Shown: positions 1-64,000 of the stretch, piece by piece | Layout of the letters: each line of letters starts with the position of its first letter | Numbering within the stretch: position 1 is the first letter of the stretch | Origin: Sclerodactyla briareus | Lineage: Eukaryota; Echinodermata; Holothuroidea; Dendrochirotida; Sclerodactylidae | Reading direction: 5' to 3' | Assembly: GCA_026419785.1 (NCBI GenBank) | Contig: JAODTK010004566.1 | Coordinates: 186,001 to 250,000, forward strand | Length of the DNA stretch: 64,000 nucleotides | Translations under genes and position numbers: made by a program | Notes under the pieces: generated by a model | Database searches by the model: none | What the model was told of the DNA's origin: nothing | Seen by the model: the letters and a program-made list of their open reading frames with translations, nothing else

Positions 1-424
1 GACTATCTATGCCAATAATCTCAATCACTTTCAAGCGATTGATCTGATGATTTTACTAACAAATACCTTAAGCTGCCAATATTTTAAAGAATTCCAAGTG
101 CAATATAGAGGTCTCTGTCGATGATGTTCGCCGGCAGTTCTGTGGGCTGAACCATCAAAAGCTGCTGGACCAGACATGTTCACTCAAAGGGTTGTTTAAA
201 GCATTGTGCAATAGAGTTGGCTCATATTTTTCAGTGTAAGTTTATACTTCTTTTCAACAGGAAGTGGTTGCCCCAATATGGAAGCAGTTCCATTCATCCC
301 AGTGCCCCCCCCAAAACGTCAGGTATTTATGCATGAATGATCTTCGTTCTTAGCATTAACTTGCAGTCCCTTATGAAAGTGTAGTAGGGAGCGCTTATTT
401 GTAAATATTAGACATTTGGTTGCT
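1..424. other. Unassigned edge sequence
   Basis: I see no convincing open frame, repeat end or RNA gene here. It may hold the 5' part of the LINE that begins to be recognisable near 425, but I cannot show it. Confidence 0.3.
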
Positions 425-1740
425 CCATTTTTAGATCCTTTACAATTTGCTACAAGGCGGGTCGGAGTGTGATGATGCCATTTTCCTGCTGCTCTCCAAG
501 TCTTTATACACTTCTGAGAACACACAGGTCCACTATGCTAGAGTAGTCTTTGACTTTTTTCCGCCTTTTGATAAATCAGCCACATTAAAACTTGCCAGGA
601 AATTGATTAACATGGACATACCACATGGGTTCATTCACTGGATTGTAAATAGGTCTTACAGATCGTACCCAAGTTTGTTTTATGTTAAACTAAGTCCAAC
701 TTGCCGGTCTGACATTATTTCCTCAATACTGGAGCGCAACAAGGCACAGTGCTTGACATTTTATTCACGTTGTACACGTCTGACTGTAGATCCCAGGAGG
801 GTAATGTACATTATAAAATTTGTGATGATACGGATAGTTGGACTCATCCATGGCAAATAATGTGAGGCATATCTCTCCCAGCTGCAGTCATTCGTGGACT
901 GTTGCGACAATAACTTTTTGGAATTAACTATTAGCCAAAACTAAAGAAGAAATGGTTATAGACTCCGTTTCGCAGCGCTGGTTGAACCTCCTCCCGCGTA
1001 TTATCAAAAGTGAAGCAGTTGAGAGAGCTAGTTCCTACGAATTCTCGGTGTAACATTTGCAACATTCTCTCCTGGGGTGATCACGTGGATTTGGATGCCC
1101 TGGTTAAAAGGCTTAATACCAGGTTGGATTGTCTCAGGAAGTGTCAGGCTTTTAATGTCGAAACGAAAATTATGAACTATTCTACAGTTCCACTATTGCC
1201 GAGTTTGGTGGAAGTGTTCTTATATGCTGGGGAGGGAAGGGAAGGGAATGTGACCGAACTGCGACAGATCGTATTGAACCATCTAGTAAGAATGAGGGGG
1301 GGGTAGGTTCATTGGAGTTCCGCAGTGTGTGTAGTGGGGGGGGGGGGGGGGGGGGGTGGGGGGGGGGGGGGGGGGGACTCAATGTACCAATCTATACTGG
1401 ACACCAAATTGGAGACAGTGTGGAATGATAGTTCTCATCCCCCCTACGTCACCTTCACGACAATGTGATCAATAGAGGGATTGGAAGACTGAGGCAACCA
1501 TACAGTAGAAACAAATCGTTACGCAAACTACTTCAGCCCCGTGCAATCAAAAAGTACAATAACAACTTGAGTCGCTAGTCTTCCCAAGCAATGTGGTGAT
1601 TCTGTTTATCTTTCTTATCTGTTTATTGTATGACATGATATGTCTATTTTTCTATTCATAAATTTTTGTACATTTCTGAACTTTTATGTGCGATATCTTA
1701 ATTTCCATTAATGGCGCACTAAAGTTTTACTTACTTACTT
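425..1740 (+). mobile_element. LINE (non-LTR) fragment, CR1/L2/Rex-like, decayed
   Basis: This is the 3' half of a decayed non-LTR retrotransposon. From about 445 the translation follows the reverse-transcriptase palm seen in CR1/L2/Rex-type LINEs: a line like GGSECDDAIFLLL, then VVFDFFPPFDKSA where intact elements have VDFSSAFN, then KLINMDIP. The catalytic YxDD box survives only as CDDT near 824, in another frame. A segment LQSFVDCCDNNFLEL near 880-930 matches the usual LQxFVxWCxxNxLELN block. About 1083-1170 encodes LNTRLDCLRKCQAFNV, typical of the region after the RT. The frame changes repeatedly and a 41-base G run interrupts the end. The tail at 1725-1740 is a short TTAC tandem, as expected for an L2/CR1-like 3' end. 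It is 5'-truncated and cannot be active. The family assignment comes from recalled motifs, not from a search. Confidence 0.75.
1336..1376 (+). repeat. Poly-G run
   Basis: A run of about 41 bases that is all G except one T, inside the LINE fragment. Such runs are prone to length error in sequencing and assembly. The short minus-strand proline-rich open frame across it is an artefact of the run. Confidence 0.9.
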
Positions 1741-2255
1741 AATCCATCTTTGACCTCTGGTGACCTCTGACCTGACTCCAAAACAATAGGGTTCATGTAC
1801 TCATCATGGGGAACACACATACCAGTTATGAGCCGCATCACCAGGGGGGTTGATATCGTGTTTGAAGCCAAAAGCGGCCCCTAAAATATGATTTTTCACA
1901 AATTCCTATTTCCGACCCCCAAAAAGCCACCCGACCTGAACCAAAAACAATAGGGTTCCTGTACTCCCCCTGAAAAAGCTGTCCACATTTCAACTTGATT
2001 GGACCAACCATTCTGGACGTCTATCGTGTTTAAAGGTTTTCATACTTTGACCTCTGGTGACCTCTGACCTGACTCCAAAACAATAGGGTTCATGTACTCA
2101 TCATGGGGAACACACATACCAAGTATGAGCCTGACCTACTCAGACCTGATCAAAAAAGTAATCGTGGTTTGACAAGCTGAGCGCACACCACACACACACC
2201 ACACACGCACGTGACTGCATAGATGCCTCTGACTTTGTCAAGGAATCAAAAATCT
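1741..2255 (+). repeat. TGACCT-rich interspersed repeat, copy 1
   Basis: Two diverged internal units of about 300 bp are visible (from 1747 and from 2047). Each starts with TGACCTCTGGTGACCTC and is followed by a line containing CCAAAACAATAGGGTTCATG. The same family occurs at 50728-51845 in the same orientation, and both copies end near a CTTTGTCAAGGAAT or CTTGTCAAGGAAT motif. The tail holds a short CA-rich stretch. It abuts the 3' end of the LINE. I see no protein in it, and its transposon class is unknown. Confidence 0.8.
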
Positions 2256-2273
2256 GTTCTGTTTTCAGTATAT

Positions 2274-2534
2274 TCAGAAATGGGAGGACTGAATGATCAC
2301 AAATTTTAGAACAAGGTCCAGGGTAGCAAAACGAAGGGTTTCACAGCATTCATGCTGTAAATTTACTGAAATTTCTGTGAATATGAATATTAATTGGGGA
2401 AAACAGCGGTTCCCAGACTTATTTTGATAAATTTTGTCTATTTGTAACTCGCGAAAAGGCAGCAGGTAGAAACAACTGATATTTCCACATTTGTCGATGA
2501 GATCCTGGCAAATCTGGGGATTGCCCTCTGTGCT
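2274..2534 (-). CDS. Candidate terminal exon of locus L
   Basis: This is the lower part of a 123-codon minus-strand open frame. An acceptor-like AG (2535-2536) leaves exactly 87 codons including the TGA at 2274. The first codon is in phase 0, which matches the phase 0 end of the next exon upstream (2927-3094). The start STEGNPQICQDLIDKC looks like ordinary protein. The last third is rich in F, I and L and could be read-through of non-coding sequence. No clear polyadenylation signal follows. The polypyrimidine tract before the acceptor is weak, so this could instead be an internal exon or chance. No domain recognised. Confidence 0.4.
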   Translation of the reverse strand, partial: STEGNPQICQDLIDKCGNISCFYLLPFRELQIDKIYQNKSGNRCFPQLIFIFTEISVNLQHECCETLRFATLDLVLKFVIIQSSHF

Positions 2535-2926
2535 CTGGGTTTTAACGAAAGCATTCCAAATTCCTAAATTACTCAAACCTAACGACTTTTTTAAAATCAA
2601 CTTATAGGATCTTATGGAAGCAAATTCCCATTTGGTTGTTTTCAACTTTATTTGATGAGATTGAATAGTATCTCATTGAAATTGGTAGGGTAGGGGGGAA
2701 TTAGGGGTTCTCAGAGGGGCACCCCAATCTTTGGTGAGACTACCGGATATATAATCACAGATGTAGTTGAGCAGAAGCTCGTCATATCTGCTGAAATTTG
2801 GTCTGCAGTTTAGACTTCATTTCCTTGTTGAAGTACTACACCTTCCCCAGTACATTCACAGTTGTTATGAACAAAGACGTTGACAAACACCCCAACACAC
2901 ATGAAAATGCTGAAACATATATACAC

Positions 2927-3094
2927 CTGCAATTCAATAACAGCAGACTCTACTTCATGACACCCTTCCTTCCTCCTCATCCATTTTGTCAGAAATGCTA
3001 ATTGTATGCCTTCGTCTTGTTGTGCTTTACTGAAATGACAACACTGATTTTTCTTTTGAGCTATTAGATAATTCTGTCTCCTTGTCTCCACATC
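2927..3094 (-). CDS. Candidate internal exon of locus L, unidentified protein
   Basis: A 168-bp segment, exactly 56 codons, lies between an AG acceptor (after ACAAACTTCAG) and a CAG|GTGTAT donor. It reads DVETRRQNYLIAQKKNQ, then a charged segment with LTKWMRRKEGCHEVESAVI, and is open throughout in phase 0. The composition (many K, R, E, Q) is far from that of the surrounding AT-rich sequence. The donor is not ideal. The neighbours on the same strand at 2274-2534 and 4050-4268 suggest it is one of the last exons of a gene running right to left. The plus strand here has only a short open frame that I judge to be its shadow. Confidence 0.5.
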
Positions 3095-4049
3095 CTGAAG
3101 TTTGTTTGAGGTTGAATATGGTGTGAATACGGAGTCTCTGGCGCACATGCATGAAAGTTCAACTAACTTCCTAACCTGGCCTGGAAAACAAACTTAATAT
3201 CGCCTAGTGAGATTCGCGATATTTCCTTTCTTAGCGAGGTAAGTCGATAGAGAATTAAAACAGTGAAACCCAAATGTTTCCCTGAGCCACTCAGTACTGC
3301 TATGTATGTAGAGACCAAAGACCCTTTAGCATGCAAAGAAGTCATGTGCCATTATGAGTGGTAACTACATCCTGTACATGTAGCCATACCTTGCATGCAT
3401 GTGTGTGCTTTTACATCAATGTTTTCAGTTCTGGTCAAGCAGATTATCATGGTTTTGCAAAATCAGTGTGCTCATCAAGCCCAGCGGGCGCTGACTGACA
3501 ACGGCAAATCACAGGCTTATTTTGGCAGACAATAATTTATAACGATAACATTTTTGGAGTCTGCAATTTTGCTGGAAAGAACCACAGCATTTTTTAGGTT
3601 TTTTTACATTGCGCTTGCATAACCACCACAGTTAAACTGGACAACTTTCTTCTGCTGCGCCACTGAGTTCTCTTTGAAAGCGGCTAGCAAGCAGCATGTT
3701 TGTTCCCAAAGTCAAATCTCAGAAACTAAGATTCAAGCAGGATACAGTTTCCAAATGCATCACTGCTGCTAGCCGCATCTCATGCATGTGGAAGATGTTC
3801 CCACAATATGAACCAAACATCCTGTTAGCAAAATGTGAGGAGACCATTAATCCATCCAAATGACCATGTGACTTTAATGCACTGGTCCACTCATCAATAC
3901 TGGACCAAAACAGTGGTCCAGTACTTTTTCCACTGCTTTTTTTCCACTACTTTTTCCACTGTTTTTTTCAAAACTTTCGCTACTGTTTTTCCCAAAACAA
4001 GTGGCAAGAAAACATACTGTATGTTGGTCACGTGCTAGTAGTGTCTTAC
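3095..4049. other. Intronic or unassigned stretch with a small hairpin
   Basis: No convincing exon. At 3898-3923 there is a perfect 9-bp inverted repeat, TACTGGACC and GGTCCAGTA, with an 8-base loop. It is followed by a loose tandem of CTTTTTCCACT units to about 3970. A plus-strand GTAAGT donor-like site at 3239 follows a short open frame, but a stop codon with no intervening AG rules out an exon there. Confidence 0.4.
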
Positions 4050-4268
4050 AGATCTCTTTAATTTCTCCCATTTTATCCCCTTGAGGTGTACCTGTATCAG
4101 CTAAGAGTGATAATAACACCCCGGAAATGTTTTATATTTCTTGGGAAGTACCCAAACAACAACTTTTTGGGAGAATGATGGAGCCAGGTAAGAGTTTCAG
4201 CTGTTGCAGCTGAGAGAGTAGCGGATTTAACATTTTCGTAATATTCTTGGGCCCAGTCAAACAATGTT
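4050..4268 (-). CDS. Candidate exon of locus L, reading frame uncertain
   Basis: An AG acceptor (TTTCATTTGGGCAG) and a GTAAGA donor bound 219 bp. Two frames look coding. One reads TLFDWAQEYYENVKSATLSA and continues through KKLLFGYFPRN. The other, which fits the one-base overhang left by the exon at 4693-4932, reads CLTGPKNITKMLNPLLSQLQ, has one stop, and continues as LLADTGTPQGDKMGEIKEI up to the donor. At least one frame change or stop is therefore present in either reading. The product is not recognised; both readings suggest a helical protein. Confidence 0.5.
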
Positions 4269-4692
4269 CTGCCCAAATGAAAGTTGAATTTTCTATGCTT
4301 CCAGCAATTGGACAGGATAATATGCATCCTTCAAGTCAATAACATTCATGAAACGAACCTCAGCGATGACATTTTGCGATCCATTTTGAAGTTATATTTA
4401 TCTCATTGTCTCATTCTGGTACAAATAAATCTAGACAAATGCAAGAGTAATCTGTCATTCTGTTAGTTGACAGTCGCTGGCTCTCTGCCTGGCTTATGGG
4501 GCAGGTATGGTGCCACTGTACAGGTGGTTGGTCATTTTCAAATTCAAGTTTTATAAACTATTCATGGCTCTGAAAAAAATAGCTGATAATAAGTAAATTC
4601 CTCCACATTCTAATAAACAGTTTCAGTCAATTCACCCATGCATTCATCATTATATCACAAGCCAAGCAAGTTCTCGATTAAAGAGTACTTAC

Positions 4693-4932
4693 CCATCATG
4701 GCTGGGGGGCACGGGACTCCCTCCACAGCCTTGTTAGACTTGTTGCTATGTTTGCTGTGTTTCAGGCCCTTTCATGGGGGTTTCGTGTTATTGTATAGCT
4801 GTCAGGACTTCCGGAGAGGCGATCAAAGAGCCCCCATGAAAAGAGGCTGTGGCCGGTCAACACGGCGTTAGAGTAGAGCAACCAGACGGCTTTCTGATAC
4901 CAGTCTGTCGGAGTTGCGTGATTCACGTTCAC
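4693..4932 (-). CDS. Exon of locus L, unidentified protein
   Basis: This is the clearest exon at the left side. It has an acceptor after ACAACCTTATTCAG and a strong donor GATGG|GTAAGTACTC. The first 60 codons run VNVNHATPTDWYQKAVWLLY, then SNAVLTGHSLFSWGLFDRL and SGSPDSYTITRN. The frame then shifts by one and continues KHSNKSNKAVEGVPCPPAMM to the donor. The aromatic and hydrophobic spacing of the first half would suit buried helices. The single frame change in an otherwise sound exon looks like a one-base indel, in the genome or in the sequence. The overlapping plus-strand open frames are antisense shadows. I do not recognise the family. Confidence 0.6.
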
Positions 4933-5060
4933 CTGAATAAGGTTGTACCCAGGGGTTACTTACTTTTCATTGGGGAAACGCACAGATTTTTGCTGCTGAT
5001 TCTCTCCTTGACAAACTTAAAAGAATCAACAGCCCTTCAGGGGTGGTACTGCGTGCTTAC

Positions 5061-5277
5061 AGAGATGAGGAATAGCACTGATTAAAACAGGCTATCATGT
5101 CTCTATGAACATTGTTCATTGTGCCAGTGTTTAGAAAGCCAGGATGGACTGGCGTTCTTCCGACAAGTATATGGTGGAAAAATGCAACAAAGCAGTTAAC
5201 CTCTTCACAGGGGAATTTGTGACAATTGATGCTGCTGTCATTTTGGGTCAAGTGATTTGGTTCCCACATTTCAATTT
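5061..5277 (-). CDS. Candidate exon of locus L, cysteine-containing unidentified protein
   Basis: The open frame runs about 72 codons to a donor TCATCTCT|GTAAGC. It begins IEMWEPNHLTQNDSS, continues CHKFPCEEVNCFVAFFHHIL, and ends GFLNTGTMNNVHRDMIACFN followed by QCYSSSL. Five cysteines and several histidines are present, but their spacing is not a zinc-finger pattern I know. The acceptor (AATTTGGGAG) is weak, so the 5' boundary is uncertain. The donor leaves two bases over, which does not fit the phase 0 start of the next exon (4693-4932). An indel or a missing exon would explain that. Confidence 0.5.
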
Positions 5278-5758
5278 CTCCCAAATTGGGGGGTTTTACC
5301 CTGTTAACTAACAGGTAGTTACAGTTCGACGGACAAGGATAATTCGTCAGAGTTCCTCAAACTGTTTCTACTTAGTTTTAGGCCATGAAGAAATTGACAC
5401 CAGCCGCCAAGTCATCTGCCAACAGCATTACCCACTTCATCTTGATTGACAAATCATGATGCAAATCTTTGCAAGTCAGTATTATTCAGCTTTTCTGAGT
5501 CGTGGGATTCTATCCATGGGGCCTACAGTGTGCCAACCATCGGGCTGGATCATCAACAGAGGTTTCACAATCCCTCATTTTACTTACCTTGGCCGTGTTC
5601 ATAGTTTACCTTCTTACCCCAGTAGGATGCAACTCTCATGATACTGAGAAGGCGTTGCAGCCCTATCCAACCCTCTCGCCACCTTGGCAGTTCCAGTCGT
5701 AGTGGGTGGCACCAGGCGTGTTCATCTTATTGACGATAGCTGATTCGGGGGGTATTAC

Positions 5759-5953
5759 GGATGGTTATAGCAGCATGAGGATGGCAGTGCCAGTCCGAAC
5801 GGTAGTAACCTTTCTTTTCTTGTGGGGTGGTTTCAGTGTGCCTCAGCTGCACTAGTTTTCCTAACATAGACCCTGTCAATGCAATCCTCATGCATTGGAA
5901 AGGGCCCGCAGCTTGAGAATTGGCAACGTTAGGCTCCGAACAGGTTCCCATAC
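5759..5953 (-). CDS. Candidate exon of locus L, helical segment
   Basis: After an acceptor TGATTAACCGTAG the frame reads VWEPVRSLTLPILKLRALSN. It then continues in another frame as MHEDCIDRVYVRKTSAAEAH, and in a third as ETTPQEKK. The 3' limit is unclear: weak donor-like GT sites lie just below 5810 and 5759. The first codon is in phase 0, matching the end of the exon-like piece at 11864-11937, so the large repeat at 6043-10185 would sit in the intron between them. The leucine-rich first part resembles one helix of an alpha-solenoid, but this is only an impression. Confidence 0.45.
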
Positions 5954-6042
5954 CTACGGTTAATCACATCAAAATCATATTAAAACAGGAGGATTCTCCC
6001 ATAGAAATGCAAGAGAAATTCGTTCAAAAGCTAAGCATAAAC

Positions 6043-9000
6043 AAGAGCACCAATGGTGCTGTAGCTCAGGACTGCCACAAATGAACAAGACAAATTTAAT
6101 TATGTGTATATGTTTAGGATCCAGAAGTCAAGACAACTTCAAACAATAGCCTTTGTGCCCCTTGTAACAACCTTGACGTTAGATCTTCATAAGGCCACAG
6201 ATGTCTGAAAGTAGAATAAACATTTGCTCTCCTCTATTCGGGTGAACACTCCATCAAAGACTAACCAATTGAGCGAGAACGCTGGCGTGGTTGATCTGCC
6301 CAAGTGTCTCGCCAGCTGTGCAATCAGTGGTTTCTAACATTAGAATGAAGCAACTGACTAGCGAAAACTATCATTGTTGGGTGAAGAGGTAGTTTTTTTA
6401 ACAAATCTCGAGAGGAAAAATTCCACCCATGGAAATGCCAATAGTAAAATTTGTTAAACTGGTTCCACCTAATTAGCCTATTTTATGCTGGATCTAGTCA
6501 GTTATGGATATGCATCTTTGATTATATGCCAAAGTCAAACCCCATCCTATAGCTTGCATGGTCCTGGCGAATTTTGCTAACGAGCGTAAACAATAAAATC
6601 TATGGAGTAGGCCAATATCATTAATTATGGTAATTGGTGCCTAAATTCTGATTAGCCCACACCTACACCCTACTCCAGTGCTGCACCTAAAACATTTTGT
6701 TTTCGATCACAAGTAATTCAATCAGCTATAGCTGAAACCCTACAAAAAATGCCCATATTTCATTGTGACTGCTTTCCTGGCCTCTGCTATGCGCTTGTGC
6801 AGTGGCCATGTAAGTATCTGTCTGGGAAAGGTTTCACAATAAATCTTGGCAGTCGGCTTGTAAACAGTCATGAAAGGCATGAATCTTTTGCTTCTCCAGG
6901 TTCTGAGAAGTGGTCGGGAGCCTGGGATTCACTGATTATCTGTTGGTTGGAAAGTAACATGGTGGTCCTGGGAACAGGTCACACCCCTGACTTGATACAG
7001 TTGACCACTTTGCTTGAGAAGAGAGAGGTGAGTCATTTCAAGATCAAAATGACCAGGATATTTAGATGAGGCTTGAATGCTTCCTGAATGTGTGAACGCG
7101 TAATCAGCAAGTAAGATCAGAAGAAAGAAGCCCTACTGGACAGAGAAATTTGATAAGAGGTGAATTTGGGACAACACTGTTTGCTACCTTTACCAGAAGT
7201 CTTTGGGTTCGGTACCAAGGTAATACTGATACTAAGATGGCAAATCAGCTAGTACACGAGAAGTATCTACAGGTTTGCATTTAAATTTAGTTTCTGTATT
7301 GAGGTGTTCAAAGCATTATTTCCTCCTCAAACATTCCACGTGGCTGGACGATACAGTGGTGGAGGCTGCACATTGGCAATGGGTGCAGCCAGTTAGCAAG
7401 AGGTGACCGGAGCCGAAGCCGAAGGCATGGCCATCGGTTTTGAGCATGGACCCTGAGCCCCAAAAGTTTGACTTCTTTTCGAGGCTAGCTCCGAGTGGGA
7501 CAAACAGTAGTTTAGTGTTGCAATTATTTATTTTACTTTTTATTATGTCATTTTCCTACAAAGCATGGGTCTGTGGCTACGGTGACAGATTGTATTAATG
7601 TCCTTAGTGTGAAGGCTACTGTACACTTGCCTATCTCAGCCTCAGATGGGAAAGAGGAGATTGTTGTCAGGGTATTCTTTCTATTGTACTTATCCAACTT
7701 TTTTTCAGAGGGGAGGGTAACTTGTCTCATATTCATCAAGCATTAAAAAACAATATTCTGGAGGGGTAGGGGCGTGGCGTTGGCAAGCTTTTTCGGGGGA
7801 AGGGTCTACTCATCCCAGCCTATCCTAACCTCAGATGGGGAGAGGGCGATGTACGATGTTGTCAGGGTTATTTTTTCTATTGTACTGATCCAACTTTTCA
7901 GAAGGGAGGGTAACTTGTCTCATATTCATACAAGCATTAACCCACAAACGTCTGGGTAGGAAGTGGGTTGGCAAGATTTTTCGAGGGAGGGTCAACTCAT
8001 ATCCAGATGAAATGTTCGATATGATCCTAAATGTATAGCGTGCCTTACACTTGGCTAGGGAAGCAGAGGTGGGTATTGTGGCAGTTGCTGATGCAATTGC
8101 ACTGTATATTTTTCAACACACTCATTCTATTTCTTAATCTATTACGTATTATATTGCATTTATTCCATTTCTTGATTTTCAACCATCAATTTTTCAAGGG
8201 GGGTGGGATTAGGCAAACGATTTCCAAATTATCTCTATCTCTTGATGTTATACTACTGCCGTCTTCTAGGGTGATTTTTTGTATTATACCAGAACCTAAG
8301 AGACTACTCTAAAATGGACAGTTTTACTTAAATTCGAAAATCTGAAGGCTACCGCACACTTGTCTGTCCATGCTCCACAACAAAATTGCAGTTACTGCTG
8401 CTCTGCAATAAACCTTCTCATTCTGTATTGGGGTGGAAGGTGAGTAGCAAGTTTTTTGTTTTTTTTCTCTGATCTGTGCATTTTATTCCAATAGTTGTAA
8501 TATTCATTTTTATTGGCATAATGCCATATAAATCATCATATTAAGTGCACATATGCACATTTGTAGGAGGGGGGTAATATCCAGTCATGGATTTTGCCTA
8601 TCTCATTCATCTCCTTCAACTTATACACACCCATGTCCTCAAAACAACAATTCTACAGGCTCTGACCCCACTATAGGCTGCAGTATGCCAAGGGAAGTTG
8701 ATAACTCGTCACTCAACAGACGCCTTCCAGTGGGTACCAAGCAAAATCCCCAAGGGCTATTTTTTAGCATCCAGGTTGCCTTGGTGTATTAATTCTGACA
8801 TGGGTCTCCAAACATGGTAGTTCGCAAGTCAAAACAGTACTTGTGAAAATTGAGTGGACTTGTGAATGGAGTTGCATAAAACTGTAATTGGGGACATCAT
8901 AGTCGTGTGGTGGGGGAAAAATATGGGGAGAGGGGAGGGTGGAGAGGGAGGGTTTTGCCAGGCTTTGCTAATGGGGAAGTAACCAGTATGGGGAATAGAG

Positions 9001-10185
9001 AGTACAGTAATCACGGAAAATTCGATTTATAGGGTTACTAGTGGAATTCAGGTTTTTTCACCATTTGTAATTTGGGGAATCCTTGGATGAAGGGGGTGGT
9101 GATTGGAGGGGATTGGCAGGCTGCATGGTGGTAACAACCCAGTATGGGGAAATAAAGAGAATACAGGATAATTTGCATTTGGAATTCAAATTTGGGGATT
9201 GTGCTCAATGAACCAAACATTAGCACTGATCCGTGCTTCAAAATATGTAAAAGCATTTTGCATGGATTTAAACATGATGGGACCTTAGGACGAACATGGA
9301 CCTTCAGCAGAAGTTCTGAAACAAACTGATGGACACTAACAAGGAAGCATTACATACAAGAAAATCAATTGGAACTGGAGATGCATTCAAGTACTAATGT
9401 GTTAATCGGGCTATAAATTCCTGGATGAGCCAAAAGGCCTCTCCTGAAGGACCATTACATGAATGTTGAAGAAGACCAATTGAAGCTTGTTGGGGGGAGA
9501 GCATTTCGAACACCATTGTGTGAAATATCATAAAATGGGCCTAGGGCTCGAGTCAGGACCTTGGAACAGAAAATCTCAACCAACAAAGCATGTCTATTCA
9601 GACCCTCATATGACCATTCGACTGAACATCAAGCACGTGCAACAATATTTGTAGGAGATATAAGATGTTAGGTATGTCATAAGGGCCCTTGGGCCCAAGT
9701 GGGTCCGGAGCCCAAATCCAAACACCCCGGTAGCCCTGACCCAAGGGACCATTACATGTAACTAGGACAACATCAAATGAATCATTGGTTTGGAGGAGAT
9801 GCATTCACGTACTATTGTGTCGTGAAATTTCACATAATGGCCTTGGGCCCGAGTGGGGCCTTGGACCAAACACCGAAGGTATGGCTGTTGGACCATCATA
9901 AGACCGAACCTCAGCACGGTGCACAAAAGTTGAAGCGGAGTACATTTTGAAAATTTTATTAATAATGGCCGATATTGCCCCTTTAAGGGCCTTTGACCGG
10001 GACCTCACAAGTTCAAACATGTCCCAAGGGTCAATGGACATGTGTCCAAAGTGTGGTACGAATTCCATCACAGAATGACTGTTTGGGAGCCAAAAAGGCA
10101 ATTGTTAACACTGGATAGATAGATAGAAAAGATTAAAGTGACATGAGATTCAATTAGCTCAACCAGCATAGCTGGTTTGAGCTAA
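6043..10185 (+). mobile_element. Helentron-like (Helitron2/HINE-type) element, long copy 1
   Basis: The left end carries the hairpin AGCACC-AAT-GGTGCT (6047-6060), followed by GTAGCTCAGG. The right end carries a short GATA microsatellite (10112-10125), then AGCTCA and the hairpin ACCAGC-ATA-GCTGGT (10162-10176), then TTGAGCTAAAA. Most of its interior recurs in the same order and orientation at 25347-30714. I see no Rep or helicase motif, so it is likely non-autonomous. By known family architecture, a 3' hairpin, a microsatellite near the 3' end and a shared inverted motif at the two ends fit Helentron-associated elements. The assignment is inference. Confidence 0.65.
7560..8000 (+). repeat. 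Internal tandem repeat of the long element, about 2 units
   Basis: Two units of about 190 bp are marked by CAGGGTATTCTTTCTATTG (7670) and GGTTATTTTTTCTATTGTAC (7866), each followed by GGGAGGGTAACTTGTCTCAT. The second copy of the element has five such units at 26930-27880. The open frames across it are low-complexity and not genes. Confidence 0.8.
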
Positions 10186-11470
10186 AAACTCAATAATTAT
10201 CCGTAGAAAATCCAGTTAATCCCGAAATATTGAAAGGGGAAAATCAACAGGGAATTCATCCTCACACAGGCCTGCATGCACAGTCAGAATGTTCAGAGGC
10301 TCCACATTACTAACGTATTAGAAATACAAATTAGGCAGGTCTCATTTTCTGTAAAACTGGTCTGTGTAGAAGTATAGATAGGAATGACCTTTCAACAGTG
10401 ACAGCACGAGCTTCTGCTTTCATGAAAATAACCCCTCAACATTGAGTGTTTAATTTGAACCTAGTTGCGAGGATAACCATGAAACCAATTAGGACCAAGC
10501 AGCCTGGACTACTCAGAGTGGATTTTCAAAAAGATCGTCCTGGCCGGTCAGACTTACCAAGCCATGCAAATTTGATGAATTTTTTTAAGACCTGTAATAA
10601 CTAACTTAATGAATCAAAGGGCAACGCACAAATACAACAGAGTTTATGGTTGGAGAGTGGAAAAACTGTATCAATAGGTCCAAAACCCATTTCAATACGA
10701 TGGGTTCTATGTGGAGTTATGGCCTTAAAGTTTGGGCCATTGAGCAGAGAAATCCAATTGTGCAATAATGCATGACGTCAACATGGGACAACACAGGGGA
10801 AATTATGTGATTTATTTGATTGTTTCATTTTGTGAATAGGTCAACATTTAGAAGATGGGCTGTTGTCTTTCACTAAAATAACCATCAACACATACACCCC
10901 ACTAAAGACAATCCTCTCCCATATAGACTAAATGCTTTCGAATGAAATTAATGTTTGAATTTCAAAGGAAACGGAAGAATGTTTGCCAGGTGTGCAAGTA
11001 GACATCATTTATTATTGCATGATGGGATTAGGAATGCATTTTGATCTTGTGAAACACATCTTCACCATACACCAAACTTCAAATGACTCTAACTCCATAG
11101 AAAGTCCTATGAAACTTCTGGTTTGGACTGACGCGTTCAGTTGTATCCGGCTATTATATGAGACAACTTTATGAATCATCACTGCAGTTGTCCTTTAGTC
11201 TTTGCAGGTGTTTCATATGTATGCAATATCAAATTTTTCACCCATTGCTCACAGTAGAATGTTGCCATGATGTTGGTACACCACCCCTCAAATAAATCTC
11301 TTTTCAGTGCTCAAATCACCTCACCAGGGTTATTGAGTTTATGGGACCTTATCGCAGGAAATGGCCAAGAGCATGTTAACTGCATGATGGCACATTGATA
11401 ATGAGAAATTAAACTCACAGTGAACATAATGAAAAGACGAAGTGTGCATTAGCCTTCAATTGTTACCATT
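10186..11470. other. Unassigned, probably intronic
   Basis: No exon with acceptable splice sites or known repeat ends was found. The plus-strand frame at 10983-11174 has no supporting context. Confidence 0.3.
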
Positions 11471-11484
11471 ATAATGGTCCGCCT

Positions 11485-11511
11485 CCCCCCCCCCCCCCCC
11501 CCCCCCCCCCC
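11485..11511 (+). repeat. Poly-C run
   Basis: An uninterrupted run of about 27 C, length uncertain. Just downstream, 11541-11680 is a plus-strand open frame starting STQESMNKDLKANTQQKF after an AG and ending in TGA. It could be an exon, but the polypyrimidine tract is partly this run and no partner exon is visible. Confidence 0.85.
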
Positions 11512-11863
11512 AAATGGATTTCACTTTCAGTCCACCCAGGAGAGCATGAACAAAGATTTGAAGGCAAACACTCAGCAGAAGTTTAATCTGAGAATGGATG
11601 GAATTTTTCTTGCAAATGATGAGTTTCCCATCAAATTAAGCCATTTTATTGCGATGTATAGATGTTTAATTCAGCTCTGAAATGGAAAATATCAAGGAGG
11701 ACTGGGATGGCAACAAAGAGCTCGAAAACAAACGCTCTCATACGATAAACATATAGGAGGATTAAGACAAAATACAAAGAAATGTTAACAAGCAGTGAAT
11801 AGAAATAAAGGGCATTCGAGAGGGCTTGTGAATGCCATAATACAATATACCATTACAACTTAC

Positions 11864-11937
11864 CTTGATAATACCTTTCCAGGTTAAATAATTGCACCGG
11901 CAAAGGGTGATCAATGGTGGTAAAACGTGGAAGCAAA
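11864..11937 (-). CDS. Candidate small exon of locus L
   Basis: A 74-bp piece ends at a near-perfect donor TATCAAG|GTAAGTTG. Read with one base carried over from the piece at 12331-12370 it gives VCFHVLPPLITLCRCNYLTW then KGIIK and ends in phase 0, which fits the start of 5759-5953. A second frame (LLPRFTTIDHPLPVQLFNLE) is also open. The acceptor TGTTTGAG is poor, so the 5' edge is tentative. Confidence 0.4.
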
Positions 11938-12330
11938 CTCAAACAGTGATGTCATTTATGTATCCATTCTCAATCATTATAATAGAACAAAAGGTTGGTG
12001 GGGACATTCATAATAGAAAGAAGGTTCGTTATTCATGATATCAGCCTGAGATCCATATGAATTACAACCCATATTCCTAATATGAGTACAAACTCTTTGT
12101 TCAAATAAAATGAATAACAAATCTATTTTGTTATTTACAATTGTTTTCTTACGGTGATTTGAGCATCCTAATTTTGGATTTTATCTTTCCGTTCGTACCA
12201 ACCAATAAATGAGGGAGCTTTCATTGTACATAATGATGTAGCCACTGCTAAAAATGATATCTTACAACTGCGTCTGCACCCTGTCATTGTGTATGTACAA
12301 ACACATAAAATTGCCCATCAGTAACCTTAC

Positions 12331-12370
12331 CTTCTATGAGGGGGCTAATGGGCTGAGTTGCAGTTGCAAT
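12331..12370 (-). CDS. Candidate micro-exon of locus L
   Basis: Forty bases lie between an acceptor (CATCTTCAAAAG) and a strong donor CATAGAAG|GTAAGG. The phase 0 reading is IATATQPISPLIE plus one base, which joins in frame to the next piece at 11864-11937. A piece this short can arise by chance, so it rests on the donor and the phase match. Confidence 0.35.
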
Positions 12371-14950
12371 CTTTTGAAGATGTTCAGGGACAGATCAAAC
12401 ACCACTCCTATTCCACTATGGGGGTGGGGGGCGGGGGGGGGGCCAAGGGGAGCGGTTGGTGGCAATCTGGGGTGGTACTTAACAATGGTTCCACTATCTT
12501 TTTCTCGCATCTTTCACAAACTCTCATCCTCTGAAAAGCTATAGACATCTCCACTAGTGGGGGCTGACTGAGAGGTGCACTTTGAATGTGGGGAATAAGA
12601 TCATGATTCAATAAAGAAGATAGAAGATCAGGCTCACAGCCCAATCAGCTGAGCCTAGACGAAGTAATGATATAATAAGAACATCCTATCACCAAGGGCG
12701 GCGATTTGTGTTGGCGATTGGGGGGGGGGACGGACAATGAATTAATAATAAGAGGAGTGCCACCATGGTGGCGCTAGCGTAAAAGAAATTTTTTCGTTCG
12801 ACAGACCCCCTAGATTGCAGGGAACGCACGTCCGTGCCTTATGGGCCAGTAGAGCAGCATTCCTAAAACTATTAACAAAAATGACTGTTATTTTAGGGAA
12901 GGTTCTCCAAAATTATCGCTTGGGAATCAATTTCAAGTTTGTTGCGTTGGGTGTTTGTGGCATTCTAAAATACAATTGATAGTGAGGTTACATTCATGAA
13001 AAGAGCAATGGAAATGGTCAATTGCAACAGCCAGTACGTTCGCGCGAAGGCGAGATTATGGCAGAAATCCAAGGACCAACGGACATTGCAAGACACTTTA
13101 TGACCTTTAACTTAGCTAGCTGAGTTTTTACTCAAAGATTACCGGCCCCATTTTTATCTATTTGTGGGGACCACAGGCGCATGGGAGGGAACCTTTAATA
13201 GGGGACCAGACAGGTGGCTAAATCAGTAAACACAGGAGGTTAAGTAAAACCGCACTGCACGCGAAGCGCTCACAAAAAGTTATCCTTTTTGGAATCCCAT
13301 TTGAAAAGTAGGCAAGCTTTGGATTCTAACACTGATCCTCACCTGAATGTGAAATCATGTTTGCACGATTTTGTGGAGTTCCCTGGTCGAATATTCGATA
13401 GCTATTTTATTAGCTTAGTATGTTCACGTGCATGCACCAACTTTCAACAAGTGGTCGCCTCCCATAAATTGATTGCTGAATACTCTATTCAAATTTGCAT
13501 TATAGCAGTGCCATCACAAGACTTTTCATAGGGGGGGGGGGGACAAGGGGGCACAGACATTTTTCCGGGGAGCACAAGAACACTATTAGCGAGGCGCCAC
13601 CATAGGTTGGCGCGGAGCAAACAATAAATTTGCGTTTTTTTCATTTATGTATGAGCTTTAGCTCTCTTGTCCCAACCATGATATGACATCATGCCCCAAA
13701 GAGCAGGGAAATTCCCAGTAGCAGTTATATGGAGGAACCATGCGTTGAAAATCCAGGCAGTCTGAAAGCCAGGTACTGCAGCAGTTCCGAATCGCGCGTG
13801 GAGGAAAACGGGCCGGAGGTAAATGGTTCAGTAATAAAAAATAGGTTGATTTTAGTTTTTAAGGTCAATTAGAATGTTATTGTATGATTTACAGCACAAA
13901 TATGTATAAGTTAGGGGGCCAATGAGGACGAAAGTCCATTAAAGGTGCGAGATGACGGGAAAGCAATGGGAACAAAATCCACCAATAGTACACGCACGAA
14001 GCACGAACTTGTTCAACTTTTTAGGGAATTCGAGGCGAATTTGTCCCTTTTTTTCACTGGGGCACTTCCATAGAAAAATCCAGCAATATTTGGATTAGCT
14101 TTTTGCACCTAATTTTGAATACCTTTCTTTTGACAATGCAATTTGTAGCGTTCCCTAGCCGCATTTTCGATGCCCCCACCAGGCCCTCATACTGAAAGTA
14201 TTGTGACGCGTGGACTCAACTTTCAACAAGTGGTTGCCACCCATAAATGAAATTTTTAAAAAACACAGATCCCGCCAATTTCATGCCAACACGGATATTG
14301 AATTGAAGGAGAAACACTTCTTTCATGATAATTAAAAACAACACGGAGTAAATTTTCCGGCATGTTTTTGTTGAGGGGAACATCATTGTCTGCAACAAGG
14401 CACATCATATGCCTGAACACTACGGTACATAATCTACCCTGCGGGAGCGCGCAAAAAAATTGGATATGAAGAAGCAGAATTCCCACTCAACTTGATCGGG
14501 TTAGGCATTATGCATTTTTTGTACAGCTTGCTGTTGGATATGTCAGATACAGTGTCAGCGAAATAGTAGTCGGCTTCAAATTGGGAGGGACAAAATGCAT
14601 AGCGCCCCCTTCAAACAAAATTTGGTGGGGGATGCCGGCCCCTTTTTCCCCCCCATGACGGCCGCCCTTGCTTATCACCAAAGTCTGTACAAATAATCAC
14701 CCCTGATCAGTACAGATGTTCCTAGCCTGCTGAGTACTCAATAGGCCTACTAATTTTGTCAGGAATCAATCTAATTCAACTGGCCTATGAAAAGAGTCAG
14801 TGACGTGCATGTAAATTCCCGGTTCCAACAAACTCGAACAAGTAGCCTGTAACTGCTTCAAGAGTATATACCATTCCAGTGTTTTGCTTCATCGCGTCCT
14901 TCATCTGGGCTTCACATATGTCGTTCACTACTTTTTAACAGTCACCACTG
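12371..14950. other. Unassigned stretch with a diverged local duplication
   Basis: No credible exon. Segments near 13375-13475 and 14145-14250 are diverged copies: both hold GTTCCCT then, about 80 bases on, CTTTCAACAAGTGGT and a CCCATAAAT line. Short G runs occur at 12420-12440, 12720 and 13531. The remainder shows nothing I can name. Confidence 0.4.
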
Positions 14951-14957
14951 GCCGACA

Positions 14958-15251
14958 ATGGGAAAGACATGCCTTTCAAACAGCACTGTGCTCAGGTTTA
15001 CCCAACAATGGTGTTTGAATGGCCTTTTTCATTTGAATTCTGCTGGGACTTGGATCTACTCAGGCAATAATTGGGGGATGATTAAAATGCATGAAAAATT
15101 CCTTCCAACTTGTTGTTATATCTACTCTGGGAATGCTGTAGAGCTCGTCTTCTTGTCCCTACTTTACACCCCTCCCAACGCCACCGCCACCCCCACAAGG
15201 GAGGCTGGGGTAAATTTTGAAAGGCTTCTATTAACACCAAAGTGTATTTGA
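14958..15251 (+). other. Plus-strand open frame, doubtful
   Basis: A 97-codon frame begins MGKTCLSNSTVLRFTQQW. It lacks splice-site or promoter support, and its composition does not separate it from chance. It could be linked to the plus-strand coding pieces 1-2 kb downstream. Confidence 0.15.
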
Positions 15252-16094
15252 GTAACCCCTTTAGTACTTCTGATGGTAAGAGGATGATTACTATCTTGTG
15301 CCAGTCAATTCATTCCTTTTTCCATACCTTCTGATCCCATCTACGCAGTAACGCAGTTTTCAATACATATTTCCCTATTACTTGTGTAGTACAGGGGAAC
15401 CGGCTTGGCCCCCCTCCCCCCAATTAGGAGCTACCAGCCTAACAGGTGTTACTATCAGGCCACTTTGCTACTTGTGACTAGTGATGATGATATGAAAGAC
15501 TGCATTTTTTTTTTATGAGAGGAAGACTGGCAGAGACTGGCAAGACAAACCTGCTAGCATATGTTGGAAGTGGTATGGTCCATCGACTTCTGTTGCTGTC
15601 CTTGGGCAACACACGCCGGTTCGAGTGGACAACTTCGAAGAAATGCTGCCTGATCTCACATGTAAAGAGCTGTCCTTAAAATTCCCATGGCCATTTCCTA
15701 CCACAAGCCTTTGTGCTAGCACTATGTTCCATCGCCAGTGTGGGTGCTTGGAGATTGAGGAGAATTAGCTGTCCATGCTGAGAATGGTTATGTGGCCCAA
15801 ACCATATGGGACGAAAGAGGACTCGACAGCATTTATGAGCATTGAATGCCCCAGTCTGCAGTCAATGGGTGAGAAACTTGGCTGACAATGGACATGTTCA
15901 CCATGATGAGACTGGTTCAGCAGTGGTACTGACCTAAGATTGTCTTGCAACAGCACTGGTGTAGACCAAAAAGACCTGGTCTAGTACTTTCAACAGATCT
16001 CAAGGACGCAAGCGACTCTTGCTGTACAAGGAACCGTACCAACTCTTCTGTGGGAGCTGCCATGAACCATCTTACTCACTGATGTGGATTATTT

Positions 16095-16336
16095 CAGCCT
16101 TTCAACAGGATGAAGTGAGAAGAGAGGAAGAATGGAGACAGGCTCAGGGTTGCAAACAGCATAGGCAGTGCATTCTGCACGAGAGAAGAGTCTCTCGAGC
16201 TGGACGAAAGAGTGGGGTTGGCAATGCCATGATAGGTTTCGGTACCATCCTACCTCTTGAGGAAGCAGTGCCCCAAGAAGTGACGGTAGAATCGAGAGAG
16301 AGAGGAGCCCCTACATCTCGATGCTCAAGAGTGTAG
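16095..16336 (+). CDS. Possible plus-strand exon, arginine/glutamate rich
   Basis: After a good acceptor-like tract (TATTTCAGCCTTTCAACAG) the frame reads QDEVRREEEWRQAQGCKQHR and stays open to 16336. The minus strand is also open here (it contains LSLDSTVTSWGTASSRGR), so the strand is not settled. I see no family signature. It may belong with the plus-strand pieces at 16371-17298. Confidence 0.3.
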
Positions 16337-16370
16337 CAGTGGGAGAGCATCTCTCAATGAGTCTCTTTAG

Positions 16371-16535
16371 ATGAATCTTATCGGGGATATCAATATTCCT
16401 TCGATAGCGCCCCCCAAACGTGCAACAGACTTCGCTGTAGAAACAAATCCTGAGAGTCCACAATTTTGTAGAGAGACAATGAATGCAATGCCTCAAAGTA
16501 GCCTGCGAGAGCGGAAGAGAAAGCCACGTCTCTGA
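16371..16535 (+). CDS. Small plus-strand ORF or exon, nuclear-like basic end
   Basis: The 54-codon frame starts at an ATG that follows TCTCTTTAG and runs MNLIGDINIPSIAPPKRATD, then FAVETNPESPQFCRETM, ending in the basic run RERKRKPRL before TGA. The composition is protein-like and the other frames are closed. The end could serve as a nuclear localisation signal. Whether it is a separate ORF or an exon of a plus-strand gene or transposon cannot be told here. Confidence 0.35.
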   Translation: MNLIGDINIPSIAPPKRATDFAVETNPESPQFCRETMNAMPQSSLRERKRKPRL

Positions 16536-16834
16536 GAGACTTCAAGCGATGTCATTTATACAAATTCCAACTCAGATCCGATTCAGACTGGCCCCAAGCT
16601 GAATGGAGTCTGATAAGAGTTTTGAGCTTGAGCACCTCCACAGTACCACATGGCATATTTTTGTCACGTTGGCGGTGACGATGAACTGTCTCCGTTTGTG
16701 GGAATTGATTGGTGACATGTTGTCCAGCTCCTTGCCTTGCCGTCGAGAGGTTTTCATTGAGGAGGTTAGCAGTAATCTGCCAACTTCTCGCTGCGCTGAA
16801 GCTGCGCATGGTGTCACCATATAAACTGCTTGGT

Positions 16835-17020
16835 TGTTTCAGCAATTTGCCACACCCTCCGTTATGGCGATTTGACAAGCACTACCCTCACCTTTGATGA
16901 AAAAATTCAGTTCACTGCCTTCGGGCAAGCCTTTGTATATGTACAACAAGTTCGCATTGCTGATATCTTGCTGGCCGATAGTGCCCCCCCCCCCCCCCCG
17001 CCCCCTTCTCCTCCAGGGAG
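16835..17020 (+). CDS. Possible plus-strand coding piece before a poly-C run
   Basis: The frame reads VSAICHTLRYGDLTSTTLTF, then DEKIQFTAFGQAFVYVQQVR and IADILLADS, and then enters an 18-base C run at 16983. The stretch before the run looks coding; the proline run is not reliable. A frame just upstream (16603-16820, ESDKSFELEHLHSTTWHIFV) may be part of the same unit. A 108-codon minus-strand frame (16552-16878) overlaps, so the strand remains open to doubt. Confidence 0.35.
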
Positions 17021-17132
17021 TTGCAATTGCCAGTTGTGCCTAATTACTGGTACACTTGATTGGTTGGATTAGCCTGTGCTTAAGCTTCACTTATGATTCA
17101 TGATCACCCATGCTCACTCCTTTGTCCCATAG

Positions 17133-17298
17133 TAATCTTGTGAGCAGTATTATTGGTTTCAAAAATGAAAGTGAAAATGAATACACATTGTGCCATATCA
17201 ATGAAACTGAAAATGCTAAGCATTTTCCTCTTGACACAATTGAACAAGGCAAAGAGTGTATTCAGGTTCATCTAAAATTTTATGATGGAGGCACATAG
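17133..17298 (+). CDS. Candidate plus-strand terminal exon, unidentified
   Basis: A good polypyrimidine tract and acceptor (CACTCCTTTGTCCCATAG) precede a frame of 54 codons that ends in TAG. It reads NLVSSIIGFKNESENEYTLC, then HINETENAKHFPLDTIEQGK, and ends ECIQVHLKFYDGGT. The composition is strongly protein-like in an AT-rich setting, and the other frames are closed. It is the best of the plus-strand pieces. No family recognised. Confidence 0.45.
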
Positions 17299-17490
17299 GC
17301 TGGAGTCTGTTGAGAGCACAGGGATTATCAACATAATGCTTGTGTATTGATGCTTCACAGGGAATTTCAAATTTGGTGAAAGGCAAACAACTTGCAGAGC
17401 TTGAATAGAGGGCAACAGCTTAAGAGTTATGCCTGGGGTACAAGACGTTTACAACATGGTTGATATCATAGGCATGCTGACAAAAAGACC

Positions 17491-17882
17491 TAGAGCACCA
17501 GTGTGCTATAGCTCAAACCACACAAATGCAAATTATTCCATTGCATATACTAGAGCACCAATGGTGCTGTGACCTCGAACCACACGAATACAATTCTTCA
17601 TTGCAAACTAGAGCACCAATGGTGCTGTAGCTAAAAACTCCACAATGTACTAAGAGGAATGTACAATTATGTGTTGAATGTTCAAGAACATCAGGCCAAA
17701 AAGCAGTTTGAAACAATATGGCCTATTGTGCCCCTGTAATTACTTTTGACCTTGATCTTCGTATGCATGGCCAAAGAGGTCTTCGCAGTCATAAACACTT
17801 TTTTACCCAGTTTGGTCAGTGTCCATCAAAGAATGGCCAATTGAGAAAGAAAGTTCAGACAGTGGTCTATTATGCCTAATTA
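17491..17882 (+). mobile_element. Helentron-like element, left part, with a tripled 5' end
   Basis: Three copies of the family's 5' terminal motif stand in tandem about 60 bp apart: GAGCACCAGTGTGCT (from 17493), GAGCACCAATGGTGCT (from 17553) and again from 17611, each followed by a version of TAGCTCAAAC and a CACAA line. The interior then follows the family (CCTATTGTGCCCCTGTAAT, TTTGACCTTGATCTTC). It is interrupted at 17882 by the hAT-like insertion and resumes at 22254. Confidence 0.65.
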
Positions 17883-17899
17883 CCAGTGCTGTAGTCGAG

Positions 17900-17997
17900 A
17901 CCAGCACATACGAGACCGAGACCGAGACCGAGACCACAACTTCGAGACGGAGACCGAGACCAGCAAGGTCCGAGACCGAGATCGAGACCGACATCGA
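17900..17997 (+). repeat. GAGACC hexamer array, left end of the hAT-like insert
   Basis: Tandem GAGACC units with small variants (GAGACGGAGACC, GAGATCGAGACC) lie just inside the left terminus. The coding look of the frames here (RPRPARSETEIE) is a product of the hexamer. Confidence 0.85.
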
Positions 17998-18899
17998 ATG
18001 TATATAGTGTAAAGGGCGACAATTCGAAGTCTGTATTGTAGGCCTATTTACACCCACATGCTCTATTTTTGACATGATAGACAACCTCTGCTAATCGATA
18101 CATTCGCTTCTTCTACGAACTGAAGAACAACTCAACACTTCTTCTTCCCGATCATTCTCCACAATCGACGAGGAATAGGTCCAACCCACTGACCATAAAT
18201 CAAGGGTAGTGCCAAGCGCTTTTCGCAAAATAGGCCTTGTCTAATGCATTGTTGGTCTAGATCAGGGGCAAGTAGGCAATTTATGGAAGACCAAATAGAA
18301 CTTGAGCGGATAAAATTGATTTCTAAGGAAAATTAGCACATTTTAGTCAGATTTGTCACGATAAAGATTGTGTAAAAATTATTGGGGACAACATACTAAA
18401 TTTTGAGAGAATATGCCAGCACAATAAGTAAGATAATTGAAATTTCCAATGTTTTCCAATACAGCTAACACCAAACTGCTCCCTGAAGTAGCCCCTATGC
18501 ATCAAACTCTCCCACAAGATGCACCACACATGCTATCCGAGTCTATGGTCTATGTGAGCATTTCGCCCTGGCCCATCCCGTCCGCCCCCCCCCCACCGCC
18601 CCCCTTTTAATCGGTGAAGCCATGAACCAACAAACAACCCCATCACATTCAAATAGAAAATTGTGAAGACACCTGTCCCACCTTGCCCTGTGACTGACTA
18701 TCATGATGACCCCACCCCCCCCCCCTCGCCCCTCCCACCTCTTCACTTGGTTCGTTTTTCACTTTCTCTTGGCCTGGGAGCATTCTTTCTCTGCTGGCCT
18801 CCCTTCATTCAAGCATTCAGAATACTTCGGCTTCCTAATCAGGAATTATTGATCATCTCTCTCATCCTGTATTCATTAGGCTCTTAGTCTACCTCCCCC

Positions 18900-18924
18900 A
18901 CCCCCCCCCCCCCCCCCCCCCCCC
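18900..18924 (+). repeat. Poly-C run
   Basis: About 25 C, preceded by CCTCCCCCAC; two shorter C-rich stretches lie at 18585-18605 and 18713-18725. Lengths are unreliable. Confidence 0.8.
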
Positions 18925-19030
18925 TCGGCACCCGCTTCCTATGTGGCCGGTGGGGAGCTTTGTGTTTCCATCCATACCCCCATTTCTATTACAAATAATA
19001 CCAATAAACTTGACCCTTCCAAATGCTTAC

Positions 19031-19104
19031 CATTAGCTTTTGTCCTATGATTGGATTACCAATTTCATATCGCCCAGTACCATGTACTGTACCGTTAGGC
19101 CTCA
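19031..19104 (-). other. Exon-like piece inside the hAT-like insert
   Basis: A 74-bp piece sits between CATACAG and AATG|GTAAGC and reads RPNGTVHGTGRYEIGNPIIG then QKLM. Its phases would let it join 35372-35404 and 12331-12370. However, it lies inside the unit flanked by the target duplication, so it is either part of the insert, a captured host exon, or chance. Confidence 0.25.
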
Positions 19105-22099
19105 CTGTATGTCAACTGAGAAGTCAGGTTTAGGCCAGGTTTCTACTTTTGGACCTTTTCACAAATAACCAGTACAGTTTAAGTTGGTCATTTTTAAACT
19201 ATCAACAACTAAAAATACCCCCTGGACAAACAATGCACCACAGCCACAGGGTCTAGGCCTAGTCTACTACTGTACTAGTGCTTCTTAGGTCTGAATTGCT
19301 ATAAAGTTTCTTAAATCTTCATACTTCATTGATTGACATACCATACAGCACAAGGTACACATGAAAATAAGTGTACGGAGAACGAGTCCTCATTCAGGGA
19401 CTGTGCATCCAATGTCAGATCAGCTTTCGCGAAACGGTACCAATGTCGAACCCATCTGGAAAATCGAACGAATTCCTGTTCACAGTTCAATAACATTGAA
19501 TAATTGTATCGTTTAGGTTTACAAGCAGTTCTAGCCTATATAAGGCTGCACCACGGTTACTCGGTTAAACTGAGAAATCCGGATTGACTCTGTTTAACTC
19601 GGTTTTGAAATCCGAATAACCTGAACGCCGAAACAACCCGAGTCCAACCCGACGCCAACGGCTACAAACGAGTCATTAAAAAAATCTGCACGCCCTCCCC
19701 ACTCGGTTAGAGCGGCAGAGCCCTTAGGGTCTTTGAAACCTTCATGTATCTATGCACAACCGGCCACTGAGGCCGCATAGTAACTCAATTAAATGGTCAC
19801 TGGGGACTGGATTATGTGTACTTTCCTTGCAGCCATAAAATCATAGTGATCTAGTAGAACCTATCAATTTCACATTATGCTGTTGTCTCTGTGTCCTTTC
19901 TTTTGCATTCCATCGTCTATAAGTACATCTATCCTCAGTTATTGTTGCTCAACTTTTACTCTTTCACTTTTCCAGACAGGTCATGACATAATTTCAATTT
20001 CTTGTGTTGCATGTTAGCCACGCCCCATTCAGTTTGGACTGTTCCCATTAATGACCCGACGGTTAAACACTCACAAGAGTGTGTGGCGTTGTAGCACTGT
20101 GTACCAAAGTTGACAAGCTTCTCATTGTGTCACCATTCAGCTGTTCGGAATTAATTAACCGTTAGCTTACGCAACAACCACGTACCTAAAATTTAGTTAT
20201 GTATTTTTCGCGATCCAAGCCGCCGCCGCGTACATCGCAGCTCAATGCGCAACCTGTTGAAATTATAAAACTGCCCACGTGTGTTGCGAGCTGTGTACTT
20301 TCATTATTTCCACATATACCTGCTGCCACGGAACGTCGTCAGCTTCTGTTACGTAATAATAAAACTGCATGCAAGGCTATATGTTGCTTGCTTCCTCGCC
20401 CATGCTGTGCACTAGTTTCAGACAATAGCCCTGTTGGGAACACGGGTCTAACCTACTTACTGTTCACTATCATTCGGACAATGCATTCCCACTGATAATG
20501 TACAGTGCGTTTACACAACTACCAAGTGGGCCACTCCTATTGATTTGTTATCAGGCCGCCGACCATCAAACCTTTTTATCTCCACAATTAGTTATAGCGA
20601 TCGTCCGATCCATTTCGATCCGCGATACTGCAATGTATTTCGTGTGGGCGTACAATTCTTCTATGACTGATTAATGTAATAATTGGGCAAATGGTGGAAG
20701 AAACTATTTTATACTAAGGTTTAGTGGCAATCTGTGGTTTTTAGGCTGATTGTAGAACTGTGCCATGCTACAGTTTTTTCTTGCTAAAATGATCACAGTT
20801 ACGTTTGGGGGCTTTGGGCTCACCGGTATTTGCACAACGATCTGTTTGTACTGTGGCATGTGCGGCGTACATGTACGTGGTGTGGACGAATGTGTAGTTT
20901 TTTTTTCCTACACGTTGCAAGTTTTAATAAACGAGACAACGTTGTATGATGCTTGTTCAGGTCTATTTGCAATTATTTGTGTACATTCCCCCATTCCCCC
21001 ATATCATATAATGGGAACAGTCCTGATTGATGACAAGATTTGGCCTGTATTTACCAGTTGAAATATTTAACCCTAGACATAATTAGGGGATAACAATGCT
21101 GGATTTGATCACTAATGTCTTAACTAGAGAAGTCACGGGAACCCATAATATCAAGATCACGCTGACTTGTTTTTTCTTATGACTGTTTTTATTAGAATTA
21201 CAATTCAGTACTCACAATATGCTAGGGATATACATATCTTGAACTCAGACAAGCATTCTATTGCGCTGAAAGTTACCACTCGCATCTCTCGGGCAGGAAC
21301 CGTGTTTGGGGTCACGGAGCGTCGTCCCCCTTCTGGCGCAAATCCCTCTTGTTGAACGGCATCGGTCAAACCGAAAAAAACAGGCGGTTTTGACTCGTTA
21401 GGCAAATCGGAAACCGCCGGTTTTGCTCAGGAACTACCGTGCAGCCTTACTAGCATAATTTAATTACCAATTACTGTCCCTTTCTCCCCACTAAATCAGT
21501 ACTGAAATCATAATATTTCACCCACCTCTTTCTCTTCTAATCGTCACTCACAGTATCAGGATTCAGTTTGTATTGGGGTAGCATACGTAACGGGGATCCC
21601 ATATTTTATAGGCCTTGGTCTTTTTATTCAGCCGTCCTTTTTCATCATGTCCGCGTTGATATATCAGGGTGGATATAAATTCGGTTTGAATAGGGCCTAA
21701 CAATATGGCTTCGAAAATCGTGGAATACACGATCTATTCAGGTTTGAACAACACATAACAATTATTCGGAGCAATTTGATGGGCTACTGGCCCAAGATAT
21801 CCACTGTCAATACAGGCAATTCTTTAATAAGTGAAATGCAGCTACAACTAAGAACCCGTTGCCAGGCTTCTGACACTGCTACTGTGCTGGTGACTACTGT
21901 GAGTGAAATACCACACAACAGTTGAAGCTAAGCAACAATACTACTGGGCCCTGGTTCCCACATTGACCAAGTAGTTAAAGGCCCACTCCACTTGCTAGTT
22001 TCATAGTCAAAAGTCCCCCCCCCCCCAACCCATTATCATTTTTCACTGAACTAGAAATTGTTCCGAAGAAGAAAGACGACAGACACCAATATTTTTGCT

Positions 22100-22246
22100 A
22101 GTCTCGACGCGAGACCGGAAGAAGTTTCCGAGACCAACGGGTTCGAGACCGAGACCACAGGGTGTCAGAGACCGAGATCGAGAGCCGAGACAGCAAAAAA
22201 CTGGTCTCGAGACCGTCCGAACCCGAGACACGGTCTCGAACACTAC
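22100..22246 (+). repeat. GAGACC hexamer array, right end of the hAT-like insert
   Basis: The same hexamer as at the left end (GAGACCGGAAG, GAGACCGAGACCAC), with inverted units (GGTCTCGAGACC, GGTCTCGAAC) nearest the terminus. Confidence 0.85.
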
Positions 22247-22253
22247 CACACTG

Positions 22254-22380
22254 CCTATTTAAGGGACCTTTGACCTTGCTTTCACAGGGACCCACCTACT
22301 GGTTTGGCAAAATTCTTACCAAGTTGAAATTGGGAATATATTATGCAAATGACACTACAGTGAACCTCTCTTACTGAGTC
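22254..22380 (+). mobile_element. Helentron-like element, continuation after the insert
   Basis: The family line resumes with CCTATTTAAGGGACCTTTGA and an ATTCTTACCAAGTTGAAATT segment that also occurs at 33040 and 33256. The 3' hairpin is not seen, so this copy is incomplete. Confidence 0.55.
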
Positions 22381-22570
22381 CTATAGAGTACTGTTGGGTT
22401 TGTCCTAAGAGAGTAGATGCTCTATTCAGGCCATCATGGCATTGTATGCACAAAGTAAGTGAAATGGGTGCAATCCAGGCAATATCCCGGGGAGGGAGGG
22501 GGGTGTATCCCCCAGGGGAGGGGGGGGGGTCTTGGGCACGCATCCCCAGTAAAAGAGAGGAAAGAAAACA

Positions 22571-22640
22571 AGAGCACCAATGGTGCTGTAAGCTCAAACT
22601 CAAATAAGTGCTAATATTTCCCTTCAGAATGATCAACAAG
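22571..22640 (+). mobile_element. 5' end of a Helentron-like element
   Basis: AGAGCACCAATGGTGCTGTA followed by AGCTCAAACTC is the family's 5' end. The interior soon becomes unrecognisable. A G run at about 22500-22530 precedes it. Confidence 0.55.
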
Positions 22641-23524
22641 GAGAAAACATTATGAACGTACGGGAACTTTCATTGAATGCTGTTTGATTCTTTATTCTTT
22701 GATCTATCCTCGATGTTGGTCAATGATTGTAATTTCATCACCTCAGGCTCATACACACCGAGTTTTTATAATAGAAAAACATTTAATAAATAAGTCTTTT
22801 GAAAAGCTGTGAACATTTTTGGGCTCAAATACACTGCTTGGCCTTCTTATTAGGTGCGATGTATCGAGAACTTCGAGCCGTTCTATTGGTTTAGCACAGT
22901 TCCCAACAGTATTGCGTTAGCGCCGGTATCATGTAATGGATATTAGGAGCATGTTGGTTGTATTTTAAGGCAGGCGCGGCCAAAACAAAATCCAGCCGTG
23001 GTTGGCCGAGCACATCCATGGATACAGGTTAGCTAATGGTACTTGGCTGAACTGTTTTTTTGGCGAAAAACTTGTTAAAGCAGTAGGTTGGAACTCAAGG
23101 CCTCCACGACCCAAAGAGGGGGAATAGTGTTGTGTGGTGGCCATATGCCCGTTGGCCTGAGGGGCCTCATAGTACTAGCCTACAACAGAAGACTGAAGGG
23201 GTAGCTCGGGCGCGTAGTGGGGTAACATGTCGGTGTTTATGTGAAAGTGGTGTGTCACCCACTGAACACACAGTCGGTCATTGCGGATGTAACGGGTACT
23301 GACTACTGGTAGGTGTTAACTTTAACGCGCGGGTTCTCATTTAGCCCAACTTCAGCCTGCCAAGTCCAGGCTGTAACAACTTAGGCAAAGTAAAAGAAAT
23401 GAACAGTATTTGATTCGTTCCTCGCGTCCCGCTATTTCTGGAAATTTAGACATTCTTTATTAATTTTTTGCAACACTTCATCACTGTGTTCAACGAGAAA
23501 GATTTTTTCACAATGGGTACAATT
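22641..23524. other. Unassigned
   Basis: No exon or repeat end identified. A line at 23467-23510 (TTTTGCAACACTTCATCACT) resembles the inner right end of the neighbouring MITE, which hints at an older partial copy. Confidence 0.3.
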
Positions 23525-24128
23525 CCCTTACAAAAAAAGGTGTGGCAAGTGTTGTTCCAAAACAGCACATTGTGTCCCAGGTAAACCTGGTGACATTGCC
23601 ACAGGTTTGGTATTTCCCTTCAAATGGGGAAAATATGTTACCAGCAATGACACAGGTTTTGTGGTCTAAATTATCAAATTAAAAACTGGGGTCATGTCAG
23701 ACACTACTGGGGCAAACCTTGTGGAAAAGGCTGTGGCAGGCTCAAATTCCTGGGATTTATCCTGTATTAAATCTTATCCCCAACTATGCACTAAGTAATG
23801 CACCCACAGGTTAGCCACAGAATTTACGACCAGGTTGACACACGTTACCACACATTGCCATGTATTGCCACGAATTCTCCTAAACACAGGTTTTTGCCCG
23901 GGCCACCTGTCCACATGTTTTTGATACCTGTCAAGCAAGACCCGTCAATGTTGGGAAACCTGTGGATAAAAAAAAATCCCGGTTGACCCAGAAAATTTGT
24001 TCGCCAAATCCAGGTTTTGCCACATATTTTTGCTCTATTATTGTCTTTGAATTTTGCAACACTTTGTCACTGGTAAACATGTGTGTTTTCTGACACAAGG
24101 CTGCCACCACACGTTTTTTTTGTAAGGG
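23525..24128. mobile_element. MITE with CCCTTACAAAAA inverted ends, piggyBac-like
   Basis: The left end reads CCCTTACAAAAAAAGGTGTG and the reverse complement of the right end reads CCCTTACAAAAAAAACGTGT. The right flank is TTAA (24129-24132) and the left flank is AATT. CCC termini next to TTAA fit piggyBac-type elements; the changed left flank leaves this tentative. The interior holds several diverged copies of an ACAGGTTT line and no gene. Confidence 0.6.
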
Positions 24129-24189
24129 TTAAGGCGATCACACCCCCAGTGTCCCACCTGAATTGCACAAGATCAATGGTTTTTCCTAT

Positions 24190-25340
24190 TAGTCAAATGC
24201 AAACATTACTGGCTTCCAGTCTAGCTCCCAGATTTTTGTATTAGCATTTTAATGAGGAACAGCTTTAACCAGTGAAAATTTTCAAATTCACTGAACTTGT
24301 TGACCATGTCTACCGAAGGTCCAAGGAGTACAGGTTTTTGTGGAAATATGACTGAAATTGTCTGACTTATGCAAATTAGACACATATTCAAAAACTTCCA
24401 TCGACCCTTTGGCTCGCGATTTTTAAAATGAGAACGTACGTGCACTTACACAACCACGTCATATCATATACGGCTCCTATAGTTCTGCTGAATTGGACAT
24501 CTCGCAGAAAAAAGGCAGGGGGGAGGAAGTCGAGTTTTGCTGCAACACTGACAGCAGTTGGCACTACAAATTTGGCGCAAGACTGACCGTTCAATGTTTC
24601 GGATTATTCAACTTGAACTATACCTAAAATCTCCGTTGAAAGTTCTATGCCTTACCTACATCAGCACACAAACCATTTTCATGGGAAAAATATGAAACCA
24701 TGAAGGACTGTGCGTCTCATGTGCAATGAAAATTGGGTTCCCAGTATGCTGACAAAGCGCATGAAGATGAAGGTCAAATTTCTCCCGTCCGAGAAAGTCA
24801 TTAAAAACGGTCCCTCCTCTCAAGCCGGGCAAACTGTAATGTGAAATTTGGAATGAATGAACTATGCAAAATAACTACTGAATAACTTCAGTATCATTGA
24901 AAATGTTGGAAGTGGTAAGGATAAGTCATACCTACAAAGTTTCATGGGAGATCGGGGCAAACTTTAGCAGTACGCAAACTTATGCAAATTAGGACAGTTG
25001 AAGACTCCATTGACCCTGACTCTCTGTTAAAATAATTTCAGGACTGGATTTAGACCATACTCATGTCAAGTTGAGGGAAAATCTTACAAACCTTGAAATT
25101 CACATAAAGTATGCATATTAGACAGCTCACTTAGCCTTTTTTTACGCTGTAAATCCAATCAGTTAATCACCTCGTTCACCCATGTGCCAAACCAAGTCAC
25201 CCATAGCAGTTAGGTACGGTTCATCTGTAATTTGCTAACGAGCTTAAACAATGGAATATTTAAAATGGGCCAATTACCCTCCTTCATAGTGGGTTTTTCG
25301 CCCAAGAAACTAGTAGGTGTGTCCACCCCAACCCTGAACT
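24190..25340. repeat. Diverged interior repeats of the Helentron-like family
   Basis: Repeated lines such as TATGCAAATTAG, GACTCCATTGACCCTGACTC and TTTCATGGGAGATC recur here and at 33040-33560. The stretch near 25222-25255 (AATTTGCTAACGAGC) also matches the interior of the long element at about 6567. I see no ends of its own. Confidence 0.5.
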
Positions 25341-25346
25341 ACAAAA

Positions 25347-28300
25347 ACAAGAGCACCAATGGAGTTGTAGCTCAAACTTCACAAATGAACCAAGACAATT
25401 CAAAATTATGTGTCATATGTTTGAGATCATGAAGTCAAGAAGGCAGACTCAAACAATTGCCTATTGGCCCCTGTAACAACCTCGTGAACTGATCGTTATA
25501 GCCACAGTTTGTCTTAGAAGTAAATAAACATTGCTATTTAGTTCGGTCAACATCCAGCGAAGAATAACCAGAAAACGGGGGACGAGGTGGATAGCGGAGA
25601 GAACAAGGGTGGTGGTCTGTCCCAAGGTTCGCCCGCTTGTGAAATCAGTGGTTTCTTACCATTAGAACGAAGAAAGGGACTAGCTAATATTACATGTCAA
25701 GTTGAAGAGGTGTTTTTAACACTCTGAGAGAGAATTCCCACCCATGGGAAATGCCAATAGTACAAATTTGTTAAACTGGTCCACCAGTTAGCATATTTTA
25801 TGCTGCAATTAGTCAGTTCATGAAACTGCCATCTTGATTAATATGCAAAAGTCAAACCACATTCATTACAAGCTGTAGGTCATGGCGTAATTTGCTAAGA
25901 GCGTAAACAATTAAATTCTATGGAATAGGCCAAATTATTCATTAATTATGGTGATTGGTGCCTAATTCTGATTAGACCTACACCTAACTTTTGTTGCAAT
26001 TAAGTGATCAGTCAGCTATAGCTGAAAAACATACGAAAACATGCCCATTATTCCATTGTGGCTGCTTTCCGTTCTGCTAAATTGCGCATGTGCAGTGGAC
26101 ATGATAGTATCTGTATGGGAATGGTTTCACAATAAGTCTTGGCAGTCAGCCGGTTAACAGTCACATGGCGCATGGAAATCTTTTGCTTCTCCAGGTTCTT
26201 GAGAAAGTGGTCAGATCCTGGCCGATCACTGATTGTCTGTTGGATGGAAAGTAAACATGGTGCTGGGAACTGGTTACACCCCTGCCTTGATATAATTTGA
26301 CCACTTCTTGCGAAGAGTAGGTGAGTTATCCAAGATTGGAAAAAAAAGAAATCAATGATTCCTAGATGAGGCTTGAATGGCTGCCTGAATGTCGTTGAAA
26401 AGCTGTAATCAGCAAGTAAAAGATTCAGAAGAAGCCTACTGGGCAGAGAAAGTGAATTATGGGTGAAATTGTGTTACACACTGAGGCTACTTCAACCAGT
26501 CGTCGTTTTTGTGTAGGGTACTAGATCATACTGATAATAATCGAGGACAAATCAACTAGTTACATGGGAATTATCTGACAGGTTTAGTCTTCAAATTAGC
26601 ATTTTAGTTTCTGTGTTATGTTAAAGCTATTATTCCTACTCATAATCATTAGATGTGGCTGTTGTTTTCTGTACAATAGTCATGAGGTTGGATATTACAG
26701 TGGTGGAGGCGCACATGGCAAGGGTGCAGCCAGTAATGCAAGCCTGAAAGCCCTGAAGGCCATGGTCATCGGATTTTGGGCAATGGCCTATGAGCCCCAA
26801 AAAAGTTGATTCTTTCAGGCCAGCTTGAGGGTAGAAAACACTAGTTAGTGTTGCATTGTACATATATATATGGCATTTTCTACAAAGAAGGGGTCCGGGC
26901 TACTGTGCACAGATTGTATTAAATGAAGGCTACTGCACAGGGGCCGACCCCCAGCCTCAGATGGGGAGAAGGGGTTGTTGTCAGGGGATTTTTTCTATTG
27001 TCCTGCATCCAACATTATCAGAAGGGAGGGTAACTTGTCTCATATTTTACGAAGCATTAACACGAATACTTCTGCAAGGGTAGGGGAGTGGGTTGGCAAG
27101 ATTTTTTGGGGGAAGGGTTCAACTTCATCCAGCCATCCCAGCCTCAGGAGGGAGAGGGCGAGTGCCAGGGGGATTTTTTCTATTGGTCTTGATCCAACAT
27201 TTTCAGACGGGAGGGTAACTTGTCTCATTCATACAATAATTAACACACAATACTTATGCATGGGTAGGGGATGGGTTGGACAAAGATTTTTTGGGAAGGT
27301 CAACTCATCCCAGCCTATTCCAGCCTCAGATGGGGAGAGGGCGATGGGTGGTCAGGGTATTTTTTCTATTGTACGGATCCAACATTTTCAAAAGGGAGGG
27401 TAACTTGTCCATATAATACAAGCATTATTAACCAAAATACTTCGGGTAGGGAAGAAGTGGGTTGGCAAGATTTTTTGGGGGAAGGTTCAACTCATCCCAG
27501 CCTAATCCCAGCCCCTCATATGGGGAGAGGGTCCGATTGTTGCCAGGGTATTTTTTCTAGTGTTCTTGATCCAACTTATTTCAGAGGGGAGGGTAACTTG
27601 TCTCATATTCAAATACAATCATTAACACACAAAACTTCTGCATGGGTAGGGCAGTGGGTTTGCCGATATTATTGGGGGAAGGGTCACTAACCCATCCCCG
27701 CCATCCCACCTCATATGGGGAGAGGGCGATTGTTTTGTCAGGTATTTTTTTTCTATTGTAACTTGATCCAACATTTTCAGAAGGAGGGGAACTTGCTCAT
27801 ATTCATCCAACATTATTAACAAAATACTTTCCGGTAGTGAAGGAAGTGGGTTGGCAGATTTTTTCGGGGGAAGGGTCAACACATATCCATATGGATTCTA
27901 CATTGTTCTAGATGAATCCTAAATGTATAACGTGCCTTACACTTGCTAGGGAAGCAGTGGGGATTGTTGGCAGTTGCTGATTGCAATTGCACGGTATATT
28001 TCCAAACAAACAAATTATATACTGTATACAATGCATATCCATTTCGGGTTTTTTCCATCCTATAATTTTTTCAAGGAGGGGGGATAGGCAAATGATTCTA
28101 ATTAATATCTATTCTCTTGAGGTTCATACTTACTGCTTCTTTAGGGCGATTTTTCGTATTATACCAGAACCTAAGAGACTACTCTAAATTGACTTTTATT
28201 CTAAATTCAAAATTCTAAGGCCACACCACACTTGCCTGTCATGCCTCCATAACAAAACCCCCCAATTGCAGTTACGTTTTACATCTGCAATAAACCCTCG

Positions 28301-30714
28301 CATTCTGTCTTTAGGGGTGGAGGGGTGGAAGGTGATCGCAAGTTTTCGCACATTTTAGAGTGGGGGGCATTCCTTCCTGGATTAGCCTAATCTCAATTCA
28401 TCTCCCTTCCACTGGGTACACCCATGTCCTAAAAAACTACAATTCCTCAGGGATGACACACTATAGGTGCAGTAATGCAAGGGAAGTGTAAATCGTCACT
28501 CAACAGACTCCCTTTCCAGTGGGCTACCAAGCAAATCCCCAAGGGCTATTTGTTTATAGCATCGAGGTGCCTTGTTGCTATTAATTATGACATGGGTCTC
28601 TAAACATGGTAGTCAAGGTTAAAAACAGTACTTGAAATTGAGTCGGACTGTGAATGGAGTGCATAAAACTGTTTAATTGGGACATCATAGTAGTGTGGTG
28701 GAAGGAAAATTAAGGGGGAGGGTTGCAGGTTAATGGGGAAGTAAACCAGTATGGGGAAATAGAGGCGTACAGAATCAAGGAAAAATCGATTTATAGGGGG
28801 TTACTAGTGGAATTTCAGGTTTATTTCAACATTTGTAATTTGGGGAATCATTGATGAAGGGGGTGGTGGGGGTGGTGATTGGGAGGATGGGCAGGCTGAA
28901 GGGGTGGGCGGTAACAACCCAGTATGGGGAAATGAAGTGAATACAGGAAATTTGAATGGATTCAAATTGGGGATATTGGCCTCCATGACGGAACATTAGC
29001 ACTGACCCGTTCTTCAAAATTATGTATAAAAGCATTTTGCATGATTTAACATGATGGGCCCTAGACAAACATTGGACCTTCAGCCAGGAAGTTCCTGTGC
29101 AAACCCTGATGGACCCACTAACCAAGGGCATACAATAAGAAAATCAATTGGAAACTTGGAGTGCATGTTCAGTACTAATGTGTTTAATTCCTTGGATCCA
29201 AGTGGGACCCTGGATCACAAGTTCCTGAACCCCCCAAGGTTCTTCGTTAGAACATCATCGGGGACCGAATGTCAGTTTACTGTGCACAAAACGTGAAGAG
29301 GAGAAGCATTTTGCGTGATTCCACATGGGGCTCTCAGACTCACACCGGGCCTGGGTCCCAAATTCCCTAGGCACCTGAAGGTATGGCTATTAGACGTCTT
29401 ATGACCGAACATTGGCACTTGTGCAACTTAATTGTAGGACATACTATTAGTTCGCAGTAATTCATAGATGGCCTAGGGCCCAAATGGGCCTGGGCGCTAA
29501 ATTCCTGGACGAGCCGAATGGCCCTCTACTGAAGGACCATACATGTAACGTTGAAGAAGACCAATTAAAGCTTGTGGGGAGGAGAGGAAGATGCATTTTG
29601 AACACCATTGTGTGAAATATCAAAAATGGGCCCTAGGGCCCGAGTCAGACCTTGGGAGAGAAAATCCTCAACACCCAAAAGTATGTCTAACAGACCATCA
29701 TAGGACCGAACATCAGCACTGTGGCAAACTGAATTGTAGGGAGGGCTACAATTAGATTTTGCAGTATTTAATGTATTGGGCCCTGGGGCCCAAACGGGCC
29801 CTGGACCCAAAGTTCCGATGGCGTCTACCCAGACCATTAATGTAACTTAAAGAAAATCCATTGAAGATTGTGGGAAAGAGAGAATTAAGTTACCATGGTA
29901 GTGAAACTCATAAAAGCAGACGGCCAAGTCGGGACCTGGAACACCAAAAATTCCTGAGCACCCCAAAGGTTACCGCTGTCAGACCATCATTAGGACTGAT
30001 GTCAGCACTGTGTACTAAAATGTTGGAAAAAGGAGAAGAAGCATTGTGCGAAATTCCACATGATGGCCCCAGGGCCCAAGGGCCTGGGGATCTAATTCCC
30101 TGGGCACTGCTCAAGAATATGGATATTAGACCCATATTACGACGAACTCAGCACTGTGCAACAAAAATTGTAGGAGAGATACAGATTTTTGGTATTTAAT
30201 ATAATGGGCCCTGGGCCACCGGGGTCCTGATCCCAAAATTCCCGAAAACACCCCCGTAGCCTACCAAGGACCATTACATGTAACCTAGAAGAACATCAAA
30301 TGAATCGTTTGGGAGGAGATGCATTTCAAGTACTATTGTGTGAAATTTCATAAAATGGGCCCTTGGGCCCGAGTGGGGCCTTGGACCAAAAAATCCTGAA
30401 CACCACGAAGGTCGGCTGTTAGACCAACATAATGACCGAACATCAGCACTGTGCAACAAAATTTGTAGGAGGAGATACATTTGAAAATTTTACACATAAT
30501 GGCCAAATGCCCCGTTAATGGGCTTGACCTTGACCTTCACAAGGTCAACATGTCCCAAGGGTCAATGAACATTGTGTCCAAGTTTGGTCGACATCTATCA
30601 CAGAATGACTGTTTGGGAGCAAAAAGGCGCAATTGTGAAACACTGGATAGATAGATAGATAGAGTGACATGCAGATTCCAATAGCTTAACCAGCATAGCT
30701 GGTTTGAGCTAAAA
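25347..30714 (+). mobile_element. Helentron-like element, long copy 2
   Basis: The left end is GAGCACCAATGGAGTTGTAG then CTCAAACTTC, with the hairpin partly decayed. The right end has GATA units (30649-30662), AGCTTA, the hairpin ACCAGC-ATA-GCTGGT (30689-30703) and TTGAGCTAAAA. It is colinear with 6043-10185 over nearly its whole length. It is about 1.2 kb longer because it has more copies of a 190-bp internal repeat and of a diverged unit with GGGCCC lines at 29.0-30.5 kb. Differences between the two copies are rich in one-base indels. No transposition protein was recognised. Confidence 0.7.
26930..27880 (+). repeat. Internal tandem repeat of the long element, 5 units
   Basis: Five units spaced about 185-195 bp are marked by a TTTTTTCTATTG-type line at roughly 26985, 27172, 27359, 27548 and 27745. 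Each is followed by GGGAGGGTAACTTGTC or a near copy. Long open frames in this stretch (up to 142 codons) follow the repeat and are not genes. Confidence 0.8.
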
Positions 30715-31750
30715 ATTTCGTCAAAATTGGCCTCACCGTTCAGAGAAATCCTGCTAAAAAGAAAGTTTGTCAGATCATGCGAAACAAAAACGGCATTATT
30801 GCACATACTGTAATGTGACTCCTGTATATTGGCTGTATTAAAGTTAGTGTTACACAGTTGTCAGGGATTGAGCCTAGGATATAGAGTCAGATTTCCAATT
30901 GCAGATGTCATCACAAATCTTGCTGTTACGAACATCTAAACCTACCGAACCTTTCACCCCACTCCTAATCCCTGACCCCACCCTTAACACCAATCTCAAC
31001 AGCCTCCTTCTTAGCCCAAGTTTGTCTCTCTGACTCTCCAATGGAGTGCATTGCAAACTACTGCTACACAAGTTACACTGAAAACAGTGGGCACATGCCC
31101 ACGGGGAGAAGCTACCCATGCCATACTGTTCCTGCTTCCATCCCATAGCTACGTGACTGTCGCCGAGAGGGCAAATCCTTCACAGCAAATTTTCTGGGCC
31201 ATAGTGAAGTTTCTTTCCAGGCAACAATTGTATTTGTAGTGAATTAATGAGAAAATAAAAATGGTAATCTCCAAGGCTCATTAATTCCCACAAGGTAGCC
31301 AGCAGTAGGCCTAAGCTACTTAGGCCTAATGCTATGATTTTGTACAGGGACCACGCTAGTTCTAGACAGAAAATAATATCTTAAAACACCTTGCAAATAA
31401 CATGATTCGATCTTTGTGAATGTGTTCGTATCAACCCATCTACATGCCTGTTTCATTATTGATGATTTTCAAAGTTGTTGTCAGATCCGCAGAATTTTTT
31501 ACGTTATCGGTAGTAGGCCTAGGCTACGTGACTTGGGCGGTAGTATCGTAATACTTAGGCCTAGTACTTAACAGTATTATATAGCTTTACACGTTCACCG
31601 CTACGAAGTACGAAACCCTCTGCCTCAAACCTCGCTGCAATTGCCTCCAAAATCCTTGGTTTCAAGAATCTTTTGCTCCCGATCGTCCATGAAACTTCTG
31701 AATTATCTCTAATATTTAATCTCTGTACAAACACATCTCACTATTAGAAG
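30715..31750. other. Unassigned, probably intronic
   Basis: A minus-strand frame at 30874-31146 has a repetitive GLRRRLLRLVLRVG-type composition and no splice support. Nothing else is recognised. Confidence 0.3.
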
Positions 31751-31870
31751 GAGTATTCCATGATAATTTCGTGGAACGAGAAATATCAAGTGTCACTTTT
31801 GAGTATGGCTGCGCGAATCGATCGCTCCGGCCGTGTAAGTACATCGGATTGCATGTACAGTTAGAGTATG
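31750..31870. promoter_or_regulatory. Small CpG-rich patch with a possible first exon
   Basis: The patch has more CpG than its surroundings (GCGCGAATCGATCG). On the plus strand, ATGGCTGCGCGAATC opens a 10-codon piece (MAARIDRSGR) that ends at a CCGT|GTAAGT donor (31805-31834). This could be a start exon or a promoter region, but there is no downstream partner I can point to. Confidence 0.2.
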
Positions 31871-32270
31871 GTGAGTTCTTTCGAAGTGGCTGACTTGGGT
31901 AATACCAAATGGAGTGAATAAAACCGTCAAGTGCTTCAAAGGTATGTGGACGCAATAACAATACCCCTCGGTTTTGTTTGTCCGCTCTACCTGGTCTATA
32001 CGGTATATACGAGATCCGAAAGAACGCGGCATTACAGTACAGCTAGATGCGAGGTCAGATCTCTTGTGAATATGGGGAAATGAAAAGGATCTTGGGAATA
32101 TGTCAACTTTTCCAAAGAATCAATCTTTAAACTGTAAACCTCAGATAACATGAACATGTTAATTTTGTTAACAATTCATGAGAACACTATTTGAGAAACC
32201 ATTGAAATGCAGTTTTAGAACAGTCCCAATCCTCTTCATAGCAGAAAATGTATTTTTGTAGATTCAAACA

Positions 32271-32800
32271 AAATTGCCCCTTATTCCTCTTTAATAACCT
32301 TTGACCTTTAACTTCACAAGGTCCAGTTGTCCCAGGGTCATGAACTGTTATTCCGTTCGGTCCACATTCATCAAAGTCTGACCTATAGGGGCCTATGAAA
32401 TATTTTCTTTTTCAACCGATGTACTACTCTGTTAACTCTAATGGCATTTGATGACGTTCCATCAAAAATCTGTGAACAATCTGACAGAGCGCTACCAATG
32501 AACCTTATGCTGCGCAGTTCAAGACAATCTAATGCTTTTTGTAGAGAATATCATTTTGTAATGATGACAAAATGGCCAATTGTGATGCTTTAATGCCTTT
32601 GACCTTGACCTCACAGGTCAAGAAATGTCCTATTGTCAGACCTTAGTTCAATTTGGTCAACATGAATCACAGATTGAGCGTTAGGCGCCAAAAGTAAAAA
32701 AAAAAAAAAAGCCAAAAGTCACTTGTGGACACACAGGAATATAGATTAGAATGACATGGGCATCACAATAGCTCAACCAGCTTAGCTGTTTGAGCTAAAA
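32271..32800 (+). mobile_element. Helentron-like element, truncated copy
   Basis: Two diverged interior units (AACCTTTGACCTTTAACTTC and GCCTTTGACCTTGACCTCAC) precede a run of 15 A at about 32697. The family 3' end follows: AGCTCAACCAGCTTAGCTGT and TTGAGCTAAAA, ending near 32800. The hairpin has lost one base on its right arm. No 5' end was found. Confidence 0.6.
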
Positions 32801-33800
32801 TGTTACATTCTTTTTGTAGGTCTAATCAACCTAATCAAATTGGTTGGTAATAGAGTTTTGTTGTCGGCAGCTTATACCGCGTAAATTGTCACAGGTCTAT
32901 GGTTTATACTCGTTCCTTCCTCAGTTCTTTATTAATCCTAACAGAAGCTATTATATATGGAATTCAATCAATTCTGACATCAACAATCAGATTTAAAAAT
33001 GTTAACGGACCATAAATACTGGGTTTGTGTCGAAATTCTTACTCAGTTGGAAATTGGAATAACTCATGCAAATTAGGCACATACCAAGAGCTTATAAGAG
33101 CAGGAAAATTGTCACAGGAGCTATGTTTACTCGTTCCTCCCCTCGTGCTTTATTCTAACAAGCTATTATATGATGAAATTCAACAATTCATGAACATCAA
33201 ACCATATATCCAGAAAAATGTTAACGGACCAATACCTACTGAGTTTGGCGAAAGTCTTACCACGTTGAAATTTGGAATAAATTCTGCAAATTAAGCACAT
33301 ACAATGATCTCTACTGATCCCAGCGTTACCTTTAAAAATGGATCAAGGATCAAAGGTGGATCGCATCTACCATGTTTATGGAAATCAACAAACTTTCAAA
33401 AATGCATAAATTATGCAAATAGACAATAAATGACTTCAGTGACCCCGACTCACTGTTAATTCTTGGTTACCATGGTAGACCACATCCACCAAGTTTCGTG
33501 AAAATCCGACAAAACTTGGACGAAAATGTGCATAAATTATGCAAATTAGACCACTAATTAGCATCTTTTAGGCTGAAATTCTAATCAGTATTACCTGTCA
33601 TCCAGATCCTACATGCCAACATACATACACTGTGCCAGGTTTTTGTCTCTCTTGCACGAGCTTAACAATAAATTACATAAAAAGAAGCTAAGTACCCAAC
33701 TTAATGACTTTGCTGTCCAAAATTCCATCAGGATCGGTTACACCAAACACGGTTGATACACACAAAATTTTGTCATAACGGCCTCACGGTTGTGTGAGCC
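32801..33800. repeat. Interior repeats of the Helentron-like family
   Basis: Two related units (33005-33110 and 33205-33310) share a TTAACGGACC line and a TACTGAGTTTGGCG-type line. Lines with ATTATGCAAATTAG follow at 33410 and 33540. A frame at 33025-33294 spans these units and is not a gene. Confidence 0.5.
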
Positions 33801-33916
33801 ATCCTGCTAAAAGGAAAAGTGTGACAACACACAAACACACACACGCCAAAAGGACCACTAAGACTCTTCCTGAATTTCATCAGGCGAGAGACAAAAATGT
33901 CATTTTGTGACTCACA

Positions 33917-34000
33917 ATGACACCGAATCGACCACCGGTTACCAGGGTTTGAAATATCTGGTGTTGCATCGGAAATGCTCCTCAATGCAAGATTGCTACA
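33917..34000 (-). other. Exon-like piece, weak
   Basis: A strong donor GTCATT|GTGAGT follows a frame reading SNLALRSISDATPDISNPGN then RWSIRCH. The acceptor (TACGTGTGTAG) is acceptable but the phases fit no neighbour. Confidence 0.25.
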
Positions 34001-35370
34001 CACGTAGACCGCATGCCAGTCAGTTGGTACACACAAAAACGATAGCAAGGCTACAGGGTTTCACAATTCCTCCCCAAATTTGTAACCAAAGCTCCGACAC
34101 TATATCAAACGCTGGTACCCACCCACTGTTCAAACCAGAGGTGTGCTGACAAAAAGAGAATTAGCAGCATGGATATAGAACCAATAGCCTTCCCTGTTGG
34201 GAATATCCTCAACCAAATGCATCGCTGTTCGTTGAAGTCAATCAGGAAAACTCCGGAAATTTGATTGGATATTAATGGTCCCGTGCAACAGGGTCAACGT
34301 GACTAGGAATTGTGTCCACACCGGTGTCGACACCAACGAATGTCGGGTTTGCTCCGACACCGCGGTCGAAACGCCATACACTTTGTATGTAAAGTTGTGG
34401 AGGGTGGTGGTGGTGTTTGGGGCCCGTGGTGTCGCGACCCGTGGGGCGCGCACAACCCTGAATTGACATAGACTAGAAACGGGAAATCACCGGGAAAAAA
34501 TAATGACAACCGGCTACTTATTGACAGAGGCATTGCCAGAGTTATTATTTATTTTGCCATCTGGCAAGGGTTGTAAACATTCAAGAGGGTGAGATGTGAA
34601 AATGGTGAAACTGCCTGACATAAATCATGAACATATATGGCTCCAAGGGTAATGTCCAAAACCCCCTGTTATGGCAAATTTATGAGCAAGGTACTTATAT
34701 TATACCTTTACCATAACACTGCAGTAGGCCACCTACTAGCTACCAGATACTGCAAATGTTTAGTGGGGAAGGGTATATAGGTACAATCTGCGCCAATAAT
34801 ATTGGGGGTTCCATTTTAAACAAAAAAATTTATATTATTCCAGCCTAAGCTTCATGAAATTTTGGGAGGCATGTGCTTCCTGGGCCTCACATAAGTGTTC
34901 AATCCTTGCATGTCTGAGACCTGACCTTGAAACAAGGGTCTGTGACTATTACAGTGTGCACATTGTGAACATCAGTGTCTTGATGAACGTATGATGTTGA
35001 GCAAGCGTTGGATCACAACGGGTTAAAAGAAGAAAGGAGACGACTATAGAGGGAGATATGACGGCCTTGACTAAAAGTTCACGTCAAATGTTCACTGATT
35101 AGATTACTCAATATAGTGTACACAGCATCAATGGGCATAGGAATCAAACTGGGCGTAAAATTTAAATTAAGGCTGCATAGTAGGGGAAAAATTGGTGTTT
35201 AGAGGGGAATTTATTTCATATGGCTATATTGTCCATCCTGGAAACAACATGCATGCATTCCCTCATGCTTAGTCACAATAATTTTGACACTTTCCACTCT
35301 AGAAGGAAGTCTGAGATGTAGGAATTGTAGCTCATCGGCAGCACCCTAACAAATAGACAAAACACTCATA
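34000..35370. other. Unassigned, with overlapping palindromes
   Basis: At 34318-34334 two perfect palindromes overlap: ACACCGGTGT and GGTGTCGACACC. Short opposing frames around 34240-34530 have no support. I see nothing else in this stretch. Confidence 0.35.
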
Positions 35371-35371
35371 C

Positions 35372-35404
35372 CTTCCATGCTGTAGTGATCAAGATTTTCC
35401 TTTA
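35372..35404 (-). CDS. Candidate 33-bp micro-exon of locus L
   Basis: An excellent acceptor (TACTGTTTTTTTCAG) and a donor GGAAG|GTATGAG flank 33 bases. With one base carried in, they read KENLDHYSME plus one base. The phase fits the end of the piece at 37371-37523. Being so short, it depends on the splice sites. Confidence 0.4.
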
Positions 35405-35654
35405 CTGAAAAAAACAGTACATGAAGTTCCATTCAGCATTTCATGTCCAGTCTTCTTTCCATGGCATGGGAGCTGCCAATGCTGTAGTAATCTATTGTAC
35501 TTGACTGATATAAAAAATGAACAACGAGAACAAAAACAAAGGTTGAAACGATAGTGTAGCTCAAACATTTGTAATTCGTGGGAGATGGTCCCTGTGGCGA
35601 CACATTTGTTGCGGCAGGCCCGGCTTTTTTTTGAAAAAGATGCAGACTGATCAC

Positions 35655-35828
35655 CTTTCTCCAAGAGAGGAGAGATTTGAGTGCTTTGATTTTGACTGAA
35701 GTTCTTCTTGTAGATGAGGTATCAAAAGATGGCATTCATTTTCAATATCATTGATGCTTATTTTCTCGAATATTTCAAAGCTGAGAGGAACTTTAACTTG
35801 ACTCGAGACAGGACTAAGTTGAAGAATC
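35655..35828 (-). CDS. Candidate exon of locus L, helical unidentified segment
   Basis: The frame runs ILQLSPVSSQVKVPLSFEIF, then EKISINDIENECHLLIPHLQ and EELQSKSKHSNLSSLG, about 58 codons with an evident protein composition. The acceptor (ATGACCGACAG) is weak and the donor GAAAG|GTGATC is not ideal. A second frame continues beyond the donor as EKGDQSASFSKKSRACRNK, so the real 3' limit and the frame are uncertain. Its phase does not fit the flanking pieces unless an indel is assumed. Confidence 0.4.
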
Positions 35829-35881
35829 CTGTCGGTCATCAGTCATGTCATGAAAATTAGTGACTGTTACAAAACACCGTG

Positions 35882-36040
35882 AATGTGATTAGCTCAGTCA
35901 GTGAGCGATGGTTTGAATCCAGGTGCAAGCCTTGGTGGCTTTTTCGGAAGTGCTGTACTGGCAGGGCATGTCTCTTTGGATGTATCAGGCATCTTAGTGA
36001 AGTACCTGTGGTGTATGGATGTCATTGCAGGTGGGTCTTG
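35882..36040 (+). mobile_element. tRNA-derived SINE, decayed copy
   Basis: The A box TAGCTCAGTCAG (35890-35901) is followed closely by a B box GGTTTGAATCC (35910-35920); the spacing is too short for a real tRNA. The body line TTTTTCGGAAGTGCTGTACT matches CTTTTCCGCAGTGCTGTTGG in the SINE at 39846-40228. The 3' tail is missing. Confidence 0.6.
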
Positions 36041-37370
36041 ATGACAGATCTAAACATTTTTTCATGCCTCTTCTGAATATTAGGCCACCAGGCAGAAACG
36101 ACCGCAAAACCTTTGCGAAGATTCAAGCGACCTAAAATCCATGTAACCAACAATTCGACCATGAGTCGGTGCAAAATATATCTCTTATCCAATTCAAATA
36201 CAAATGTATGTCACAGATTAAATTTACAGATGGCAAACCTAAGTTAAATCTATTTGATACAATGAGCGTGACATTCACTGCATTTATGGTGCTACGGTAA
36301 TGACGGCTGTGGTTGAATTTATACGTCAAGATTTAGTTACAGATATCAACACAGAATTCAAATCCATTCAATACAATGGCGGTGACCTTTCACGGCATTA
36401 TGGTAACCTCATTTGTTTCATATAAGTTTGCTTCTTTCCAGTCAACCAGAGCTATTAGATGTCAAATTATGCCTCTTATACCTAGGAATCATTGTGAGGT
36501 CCAGTTTGTCCAGGTTCCAGGTTATTCCACCAATTTGAGGAAACAGTTAAGGAAGGGAACTACATCAAATTGAGCACCCACAAGTCATTTATAAAGGTCG
36601 GGAGATAGTTCAAAGAAGAATTAAGAACTTGTAAGGTGGAAAATCACAGTGGGTCATATGTGTAATATGTGTTAGGCTGGCACAATGCTGGCATGAACGT
36701 GATATTTATCCCATTCAAGGATGTGACGCAGGGCAGAGCGTGTTATAGCCAATGGGTTGCTCAATGTTCCGGGTTAGACTTTCAACCTGGAACTGTTTAA
36801 TCTTGTGTTAAGACATTTTTGACAACCCTTCCCGATATGCGTTTTCCTTTCCTGTGTGAGCTTTTTTCACATTTCTAGCTTTGCCCTGCAGTAACCTTCA
36901 TGTGTCCAAACCTAACAAACGTCTTATCCAGATTGCCAGGGCCCCCAGCAGGCCTCTTATAAGATAAGTTGCTTCCAATATTGAATGGAGCCCATCACAG
37001 AAGAAATATAGAATAACACACACCCCCATACAAATTGGACAAGACCATTATATTCACAGAGTTTTGGTTGTCAATCAAATTGCACAATATTTTTTTTATT
37101 GCAGCTGATAAGTTACCACATCACATCAAACGAGTGAGGAATAAAATTAATAATCGTCTTCACACAATACTAGGAATTTCTGTTTAGCCAAGAGTGCCAT
37201 TTGTTCAAATATGCGGGGGCGGGGTCGTTGACCTCATTTTCGAAAAGTGGAGGGGGGTGTCCATCCATCCCCTCCTAGTTTGTGGGTTCTGTGCCCAAGC
37301 TATTGGGTCTTTGTTGCATTGTCAAGCATTTTCCAACAGGGGTAGGCTGGATTGAGCAGTTCGTACTCAC
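36041..37370. other. Unassigned, probably intronic
   Basis: No exon with good sites; the frames at 36132-36573 are unsupported. Confidence 0.3.
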
Positions 37371-37523
37371 AGGCCTTCGCTGACAACCAAATCATGTGGT
37401 GTATGCTATTGCTGTTCGAGCACGCAATGATACTCATGCCACCTCTGACAGTGTGAGATACACCCGAGCAGCAAACTGGAGGGGGGGTGGGAGAGGGAGA
37501 ACATGATCTCTTCCTGAAAGCTA
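37371..37523 (-). CDS. Candidate exon of locus L
   Basis: A strong acceptor (ATTATTTTTCTCCCACAG) and a strong donor AGGCCT|GTGAGTACG bound 153 bp. With one base carried in from 40244-40370 the frame reads VAFRKRSCSPSPTPPPVCCS, then GVSHTVRGGMSIIACSNSNS and IHHMIWLSAKA, and leaves one base over. A seven-C run in the middle makes the frame after it uncertain: one C less would give LQFAARVYLTLSEVA. No domain recognised. Confidence 0.45.
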
Positions 37524-39085
37524 CTGTGGGAGAAAAATAATGATACAAACCCCATTTCAGTGCAGGCGACTTCATTGTGTTTCCTTGAGGACTCTTTCTC
37601 AAGAGTGCTACACATTACAGCACTTGCTACTATTCACAAGTTTACCTCACACAGGGTGGAGTGCGAGGCCACTTCAGGAGACATCAATCCCAACTCTACC
37701 GATTCTGTATTATTCCGCCTTCCGAACCTGAAGTTGCATTCTCTCCTGCTGATAAGCATCGGCAGTTGTCAGATATCAAGCAAATTACGTTCTGGGTATT
37801 TGATGTATTTGCTTTATATCATATGAAGCACACAGCATGCCATGTAGTAGTACAAGTGTAAAAGTGAGCATACTCGGGGCAACTATCATCAAAACAAGGG
37901 AAGAGTAGCTCATCACAATGTACAATTTTCCTCTCACTGATCATATACCCGTAACTGGTGCTATATGACCTTCAAACATCATTGGAATGATATGGCAAGA
38001 CAAATTCTCCACGTTTTCACATAGATGTGCAGGATCTGTTCCTCTAACATTTCACCTCAATCTCCTGTAGGTACAATTGGTCAATATTACACTGGCAAGC
38101 ATGATTATCATTAATGTGATTGTGGAAAGAATAATTTTGTCCACTTGGTTCCAATAGTGCACTTTCCCTAAACTGACTGCCCCTTCAAAGACCTTTCACT
38201 TCGAATTCCCAACACCCCTACGGCGGAACACTATGAACTGCCAAGTTACAATATCGAGGAAGAATTGAACTGTCCACAAACTGCACATAACCTTTCCATG
38301 GACCTAAAATCCATAAACACCCTGTGACTATTTTGTAGACCATTTTGTTCATTAAATTAATCTAGTCCGGAGACTAGCCTGACTGTTAAAACCAAATGGT
38401 CGAACCTGACCTTTAGCCTCATCATTCTGAACCACCATGTATGTACCACTGGTCAAGCGTTATTAGGACCCACCATCAAATTGTACTACAAAATTTTGGG
38501 GAATAAGTGGGTGAAAAATTGTGTGTTATTTCATATAATGGGCCCTAGGGCTCACATTTGAGGAGACTATAGCTAGTGACACAACCACGGTGTGTGATAA
38601 TAAATAGATTTACCCGAACATTTCTACTGATAATTAACCCAAACTGGCCACATTCACTAGTACTGAGATACTGCATGGTCTTTGCCCTACACTAAAAACT
38701 TTCTTTTTCTCTTCATATGACTAATCTAATTAGGGAAACTCAATTGGATCAGAATGAAACACCTAAACCAGTCTCCCATTATCTCTGACAAACTAACTGC
38801 CCCACTCCATGGCTAATTGGGAGGTGCCAGCAGAATCAATATCAAGTTCTTGTCTGCCAATTGTTTTCCCAGGCTGTGGAGAGACTTGGATTTTGGGATT
38901 TTTCTCAATGTTATGCAATGAATCAGAATCCTTGTCTCGAGTGTAATACAATGACTAGTTTGATACTCAAAAGGCAATAAAAGCAGTCTGTAAAGCTCTG
39001 TGATGATAACTGCAGCCTGCATGCATGTATACTGATTGCAACTCATGAATCCTGTAATGTAAGTACTACCACCATTACAAGTTCT
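37524..39085. other. Unassigned, with a short repeat fragment
   Basis: At 38510-38575 a line with AATGGGCCCTAGGGCTCACA is a fragment of the Helentron-like interior. Nothing else recognised. Confidence 0.35.
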
Positions 39086-39089
39086 GAAA

Positions 39090-39375
39090 GTTAAATGGCT
39101 CGGATCTCCAGTCTTCCTCGAATACTTATATCACAGGTATACAATTCCAGTATTCGTATAAAATGCATAAGTTCCAAATTAGCATGAACAATGGTTGAGA
39201 CATGTGCAGGCGGTTTAAACCGCAAGTGGTATATCCCCGCAGAAACAGCCTTCGTGGATCTGTTTAGAGGGGGCACATTATGTCTATTTGACCTTCAGTG
39301 CATGACTGTGAAATGGCGGAGCGGCGCAGGAGGCATACAACCCAAACCATAATTACCCCGGACACTTCCAGTGTC
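39090..39375 (-). repeat. Fragment of a GC-rich interspersed repeat (family C)
   Basis: CCTTCGTGGATCTGTTTAGA and AAATGGCGGAGCGGCGCAGG correspond to lines of the copy at 41040-41600. The fragment sits between stretches of plain AT-rich sequence. Confidence 0.45.
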
Positions 39376-39845
39376 ACAGGGATATAAGGACAGAGTATGA
39401 ATGGCCAAACATGAACCCTTTAGAGCATTTAAACGTAAAATACATGAATGTACAAAAATCTGAATATTAGGTGATATGGCATGAGTGCAGGCTAAACCTA
39501 CCACTATCTGAGCCTATAGAAGGAACTACTAAACATGAGGAAGTTATGACCCTTGACCATTGGTGTAAATACCCCCTCTAATATTATTTATATTATTATA
39601 TATTACTTTTCTCATGTATGTTATATACATTACCAAAGATCATCAGTCGATCCATTCAGTCACTGTTGAGTGGTCCCTTGCCCTGGACCAAAAACCAAAT
39701 TCTTTGAATTTGGGGTCATCGTTCCAAGAGTCGAAGGAAATTTTGCAGATCAGGTCATTCAGAAGTGTCTCGATTAGTGAAGCAGTGAATCAATGAGTGG
39801 AATGGAATAGCTCCCCTTGGAAGAGTTTATTGGGCAAGGGTGTTG

Positions 39846-40228
39846 GGAGGCGGATTAGCTCAGTCGGTAGAGCTCCAGACTGCAAAACCATTGATTGCGA
39901 GTTCGGAGCCCACTGGGAGCCTGAGGACTTTTCCGCAGTGCTGTTGGACAAAGCATGTCTCCTGAATGTTCCACGCCACCACGTGTTAAAGGGGTACCTT
40001 GTGTGGCTGACTTGGGAAGAGTAGCGAGCGCCGTATGGGCCAGCCCATTGGGAAGTCCACCGGGGGACACGACAAAGGGACTGGTGCGTCGGGAGAGGGA
40101 CACGAGAGAGGTGCGTGCTATATAGTACGGGTGGGACAAGTCACTTATGATCAGGGGGAATACTGAAAGCGCTTGAGCAGGTCTCGACGTGGAAAGCGCT
40201 ATATAAGAACGAGATATTATTATTATTT
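39846..40228 (+). mobile_element. tRNA-derived SINE with LINE-shared 3' tail
   Basis: The head is tRNA-like: GGATTAGCTCAGTCGGTAGA holds a perfect A box (39856-39867), and GAGTTCGGAGCC near 39900 is a B box with one mismatch. An unrelated body of about 300 bp follows. The tail GCGCTATATAAGAACGAGAT and ATTATTATTATT closely resembles the tail of the LINE fragment at 43168-43378. The element ends just before the exon at 40244-40370. The 173-codon minus-strand frame here is the SINE's shadow plus that exon. Confidence 0.8.
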
Positions 40229-40243
40229 GAATATTAAGCTCAC

Positions 40244-40370
40244 CAGAAACAGTGTTGGTTGAACTGTTTTCTACGAAAGGGGCTTCAGGCAAATTCTTCA
40301 AGTCTGTCTTATTTCTTCTTCCTGAATATGAATGCCTTGGTTGAATAGGGATGTTCATGAGGATTTCTGC
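40244..40370 (-). CDS. Exon of locus L, basic and serine-containing segment
   Basis: The frame reads AEILMNIPIQPRHSYSGRRN, then KTDLKNLPEAPFVENSSTNT and VS, and ends at a donor TTTCTG|GTGAGC with one base over. That base joins TA of the exon at 37371-37523 in frame. If the acceptor AAG is used at 40371-40372, the exon starts in phase 0, matching the end of 46366-46406. An alternative AG four bases inside would leave phase 1. The product is not recognised; the sequence looks disordered. Confidence 0.55.
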
Positions 40371-40983
40371 CTTCACAGCACTCTCACAATTAAAACTAAA
40401 CTAAAACGAGCAACAACTCACTGATTGGACGACACCAGGATACGACATTCAATAATTTTTTATTAATGCCTATTCAATCTGGTTTTCAATTCTTTCAGAA
40501 GAAGTAAAGATTCTGCTATGAACAAAAATTTTGTGTTGTTATACTTCACTAATGGCAAACTAATGCGGCATTCTGCAAACTATTGTCTTCCCTCATCTGA
40601 AAAGTAGACTTTTCAGCTGTGTGTTCGTATAAAATAGCTGCACCATGGATCACAATTGAGTGGCTGATTCTCTATCGTAGCTGAGTAAAAGCTGACAAAG
40701 TCATCTGTTACTTTCCTCAAAAGCATGTATTCATGATTCAATTTCTCTCACCACAATCCATGAATCATGGTAATGAAGGGAATATGTCCGCCGCTCCCCA
40801 TATCTGTTCAAGGGTTAGGAAGGAAATCTATGGAACTGACGGGGAAAGAAGAACAAATCCCAGGAGCAGAGGGAGTTGCTCGTGGCCATGGATCACAGTG
40901 CGTTAATGGTCAACTCCCCATGTGCAAGCAGATGCAGCTATTACAAGCTGATATTATAGATGGAGTACCGTAATGGAATATTT

Positions 40984-41620
40984 AATTACATCATCAGTGA
41001 TATGATGATGAGCAACCCAAAAACTAACTTTTGTACCAAAACTAGGGAAACGTGCAGGGGTTTTAGGGTAGGTAAGTTATGGTTAAACTGCCGTCCATGT
41101 ATTATCCCTGCACAAATGGCCCTCGTGGATCTCTTTTGAAGGGAGCTACCGTACATTTCATGTCGATTTGACCTCTGGTGACCTTGAAATGGCCCACTGG
41201 TCACTAAGTTCCCTATGAACGGGACTAACTCTGTATTTTCGCAAAAAAACACAAATTTGACCTCCAGTGACCTTGAATCACTGTCATATTTCCAGGACCA
41301 TTGTTGTCCCCACCCACCAAGTTTCATGTTAATCAGACTGTATACCACCGCAAAATAGAGGCAGCAGACATGCAGCAATGCCCACTTCAGAACTCATCCT
41401 GAGATTTCACTAGGTTGGACATTTGGGTACCAAGGTTCAGATCGATCGGATAAAGCATTGAAGAGTTATTGCGCAAACTCCCTAAAATGTTCCAAAGGTG
41501 GCGGCAGCGGCCGGTGGTGTCAGCGGCGGCGGAGACGCGGCTACAACCCCTAAAACCATAATATCCTTGAACCTTGAAAGGTTTGCTTGGATATAATGAT
41601 GGATAGACTATAGTTAATAT
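40984..41620 (-). repeat. GC-rich interspersed repeat (family C), reverse copy
   Basis: Read on the minus strand it matches 44870-45720: a GTCTCCGCCGCCGCTGACAC stretch, then units with GGTCACCAGAGGTCAAAT-type and AACTTGGTGGGTGGGGACAA-type lines. The family has several internal units of about 130 bp. No gene seen. Confidence 0.6.
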
Positions 41621-41639
41621 GCGATCTGGAATGTAATTC

Positions 41640-42940
41640 ATGGATACGAGATACATGCAAAATGCTTACTTCACAATAGCCAGATATCACCTACTGACGT
41701 CACATAGTATAAACGAGAGCTAAACCCTGTACAAAGTCAATGGGACAGTCTTTCTTGACATATCGCTCAGCACACTTCTAGTAATTCATTTACCATTTTC
41801 TTTCAGTCAGCACAAGAGGTGGAATAGTTCCATCAATATTTGTACTTGTGCAGAAAAATTGCCACATCACCCGCATGCTAAAAAAAGGGAGTATTTTGAC
41901 TGCAAAAGCTAGGATAAGCCCCTCAGCATTTAACAAAACAGTAGGCCACGTGCGTTCATGTACTGATTAAACGCGCGAATCCAGAATACTCTATATAACT
42001 CTCATAATAATATCCCTCTCATAGCGACCCACAACCCTGGTAGGAGCTCCTATGCCACCCTTAAAAGTAGAACTGCTCGGGCCCCTGAGGGCACCAGCTG
42101 TTAGAGATTCAAATATGGTATGTTCTGTTGGACTATAATATACCACCAACTATTGACTCCCCTTCCTGACGATGGACTAATCCAAAGCTGTCAAGGCCTC
42201 ATGCCGCCAAAAATCCTTGCCCGAAGCAATTTGAAACTTTTTTTTCTGAGTTTAATGGCCTCCTAAGATTACCATTCAACAAAGAAACTGATATGCCACA
42301 TATTAAATCTTACAGTGGTGTGATAGGATTGAGTAATTCCCCTGCACTGACATGAATTAAAACTTGGCTAGTAGGAACTTGGAAATGCATGCCTCCCAGT
42401 TTAATCTAGAGAGAAACTTGCAGTTTGTCAATGAGGATTTCAAAATAATTTTGGGAAAAAAGACTTTGAAAGACTACATGTCTGGCAATAATCACACATT
42501 ATCAGACAGATCAGACCATTCTGCTTCCTGTCAACTTGGCAGAGGTCTAATGGAATGGGACTGTTGCCTTTCAAACTCGCAGAGATAGAGATCATGGTAA
42601 TATTCATATGACACCCCCCTCCTCACAGTTATGATAGGGTGAGTGGGTCACGCATGTATGGGGGGGCGCATCATGCAAAATAAAACCAGTGCATAAAACT
42701 TATACCCCAAATTTGGAGTCCTGTGTAAGTCAAAGGACAACAAACAATTGTATAAACAGCTAATATAACAGCTAAGGAAAAACTAGATGTTATCAGCATT
42801 GTTTGTTCGAGTGTATTGAGCAAGACTGAAAAGCATCCAATCATGCAAATACTAAAAGTCATGCTTGCACAACACTGCAAATATTCTTTCTTTTCATTCA
42901 AAATTTAGACCTCAATTTCATTTTGAAAGATAATTAGTCT
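41640..42940. other. Unassigned, with one doubtful plus-strand frame
   Basis: A plus-strand frame at 42364-42588 reads MASRNLEMHASQFNLERNLQ and continues 74 codons to a stop with plausible composition. There is no good splice context, so I do not call it a gene. Confidence 0.3.
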
Positions 42941-42949
42941 ATGAGAGGG

Positions 42950-43466
42950 AATTGCTGTAGTGGGCTGGTCAGCTGTTAGACCATAAATATGACATAACAT
43001 TAGCACGGGCACCATTGGTCCATTGTGCCCCTTTAATGCCATTCGACTTTGACCTTAGGTGGTCAACGATGACCCATCAGTCAATAACATTGTGACCAAG
43101 TCTGGTCAAGATTCACATTGTGGCTCAAAAAGCAAAAGACAAACTGGATAGATAGCAGACAGACAGATAATAATAAATAATAATAATGTGTAATATTTAT
43201 ATAGCGCAATATCACAAATAGTACCAATGCGCTTAACAGAAAAAAGAAATTGAAGTCCTAAAATAACAATAGAAACAGCAGTCAAGAGTGAAAAAACCGA
43301 AAGGAAGCCACAAAGCTGCAAGTGCGAAGACCCTAACGAAGAGAAGCGTTTTAAGCCTTGATTTGAAAGAATTCACACTAGATGGATGGATAGGCGGGCG
43401 GATGGACGGACGGACGGACGGACGGACAGACAGACAGACAGATAGCATAGCTGGTTTGAGCTAAAA
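42950..43466 (+). mobile_element. Helentron-like element, truncated copy with a nested LINE
   Basis: The interior lines TTAGACCATAAATATGACAT and TTGTGCCCCTTTAATGCC lead to a GATA/GACA microsatellite. This is broken by a LINE fragment at 43168-43378, and the microsatellite resumes as GGAT, GACG and GACA runs to 43443. The family 3' end then follows: AGCATAGCTGGTTTGAGCTA. Confidence 0.65.
43168..43378 (-). mobile_element. 5'-truncated LINE 3' end
   Basis: On the minus strand the segment encodes NSFKSRLKTLLFVRVF, a block typical of the C-terminus of LINE ORF2 proteins, followed by a stop. The tail contains GCGCATTGGTACTATTTGTG and GCGCTATATAA, and ends in ATTATTATTATT. Only about 210 bp remain. 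It has landed inside a tetranucleotide microsatellite; no clear target duplication is visible. Confidence 0.7.
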
Positions 43467-44865
43467 AATGATCACTAACAAGGAAAATATTTGACATGGC
43501 TGGTGATGGTAGAGAAGGGTATTCTATGGCGCAGCTAATACAAGGGACTGTCTAATTTTCCAAATGTTCTTACAACTTCGAACATTTTGTGTTATCATGT
43601 GTGTTGTGTTAAATATTAAACATTACGATGAGAAAAGTCACTAAAATTTGAGACTCATGGTCGATGACAATTTTTCATGACTTGACTTGTTATACAACAC
43701 TGCCAAAAATCATCTAATCAATTCATCAATTTCTCAAAGCTCATTAACTATATATCCCTAGGAAAAATTTTGTGGAGGCCAACTAGGATGTTACAAAATT
43801 CCTAAAATGAGTAAATGTTGAACCGTGAACACTTCAAAAAGGTTACGAATCCATATGCTGCATGGGTCAGTGCACCGTATGTCACTAAATCCGTTTTCTA
43901 GATCTCACCGTATGCGAGTCTGTCTGTTTGATCCCCAGCAGTCAGAAGCAGTGTTTCCGCTAAGCCGCTATGACGCAACTGGCGTTCCCAGACTGGAAAA
44001 TAAAAAAAAAGGGGGTCTCATTTTGAACTTGAGTCTACGCCCACTGAAGCCGGAGAATAAAAAAAAACAGTGACAGAGGGTCACATTTTAACTTGAATCT
44101 TCGCCCACCGAAACCAGAAAAATCATGGTTTAATTTGTTTGCAAAAATTTCATATTAGTTCACGGAAAAGGCCGTGAATAACACTGCAGGAAAAAACACT
44201 ATTATTCAGCCTATGTTGCAACGTTAATTGTGAGGTGTACTGTATAATAGGCCCACAAACAAGGCACACAGTAATAGTCCGCGTTTAGGTTGTGATTGAC
44301 GAGAAAATAACAGGCATGTTTTCAACTCTTGATAAAATGTTCTGACGAATGATTTGCCAGGCAAAATTTATATTCCCTGAAAGAGGACCTTTCTGGCTTA
44401 GTAACAATGTTATTCCCATTCGTGTACTCCCCGGGGATATGGAATGATCGTAAATTGGAAATCATGAGAAAAAGGTTTCGCAGCTGGTCTTCTGGACAAC
44501 CACGTGCACAGATCGCGAAGCTCATTAATTATTTATCCTAAAATACTGCACTCTGAAGCCAGTGTAGAAAAGCGGAGGTGCTGATTGGTCAAGTTATAAC
44601 CCAGCAGGGTTCTGATTAACGAATTGTACTGGAAGAAAGTCAAGAAACCCAAGCCGCTGTAGCTAGCAGACGTGGCTAAATTTTGCCACGAAAGGGTGCC
44701 CTGGTACGTAGACATCTGGCCGTGGTGGACTGGTATTATGAACTGTATAATATTACGGAGACAAGGTCCACTCGCGGGTTGCATCAGCACTCATGCCAAA
44801 AAGAGAAAAATCCGGGCGAGTTTGCACGGATGTCACGCTAGGTTATGTTCGTGCAGTCAGTGATA
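43467..44865. other. Unassigned, with a small local duplication
   Basis: At 43990-44110 a line of about 65 bp is duplicated in tandem (GGAAAATAAAAAAAAAGGGG and GGAGAATAAAAAAAAACAGT, each followed by a TTGAACTTGAGTCTACGCCC-type line). Otherwise nothing is recognised. Confidence 0.35.
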
Positions 44866-44869
44866 TGCT

Positions 44870-45720
44870 AGTAATTATATCCCCTTCGGGAATACTATGG
44901 TTTCGGCTTCCGGCTCCGCCGTCTCCGCCGCGTTTCTTGTTAGCGCAATAACTCTCCAACACCTTGTCCGTTGGAGCCGAAACTTGGCACACATGTCCGC
45001 CATAGTGAAATCTCAGAGGTTCGAACGTGGATGTCGCCGCACTGCAGGGTCAAGCTAATTTGCATACTTTGCAGATTTTAAAAAGTTGGTCGGATTTCAC
45101 GAAACTGTAGGTAGGTGGGGAATATGTTTGGTCCCAAAAAGAGTGAAGGTCATTTCAAGGTCACCAGAGGTCAAATTTCTCGCGAGGTACAAAAGTTTGT
45201 TGGATTTCAATGAAACTTAGTTGGTGTGAACGATGTTTGGTCCCGAAAAAAGTGGAGAACATTTCGGGGTCATCAGAGCGTCAAAGTCACGCTAATTGCA
45301 AATTGCGCGTTTTTCAAAGTTGTTGATTTCCCCAAACTTGGTAGGTGGGGGACTATAATGGTCCTGAAATAAGTGAAGGTCATTTCAAGGTCACCAGAGG
45401 TCAAATTACGCTATTATCGCAAGTTTGTCTGGATTTAACGAAACTTGGAGGTGTGGACGTGTTTGGTCCCGCAAACAAGTGGAGGGAGGACATTTCGTGG
45501 TTATTCAGTGGGGTATGGTGGCGTATGTGAGTCGGCTTGTGATCACGATAATTCACCCCACCTGATGGATGAAGCTCATACTTGGTATGTGGGTTCCACA
45601 TAATGAGTACATGAAAGTTCAATTTTGAGAAAATACAGCTAGGTATGAGGAGTGGTCCTAGTGTTCCCCCACAAGGTGCTAAATACAGCTCATCTGTCAC
45701 CAGAGAGCACCGAAAAAACC
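44870..45720 (+). repeat. GC-rich interspersed repeat (family C), forward copy
   Basis: Starts near CCCCTTCGGGAATACTATGG and a GGCTCCGCCGTCTCCGCCG line. At least four diverged units of about 130 bp follow, each with a GGATTTCACGAAACT-type line, a TGTTTGGTCC line and a GGTCATTTCAAGGTCACCAG line. A reverse copy lies at 40984-41620. Confidence 0.65.
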
Positions 45721-46365
45721 CAGAGCTTCCAGGGCCCTAAAGCGGGCCCTGGACCACGGCTAATGGGGGCTTCACGCTCCGCGCTCGCCATCGGTGGGTC
45801 AACTGATCACTAACTTCACAATTGACCCAATGAACTTTTTCTTAGAGGAGACACTGGTCAGAAGCGATTCAAATACTATATATGGGCCTATCATGCGAAT
45901 GCTGTTTAAATGAGAACATTGTTGTCAGTAGTAATAATAATAATAAGTATAGAAAGAATATAAGTCGTCGTGTTCCTTCATGAACCTTCTTGAAATGAAA
46001 TTCTGAATTCGGGTTCAATTTTCAGGGACGTTGTTTAATACTGCCTTAAGGCGTGGGAAATGAGGGGTCACCAGGCTTTGGCCAACCCATGGTTTAGATA
46101 GTAACATCACAGTTGGCACCTTTCAGGAAACTAGTTGAGAAGGCCAGGGTTAGACCATCATCTGATTTGGCGCCACTTAAACAGTTTCGGATGCATTCCC
46201 CACAAAACCAATTTAATGGAGCTTGGAAAAAAATTGGGGAGGGGGAAAGGCTCACCCCATACCTCCTCCATAGAAATGCCCCTGGAGAGTTGTGTTATAT
46301 GGTTATATGTAAGTCAACAACCCCCATTTCATGGATATAATTATGATAGATTGAAGGAAACTTAC
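45721..46365. other. Unassigned, probably intronic
   Basis: Short overlapping frames at 46113-46437 lack support and overlap the exon on the other strand. Confidence 0.3.
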
Positions 46366-46406
46366 CTGGGCACTTTGAGCCATGGTGTGAATTCTCAACC
46401 AGGTTT
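46366..46406 (-). CDS. Candidate 41-bp exon of locus L
   Basis: Both sites are close to consensus: acceptor ATTTTGTCTCCTTCCAG and donor GCCCAG|GTAAGT. With the base left by the exon at 48273-49344 it reads ETWLRIHTMAQSAQ and ends in phase 0, which fits the start of 40244-40370. The longer minus-strand frame around it (109 codons) runs through both splice sites and is not the true product. Confidence 0.5.
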
Positions 46407-48272
46407 CTGGAAGGAGACAAAATATATCAGTAAATGACACTTCCAAATTGCCAAACAATTCAGGCAAACCCAGGTTGCCCCATATGGAGCAATAACCTAC
46501 ATGCCAAAGATTAGGAATGGAATGATCGATAGAACACATAGTTAATATGTACTTGCTCGAAGTTATCGAGAAAACACCTTCATCCTCTTCAATTATTAAG
46601 ATCCTGGCAGCATGTATGCATTGCCCCCACATTCATCTAGGCACCCATGTTAAATTTGGCTAATACACTGACATCTAAGGCTGAATGGTGTGAATTTGAA
46701 ATTAGGAAGTCATCATAAATATATGATAAGCAAAACACAGAAACAAGGGACCTTCTTTTTGGAAAAGTAATATGTAGGCAACTGGAACCAACGTGTTTAA
46801 GGTGTTTAAAACACTGACACAAAATCTGTCAATGCAAAAACTGCTTAAACCTGTCGTAATAGAACCTCCAGCGTGTGTTCAACATGCTTCCTGAAGATAA
46901 ACAGGAGCTGTATCAGACCTAACAACTAGGAAATTCTCAGCACTTTTTATGACTAGCAAAGCATGGAAGCACAAATTTTGACAGCCCTAGGGGCGCGCAT
47001 CATAGGGAATAAATATAAACATACGTTTATATAAAAGGTAGTGAACACAAACAATTTATTGCGATGCTCGATTACCAAGAAAGCAAGCTGATAGTGATCC
47101 TTGTCTAAGTGGTTGCCACAGTTCCCTCAAAGAATAAGATATTGGCTTATATTTGTATGGACACTATCCCCAAGGCCCAAGCTGTTTGTTACTGTGATGT
47201 CGATAGTTGACAGGGCGACAGTTGACAGGGACCTGAAGTAATAGGGAATCAGCCACTAGATATGTACACATACATACCGCGTGTGGGCAGTTAACATCTT
47301 GGCTGATGTGAACTCTAATGTATACAGGGTTGTTTAAACTTTGATTCTGTTAAAACCACGTTGTTACTTTGAACAAGATGACAAAAAAACAGAGATCTTT
47401 TTTTATAGTGACCCCACTTACATGCCAACGTGAGAGCCTCCTACACTGTTTTGTTTCACAATTATCGTGTGTACCATGTTCAGACTTGATGATCTTGTTG
47501 ACCTAAAAGTGACCTTGCACTTTTCCCAAGAATTAAAAAGGGGATCACCTAAATTGTATGACCAACCTCACGACTAAGTATGAACCCTCTGCCCATCTTG
47601 TTGTTGACGCAGTTAACAGCGTTTTCAGGAATTCACATTTTTAGGTGACCTTGTTACCAAACCGGACAATGGATTGGGATCATTATTCAATGGACAACTA
47701 CTTTCCAAGTATATAAAAACTCTCTACATCTTTGCATTGAACAGACACACACAAGACACTGGAACATATGCATGCCCTCATTATCACATTGATTCCTTTC
47801 GCTCGGCAAACAATAAAAAAAGGATTTGTTAGGGCTTGTCCTGAGGTCATGTCAACAAAGTCATAAAAACTTCATTAAATGGCAGATGATCTGCAAAACA
47901 AATTAAAAATACACCAACACACAACACAAGTAGTGCCAAAAAACCTCCCCAAGCATAAATTGACAAAAGAAACGTACACTACCACTCAGATGGCCATGAA
48001 TATGCCACCTGACTAAAATTTAAGTGATTGGTGACAAGTTATGATGGGTGAGGGTGGTCATGATGTATGTGTGCATAATAGAACCATTAAAACTGACTTA
48101 ACAAGAACACCTCAGGCGAAGTAGTACACCAATAGTACAGCAGCTCACATCATGGTAATGCTTACAGACACTAGGCCTGGAGCTGCGTCATTTAAATGTG
48201 TTCTGTTTTTAAAAGGGGAATACGGTATATAGCATCATACAAACCTTGTTCAGTAGTCACCGTGCTACTCAC
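46407..48272. other. Unassigned, probably intronic
   Basis: AT-rich, no exon or repeat end recognised. Confidence 0.35.
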
Positions 48273-49344
48273 CTTCTACGGGCTTCTCCGAGAAGCAGCA
48301 GTTGCCATCATTCTCTCCAGCCCCGCTGCCTACTCGTATCTCCGATGGTTAGATGAACAATTCTTCCAGTCGACAGCACACCCTATCCCGTCAGCAGACT
48401 CCTTGTAGCTCTTGGCATCCCCTCCAGCAGCATGGCCACTATCTGACCTATCTCCAGTTTGTGATGCTGGCATCACCCCATCCCCAGCCACCTTTATGCT
48501 GTTACTCTCTGGTGATGGTCGGAGGGTCCCCTGGTGACTTCCCATCTCCAGCTGTAGCCTGTCGGTCCATCCTGACAGACCGGTTTTGGAAGTCCATCTC
48601 TGGATTCTTTCGATCCGTTTACCTCAGAGTCACACCTTTTGCTGCCTTCCACAATTAGATGACCCTATTCAGGTCTCCTCCTTCCATCCTCATCATTACT
48701 ATTCACGATGGAGAGACATCCCTGCTGCCTGTTCCCCGAGGCAACATCGCGGCAAGATCTGTCGTGTCTCGCTCTGAGATTGTTTCTGATCGCTGACTGC
48801 AGCAGTCCCCTGCTCCAGCCCACCCAGTTCCCTTGATAAGTCTCCAACAGGGTATCCCTTACCAGAGACATCCACCCCACTATCATCCGTCTTTTAGACA
48901 GTTCCATCTCTTTACAATAATCCATGGAATCCAACCCCTGGCTGATGCTCTCACCAGGAATATTGAGTGTCACAATGGCCCAGTATTCCTTCTGGTTTCC
49001 AGCAGCTTTCCTGGAGGAGGCCTCATCAGGAAGAAGCTATCGCCCAATGGCTGCTTTGAAGGGGCCCTGTACCGTCTCAGCAGCGTCTGGTCTAGACAGC
49101 CTCTTCCAGTCTGGCAGGAATCATTCCCTGTATGGTTGGTTTCTACCACTGTTTCGAGAGAGTGCTGACCTTGACCCGTTTTGTTCAGCAGTACAGGAGC
49201 TTCATGGAGGGTACCCTCCACACTCTTCTCTTGCTCTGTGACCTGAACGAGTTGAGGTATTTCAGACCTTGTCCAAACTTGTTTCTCCAACATTCCTAGC
49301 TTTTCCTGAATGTATCCATAGCCATGCCTGGATGAATCTGATTC
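48273..49344 (-). CDS. Large exon of locus L, unidentified, with several frame changes
   Basis: A good acceptor (TGATCCATTCTTCAG) and a strong donor GTAGAAG|GTGAGTAGC bound 1072 bp. From the acceptor the frame reads ESDSSRHGYGYIQEKLGMLE and stays open for 123 codons to a segment SFFLMRPPPGKLLETRRN. Coding character continues in other frames: YWAIVTLNIPGESISQGLDS, then GGDAKSYKESADGIG, then GENDGNCCFSEKPVE at the donor. At least four frame changes are needed. The protein is rich in E, Q, S and G and looks largely disordered. The plus strand also carries frames of about 105-111 codons (for example SFWFPAAFLEEASSG); I prefer the minus strand because of the splice sites and phase match. Confidence 0.55.
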
Positions 49345-50727
49345 CTGAAGAATGGATCAAAATGGAACATATTTTAGGTAGGGTGTTTTTTTGGCCCAAC
49401 TCTCCACAATTCAACAAAGCTCAGTTGTCTATACGCTGCCCATTGAAGGATATCATAGCAATGACAACAAATTCATACAGTCAATGGGAAGAGAGGAATT
49501 GGGTTATTTGGTTTTCCTTCTCCTTCCTCGCTCAAACCAACTTTTGCCAGTTTCAGCCAGTACTATATACTACTGCAGCATGCAATGGGCTAATTTCACC
49601 TACAGCAAATGGAGGGGGATTTAAGCCTAAGTAGATGTTGATTCAACAAATAGCAATTCAGATAGAGTGTAAACATCCCCTAACAATCCCTACCCAAAGA
49701 GACAATGTCAATGAACATTAACTGGCATGGAATATGACACATTCCCAAAGGTGTAGAAACCCTTAGGGAACCAACAAATGCCCCCAGAATAAAATTTATG
49801 CTGTAACAGATGTTTCAGGTAATTGATCATGCATCACATTGTCTCCGGGTTCAATCATGGTGTAAGGCTGAGTGCAAGGACGAGTCATCCATCCACAAAT
49901 AGACCAGGAAGTTTCCTGTATAAGTTCTACACACACCGTCACACATCATAGGCAATAACTCCAAATGCTGCATGGGTTAATGACAATTTCTAGTAGACTG
50001 AACCAGACAGAGCCAGCCTATTTTCTTGGATTAATTCACAATTGCGCTCATCACAACACACACAGCACTCAACCACACTGCTGATTAAACCACAATAATT
50101 CTTCACCCACAAAGCGTATCAGAGGCTGAATGAGCAGGTATTAAATTTACCTGCAGGTATTAAATCCAAAATTTGGATTATGATGATGCCCAATTTTCTC
50201 ATAAAGAGGTCAATACCAAGCAAATCATTTCCAAGAAGAGCTTAAATCCACTTCTGGAAGTTTGCAGTTAGTCAGAGTAGCAGTGAAAATGACCAATTTG
50301 GTGCCAAAAAAAACCTACAAATCGCAAAAATAACATTTAGATGCTGTACATTTTTGCAAGCTTAAAGTTCTGGCCAAATTCACTGGATGGTAAACCAACC
50401 TCCCATATATTTTCACAACTCAATTTATGACGTCTGGTTTAACAGCCGCCCTATTCCCAGATGCTATTGTGGTGAAAACCACCAATGGTGCTAATCGCAT
50501 CCACTAAATATGCTGTAAAAAGTGACAGGACATGGCATAGTTGGAGTGCCAGTACAGGCATCACACACACACACATAGTCCTTGACTCAACAACAAACCA
50601 AAGACCACATTGTTACTTTATTTCTGTTTTATCTCTTTTTTCATTCAATTTCCAACTCAACAATAGGAGGTCTACTACTGATTAATTCCTAGGACCATCA
50701 GTCACTTCTAAAATTTCCTCTGAAATT
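49345..50727. other. Unassigned, upstream of the large exon
   Basis: Plus-strand frames at 49269-49634 overlap the exon and continue without splice support. No repeat end recognised. Confidence 0.3.
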
Positions 50728-51845
50728 ATCGCGATTTCAGACCTGACCCCAAAACGTTAATGTTCATGTACTCATCATGGGGGAACACATATACCAAATA
50801 TGAGCTTCATCCATCTACATGGGTCATTTACAGTGTTCCCAAAATTAATTGGGCCAAAAACATTTTTTAGGATTTTTCACAAATTTTTATTTTGGACCCC
50901 AAATTACCCCAATCTACACCAAAAACAATAGGGTTCTTGTTCTCCCCAGAAGAAAGCTATACAAAATTTCAACTTGATCGGACCACCATTCTGGACTTAT
51001 CAGGTTTACAAGGCTTTCAGATTTTGATCTGGTGACCTAAGATGACCTCCGACCTGACACCAAAACAATGGGGTTCATGTACTCATCACGAAACGCACAT
51101 ATTAGGTATGAGCTTCATTCATCCAAATGGAGTGGAGTTATTGTGTTTACAAGCTCAATTTGGCCAAAATATCGATTTTTCTTGGAAAGTGTTGACCAAA
51201 AAAGACCCCCAGTCTACACCAAAAACAGTAGGGTTCCTGCTCCATAAAAGAGCTATACCAAATTACAACTTGACCGAACCAACTATTCTGGACTCCTCAT
51301 GTTCAAAAGTTTTTCGACTTTGACCTCTAGTGACCTCAGACCTGACCCTAAACACAATGTTCATGTACTCATCATGGGGGAACACATATACCAAATATGA
51401 GCTTCATCCATCTAGATAGGGTTGAGTTATCATGTTTTTGAACTAACATCAGCCAAAATATTGATTTTCCACAAAATATATATTTTTGACCAAAAATGAC
51501 CTCTGATCTACACCAAAAACAATAGGGTTCTTGTTCTCCCCATAAGAAAGCTATAAACCTAATTTCAACTTGATGGGACCAACCATTGTGGACTATCCTG
51601 TTACAATGATTTCAGACTCTGGCTCTGCTGACCTCATATGACCTCTGACCTGACACCAAAACAACAGGAATCATGTGCTCATAATGGGGGTACACATATA
51701 CCAAGTATGAGCTTCATCGACTCAACTCAGACTAGAACAAGTTACCATGTTTACAAGCCAGGTGTCACATACATACCATCTCACACCACATACATACACA
51801 CAGACATTGACACACAGATTCCTCAGACCTTGTCAAGGAATAAAA
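50728..51845 (+). repeat. TGACCT-rich interspersed repeat, copy 2
   Basis: Three to four units of about 300 bp are visible, each holding a TGACCTCTGACCTGACACC-type line, a GGTTCATGTACTCATCATGG line and a CCAACCATTCTGGACT-type line. The family ends in CTTGTCAAGGAATAAAAAT, as in the copy at 1741-2255. Frames inside (51042-51323, 51638-51937) follow the repeat. Confidence 0.8.
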
Positions 51846-52610
51846 ATAAAAATCAACTGTGCATGCTGACTGATGTATTTGCCATCACAAGGCTATGTGG
51901 GCATTGTAGAATTCCTAAAATTCTTGGCTTGCAGTGACTACGATCCTGCGATCATTGCCTCACAACTTGTGGTAATGTCTGACCACGAGCTGTCGCAAGC
52001 CCTACTTTCAGCAACTTCGTTAACAGTGTGAGGCAGGCTTCACTCTGCTGCCTATGCATCAGATATACAACAACAGTAGGTACCTGACTATTTTGAAAGT
52101 TTTTGGCATGAGCTGAGAATTGAACTCCAGACCTCCTACCTGTTGTCTCTCTGGCAGGGAATCAAATACCACAATTTTTTCTAATACCCATTATTACAAA
52201 AATTACCAGACTATACCATAAATTTCTAAATTTATAACTTCTTGAAAGTAATTACCCATCAAAAACAAAAGTTCCCCAGATTAAAACCACTGATTTCTAA
52301 GAATTCCTACACATGAGGCCCTTGCTCGAGGCGTCAAGTGAGTCAGATTTGCATTTATTTTGACCGAATTCCCCCAAAATTGTACCTCAGATCACTAGGA
52401 ATTACTTCTCTCTCTTTTTGACAGCAGAACACTTGACTGAAAGTCTTGCATTAGAAACCGCCCTGTGGAAGCAGGACTCTCAGTTCCGCTACTGCAATTT
52501 AATATCTGTTCAATTATCAGGTTAGGGCATTTGAATTGAAATGAAACTTGATTGCTTTTGAGCCATTGGATATTTAGAATACATCAGTAAAGATGACAGA
52601 AATGTGAAGG
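51846..52610. other. Unassigned, with a doubtful tRNA-like patch
   Basis: On the minus strand near 52100-52160, GGTCTGGAGTTCAATTCTCA resembles a B box, but no matching A box was found. Otherwise nothing recognised. Confidence 0.25.
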
Positions 52611-53369
52611 TTTATGCCCTGGGATGATCGAAGCAATTTGTTAAATTGAGTCCTTCACACAATGAGGTAAGTGCCCCCTCGCCATGGGCAGTCATATGTG
52701 AAATCAATCATTTCAAATTGCGACAGTACCTGTACTGCCTAGGCCATCGGAGACATTCACTTGACACCTCAGGCTCAATGATGCATGGAGTTAATTGCTT
52801 GATTCAGTATTCAATGGCTCTCCACAAATATCTGCTATATATAGGCATGTAAGCTAGAAAGAATGTCGTAGTTTCATAGTTGAACATGTCACAGCATAAT
52901 AAACAAAGGGATCAAAACATGAAACCGTTACTGCAATCACCTTCAAGAACTTAGACAGTGAACTCTCCAACATTAATGATTTGTAACAGAACACACACCT
53001 TGGAGCCCTTTGACCAAATTAAAACAATGATTGGATCCTAAGTGATGACTTGCCTTGAAAAATCTGAAAAGGCACAAGAAATAATCCATGTGGTGCACTA
53101 TCACAGCAATTATGACTGTATCACTTAGACATTTCACTGATTATGAAGCAGCCTTCTTGGTAGCAATCATAGCTAAGTGGAAGAATGAATCACTATTCAT
53201 CCATATCGCCATGTTGATCATTATAGTTTTATTTATACATCTACGTAAAGAACAGGAATTTCCACAGGCAAGCATGCATCCTCTAATCTGGAACACCTGA
53301 AGCCATTTGACCAAGGAAAACAACATGAGATATATACTGAGTGATGACTTGATTGGCGAAGCTCCACAG

Positions 53370-53490
53370 GTACCTCAGGAAGTCAAGGAAAGGGGGAGGA
53401 AGGGGGGAGATAATTTAGGCCCAGGCAGGGTCGTCTGCCCGGTGATTGGAAGTGGCAGGTGGATTGCGGCTAGGTGTCTTCTATGTGTCA
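53370..53490 (+). CDS. Possible plus-strand exon
   Basis: An acceptor after GGCGAAGCTCCACAG and a strong donor GTGTCA|GTAAGTGAG bound 121 bp. The frame reads VPQEVKERGRKGGDNLGPGR, then VVCPVIGSGRWIAARCLLCV, plus one base. A possible partner at about 52628-52666 (SKQFVKLSPSHNE, donor AATGAG|GTAAGT) ends in the matching phase. The acceptor lacks a good pyrimidine tract. The surrounding 53.0-53.6 kb contains diverged copies of a GTGATGACTTG line, so repeat origin is possible. Confidence 0.35.
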
Positions 53491-54496
53491 GTAAGTGAGT
53501 GATGACTTGCCTCAGGAATTTGAGAAATTACACAGAATTATCCATGGCCTGCAAGTGGGGTTCTTACACAGCAACAAGGGCCATATCAATTAGCATTCTC
53601 TACATAGCATTAAAAAAAATGTGTACTGAGGATTCATGCTTCTGAACCCCCTCCCACACTCCCCTCCCCTCTGGTTGTGGGGCACTGGACTTCCCTAAGT
53701 CAGTGTTCATACAGTGCACCACACAAATAACCGCAGTATGTACCATCTAAAGTTTAATTTGGCCAGATCAGATGCTCTGACTGCTTTGTATTTGAGTGTA
53801 GGGCCTTTACAATGTGATAGGGATTAGGGACCTACTCAATTTGGTAGAGACCCTGCTGATAGGCATTTTTTCTTCTCCATTTGAGCTGCCACTGTGGTGG
53901 ACCCAAAGAATATAACCCAGGGCATATTTCCTTTTTATTCTGTCTCTTGTTTACACAACAAATGAACAAAACAATAAGATCAGAAGGAAAACTTCATAAT
54001 TGCCTGTCGAATAGCCACTGCCAACTATATCCATGGCATTGGTTAGAATAAGATAAAGGTCTTCTGAATCATCCAATATGGATGATTCCAAATTGCCTAC
54101 TCAGGCACTTGAAGAATGCTACTAAATGGAAATGGCAATAAGTCCCAAAGTTATGTCAGACTTGGAGCAAGCTCGTTATGGTAGCCATCAGAATCAGCAG
54201 CAGGAAGTGACCATCTCTGATTCACTGATTACTGCTCAGGGTTTTGGGCAATGCAGCGGTGGGTCTATTCGATAATTGACCTAAGTGATGGGCACAGTGA
54301 CTAAAAATCACGGATAAAATCTTAAGAGGAAATTACCTGGCATATTCCAAGAACCAACATAACCCTGGGTTTAATGAAAATCAGACTTGATACTTGCTCG
54401 GATGTTGCTAGAGTGGTGGTTATTATATTAGCCCTAGGAAAATTACCTACCAGCTTGATAAAATCTTTGGAAAACATTTATTGGTCAGTTGGTAAG
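53491..54496. other. Unassigned
   Basis: A plus-strand mini frame of 40 codons at 54153-54275 (MSDLEQARYGSHQNQQQEVT) has plausible composition but no other support. Confidence 0.25.
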
Positions 54497-54509
54497 GCCT
54501 AGCTGATGC

Positions 54510-54659
54510 AATATGATTTACACAGAGTTTTGAAAGAGTCTCTAAACGTGATTGGGGCTAAAAAAATGTTATAAATCTCTGAGAGCACATTACAATCACC
54601 AGTGACATGTGATTTGAGTCTCAGATTGGATTGATCAGTTACAAAGTCCCTCAACTTGA
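54510..54659 (-). other. Exon-like piece, weak
   Basis: After an acceptor CAAGTCATTACCTTCAG the frame reads KLRDFVTDQSNLRLKSHVTG, then DCNVLSEIYNIFLA. No good donor ends it, so it is only a candidate. Confidence 0.25.
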
Positions 54660-54744
54660 CTGAAGGTAATGACTTGCAGTAACTTTTAGTAATCAAGTCA
54701 AGTTATTTATTCAAGTCATTGCCTGCGGAAAAAGGGGAATAGCT

Positions 54745-55040
54745 GTGGATAGACAGGTGGCAACTGAAATTAAAGTCCTAAGGGCTCATAACCACTATAC
54801 AGTTTTCCTCCACCCAACTCTTTGTGCCGGATTGAGCCTTCATTCAATTGGCCATCACAGACATTCTGCTGTGCTGTCTCACCAAACACCAGCCATACGA
54901 ACAGCACAATGTTGGGTGGAAAAATGTTATATAGCAAATGAACCCGTATTTGTTCCATCTGAACAAAGTTAGAATATACTTGTAATGTACTTGTATTTTT
55001 GTGTGCATATGTGTGTGCATGTAAGGGTGTGGGTGTGTGT
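54745..55040. other. Open on both strands, not decided
   Basis: The plus strand is open for 75 codons (VDRQVATEIKVLRAHNHYTV) and the minus strand for 62 (EQIRVHLLYNIFPPNIVLFV). Neither has supporting sites. A short GT-rich stretch follows at 54998-55045. Confidence 0.2.
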
Positions 55041-55139
55041 GTATGTCACATTTTCGCATTGGCAGGATTTCTCTGAAACGTTTAGTCCCTTAGGGGACTG
55101 CATGAGCATTTTAGAGCATTAGAATGATTACAGTAATAG

Positions 55140-56120
55140 CTCTTAGCCATTTCATGACCTTTGACCTCAAATCCTTGACCATCCCCAAAAGGTACAAGTT
55201 TCTATCCTCGAACTATGAGAAGACTGGAATGAATTACCATCGTCTATAATGAAAGCCCCAGTTAAGTGTTAGCAAGCCTGCCCACACACAGTTCTAGTGC
55301 TGCCTGATGTTTACTGAACACCAACATCCTTGTTGTGATAAACCGAAAGGGGTCTTAACGAGTAACCAAGCACAGAAGCCAAGCAAAAATGCATATATAC
55401 CCATTAGCCCATGATAACACTATCTAAGTATTATGTGCTCCCAACTATACATCTGAAGAGAGAGAAGGAATTTTTATAGATTTTTTTGCATTTTCTACTG
55501 AACTTATTAAGCCCCTTGGGGACCTTCGGCCTGAATCTTTCCATGCCCCTTCAGGACCTTTGACCTGAATCCCTGAATTACTAGTCCATGTCATTTCGGA
55601 CCAATTATCATGAAAAATCCAAATTAGTCGTAGGAGAAGAAGATTTTGTCAGATTTCCACAGATTCTTTTTAGCATACTAAGCTCATTAGCCCTTTAAAT
55701 GACCTTCGACCTTGAATCCCTGAACTTGGGTAGTCAGTACAGTTCAATATAAACTGACCAGTGATCAAGGGTAATCCAACCCTAAATCTCATCATCATCA
55801 TTATAAACAGTTTTACATCAGAAGTCCATGCTAGCATGGTTCGACGGGAGCACCCGATGGCAACTCTTCCACTCCAATCTATCCTGGGCTAGGGCACCTG
55901 GTCTACCGTTTGACATCAAGTCACTACGAACAACCTCGTCCCAAGTCCTTCCCAAGCCTACCCCCTCCTACGGCCACTACCAGACATCTGTAGGAGAAAT
56001 GTGACTCAAAAGATGTCCCATGGTCAATAACCGTCTGTCATGAGACTGAATGGATGGATAGTTGGATGGATTGGATGGATGGATGGATTGATGAATTGAT
56101 CCACCATGCTGGTTTGAGCT
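55140..56120 (+). mobile_element. Helentron-like element, right part
   Basis: Repeated interior lines (CATGACCTTTGACCTCAAAT, ATGACCTTCGACCTTGAAT) lead to a GGAT microsatellite (56048-56090) and the family 3' end ATCCACCATGCTGGTTTGAG then CT. The next element starts six bases later. Confidence 0.6.
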
Positions 56121-56126
56121 CAAGAA

Positions 56127-57430
56127 CTAGAGAACCAATGGTTCAGTAGCTCAAACCTACAAGTAGTGAACTGGTTGTGTTATTTTGATTGTGCATTGAT
56201 TTCATTTTACTGACCTTTGATGACCTGAGCGAGCATCAGAAGATTATAACGTTGTGAGATAAGATACATTATAGTTTTTTTACACACAATGGCCCATGAG
56301 GCTCCTTCAATGACCTTTGACTTTGAGTTCACTTAGGGCCTAAACTTCGGGCGGTCAAACGTCACACGCAGTCACTGGATATATGTCCAACTCTGGTCAA
56401 TGTTCAATCAACAGCCTGAGCATTTGGGCAAAACATGCAATTGCATGTACAGTACCATCCTTTCAAGGACCTCCCACCTACGATTCCTGTGGACCCTAAG
56501 TGTCACTAGCAATGATAATACTGTTCACATACTGCAATCTGACCTAATCTGCATTTTTCCACATCATGGCCATTGCCATTGACCTTAACCTTTTAGAGGT
56601 CAATGATGACCCATCGGTCAATAAACCTGGGTGGGTTGGGACCAAGTGTGGGCAGATCCATCGAGGCATGATATTTTGAGGGCGTAAAACATGCAACTTG
56701 CATATGATTGTACAATTACATAATTGCTTACTACCCCCTTCAAGACCTTTCCCCTCAAATTCCTGTACAAATGCATAGGTACCCTTTCAATGATACAACT
56801 GGTCATGTATAATGGCAATCCGACCTAAGTTGCAAAAGGTAGCCTTTTGCTTCTTCTTTTTTACCTAAGGTACGCTGTTTAACCACATATGGCCGACTGT
56901 CAGCAGACTATGCCCAATGTTTGTATAGACACAAATTTTGGCATTATTTTCATATCTGGGCCCTAGAGTCCAAAATATTTCGGAACACCCCAATGGCCCA
57001 TCTACCCAAAACCCTTCATGTAACTTGAAGAAAATTGATTGAAGCCTGTTGGAAGATGCATTCCAAGTACATTGTGTTAATTTCTAAACTGGGCCCTCTG
57101 GCACAAGTGGGACCTTGATAAAAGTTCCCTGAACACCCCAAAGGAATGGCTGTTGGACCACAATATGACCGAACATTCATCCCTGTGCACGCAATCTATC
57201 TACTTTGTAGAAGTCGTGTTTTGCAGTTTTCCATTTAATGCCATTTGACCTATACATTGAGGTGGTCAATGGTGACCCATCAGTCAATAACGTTGTAACC
57301 AAGTCTGGGCGCGATTCATCATAGCAGGACCAGTTGGTGCCCAAAAACCAAAGTTCACAGACTAGACAGACAGACCTACAGACAGACAGACAGAAGCAAA
57401 TAGAAGATAATAGATAGATAGATAAGATAT

Positions 57431-57466
<36 letters not shown>

Positions 57467-57531
57467 GATCGGAAGATAGGTCAAATGACATGGGCATCAC
57501 ATAGCTCACCCGCATAGCTGGTTTTAGCTAA
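56127..57531 (+). mobile_element. Helentron-like element, near-complete copy
   Basis: The 5' end is GAGAACCAATGGTTCAGTAG then CTCAAACC, a compensated version of the family hairpin (GAACC-AAT-GGTTC). The 3' end has GACA and GATA runs, then ATAGCTCACCCGCATAGCTG and GTTTTAGCTAAAA. At about 1.4 kb it shows both ends of the family clearly. No gene seen inside. Confidence 0.7.
57361..57475 (+). repeat. GACA/GATA microsatellite
   Basis: Runs of GACA then GATA units with small interruptions, next to the 3' end of the Helentron-like element. The position is typical of the family in this window. Confidence 0.9.
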
Positions 57532-58586
57532 AAAAAACACAGATATAAGTTTTTGTTTTGCCCAAAAAACAAGGGGCCATGTTCACAACAATCATGCCCA
57601 CACAAACCCTTATCTCAGAATTCTTCTAACACTCAAAAGCAAACATATCATGTAGGGGTGACGTAAGAACCAACTTGCAATCTACACATGCACATCCCAG
57701 CACGGCTGGTTTCTCTAAATGTTAGGGGGTGGTTGGGGTGGTGGTGGTTTGGGAGTTCTTAGAACCATAGGAACCCATGATGTTGAAATTTCAGCAGGAA
57801 TTGAATGTAATATTATGACATTGTCAGAAAACTGGACAATTTTGATCATTCTTTAACAGTTCAACTTTCATTCTGTATCTAGAGATCTTTTTCCTTCAAG
57901 AATGTCACCAAGCATAGAATCCTGACATTTGGTCACTACAACAATTAAAGTTCCTTAGGATAGTCCCTGGTCTCTGAAAAGTTTGATGAAGATACATAAC
58001 CTTCAGTATACCCAAAAATCTGACTTTGAATCATCTCTTTAGTGCAAATGTGAATCTCATCGTCAAGACTATCCTAATGGAGTGAATGCCTCTGGACGAA
58101 CGAAAGTTGATTTTTGTCAATTGGCTGGTCGGTAGAGAGCTAGGAAGACAGTAAAGTATTATCTAATAAATAGCCACTGGCTGTTTAGATTCTTTGAAAG
58201 TGGGCACTAAAACGCTGATAGCATCTTAGCATCGGCTAGCTTGATGGTCTTATCAACTCATCTATTAGAAATCTTTTTAATACAGATTATTCAAACATTT
58301 CTCAAAACCCATAGCTCTAGCAACAGCCAGTGCCATTCACCACTACAGCCAAAGTATTCAGTGACGTCCCACAAAGCACAACAAATTTCTTGTTAACTGC
58401 TCTGACGCTTTTCCCACACAGCAAATATAGTACTGATGACTCTGTACTATATTGAAGTCATAACTTTGTGTATACTCCTTGAGTAAATAAGGCATGGAGT
58501 GTTGTGAAAATGTGAGAGGATGGAGGGAGGGGGGGGGAGGGGGGGGTTTGAGCTTCAGAAGAAAGATGATTATGTGAAAACGAAAG
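57532..58586. other. Unassigned, 3' of gene R
   Basis: AT-rich, with a G-rich patch at 58525-58550. It would contain the 3' UTR of gene R if 58587 is its true stop; no clear polyadenylation signal was found. Confidence 0.3.
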
Positions 58587-58903
58587 TCATTGGGGGCACT
58601 TTAAACAAGAATACAACTCGCATAGTGCGTTTCTTGCTTCAACCAGTTGATTATCACAAATCTCTGCAGCAAATGAAAACATTGTAGGGAAATAGTGATC
58701 TTTCCCTAATAGTTTTGCTGGTTGCTGTAGACTTTGTATAGCACCACAGTTACGCCAAAGCTCCGCGAGTACCTCCGGGTTGCAGTGTGACACCCACGGT
58801 ATGAGGGCTTGAGGAGTTCCATTATTTTGGCTACAGTACGGCTATTGGCACAAGCCCATGCGCTCGCGCACGATGTTGCCCAGGCCAAACACTTGGCTAG
58901 ACT
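58587..58903 (-). CDS. Gene R, candidate last exon, helical C-terminus
   Basis: After a good acceptor (ATGTATGTCTCCCCCAG) the frame reads SLAKCLAWATSCASAWACAN, then SRTVAKIMELLKPSYRG. One frame change follows, and it continues HCNPEVLAELWRNCGAIQSL, then QQPAKLLGKDHYFPTMFSFA and AEICDNQLVEARNALCELYS to a TGA at 58587. The spacing of hydrophobic residues suggests an all-helical, ARM- or HEAT-like fold, which is inference from composition only. It joins exon 3 in phase 0. If the TGA is real, gene R ends here. Confidence 0.55.
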
Positions 58904-59699
58904 CTGGGGGAGACATACATTGTGGTTAAATGGCACTTCATAGTAGGTAAATAATTAGTACATGGTATAAAGATGATATAACAGTTGTTGTATGAGTGTC
59001 ATTCTTATCCTCGTAGAGGCAGGGATATGATTAAAATATTATTAAGGAACTATCATAACGATGTAGTGGTATAACAATTCATCTTTGAGTAGTTGCAAGA
59101 TGATCTGATATTTGCCTGACAGTCACAGTACATTTCAGTTAGATTCTTAGGAGGGCTGCTAGTATTTTGAGCCTAAAATCTCTCTTGATTAATTAATATT
59201 TATTATCAGTGTTACATGCATTTGGTGACCTCCCAAAGGTCAAGGCAATATGTTTGTCCTTTGCTGTCTCTGCTAGGTGACAGTTTGTCTTGCGGAAACG
59301 AGGCCCGGAGGAACTGGTATTGTTTTTTCATACGTGGGGTATTTCGCTAACGCATTCCACTCTACAGTCAAAAGTCATTCAAGGTCTATATCTCAGTACA
59401 GTGGGGTGTGGCTATTAGTTTTTGTCCAGTGGAGATGACAGCTCCAGCACAGAGCTGAGCTCTGTATGTAAACTAACAGAGTCAATTAGCAGCGAGTGTG
59501 GTAGCCTCGCTGTACTGCAGTATATCCCACACCAATTGTGTTGGGCTGCATTGTCCCCATGCTTAGCAGCGATGGCGTGGTCAACATGATCTGTGTACAG
59601 ACTGCTCGCCTCTAGTACTCAATCGGGATCTGCCCTCAAATTGTTAGTGTGGCCTTTGTTGGAGAGGACGTTGAGTGCACTGGCAAATGATATCGCTAT

Positions 59700-60330
59700 G
59701 CGATTAAGCCAATGTGATATAGGTGCGGGAGGATTTCGCCACACACAAACCCAGAAGGCCATACTTACACTGTGGAGAACGTGCTGCTGGTTCGAGAGAC
59801 TTGGCCGCACACAAACCCAGAAGGCCATACTTACACTGTGGAGAACGTGCTGCTGGTTCGAGAGACTTGGCCGCACACAAACCCAGAATGCCAAACTTAT
59901 ATTGTAGAGTATGTGATACAATTTCAGGAGGATTTAGCTGCACACAAAGTCAGTTGCCAGATCTGTCCTCATACAATTAGTGTGGAGAGTGTGTTGGGTG
60001 TACTGGCATATGATATTGCTATGTGATGATTCTATAGCTCTCTAGTGCACAAGTATCGCATACCTACACTGTAGGGTATGTGATATAGGTGCGGGAGGAT
60101 TTCGCCACACACAAACCCAGAATGCCAAACTTATATTGTAGAGTATGTGATACAATTTCAGGAGGATTTAGCTGCACACAAAGTCAGTTGCCGTACTCAC
60201 ACTGTTGAGTGCGTGATGTAGGTACGAGAGATATAGTGGCACACAAAATCAATTGCCGTACCTACACTGTAGGGTACGGTGATGTAGGTACGGGGGATAT
60301 AACCACACACAAAGTAAATTACAAAACATA
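59700..60330 (+). repeat. Minisatellite of about 60-66 bp units with a higher-order copy
   Basis: About ten diverged units share CCACACACAAA, then GCC and a TACACTGTAGGGTATGTGAT-type line. Two units at 59753-59884 are identical with a 66-bp period. A block of about 78 bp (from AACCCAGAATGCCAAACTTA) occurs at about 59880 and again at about 60114. Because 66 is a multiple of three, frames stay open on both strands and give repetitive false ORFs. It lies in the third intron of gene R. Confidence 0.85.
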
Positions 60331-61059
60331 CAGTGTAGAATGTGTGCAATATGACAACATCGTAGCAGTAGTGAAACAATGGGGGAATTGGTGTACAACT
60401 CAATAACGTAACATTCAGCTGAAACATGGAGCCATAGAAAACTTGTGCAAAGTCAATACTTACAATATAATATAATACATATATACCGATTCCGAAGTGT
60501 TGTAATTTATTCCGCGTGTGAGCGACAGCTAATTCAGTGGCTTATGTAAGCTGCATACGTATTTCGAGAGACTGGGCACAGCCCCGTTAAGGTTAATGTT
60601 ACAATATTTTATACTTGCTCCCATATATGGCTTGGGGTTCCTCCACAAAATGATTAGCCTTGACAAATACTCCCTCTCTGTCATATGATGCAGCGGAACT
60701 AAGTGAACATACCAATGTAATTAACATACCATATTCATTTCTGATAGGAGTCCATGGCCAGCCCTCATAATAAGTGTTCAGCCTGCGTTCGCTTTAGACC
60801 AACTTTGTGAGTCCATCAAGTTGAGAGAATGAGAAAAAACATAACTTCCATTGAGGTCTCGAAAAAGTTAATAATTCTGTTCCACTTTAGTACACTTTCA
60901 AAGTTCATAACCAGATATAGTAATACAGTTGAGTTTTCTCTGAAATCAGGATAAGTTGAATAAATTGTGAGTAGTGAGCTAAACTGTGGCTGTTACCTTC
61001 TCATTTGAATATGATTTCCCTGTCCAATGCAGATTTCCAGCACTGAGAAAAATAATCAC

Positions 61060-61254
61060 CTTCAATAGCAACCGGGGTCTATAAGGCTTTACTGTATTCA
61101 TTAGGCAGGTGAGTTTTAATAAATTTTGATGGCAATTTGACAGCATAGGAGTGGTGACTGAACTGAGATTGATCAAGGTCCCCTTCGTTAGTGAAATTAG
61201 TAGGAGCTTCAGAAAGCTTATGGCCTCCGTGATTGGACTCGTGGTAGTGGTCTT
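61060..61254 (-). CDS. Gene R, candidate exon 3
   Basis: The acceptor TTTTTTCCATATTCAG is good and the donor TTGAAG|GTGATT is fair; between them lie exactly 65 codons. In the phase left by exon 2 (phase 0) it reads KTTTTSPITEAISFLKLLLI, then SLTKGTLINLSSVTTPMLSN and a basic end YRPRLLLK, and it ends in phase 0 as exon 4 requires. A competing frame (EDHYHESNHGGHKLSEAPTN) is also open for 58 codons and looks protein-like, so the frame is not certain. Confidence 0.5.
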
Positions 61255-61431
61255 CTGAATATGGAAAAAAATTACATTGGCAGGTAAACAGTGGAATATG
61301 AAGTTGTGAGTTATTGTTTATTAAGAAAGAACAGCCAGATAGAAGAACATGACCATCAGTCAAGCACTGTATGAGAGGACAGCTAATAAATCAAGTGGGA
61401 TGATGGATAAACATGATTATATTGAGACAAT

Positions 61432-62275
61432 AAAAGTGCCAATGTCACAGTAGCTCACCTGGTGTGTGTAAATTTGTTTGAGTTCCACTAGTGCAATCTG
61501 ATGAGAAGTGACTGATTGAGCTAACATTGATGTCATAATAGCATTTGGGACCTTGGACTAAAAAATCCTGAACAACCCATAGGTATGGTTATTAGAGCAT
61601 CACTATGACTGTGATTTCAAATGAAGGGCTGGCCATATGGCCCACATTGGGGATTGGGCCAGAAATTCACAAACAACCCCCAATGGACCACTACCCAAGG
61701 ACCATTGCATGTAAATGAAAAATTGATAGAATTTTGTAAGAGGAGATGCATTTCAGGCACCATTGTGTGTAGTTTCATGGAGTGGGCCCTCGGTCCCGAG
61801 TGGGACCTTGGACCAAAAATTCCTGAACACCCGGGCGGTAAGCTTATCACACCATCATTATGATTGAATATCAGCACTCTGCATCAAAGTGTGTAGGAGG
61901 GAAGCATTTGCTTGATTGTACATGATGGTCCTCAGGGCCCACACTGGGCTTCAGGTCCAACATTTCTGAGAACCTCGAAGGTACGGATATTAGTCCATCA
62001 TTATGATCAAGCATCAGCACTGTGCCACAGAATTTGTAGGAGGAACTTTTTGCATTTTTTCACATGATGGGCTCTAGGGCCTACATTGGGGCCATCATCC
62101 ACACATAAGCCCTGGGTCCAGAGTACCCAACACCCCCAATGGGCCTCTACCCATGATCCATTACATGTAGCTATAGACCGACAGACAAACAGACAGATAG
62201 ATAGATAACCATGCAGGATCACAACAGCTCACCCAGCGCAATAGCTCACCCAGCCATATGGCTGAGGTGAGCTAG
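61432..62275 (+). mobile_element. Helentron-like element, AGCTCACC subtype
   Basis: The 5' end AGTGCCAATGTCACAGTAGC then TCACC replaces the usual TCAAAC. The 3' end has GATA units, then AGCTCACC and the hairpin CAGCC-ATAT-GGCTG and AGGTGAGCTAG. The inverted motif at both ends has changed together, from TAGCTCAAAC to TAGCTCACC. The element is about 0.84 kb, lies in an intron of gene R, and carries the usual GGGCCC interior lines. Confidence 0.65.
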
Positions 62276-62289
62276 TTTTGCAGAATGGT

Positions 62290-62479
62290 TTATGGGGATA
62301 TACAGAAGCACTGATCGAGTACTGGCTGAGGAATTGGATATGCAAGGGAATTCCCCTAGGATTTTTTTACAAGAGAGATTTCTAAAACCAAGAAGCCATT
62401 TCCCATCAGTATTATCCCAATTTGAACTGGGAGGGCATTTCCTTCTACAAATGTTTTGTGTGGCTGGTTTGAGCTAAAA
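62290..62479 (+). mobile_element. Decayed 3' end of a Helentron-like element
   Basis: GGCTGGTTTGAGCTAAAAA (62462-62480) is the family 3' end and directly abuts the splice donor of gene R exon 2. The preceding 170 bp are not recognisable. Confidence 0.4.
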
Positions 62480-62485
62480 ACTCAC

Positions 62486-62948
62486 ATTATTCAGATCTTC
62501 AGTCTCTTCAGGTGGCTGTGGTGGATTATCCACTGCCTCCTTAGGATCCTGCATGGCCCATGATCCAACTTTCTCCTTTTCACCAAGAATGGTTCTGCAG
62601 TCTCCTCTAATGCTGGTTCCCTGCCTTGTGACCCATCAAAGCTATCATCTCTTCTCTTCAATCTTCTGACCATGTCCCTCAGGCCCAACTCAGCGCCACC
62701 ATCAGCCGTTCCCCTCTGTTTGGAGAAACTCCTATTGAGTCCTGATGCTCTGCCAAAGGAGGAGGATGAGGTGGTCATGGGTTCTGCAGGATATCTCCCG
62801 ATGCCTCATGTCTCAATCGATCCAGTAGGAAGTTTGGCCTCACATTTGGAGGGGGAGCTGTGGTTTTTTTCCTTTTTTCGTGGGGCACGCCCAGAGAGGA
62901 GACCAAGGGTGTTCGAATACAGTTGGTTCTCAGTACCCAGTGCAGACA
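62486..62948 (-). CDS. Gene R, candidate exon 2, basic serine-rich region
   Basis: A good acceptor (TTTTGCTATCCCACAG) and donor AATAAT|GTGAGT bound 463 bp. In phase with exon 1 it reads CLHWVLRTNCIRTPLVSSLG, then PHEKRKKTTAPPPNVRPNFL to about 62778. The next frame continues MTTSSSSFGRASGLNRSFSK, then LRDMVRRLKRRDDSFDG and LVKRRKLDHG. A third frame gives SWAMQDPKEAVDNPPQPPEE then TEDLNN at the donor. Two one-base frame changes are thus needed. KRRKLD and RRLKRR resemble nuclear localisation signals. A 95-codon plus-strand frame overlaps but lacks splice support. Product not recognised. Confidence 0.6.
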
Positions 62949-63149
62949 CTGTGGGATAGCAAAAAGAGGTATATAACCCTTCGTCAGTAGGTGGTTAAAA
63001 GATGTAGTTTTGAGTTTTGTAGAATGCAATTTCCTTTAATCAGAAGCCAAAGTTCCATAACACTGACCAATAATAGTTGAGAGCAGTAAGCTTTTTTTCC
63101 TTAGTGGGGCCCCTTTTGCAATATGAAGTAGGATAGAGGGACACGATTA

Positions 63150-63420
63150 TTTTTAAATAATATTTACGAATATGGTAGATACATATGCGGTCTATTTCAA
63201 ATATGATCCAAATTTTATAGATATGGTATCACTCAATATGATCAAATTTGGTATGTATGCAGCATATTTCCTTTCCATTTTTTGGTGTAAATTCGGTTGG
63301 TATGGTCGCCTTCCCAAATGAAACCTATATTTGACGAATATGGTCTAGATGTGGTCTTCTCCCCAAATAAGGTCCAATTTTTATATACATATGTCTCTTT
63401 CCCAATGGTGCTTTTGGCAA
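63150..63420. repeat. Degenerate AT-rich tandem in intron 1 of gene R
   Basis: Lines with AATATGGT, AAATATGATC and AATATGATCAAATTTGG recur roughly every 30-40 bases. It is too diverged to define a unit. Confidence 0.4.
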
Positions 63421-63460
63421 ATAGGGCATTTTTTGCATGTGGGGTTCCCATTTTACTCAC

Positions 63461-63505
63461 CCCATCTATGCAGGAATCCATGACTGATGTGATAGCCTTA
63501 CTCAT
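63461..63505 (-). CDS. Gene R, candidate first coding exon
   Basis: An ATG at 63505 opens MSKAITSVMDSCIDG and ends in phase 0 at a strong donor GATGGG|GTGAGT. A TGA lies two codons upstream in frame, so this ATG is the only possible start unless an exon is missing. It joins exon 2 in frame. The promoter should lie at 63510-64000, where I see no clear TATA box. Confidence 0.5.
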
Positions 63506-63909
63506 CTCTCATCGCTTCTGATCTCAAGCAGTGTCTGCACTAACGTAACCAACCCACTATGGAACCAGCGGCTTCCTGACAGTTTTTTTCCTGTTGAAAC
63601 AATGGAAAGCACAAATCACGGAAAGTGCTGACACAAGTGGTCCATCTGGCCAAAGCTGGAGACCAATTATTCAGGCAGCCTAGACACTCAAAATTTGGAA
63701 AGCATGATCCTCATCAGGGTTAGTGTCATAATTTCATTTCATCTTCATGTCAATATGCAGTACAAAGTATGTCACCTAACACAAGTTTGCAGATCTCTAT
63801 GTCAATATGCAAGAGAAAGGACAGGTCAGTCAAGTATTTCACTCACATAAAATCACCACAGATACTCCTGCATACAGTAACAAAATAAAAGTCAATTGAT
63901 AATAAAGCC

Positions 63910-63982
63910 GTCCTCACCAAGACTGTCCTCACCAAGACTGTCCTCACCAAGACTGTCCTCACCAAGACTGTCCTCACCAAGA
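63910..63982 (+). repeat. 15-bp tandem repeat, nearly five copies
   Basis: The unit GTCCTCACCAAGACT is repeated without change four times plus 13 bases. The 15-bp period keeps all frames in register; the minus strand gives a GEDSL repeat. It could be coding or a plain minisatellite; the window ends 18 bases later. Confidence 0.95.
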
Positions 63983-64000
63983 TGAGAGTTTAAGTCATAG

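Follow-up and report, generated by a model that had tools for sequence, protein, structure and literature searches.

HINE-Type Elements in Sclerodactyla briareus: A Large, Probably Helentron-Related Family of Apparently Old, Non-Coding Copies

Introduction

Several described systems resemble the elements reported here. Cg_HINE of Crassostrea gigas is described in PMC7492417 as carrying, in this order, a 5′ subTIR of 11-12 bp, a complementary inverted repeat a few bases further on, a microsatellite mostly of 4-nt units, central tandem repeats, a 3′ subTIR and then a palindrome, and as inserting into T-rich DNA without target-site duplication. The present family is alike in all these points, the likeness being one of described layout and not of compared sequences, and differs in that a decayed Rep locus here bears the same 5′ module. 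HINE-Mo and Helentron-Mo of the mite Metaseiulus and DINE-1 of Drosophila, as described in PMC4067079, share with it subTIRs, a 3′ palindrome, Ts at the boundaries, the absence of target-site duplication, and non-autonomous copies that outnumber the autonomous ones. On the other hand, about 20 bp separate the 3′ subTIR from the 3′ end in the present family, versus 38-60 in Metaseiulus, and, unlike for HINE-Mo/Helentron-Mo, no intact autonomous partner was found here. Finally, the Helitron2 elements of Fusarium (FoHeli) have asymmetric terminal inverted repeats and, in FoHeli1 and 2, hairpins at both ends, as here; in contrast, FoHeli1 and 2 are reported to insert between TNAT and A (T in the legend of the same paper), their 3′ inverted repeat lies 38-51 bp from the end, and they carry transposase genes (PMC5148889).

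We analysed a 64,000-nt stretch of Sclerodactyla briareus DNA (the window; GCA_026419785.1, contig JAODTK010004566.1, positions 186,001 to 250,000), together with the 319-Mb assembly to which it belongs. The repeats found there very probably represent non-autonomous rolling-circle elements of the Helentron/Helitron2 group (HINE-type), which would depend in trans on a Rep/helicase for their movement. Elements of this kind are well known; these copies are filed as a new HINE-type family, since a literature search for their terminal motifs, with Repbase outside its scope, turned up no paper on Helitrons, judging by titles and abstract beginnings. To the families already described it adds a large one whose ends are mapped, for which empty sites have been compared and which is physically linked to a decayed Rep.

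Copies and Termini in the Window

The window repeats are real and belong to a single large family dispersed in the genome, as a preliminary description had proposed on the basis of four copies with hairpins at both ends. Indeed, TAGCTCAAAC is found 9 times in the window, where shuffles give a mean of 0.07, and, genome-wide, the terminus pattern of the AGCACC end (the 5′ end of that description) gives 1077 matches and that of the other end (its 3′ end) 546, both at up to 3 mismatches, while the reversed-pattern controls of both termini give 0. Matching was done by counting mismatches, with no indels. In the window, full-terminus matches at up to 6 mismatches number 2 and 5 for the two patterns, against 0 in 10 simulated windows; at up to 10 mismatches, the simulated windows themselves yield means of 0.6 and 2.1, so that the weakest matches (35539 and 61433) carry no weight alone.

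The features of the window are listed below. We use 5′ and 3′ according to the polarity argued for in the next section.

6042..10184, minus strand: copy 1 (terminus matches with 0 and 3 mismatches; sequence), with its 5′ terminus at 10155-10184 (subTIR and complementary arm), a GATA-type microsatellite at about 10113-10126 and the 3′ palindrome at 6046-6060
7659-7971: repeats of copy 1 related to the 185-bp array of copy 2 (repeat search)
17490..17636, minus strand: 2.5 tandem 58-bp units bearing the AGCACC-end terminus (TRF and terminus matches)
22571..22598, minus strand: isolated 3′ terminus with 6 mismatches (terminus match)
25348..30711, minus strand: copy 2 (terminus matches; alignment to copy 1), with its 5′ terminus at 30682-30711, a microsatellite at about 30645-30664, the 3′ subTIR at 25368-25377 and an imperfect 3′ palindrome
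26950..27884, minus strand: tandem array within copy 2, period 185 bp, 5.0 copies (TRF)
32769..32798, minus strand: 5′ terminus of another copy (motif and terminus matches)
35539-35566: possible partner 3′ end of the terminus at 43434..43463, at chance level by itself
43434..43463, minus strand: 5′ terminus beside a tetranucleotide microsatellite at 43380-43442 (TRF and terminus matches)
56097..56121, minus strand: variant 5′ terminus of a further copy, lying head to tail with copy 3, beside its 3′ end
56127..57530, minus strand: copy 3 (terminus matches; TRF), with microsatellites at 57357-57394 and 57400-57466 and a 3′ palindrome with a compensated pair (GAACC/GGTTC)
61432..62274, minus strand: copy 4, divergent, with TAGCTCACCT at either end; its 5′ flank ends in AAAAC, with no T-run
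62467..62476, minus strand: 5′ subTIR after TTTT, without complementary arm (motif match)

Compared with this list, the preliminary description had placed copies 1 to 3 correctly to within about 3 bases (6043-10185, 25347-30714 and 56127-57531), and its four copies exist; it had missed the termini at 17490-17636, 22571, 32797, 43463 and 62476, and also the one at 35539, which by itself is at chance level. The 3′-terminus match of copy 4 has 10 mismatches out of 28, which taken by itself is within chance. A doubled AGCACC terminus resembling that at 17490-17636 is also present in a genomic locus (L012), the two termini being 110 bp apart.

Between copies 1 and 2, identity is 71-82% in the main alignment blocks and 65% in one smaller block. 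In a sample of 60 genomic loci picked by their termini (L005-L064), the best identity is 88.7%, leaving aside the overlap of two loci on one contig, and the sample looks old. The copies appear old and, in the ORFs scanned (see below), protein-less, and their number in the genome is high. We also observed that matches to the AGCACC end are about twice as many as those to the other end (1077 versus 546), with patterns that differ in length and of which one forces outside bases; an excess of the AGCACC terminus across the genome is possible.

Anatomy and Polarity of the Elements

Read on the minus strand, the 5′ part of the element consists of a T-run, the 11-bp subTIR TAGCTCAAACC, a complementary arm, a tetranucleotide microsatellite and a body with tandem repeats; the 3′ part consists of the 3′ subTIR GGTTTGAGCTA, the palindrome AGCACC-ATT-GGTGCT, CTCT(A/T)G and T-rich DNA. 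At the 5′ end, the sequence TAGCTCAAACCAGC-TAT-GCTGGTTGAGCTA places the 11-bp subTIR within a long hairpin. The subTIRs TAGCTCAAACC and GGTTTGAGCTA are present in many loci and reach the 11 bp or more expected of a HINE, and the palindrome AGCACC-ATT-GGTGCT is found near the 3′ terminus, beyond the 3′ subTIR, again as expected of a HINE. Tetranucleotide repeats occur at +30 to +130 in 31 of 39 five-prime ends, compared with 46 of 1000 random stretches of the window.

The 10-base motif that had been noticed at both ends of the copies is exact, among the window copies, in copy 2 only: one end reads TAGCTCAGGA in copy 1 and TAGCTAAAAC in copy 3, and both ends read TAGCTCACC(T) in copy 4. Likewise, only copy 1 retains the AGCACC/GGTGCT hairpin intact; copy 2 has a broken version (AGCACC-AAT-GGAGTT), copy 3 has GAACC/GGTTC in its place, and in copy 4 the hairpin is degenerate.

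The preliminary description had labelled the AGCACC end as 5′. These labels are probably swapped, since the layout matches that of Cg_HINE given above (PMC7492417) and the rule, stated in PMC4067079, that 2-4 nt separate the 5′ subTIR from the 5′ terminus and that the palindrome lies nearer the 3′ terminus than the 3′ subTIR. We hold with good confidence that the TAGCTCAAACCAGC-TAT-GCTGGTTGAGCTA end is the true 5′ end and the AGCACC-ATT-GGTGCT end the true 3′ end. Given this reversed polarity, the microsatellite, which had been assigned to the neighbourhood of the 3′ end, probably adjoins the true 5′ end instead. The orientation of a Rep gene at C2413 (see below) agrees with it; counting against it, some Helentrons are reported to carry Rep on the opposite strand (PMC4067079). 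Two further observations speak against the reversed polarity. First, the doubled termini here are AGCACC ends (17490-17636 and L012), whereas plant Helitron arrays are described as combining multiple 5′ ends with a single 3′ end (PMC12628747). Second, AGCACC ends are about two times as many as the others, in a comparison of patterns that are not strictly comparable. The point matters for annotation, as a wrong-end reading of such elements misplaces both the terminator and the microsatellite.

Boundaries and Insertion Target

The ends coincide with sharp copy boundaries. On the 3′ side, where the patterns left the outside bases free, 43 of 46 AGCACC ends have TT at positions 3-4 after CTCT, and T makes up 46% of positions +5 to +12 versus 28% of the window. 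On the 5′ side, at least four Ts precede 7 of the 10 ends that were not forced by the pattern (10184, 30711, 32797, 43463, 57530 and 62476 in the window, and 99112 on contig C2413); the three without a T-run are copy 4 (AAAAC), a tandem junction in locus L019 (GTT) and the variant end at 56121. Loci L035-L064 and the pattern-chosen 5′ ends were left uncounted, the pattern having ended in AAA beyond the terminus, which partly forces a T-run.

The insertion site was resolved by joining the flanks of one copy (L046). Among the 40 rows scored of 537 candidates, 12 are self matches and 28 are genome places that span the junction at 78-86% identity. We aligned 14 of these 28 empty sites: they show a T-run at the position of the element and no flank repeat other than Ts, in a comparison that reads a T duplication of 1-3 nt and none at all alike, and the bases directly left of the T-run vary among them. 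These empty sites are paralogous and concern one copy. Altogether, the flank pairs queried genome-wide were five whole, one nearly whole and one tail, and only the L046 pair gave empty sites. Locally, 14 joined flank pairs were tested (L035, with an indel at its 3′ end, and the row of the copy at 56127, a self match, being dropped), and they gave 4 spanning matches to other loci, at 73-78% identity and gappy at the junction. At one well-resolved site, then, insertion into a T-run occurred without duplication of non-T sequence, in keeping with the T-rich or TT insertion without target-site duplication expected of HINEs.

We also considered head-to-tail junctions as a sign of rolling-circle events and set them aside: 2 exact head-to-tail, 0 head-to-head and 0 tail-to-tail junctions are too few, and a bias towards the T-rich strand would by itself tend to yield head-to-tail arrangements, which makes them unusable as such a sign.

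Coding Content and Link to a Decayed Rep Gene

For the four copies 22 ORFs were listed, and a Pfam scan of 10 of them gave 0 matches at E 0.01. The copies thus show no recognisable coding in the ORFs scanned and, with their microsatellite and tandem array, conform to what is expected of HINEs. The preliminary description had seen no Rep or helicase in the window, and none of the genome matches scored for the PF14214 (Helitron_like_N) and PIF1 profiles falls within it. Genome-wide, the PF14214 search gave at least three rows at two loci or more, and the PIF1 search at least one row, interrupted by two stops; among the genome matches scored, which were a few first-look candidates per search, there is no intact Rep or helicase. 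A decayed Rep was recovered behind a 5′ end of the family (C2413), but no full-length copy encoding Rep or helicase between the same ends was seen among these matches.

This locus, at C2413:102597-103668, contains Rep fragments (PF14214, E 3e-9 and 3e-11) whose motif 2 carries S (RGSPHAH, in RIEFQQRGSPHAH), that is, the RGSPH form; S in Rep motif 2 is given as a sign of Helentrons in PMC4067079. A 5′ terminus of the family lies at C2413:99112 on the same strand, with the Rep 3-4 kb downstream. The 11-bp subTIR of this terminus is exact and its 30-base hairpin has 10 mismatches; from 99112 onwards, a 542-column alignment is 81% identical to copy 2, and a module of family-like repeats extends to about 102365. 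From 99112 to the Rep and on to 114800, the only matches to the 3′ terminus have 10-11 mismatches out of 28, and a good one is found at 98322, upstream of 99112. On the simplest reading, the Rep lies within a decayed autonomous member whose 3′ part was lost or rearranged; possibly, the 5′ terminus and the Rep instead reflect nesting. Judged from the sequence, the arrangement ties the family to a putative Helentron-like Rep.

Searches with the two Rep fragments both led back to C2413, and one of them also to C2926. The C2926 Rep carries GSPHIH after a stop, and no family ends were found near it (18.0 kb, both strands). Separately, locus L072 (G000:C3088:174149-177400) shows a decayed PIF1-type helicase followed by an endonuclease-like motif; no family ends were found near this helicase in 14.3 kb of the helicase strand. 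Helentrons are expected to carry an AP-endonuclease domain joined to the C-terminal side of Rep/helicase. The endonuclease-like motifs, seen by eye, are GDFN and SDH after the C2413 Rep and GDFN after the C3088 helicase. These pieces are putative endonuclease remnants, to judge by eye, and in Pfam they give E 0.14 and nothing over a cut-off.

Nature of the Family

The HINE-type reading, which the preliminary description had offered as a possibility, is supported by the anatomy, by the sharp boundaries and by T-run insertion without non-T duplication at one well-resolved site. It is also supported by the decayed Rep with a Helentron-type motif behind the 5′ module of the family. From the known biology of the group, Rep would nick the 5′ terminus beside the T-run, the helicase would displace one strand, the palindrome after the 3′ subTIR would mark the end of transfer, and the single strand would be joined into T-rich DNA. 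Irregular rolling-circle events may account for the tandem termini and arrays. The layout itself (hairpin subTIR, microsatellite, tandem-repeat core and 3′ palindrome) is the same as in the oyster and in arthropods, which suggests that it is functional.

Within the group, a Helentron partner is probable. The alternative that survives best is that the copies are non-autonomous Helitron2 elements, with the same group and termini and an autonomous partner that lacks the endonuclease domain. The ends fit, as Helitron2 is described as inserting beside TTTT and as having a hairpin at either terminus and terminal inverted repeats that are asymmetric (PMC5148889); the Pfam result on the endonuclease-like pieces also leans this way, and the candidate coding loci (C2413, C2926 and C3088) are too decayed to discriminate. 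However, the microsatellite, complementary arm and tandem core fit the descriptions of HINEs (PMC7492417), and endonuclease-like motifs, by eye, do follow the C2413 Rep and the C3088 helicase. We consider a Helitron2 partner unlikely and a Helentron one likely.

MITE-like cut-and-paste elements, the class in which DINE-1 was formerly placed, would show a short inverted motif at both ends and no Pfam domain, as in the 10 of 22 ORFs scanned, with palindromes at the ends by chance. But the inverted motif is asymmetric, at one terminus and about 20 bp inside the other, a non-T target duplication is absent at the resolved site, and a Rep gene stands behind the same 5′ module on C2413, all of which makes this reading highly improbable; the combination of target-site duplication and transposase, on which the HINE-type reading would have foundered, was seen neither at the resolved site nor in the tested ORFs. 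Just as improbable are non-autonomous elements of the canonical Helitron1 type, which would share a 3′ palindrome near the terminus and a PF14214 Rep in the genome and are already contradicted by the termini (no 5′ TC, and a 3′ consensus CTCT-W-G-TT instead of CTRR), by the subTIRs, by T-run insertion at the resolved site and not between A and T, and by the RGSPH, not RGLPH, motif of the Rep.

Folding and Covariation of the Terminal Hairpins

The 5′ hairpin of the HINE-type copies folds better than 200 of 200 shuffles. The fold of the 3′ palindrome is moderate (z -2.3, with 5 of 200 shuffles as good), and that of its variant reaches z -1.6 (16 of 200 as good). In the genome, the third stem pair of the 3′ palindrome has its C changed in 31 cases, facing a Watson-Crick partner in 24, a wobble partner in 2 and neither in 5. 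Since one identical sequence (AGAGAACCAATGGTTCAG...), which loses the outermost pair, accounts for 18 of the 31, the compensated palindromes represent one or few events. Covariation is also seen between subfamilies, with TAGCTCAAACC versus TAGCTCACCT at both ends of copy 4, and GCACC/GGTGC versus GAACC/GGTTC. It is conceivable, if rather doubtful, that different Rep lineages each recognize a matching pair of ends. If true, this genome, rich in terminal variants and with hardly any Rep that could be detected, could reveal how both termini are recognized by Rep.

Other Repeats of the Window

Satellite-like repeats are present at 1748-2131 and 50759-51730 of the window and at L069:96-2882 (period 321 bp in L069), and thus occur both in the window and in sequence lying downstream of the decayed Rep gene; they are possibly the core array of a sister family. 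Two other tandem repeats were observed, one of 66 bp (GCCGCACACAAACCCAGAA...) at 59732-60338 and one of 109 bp at 45081-45407, with units like GGTCATTTCAAGGTCACCAGAGGTCAAA.
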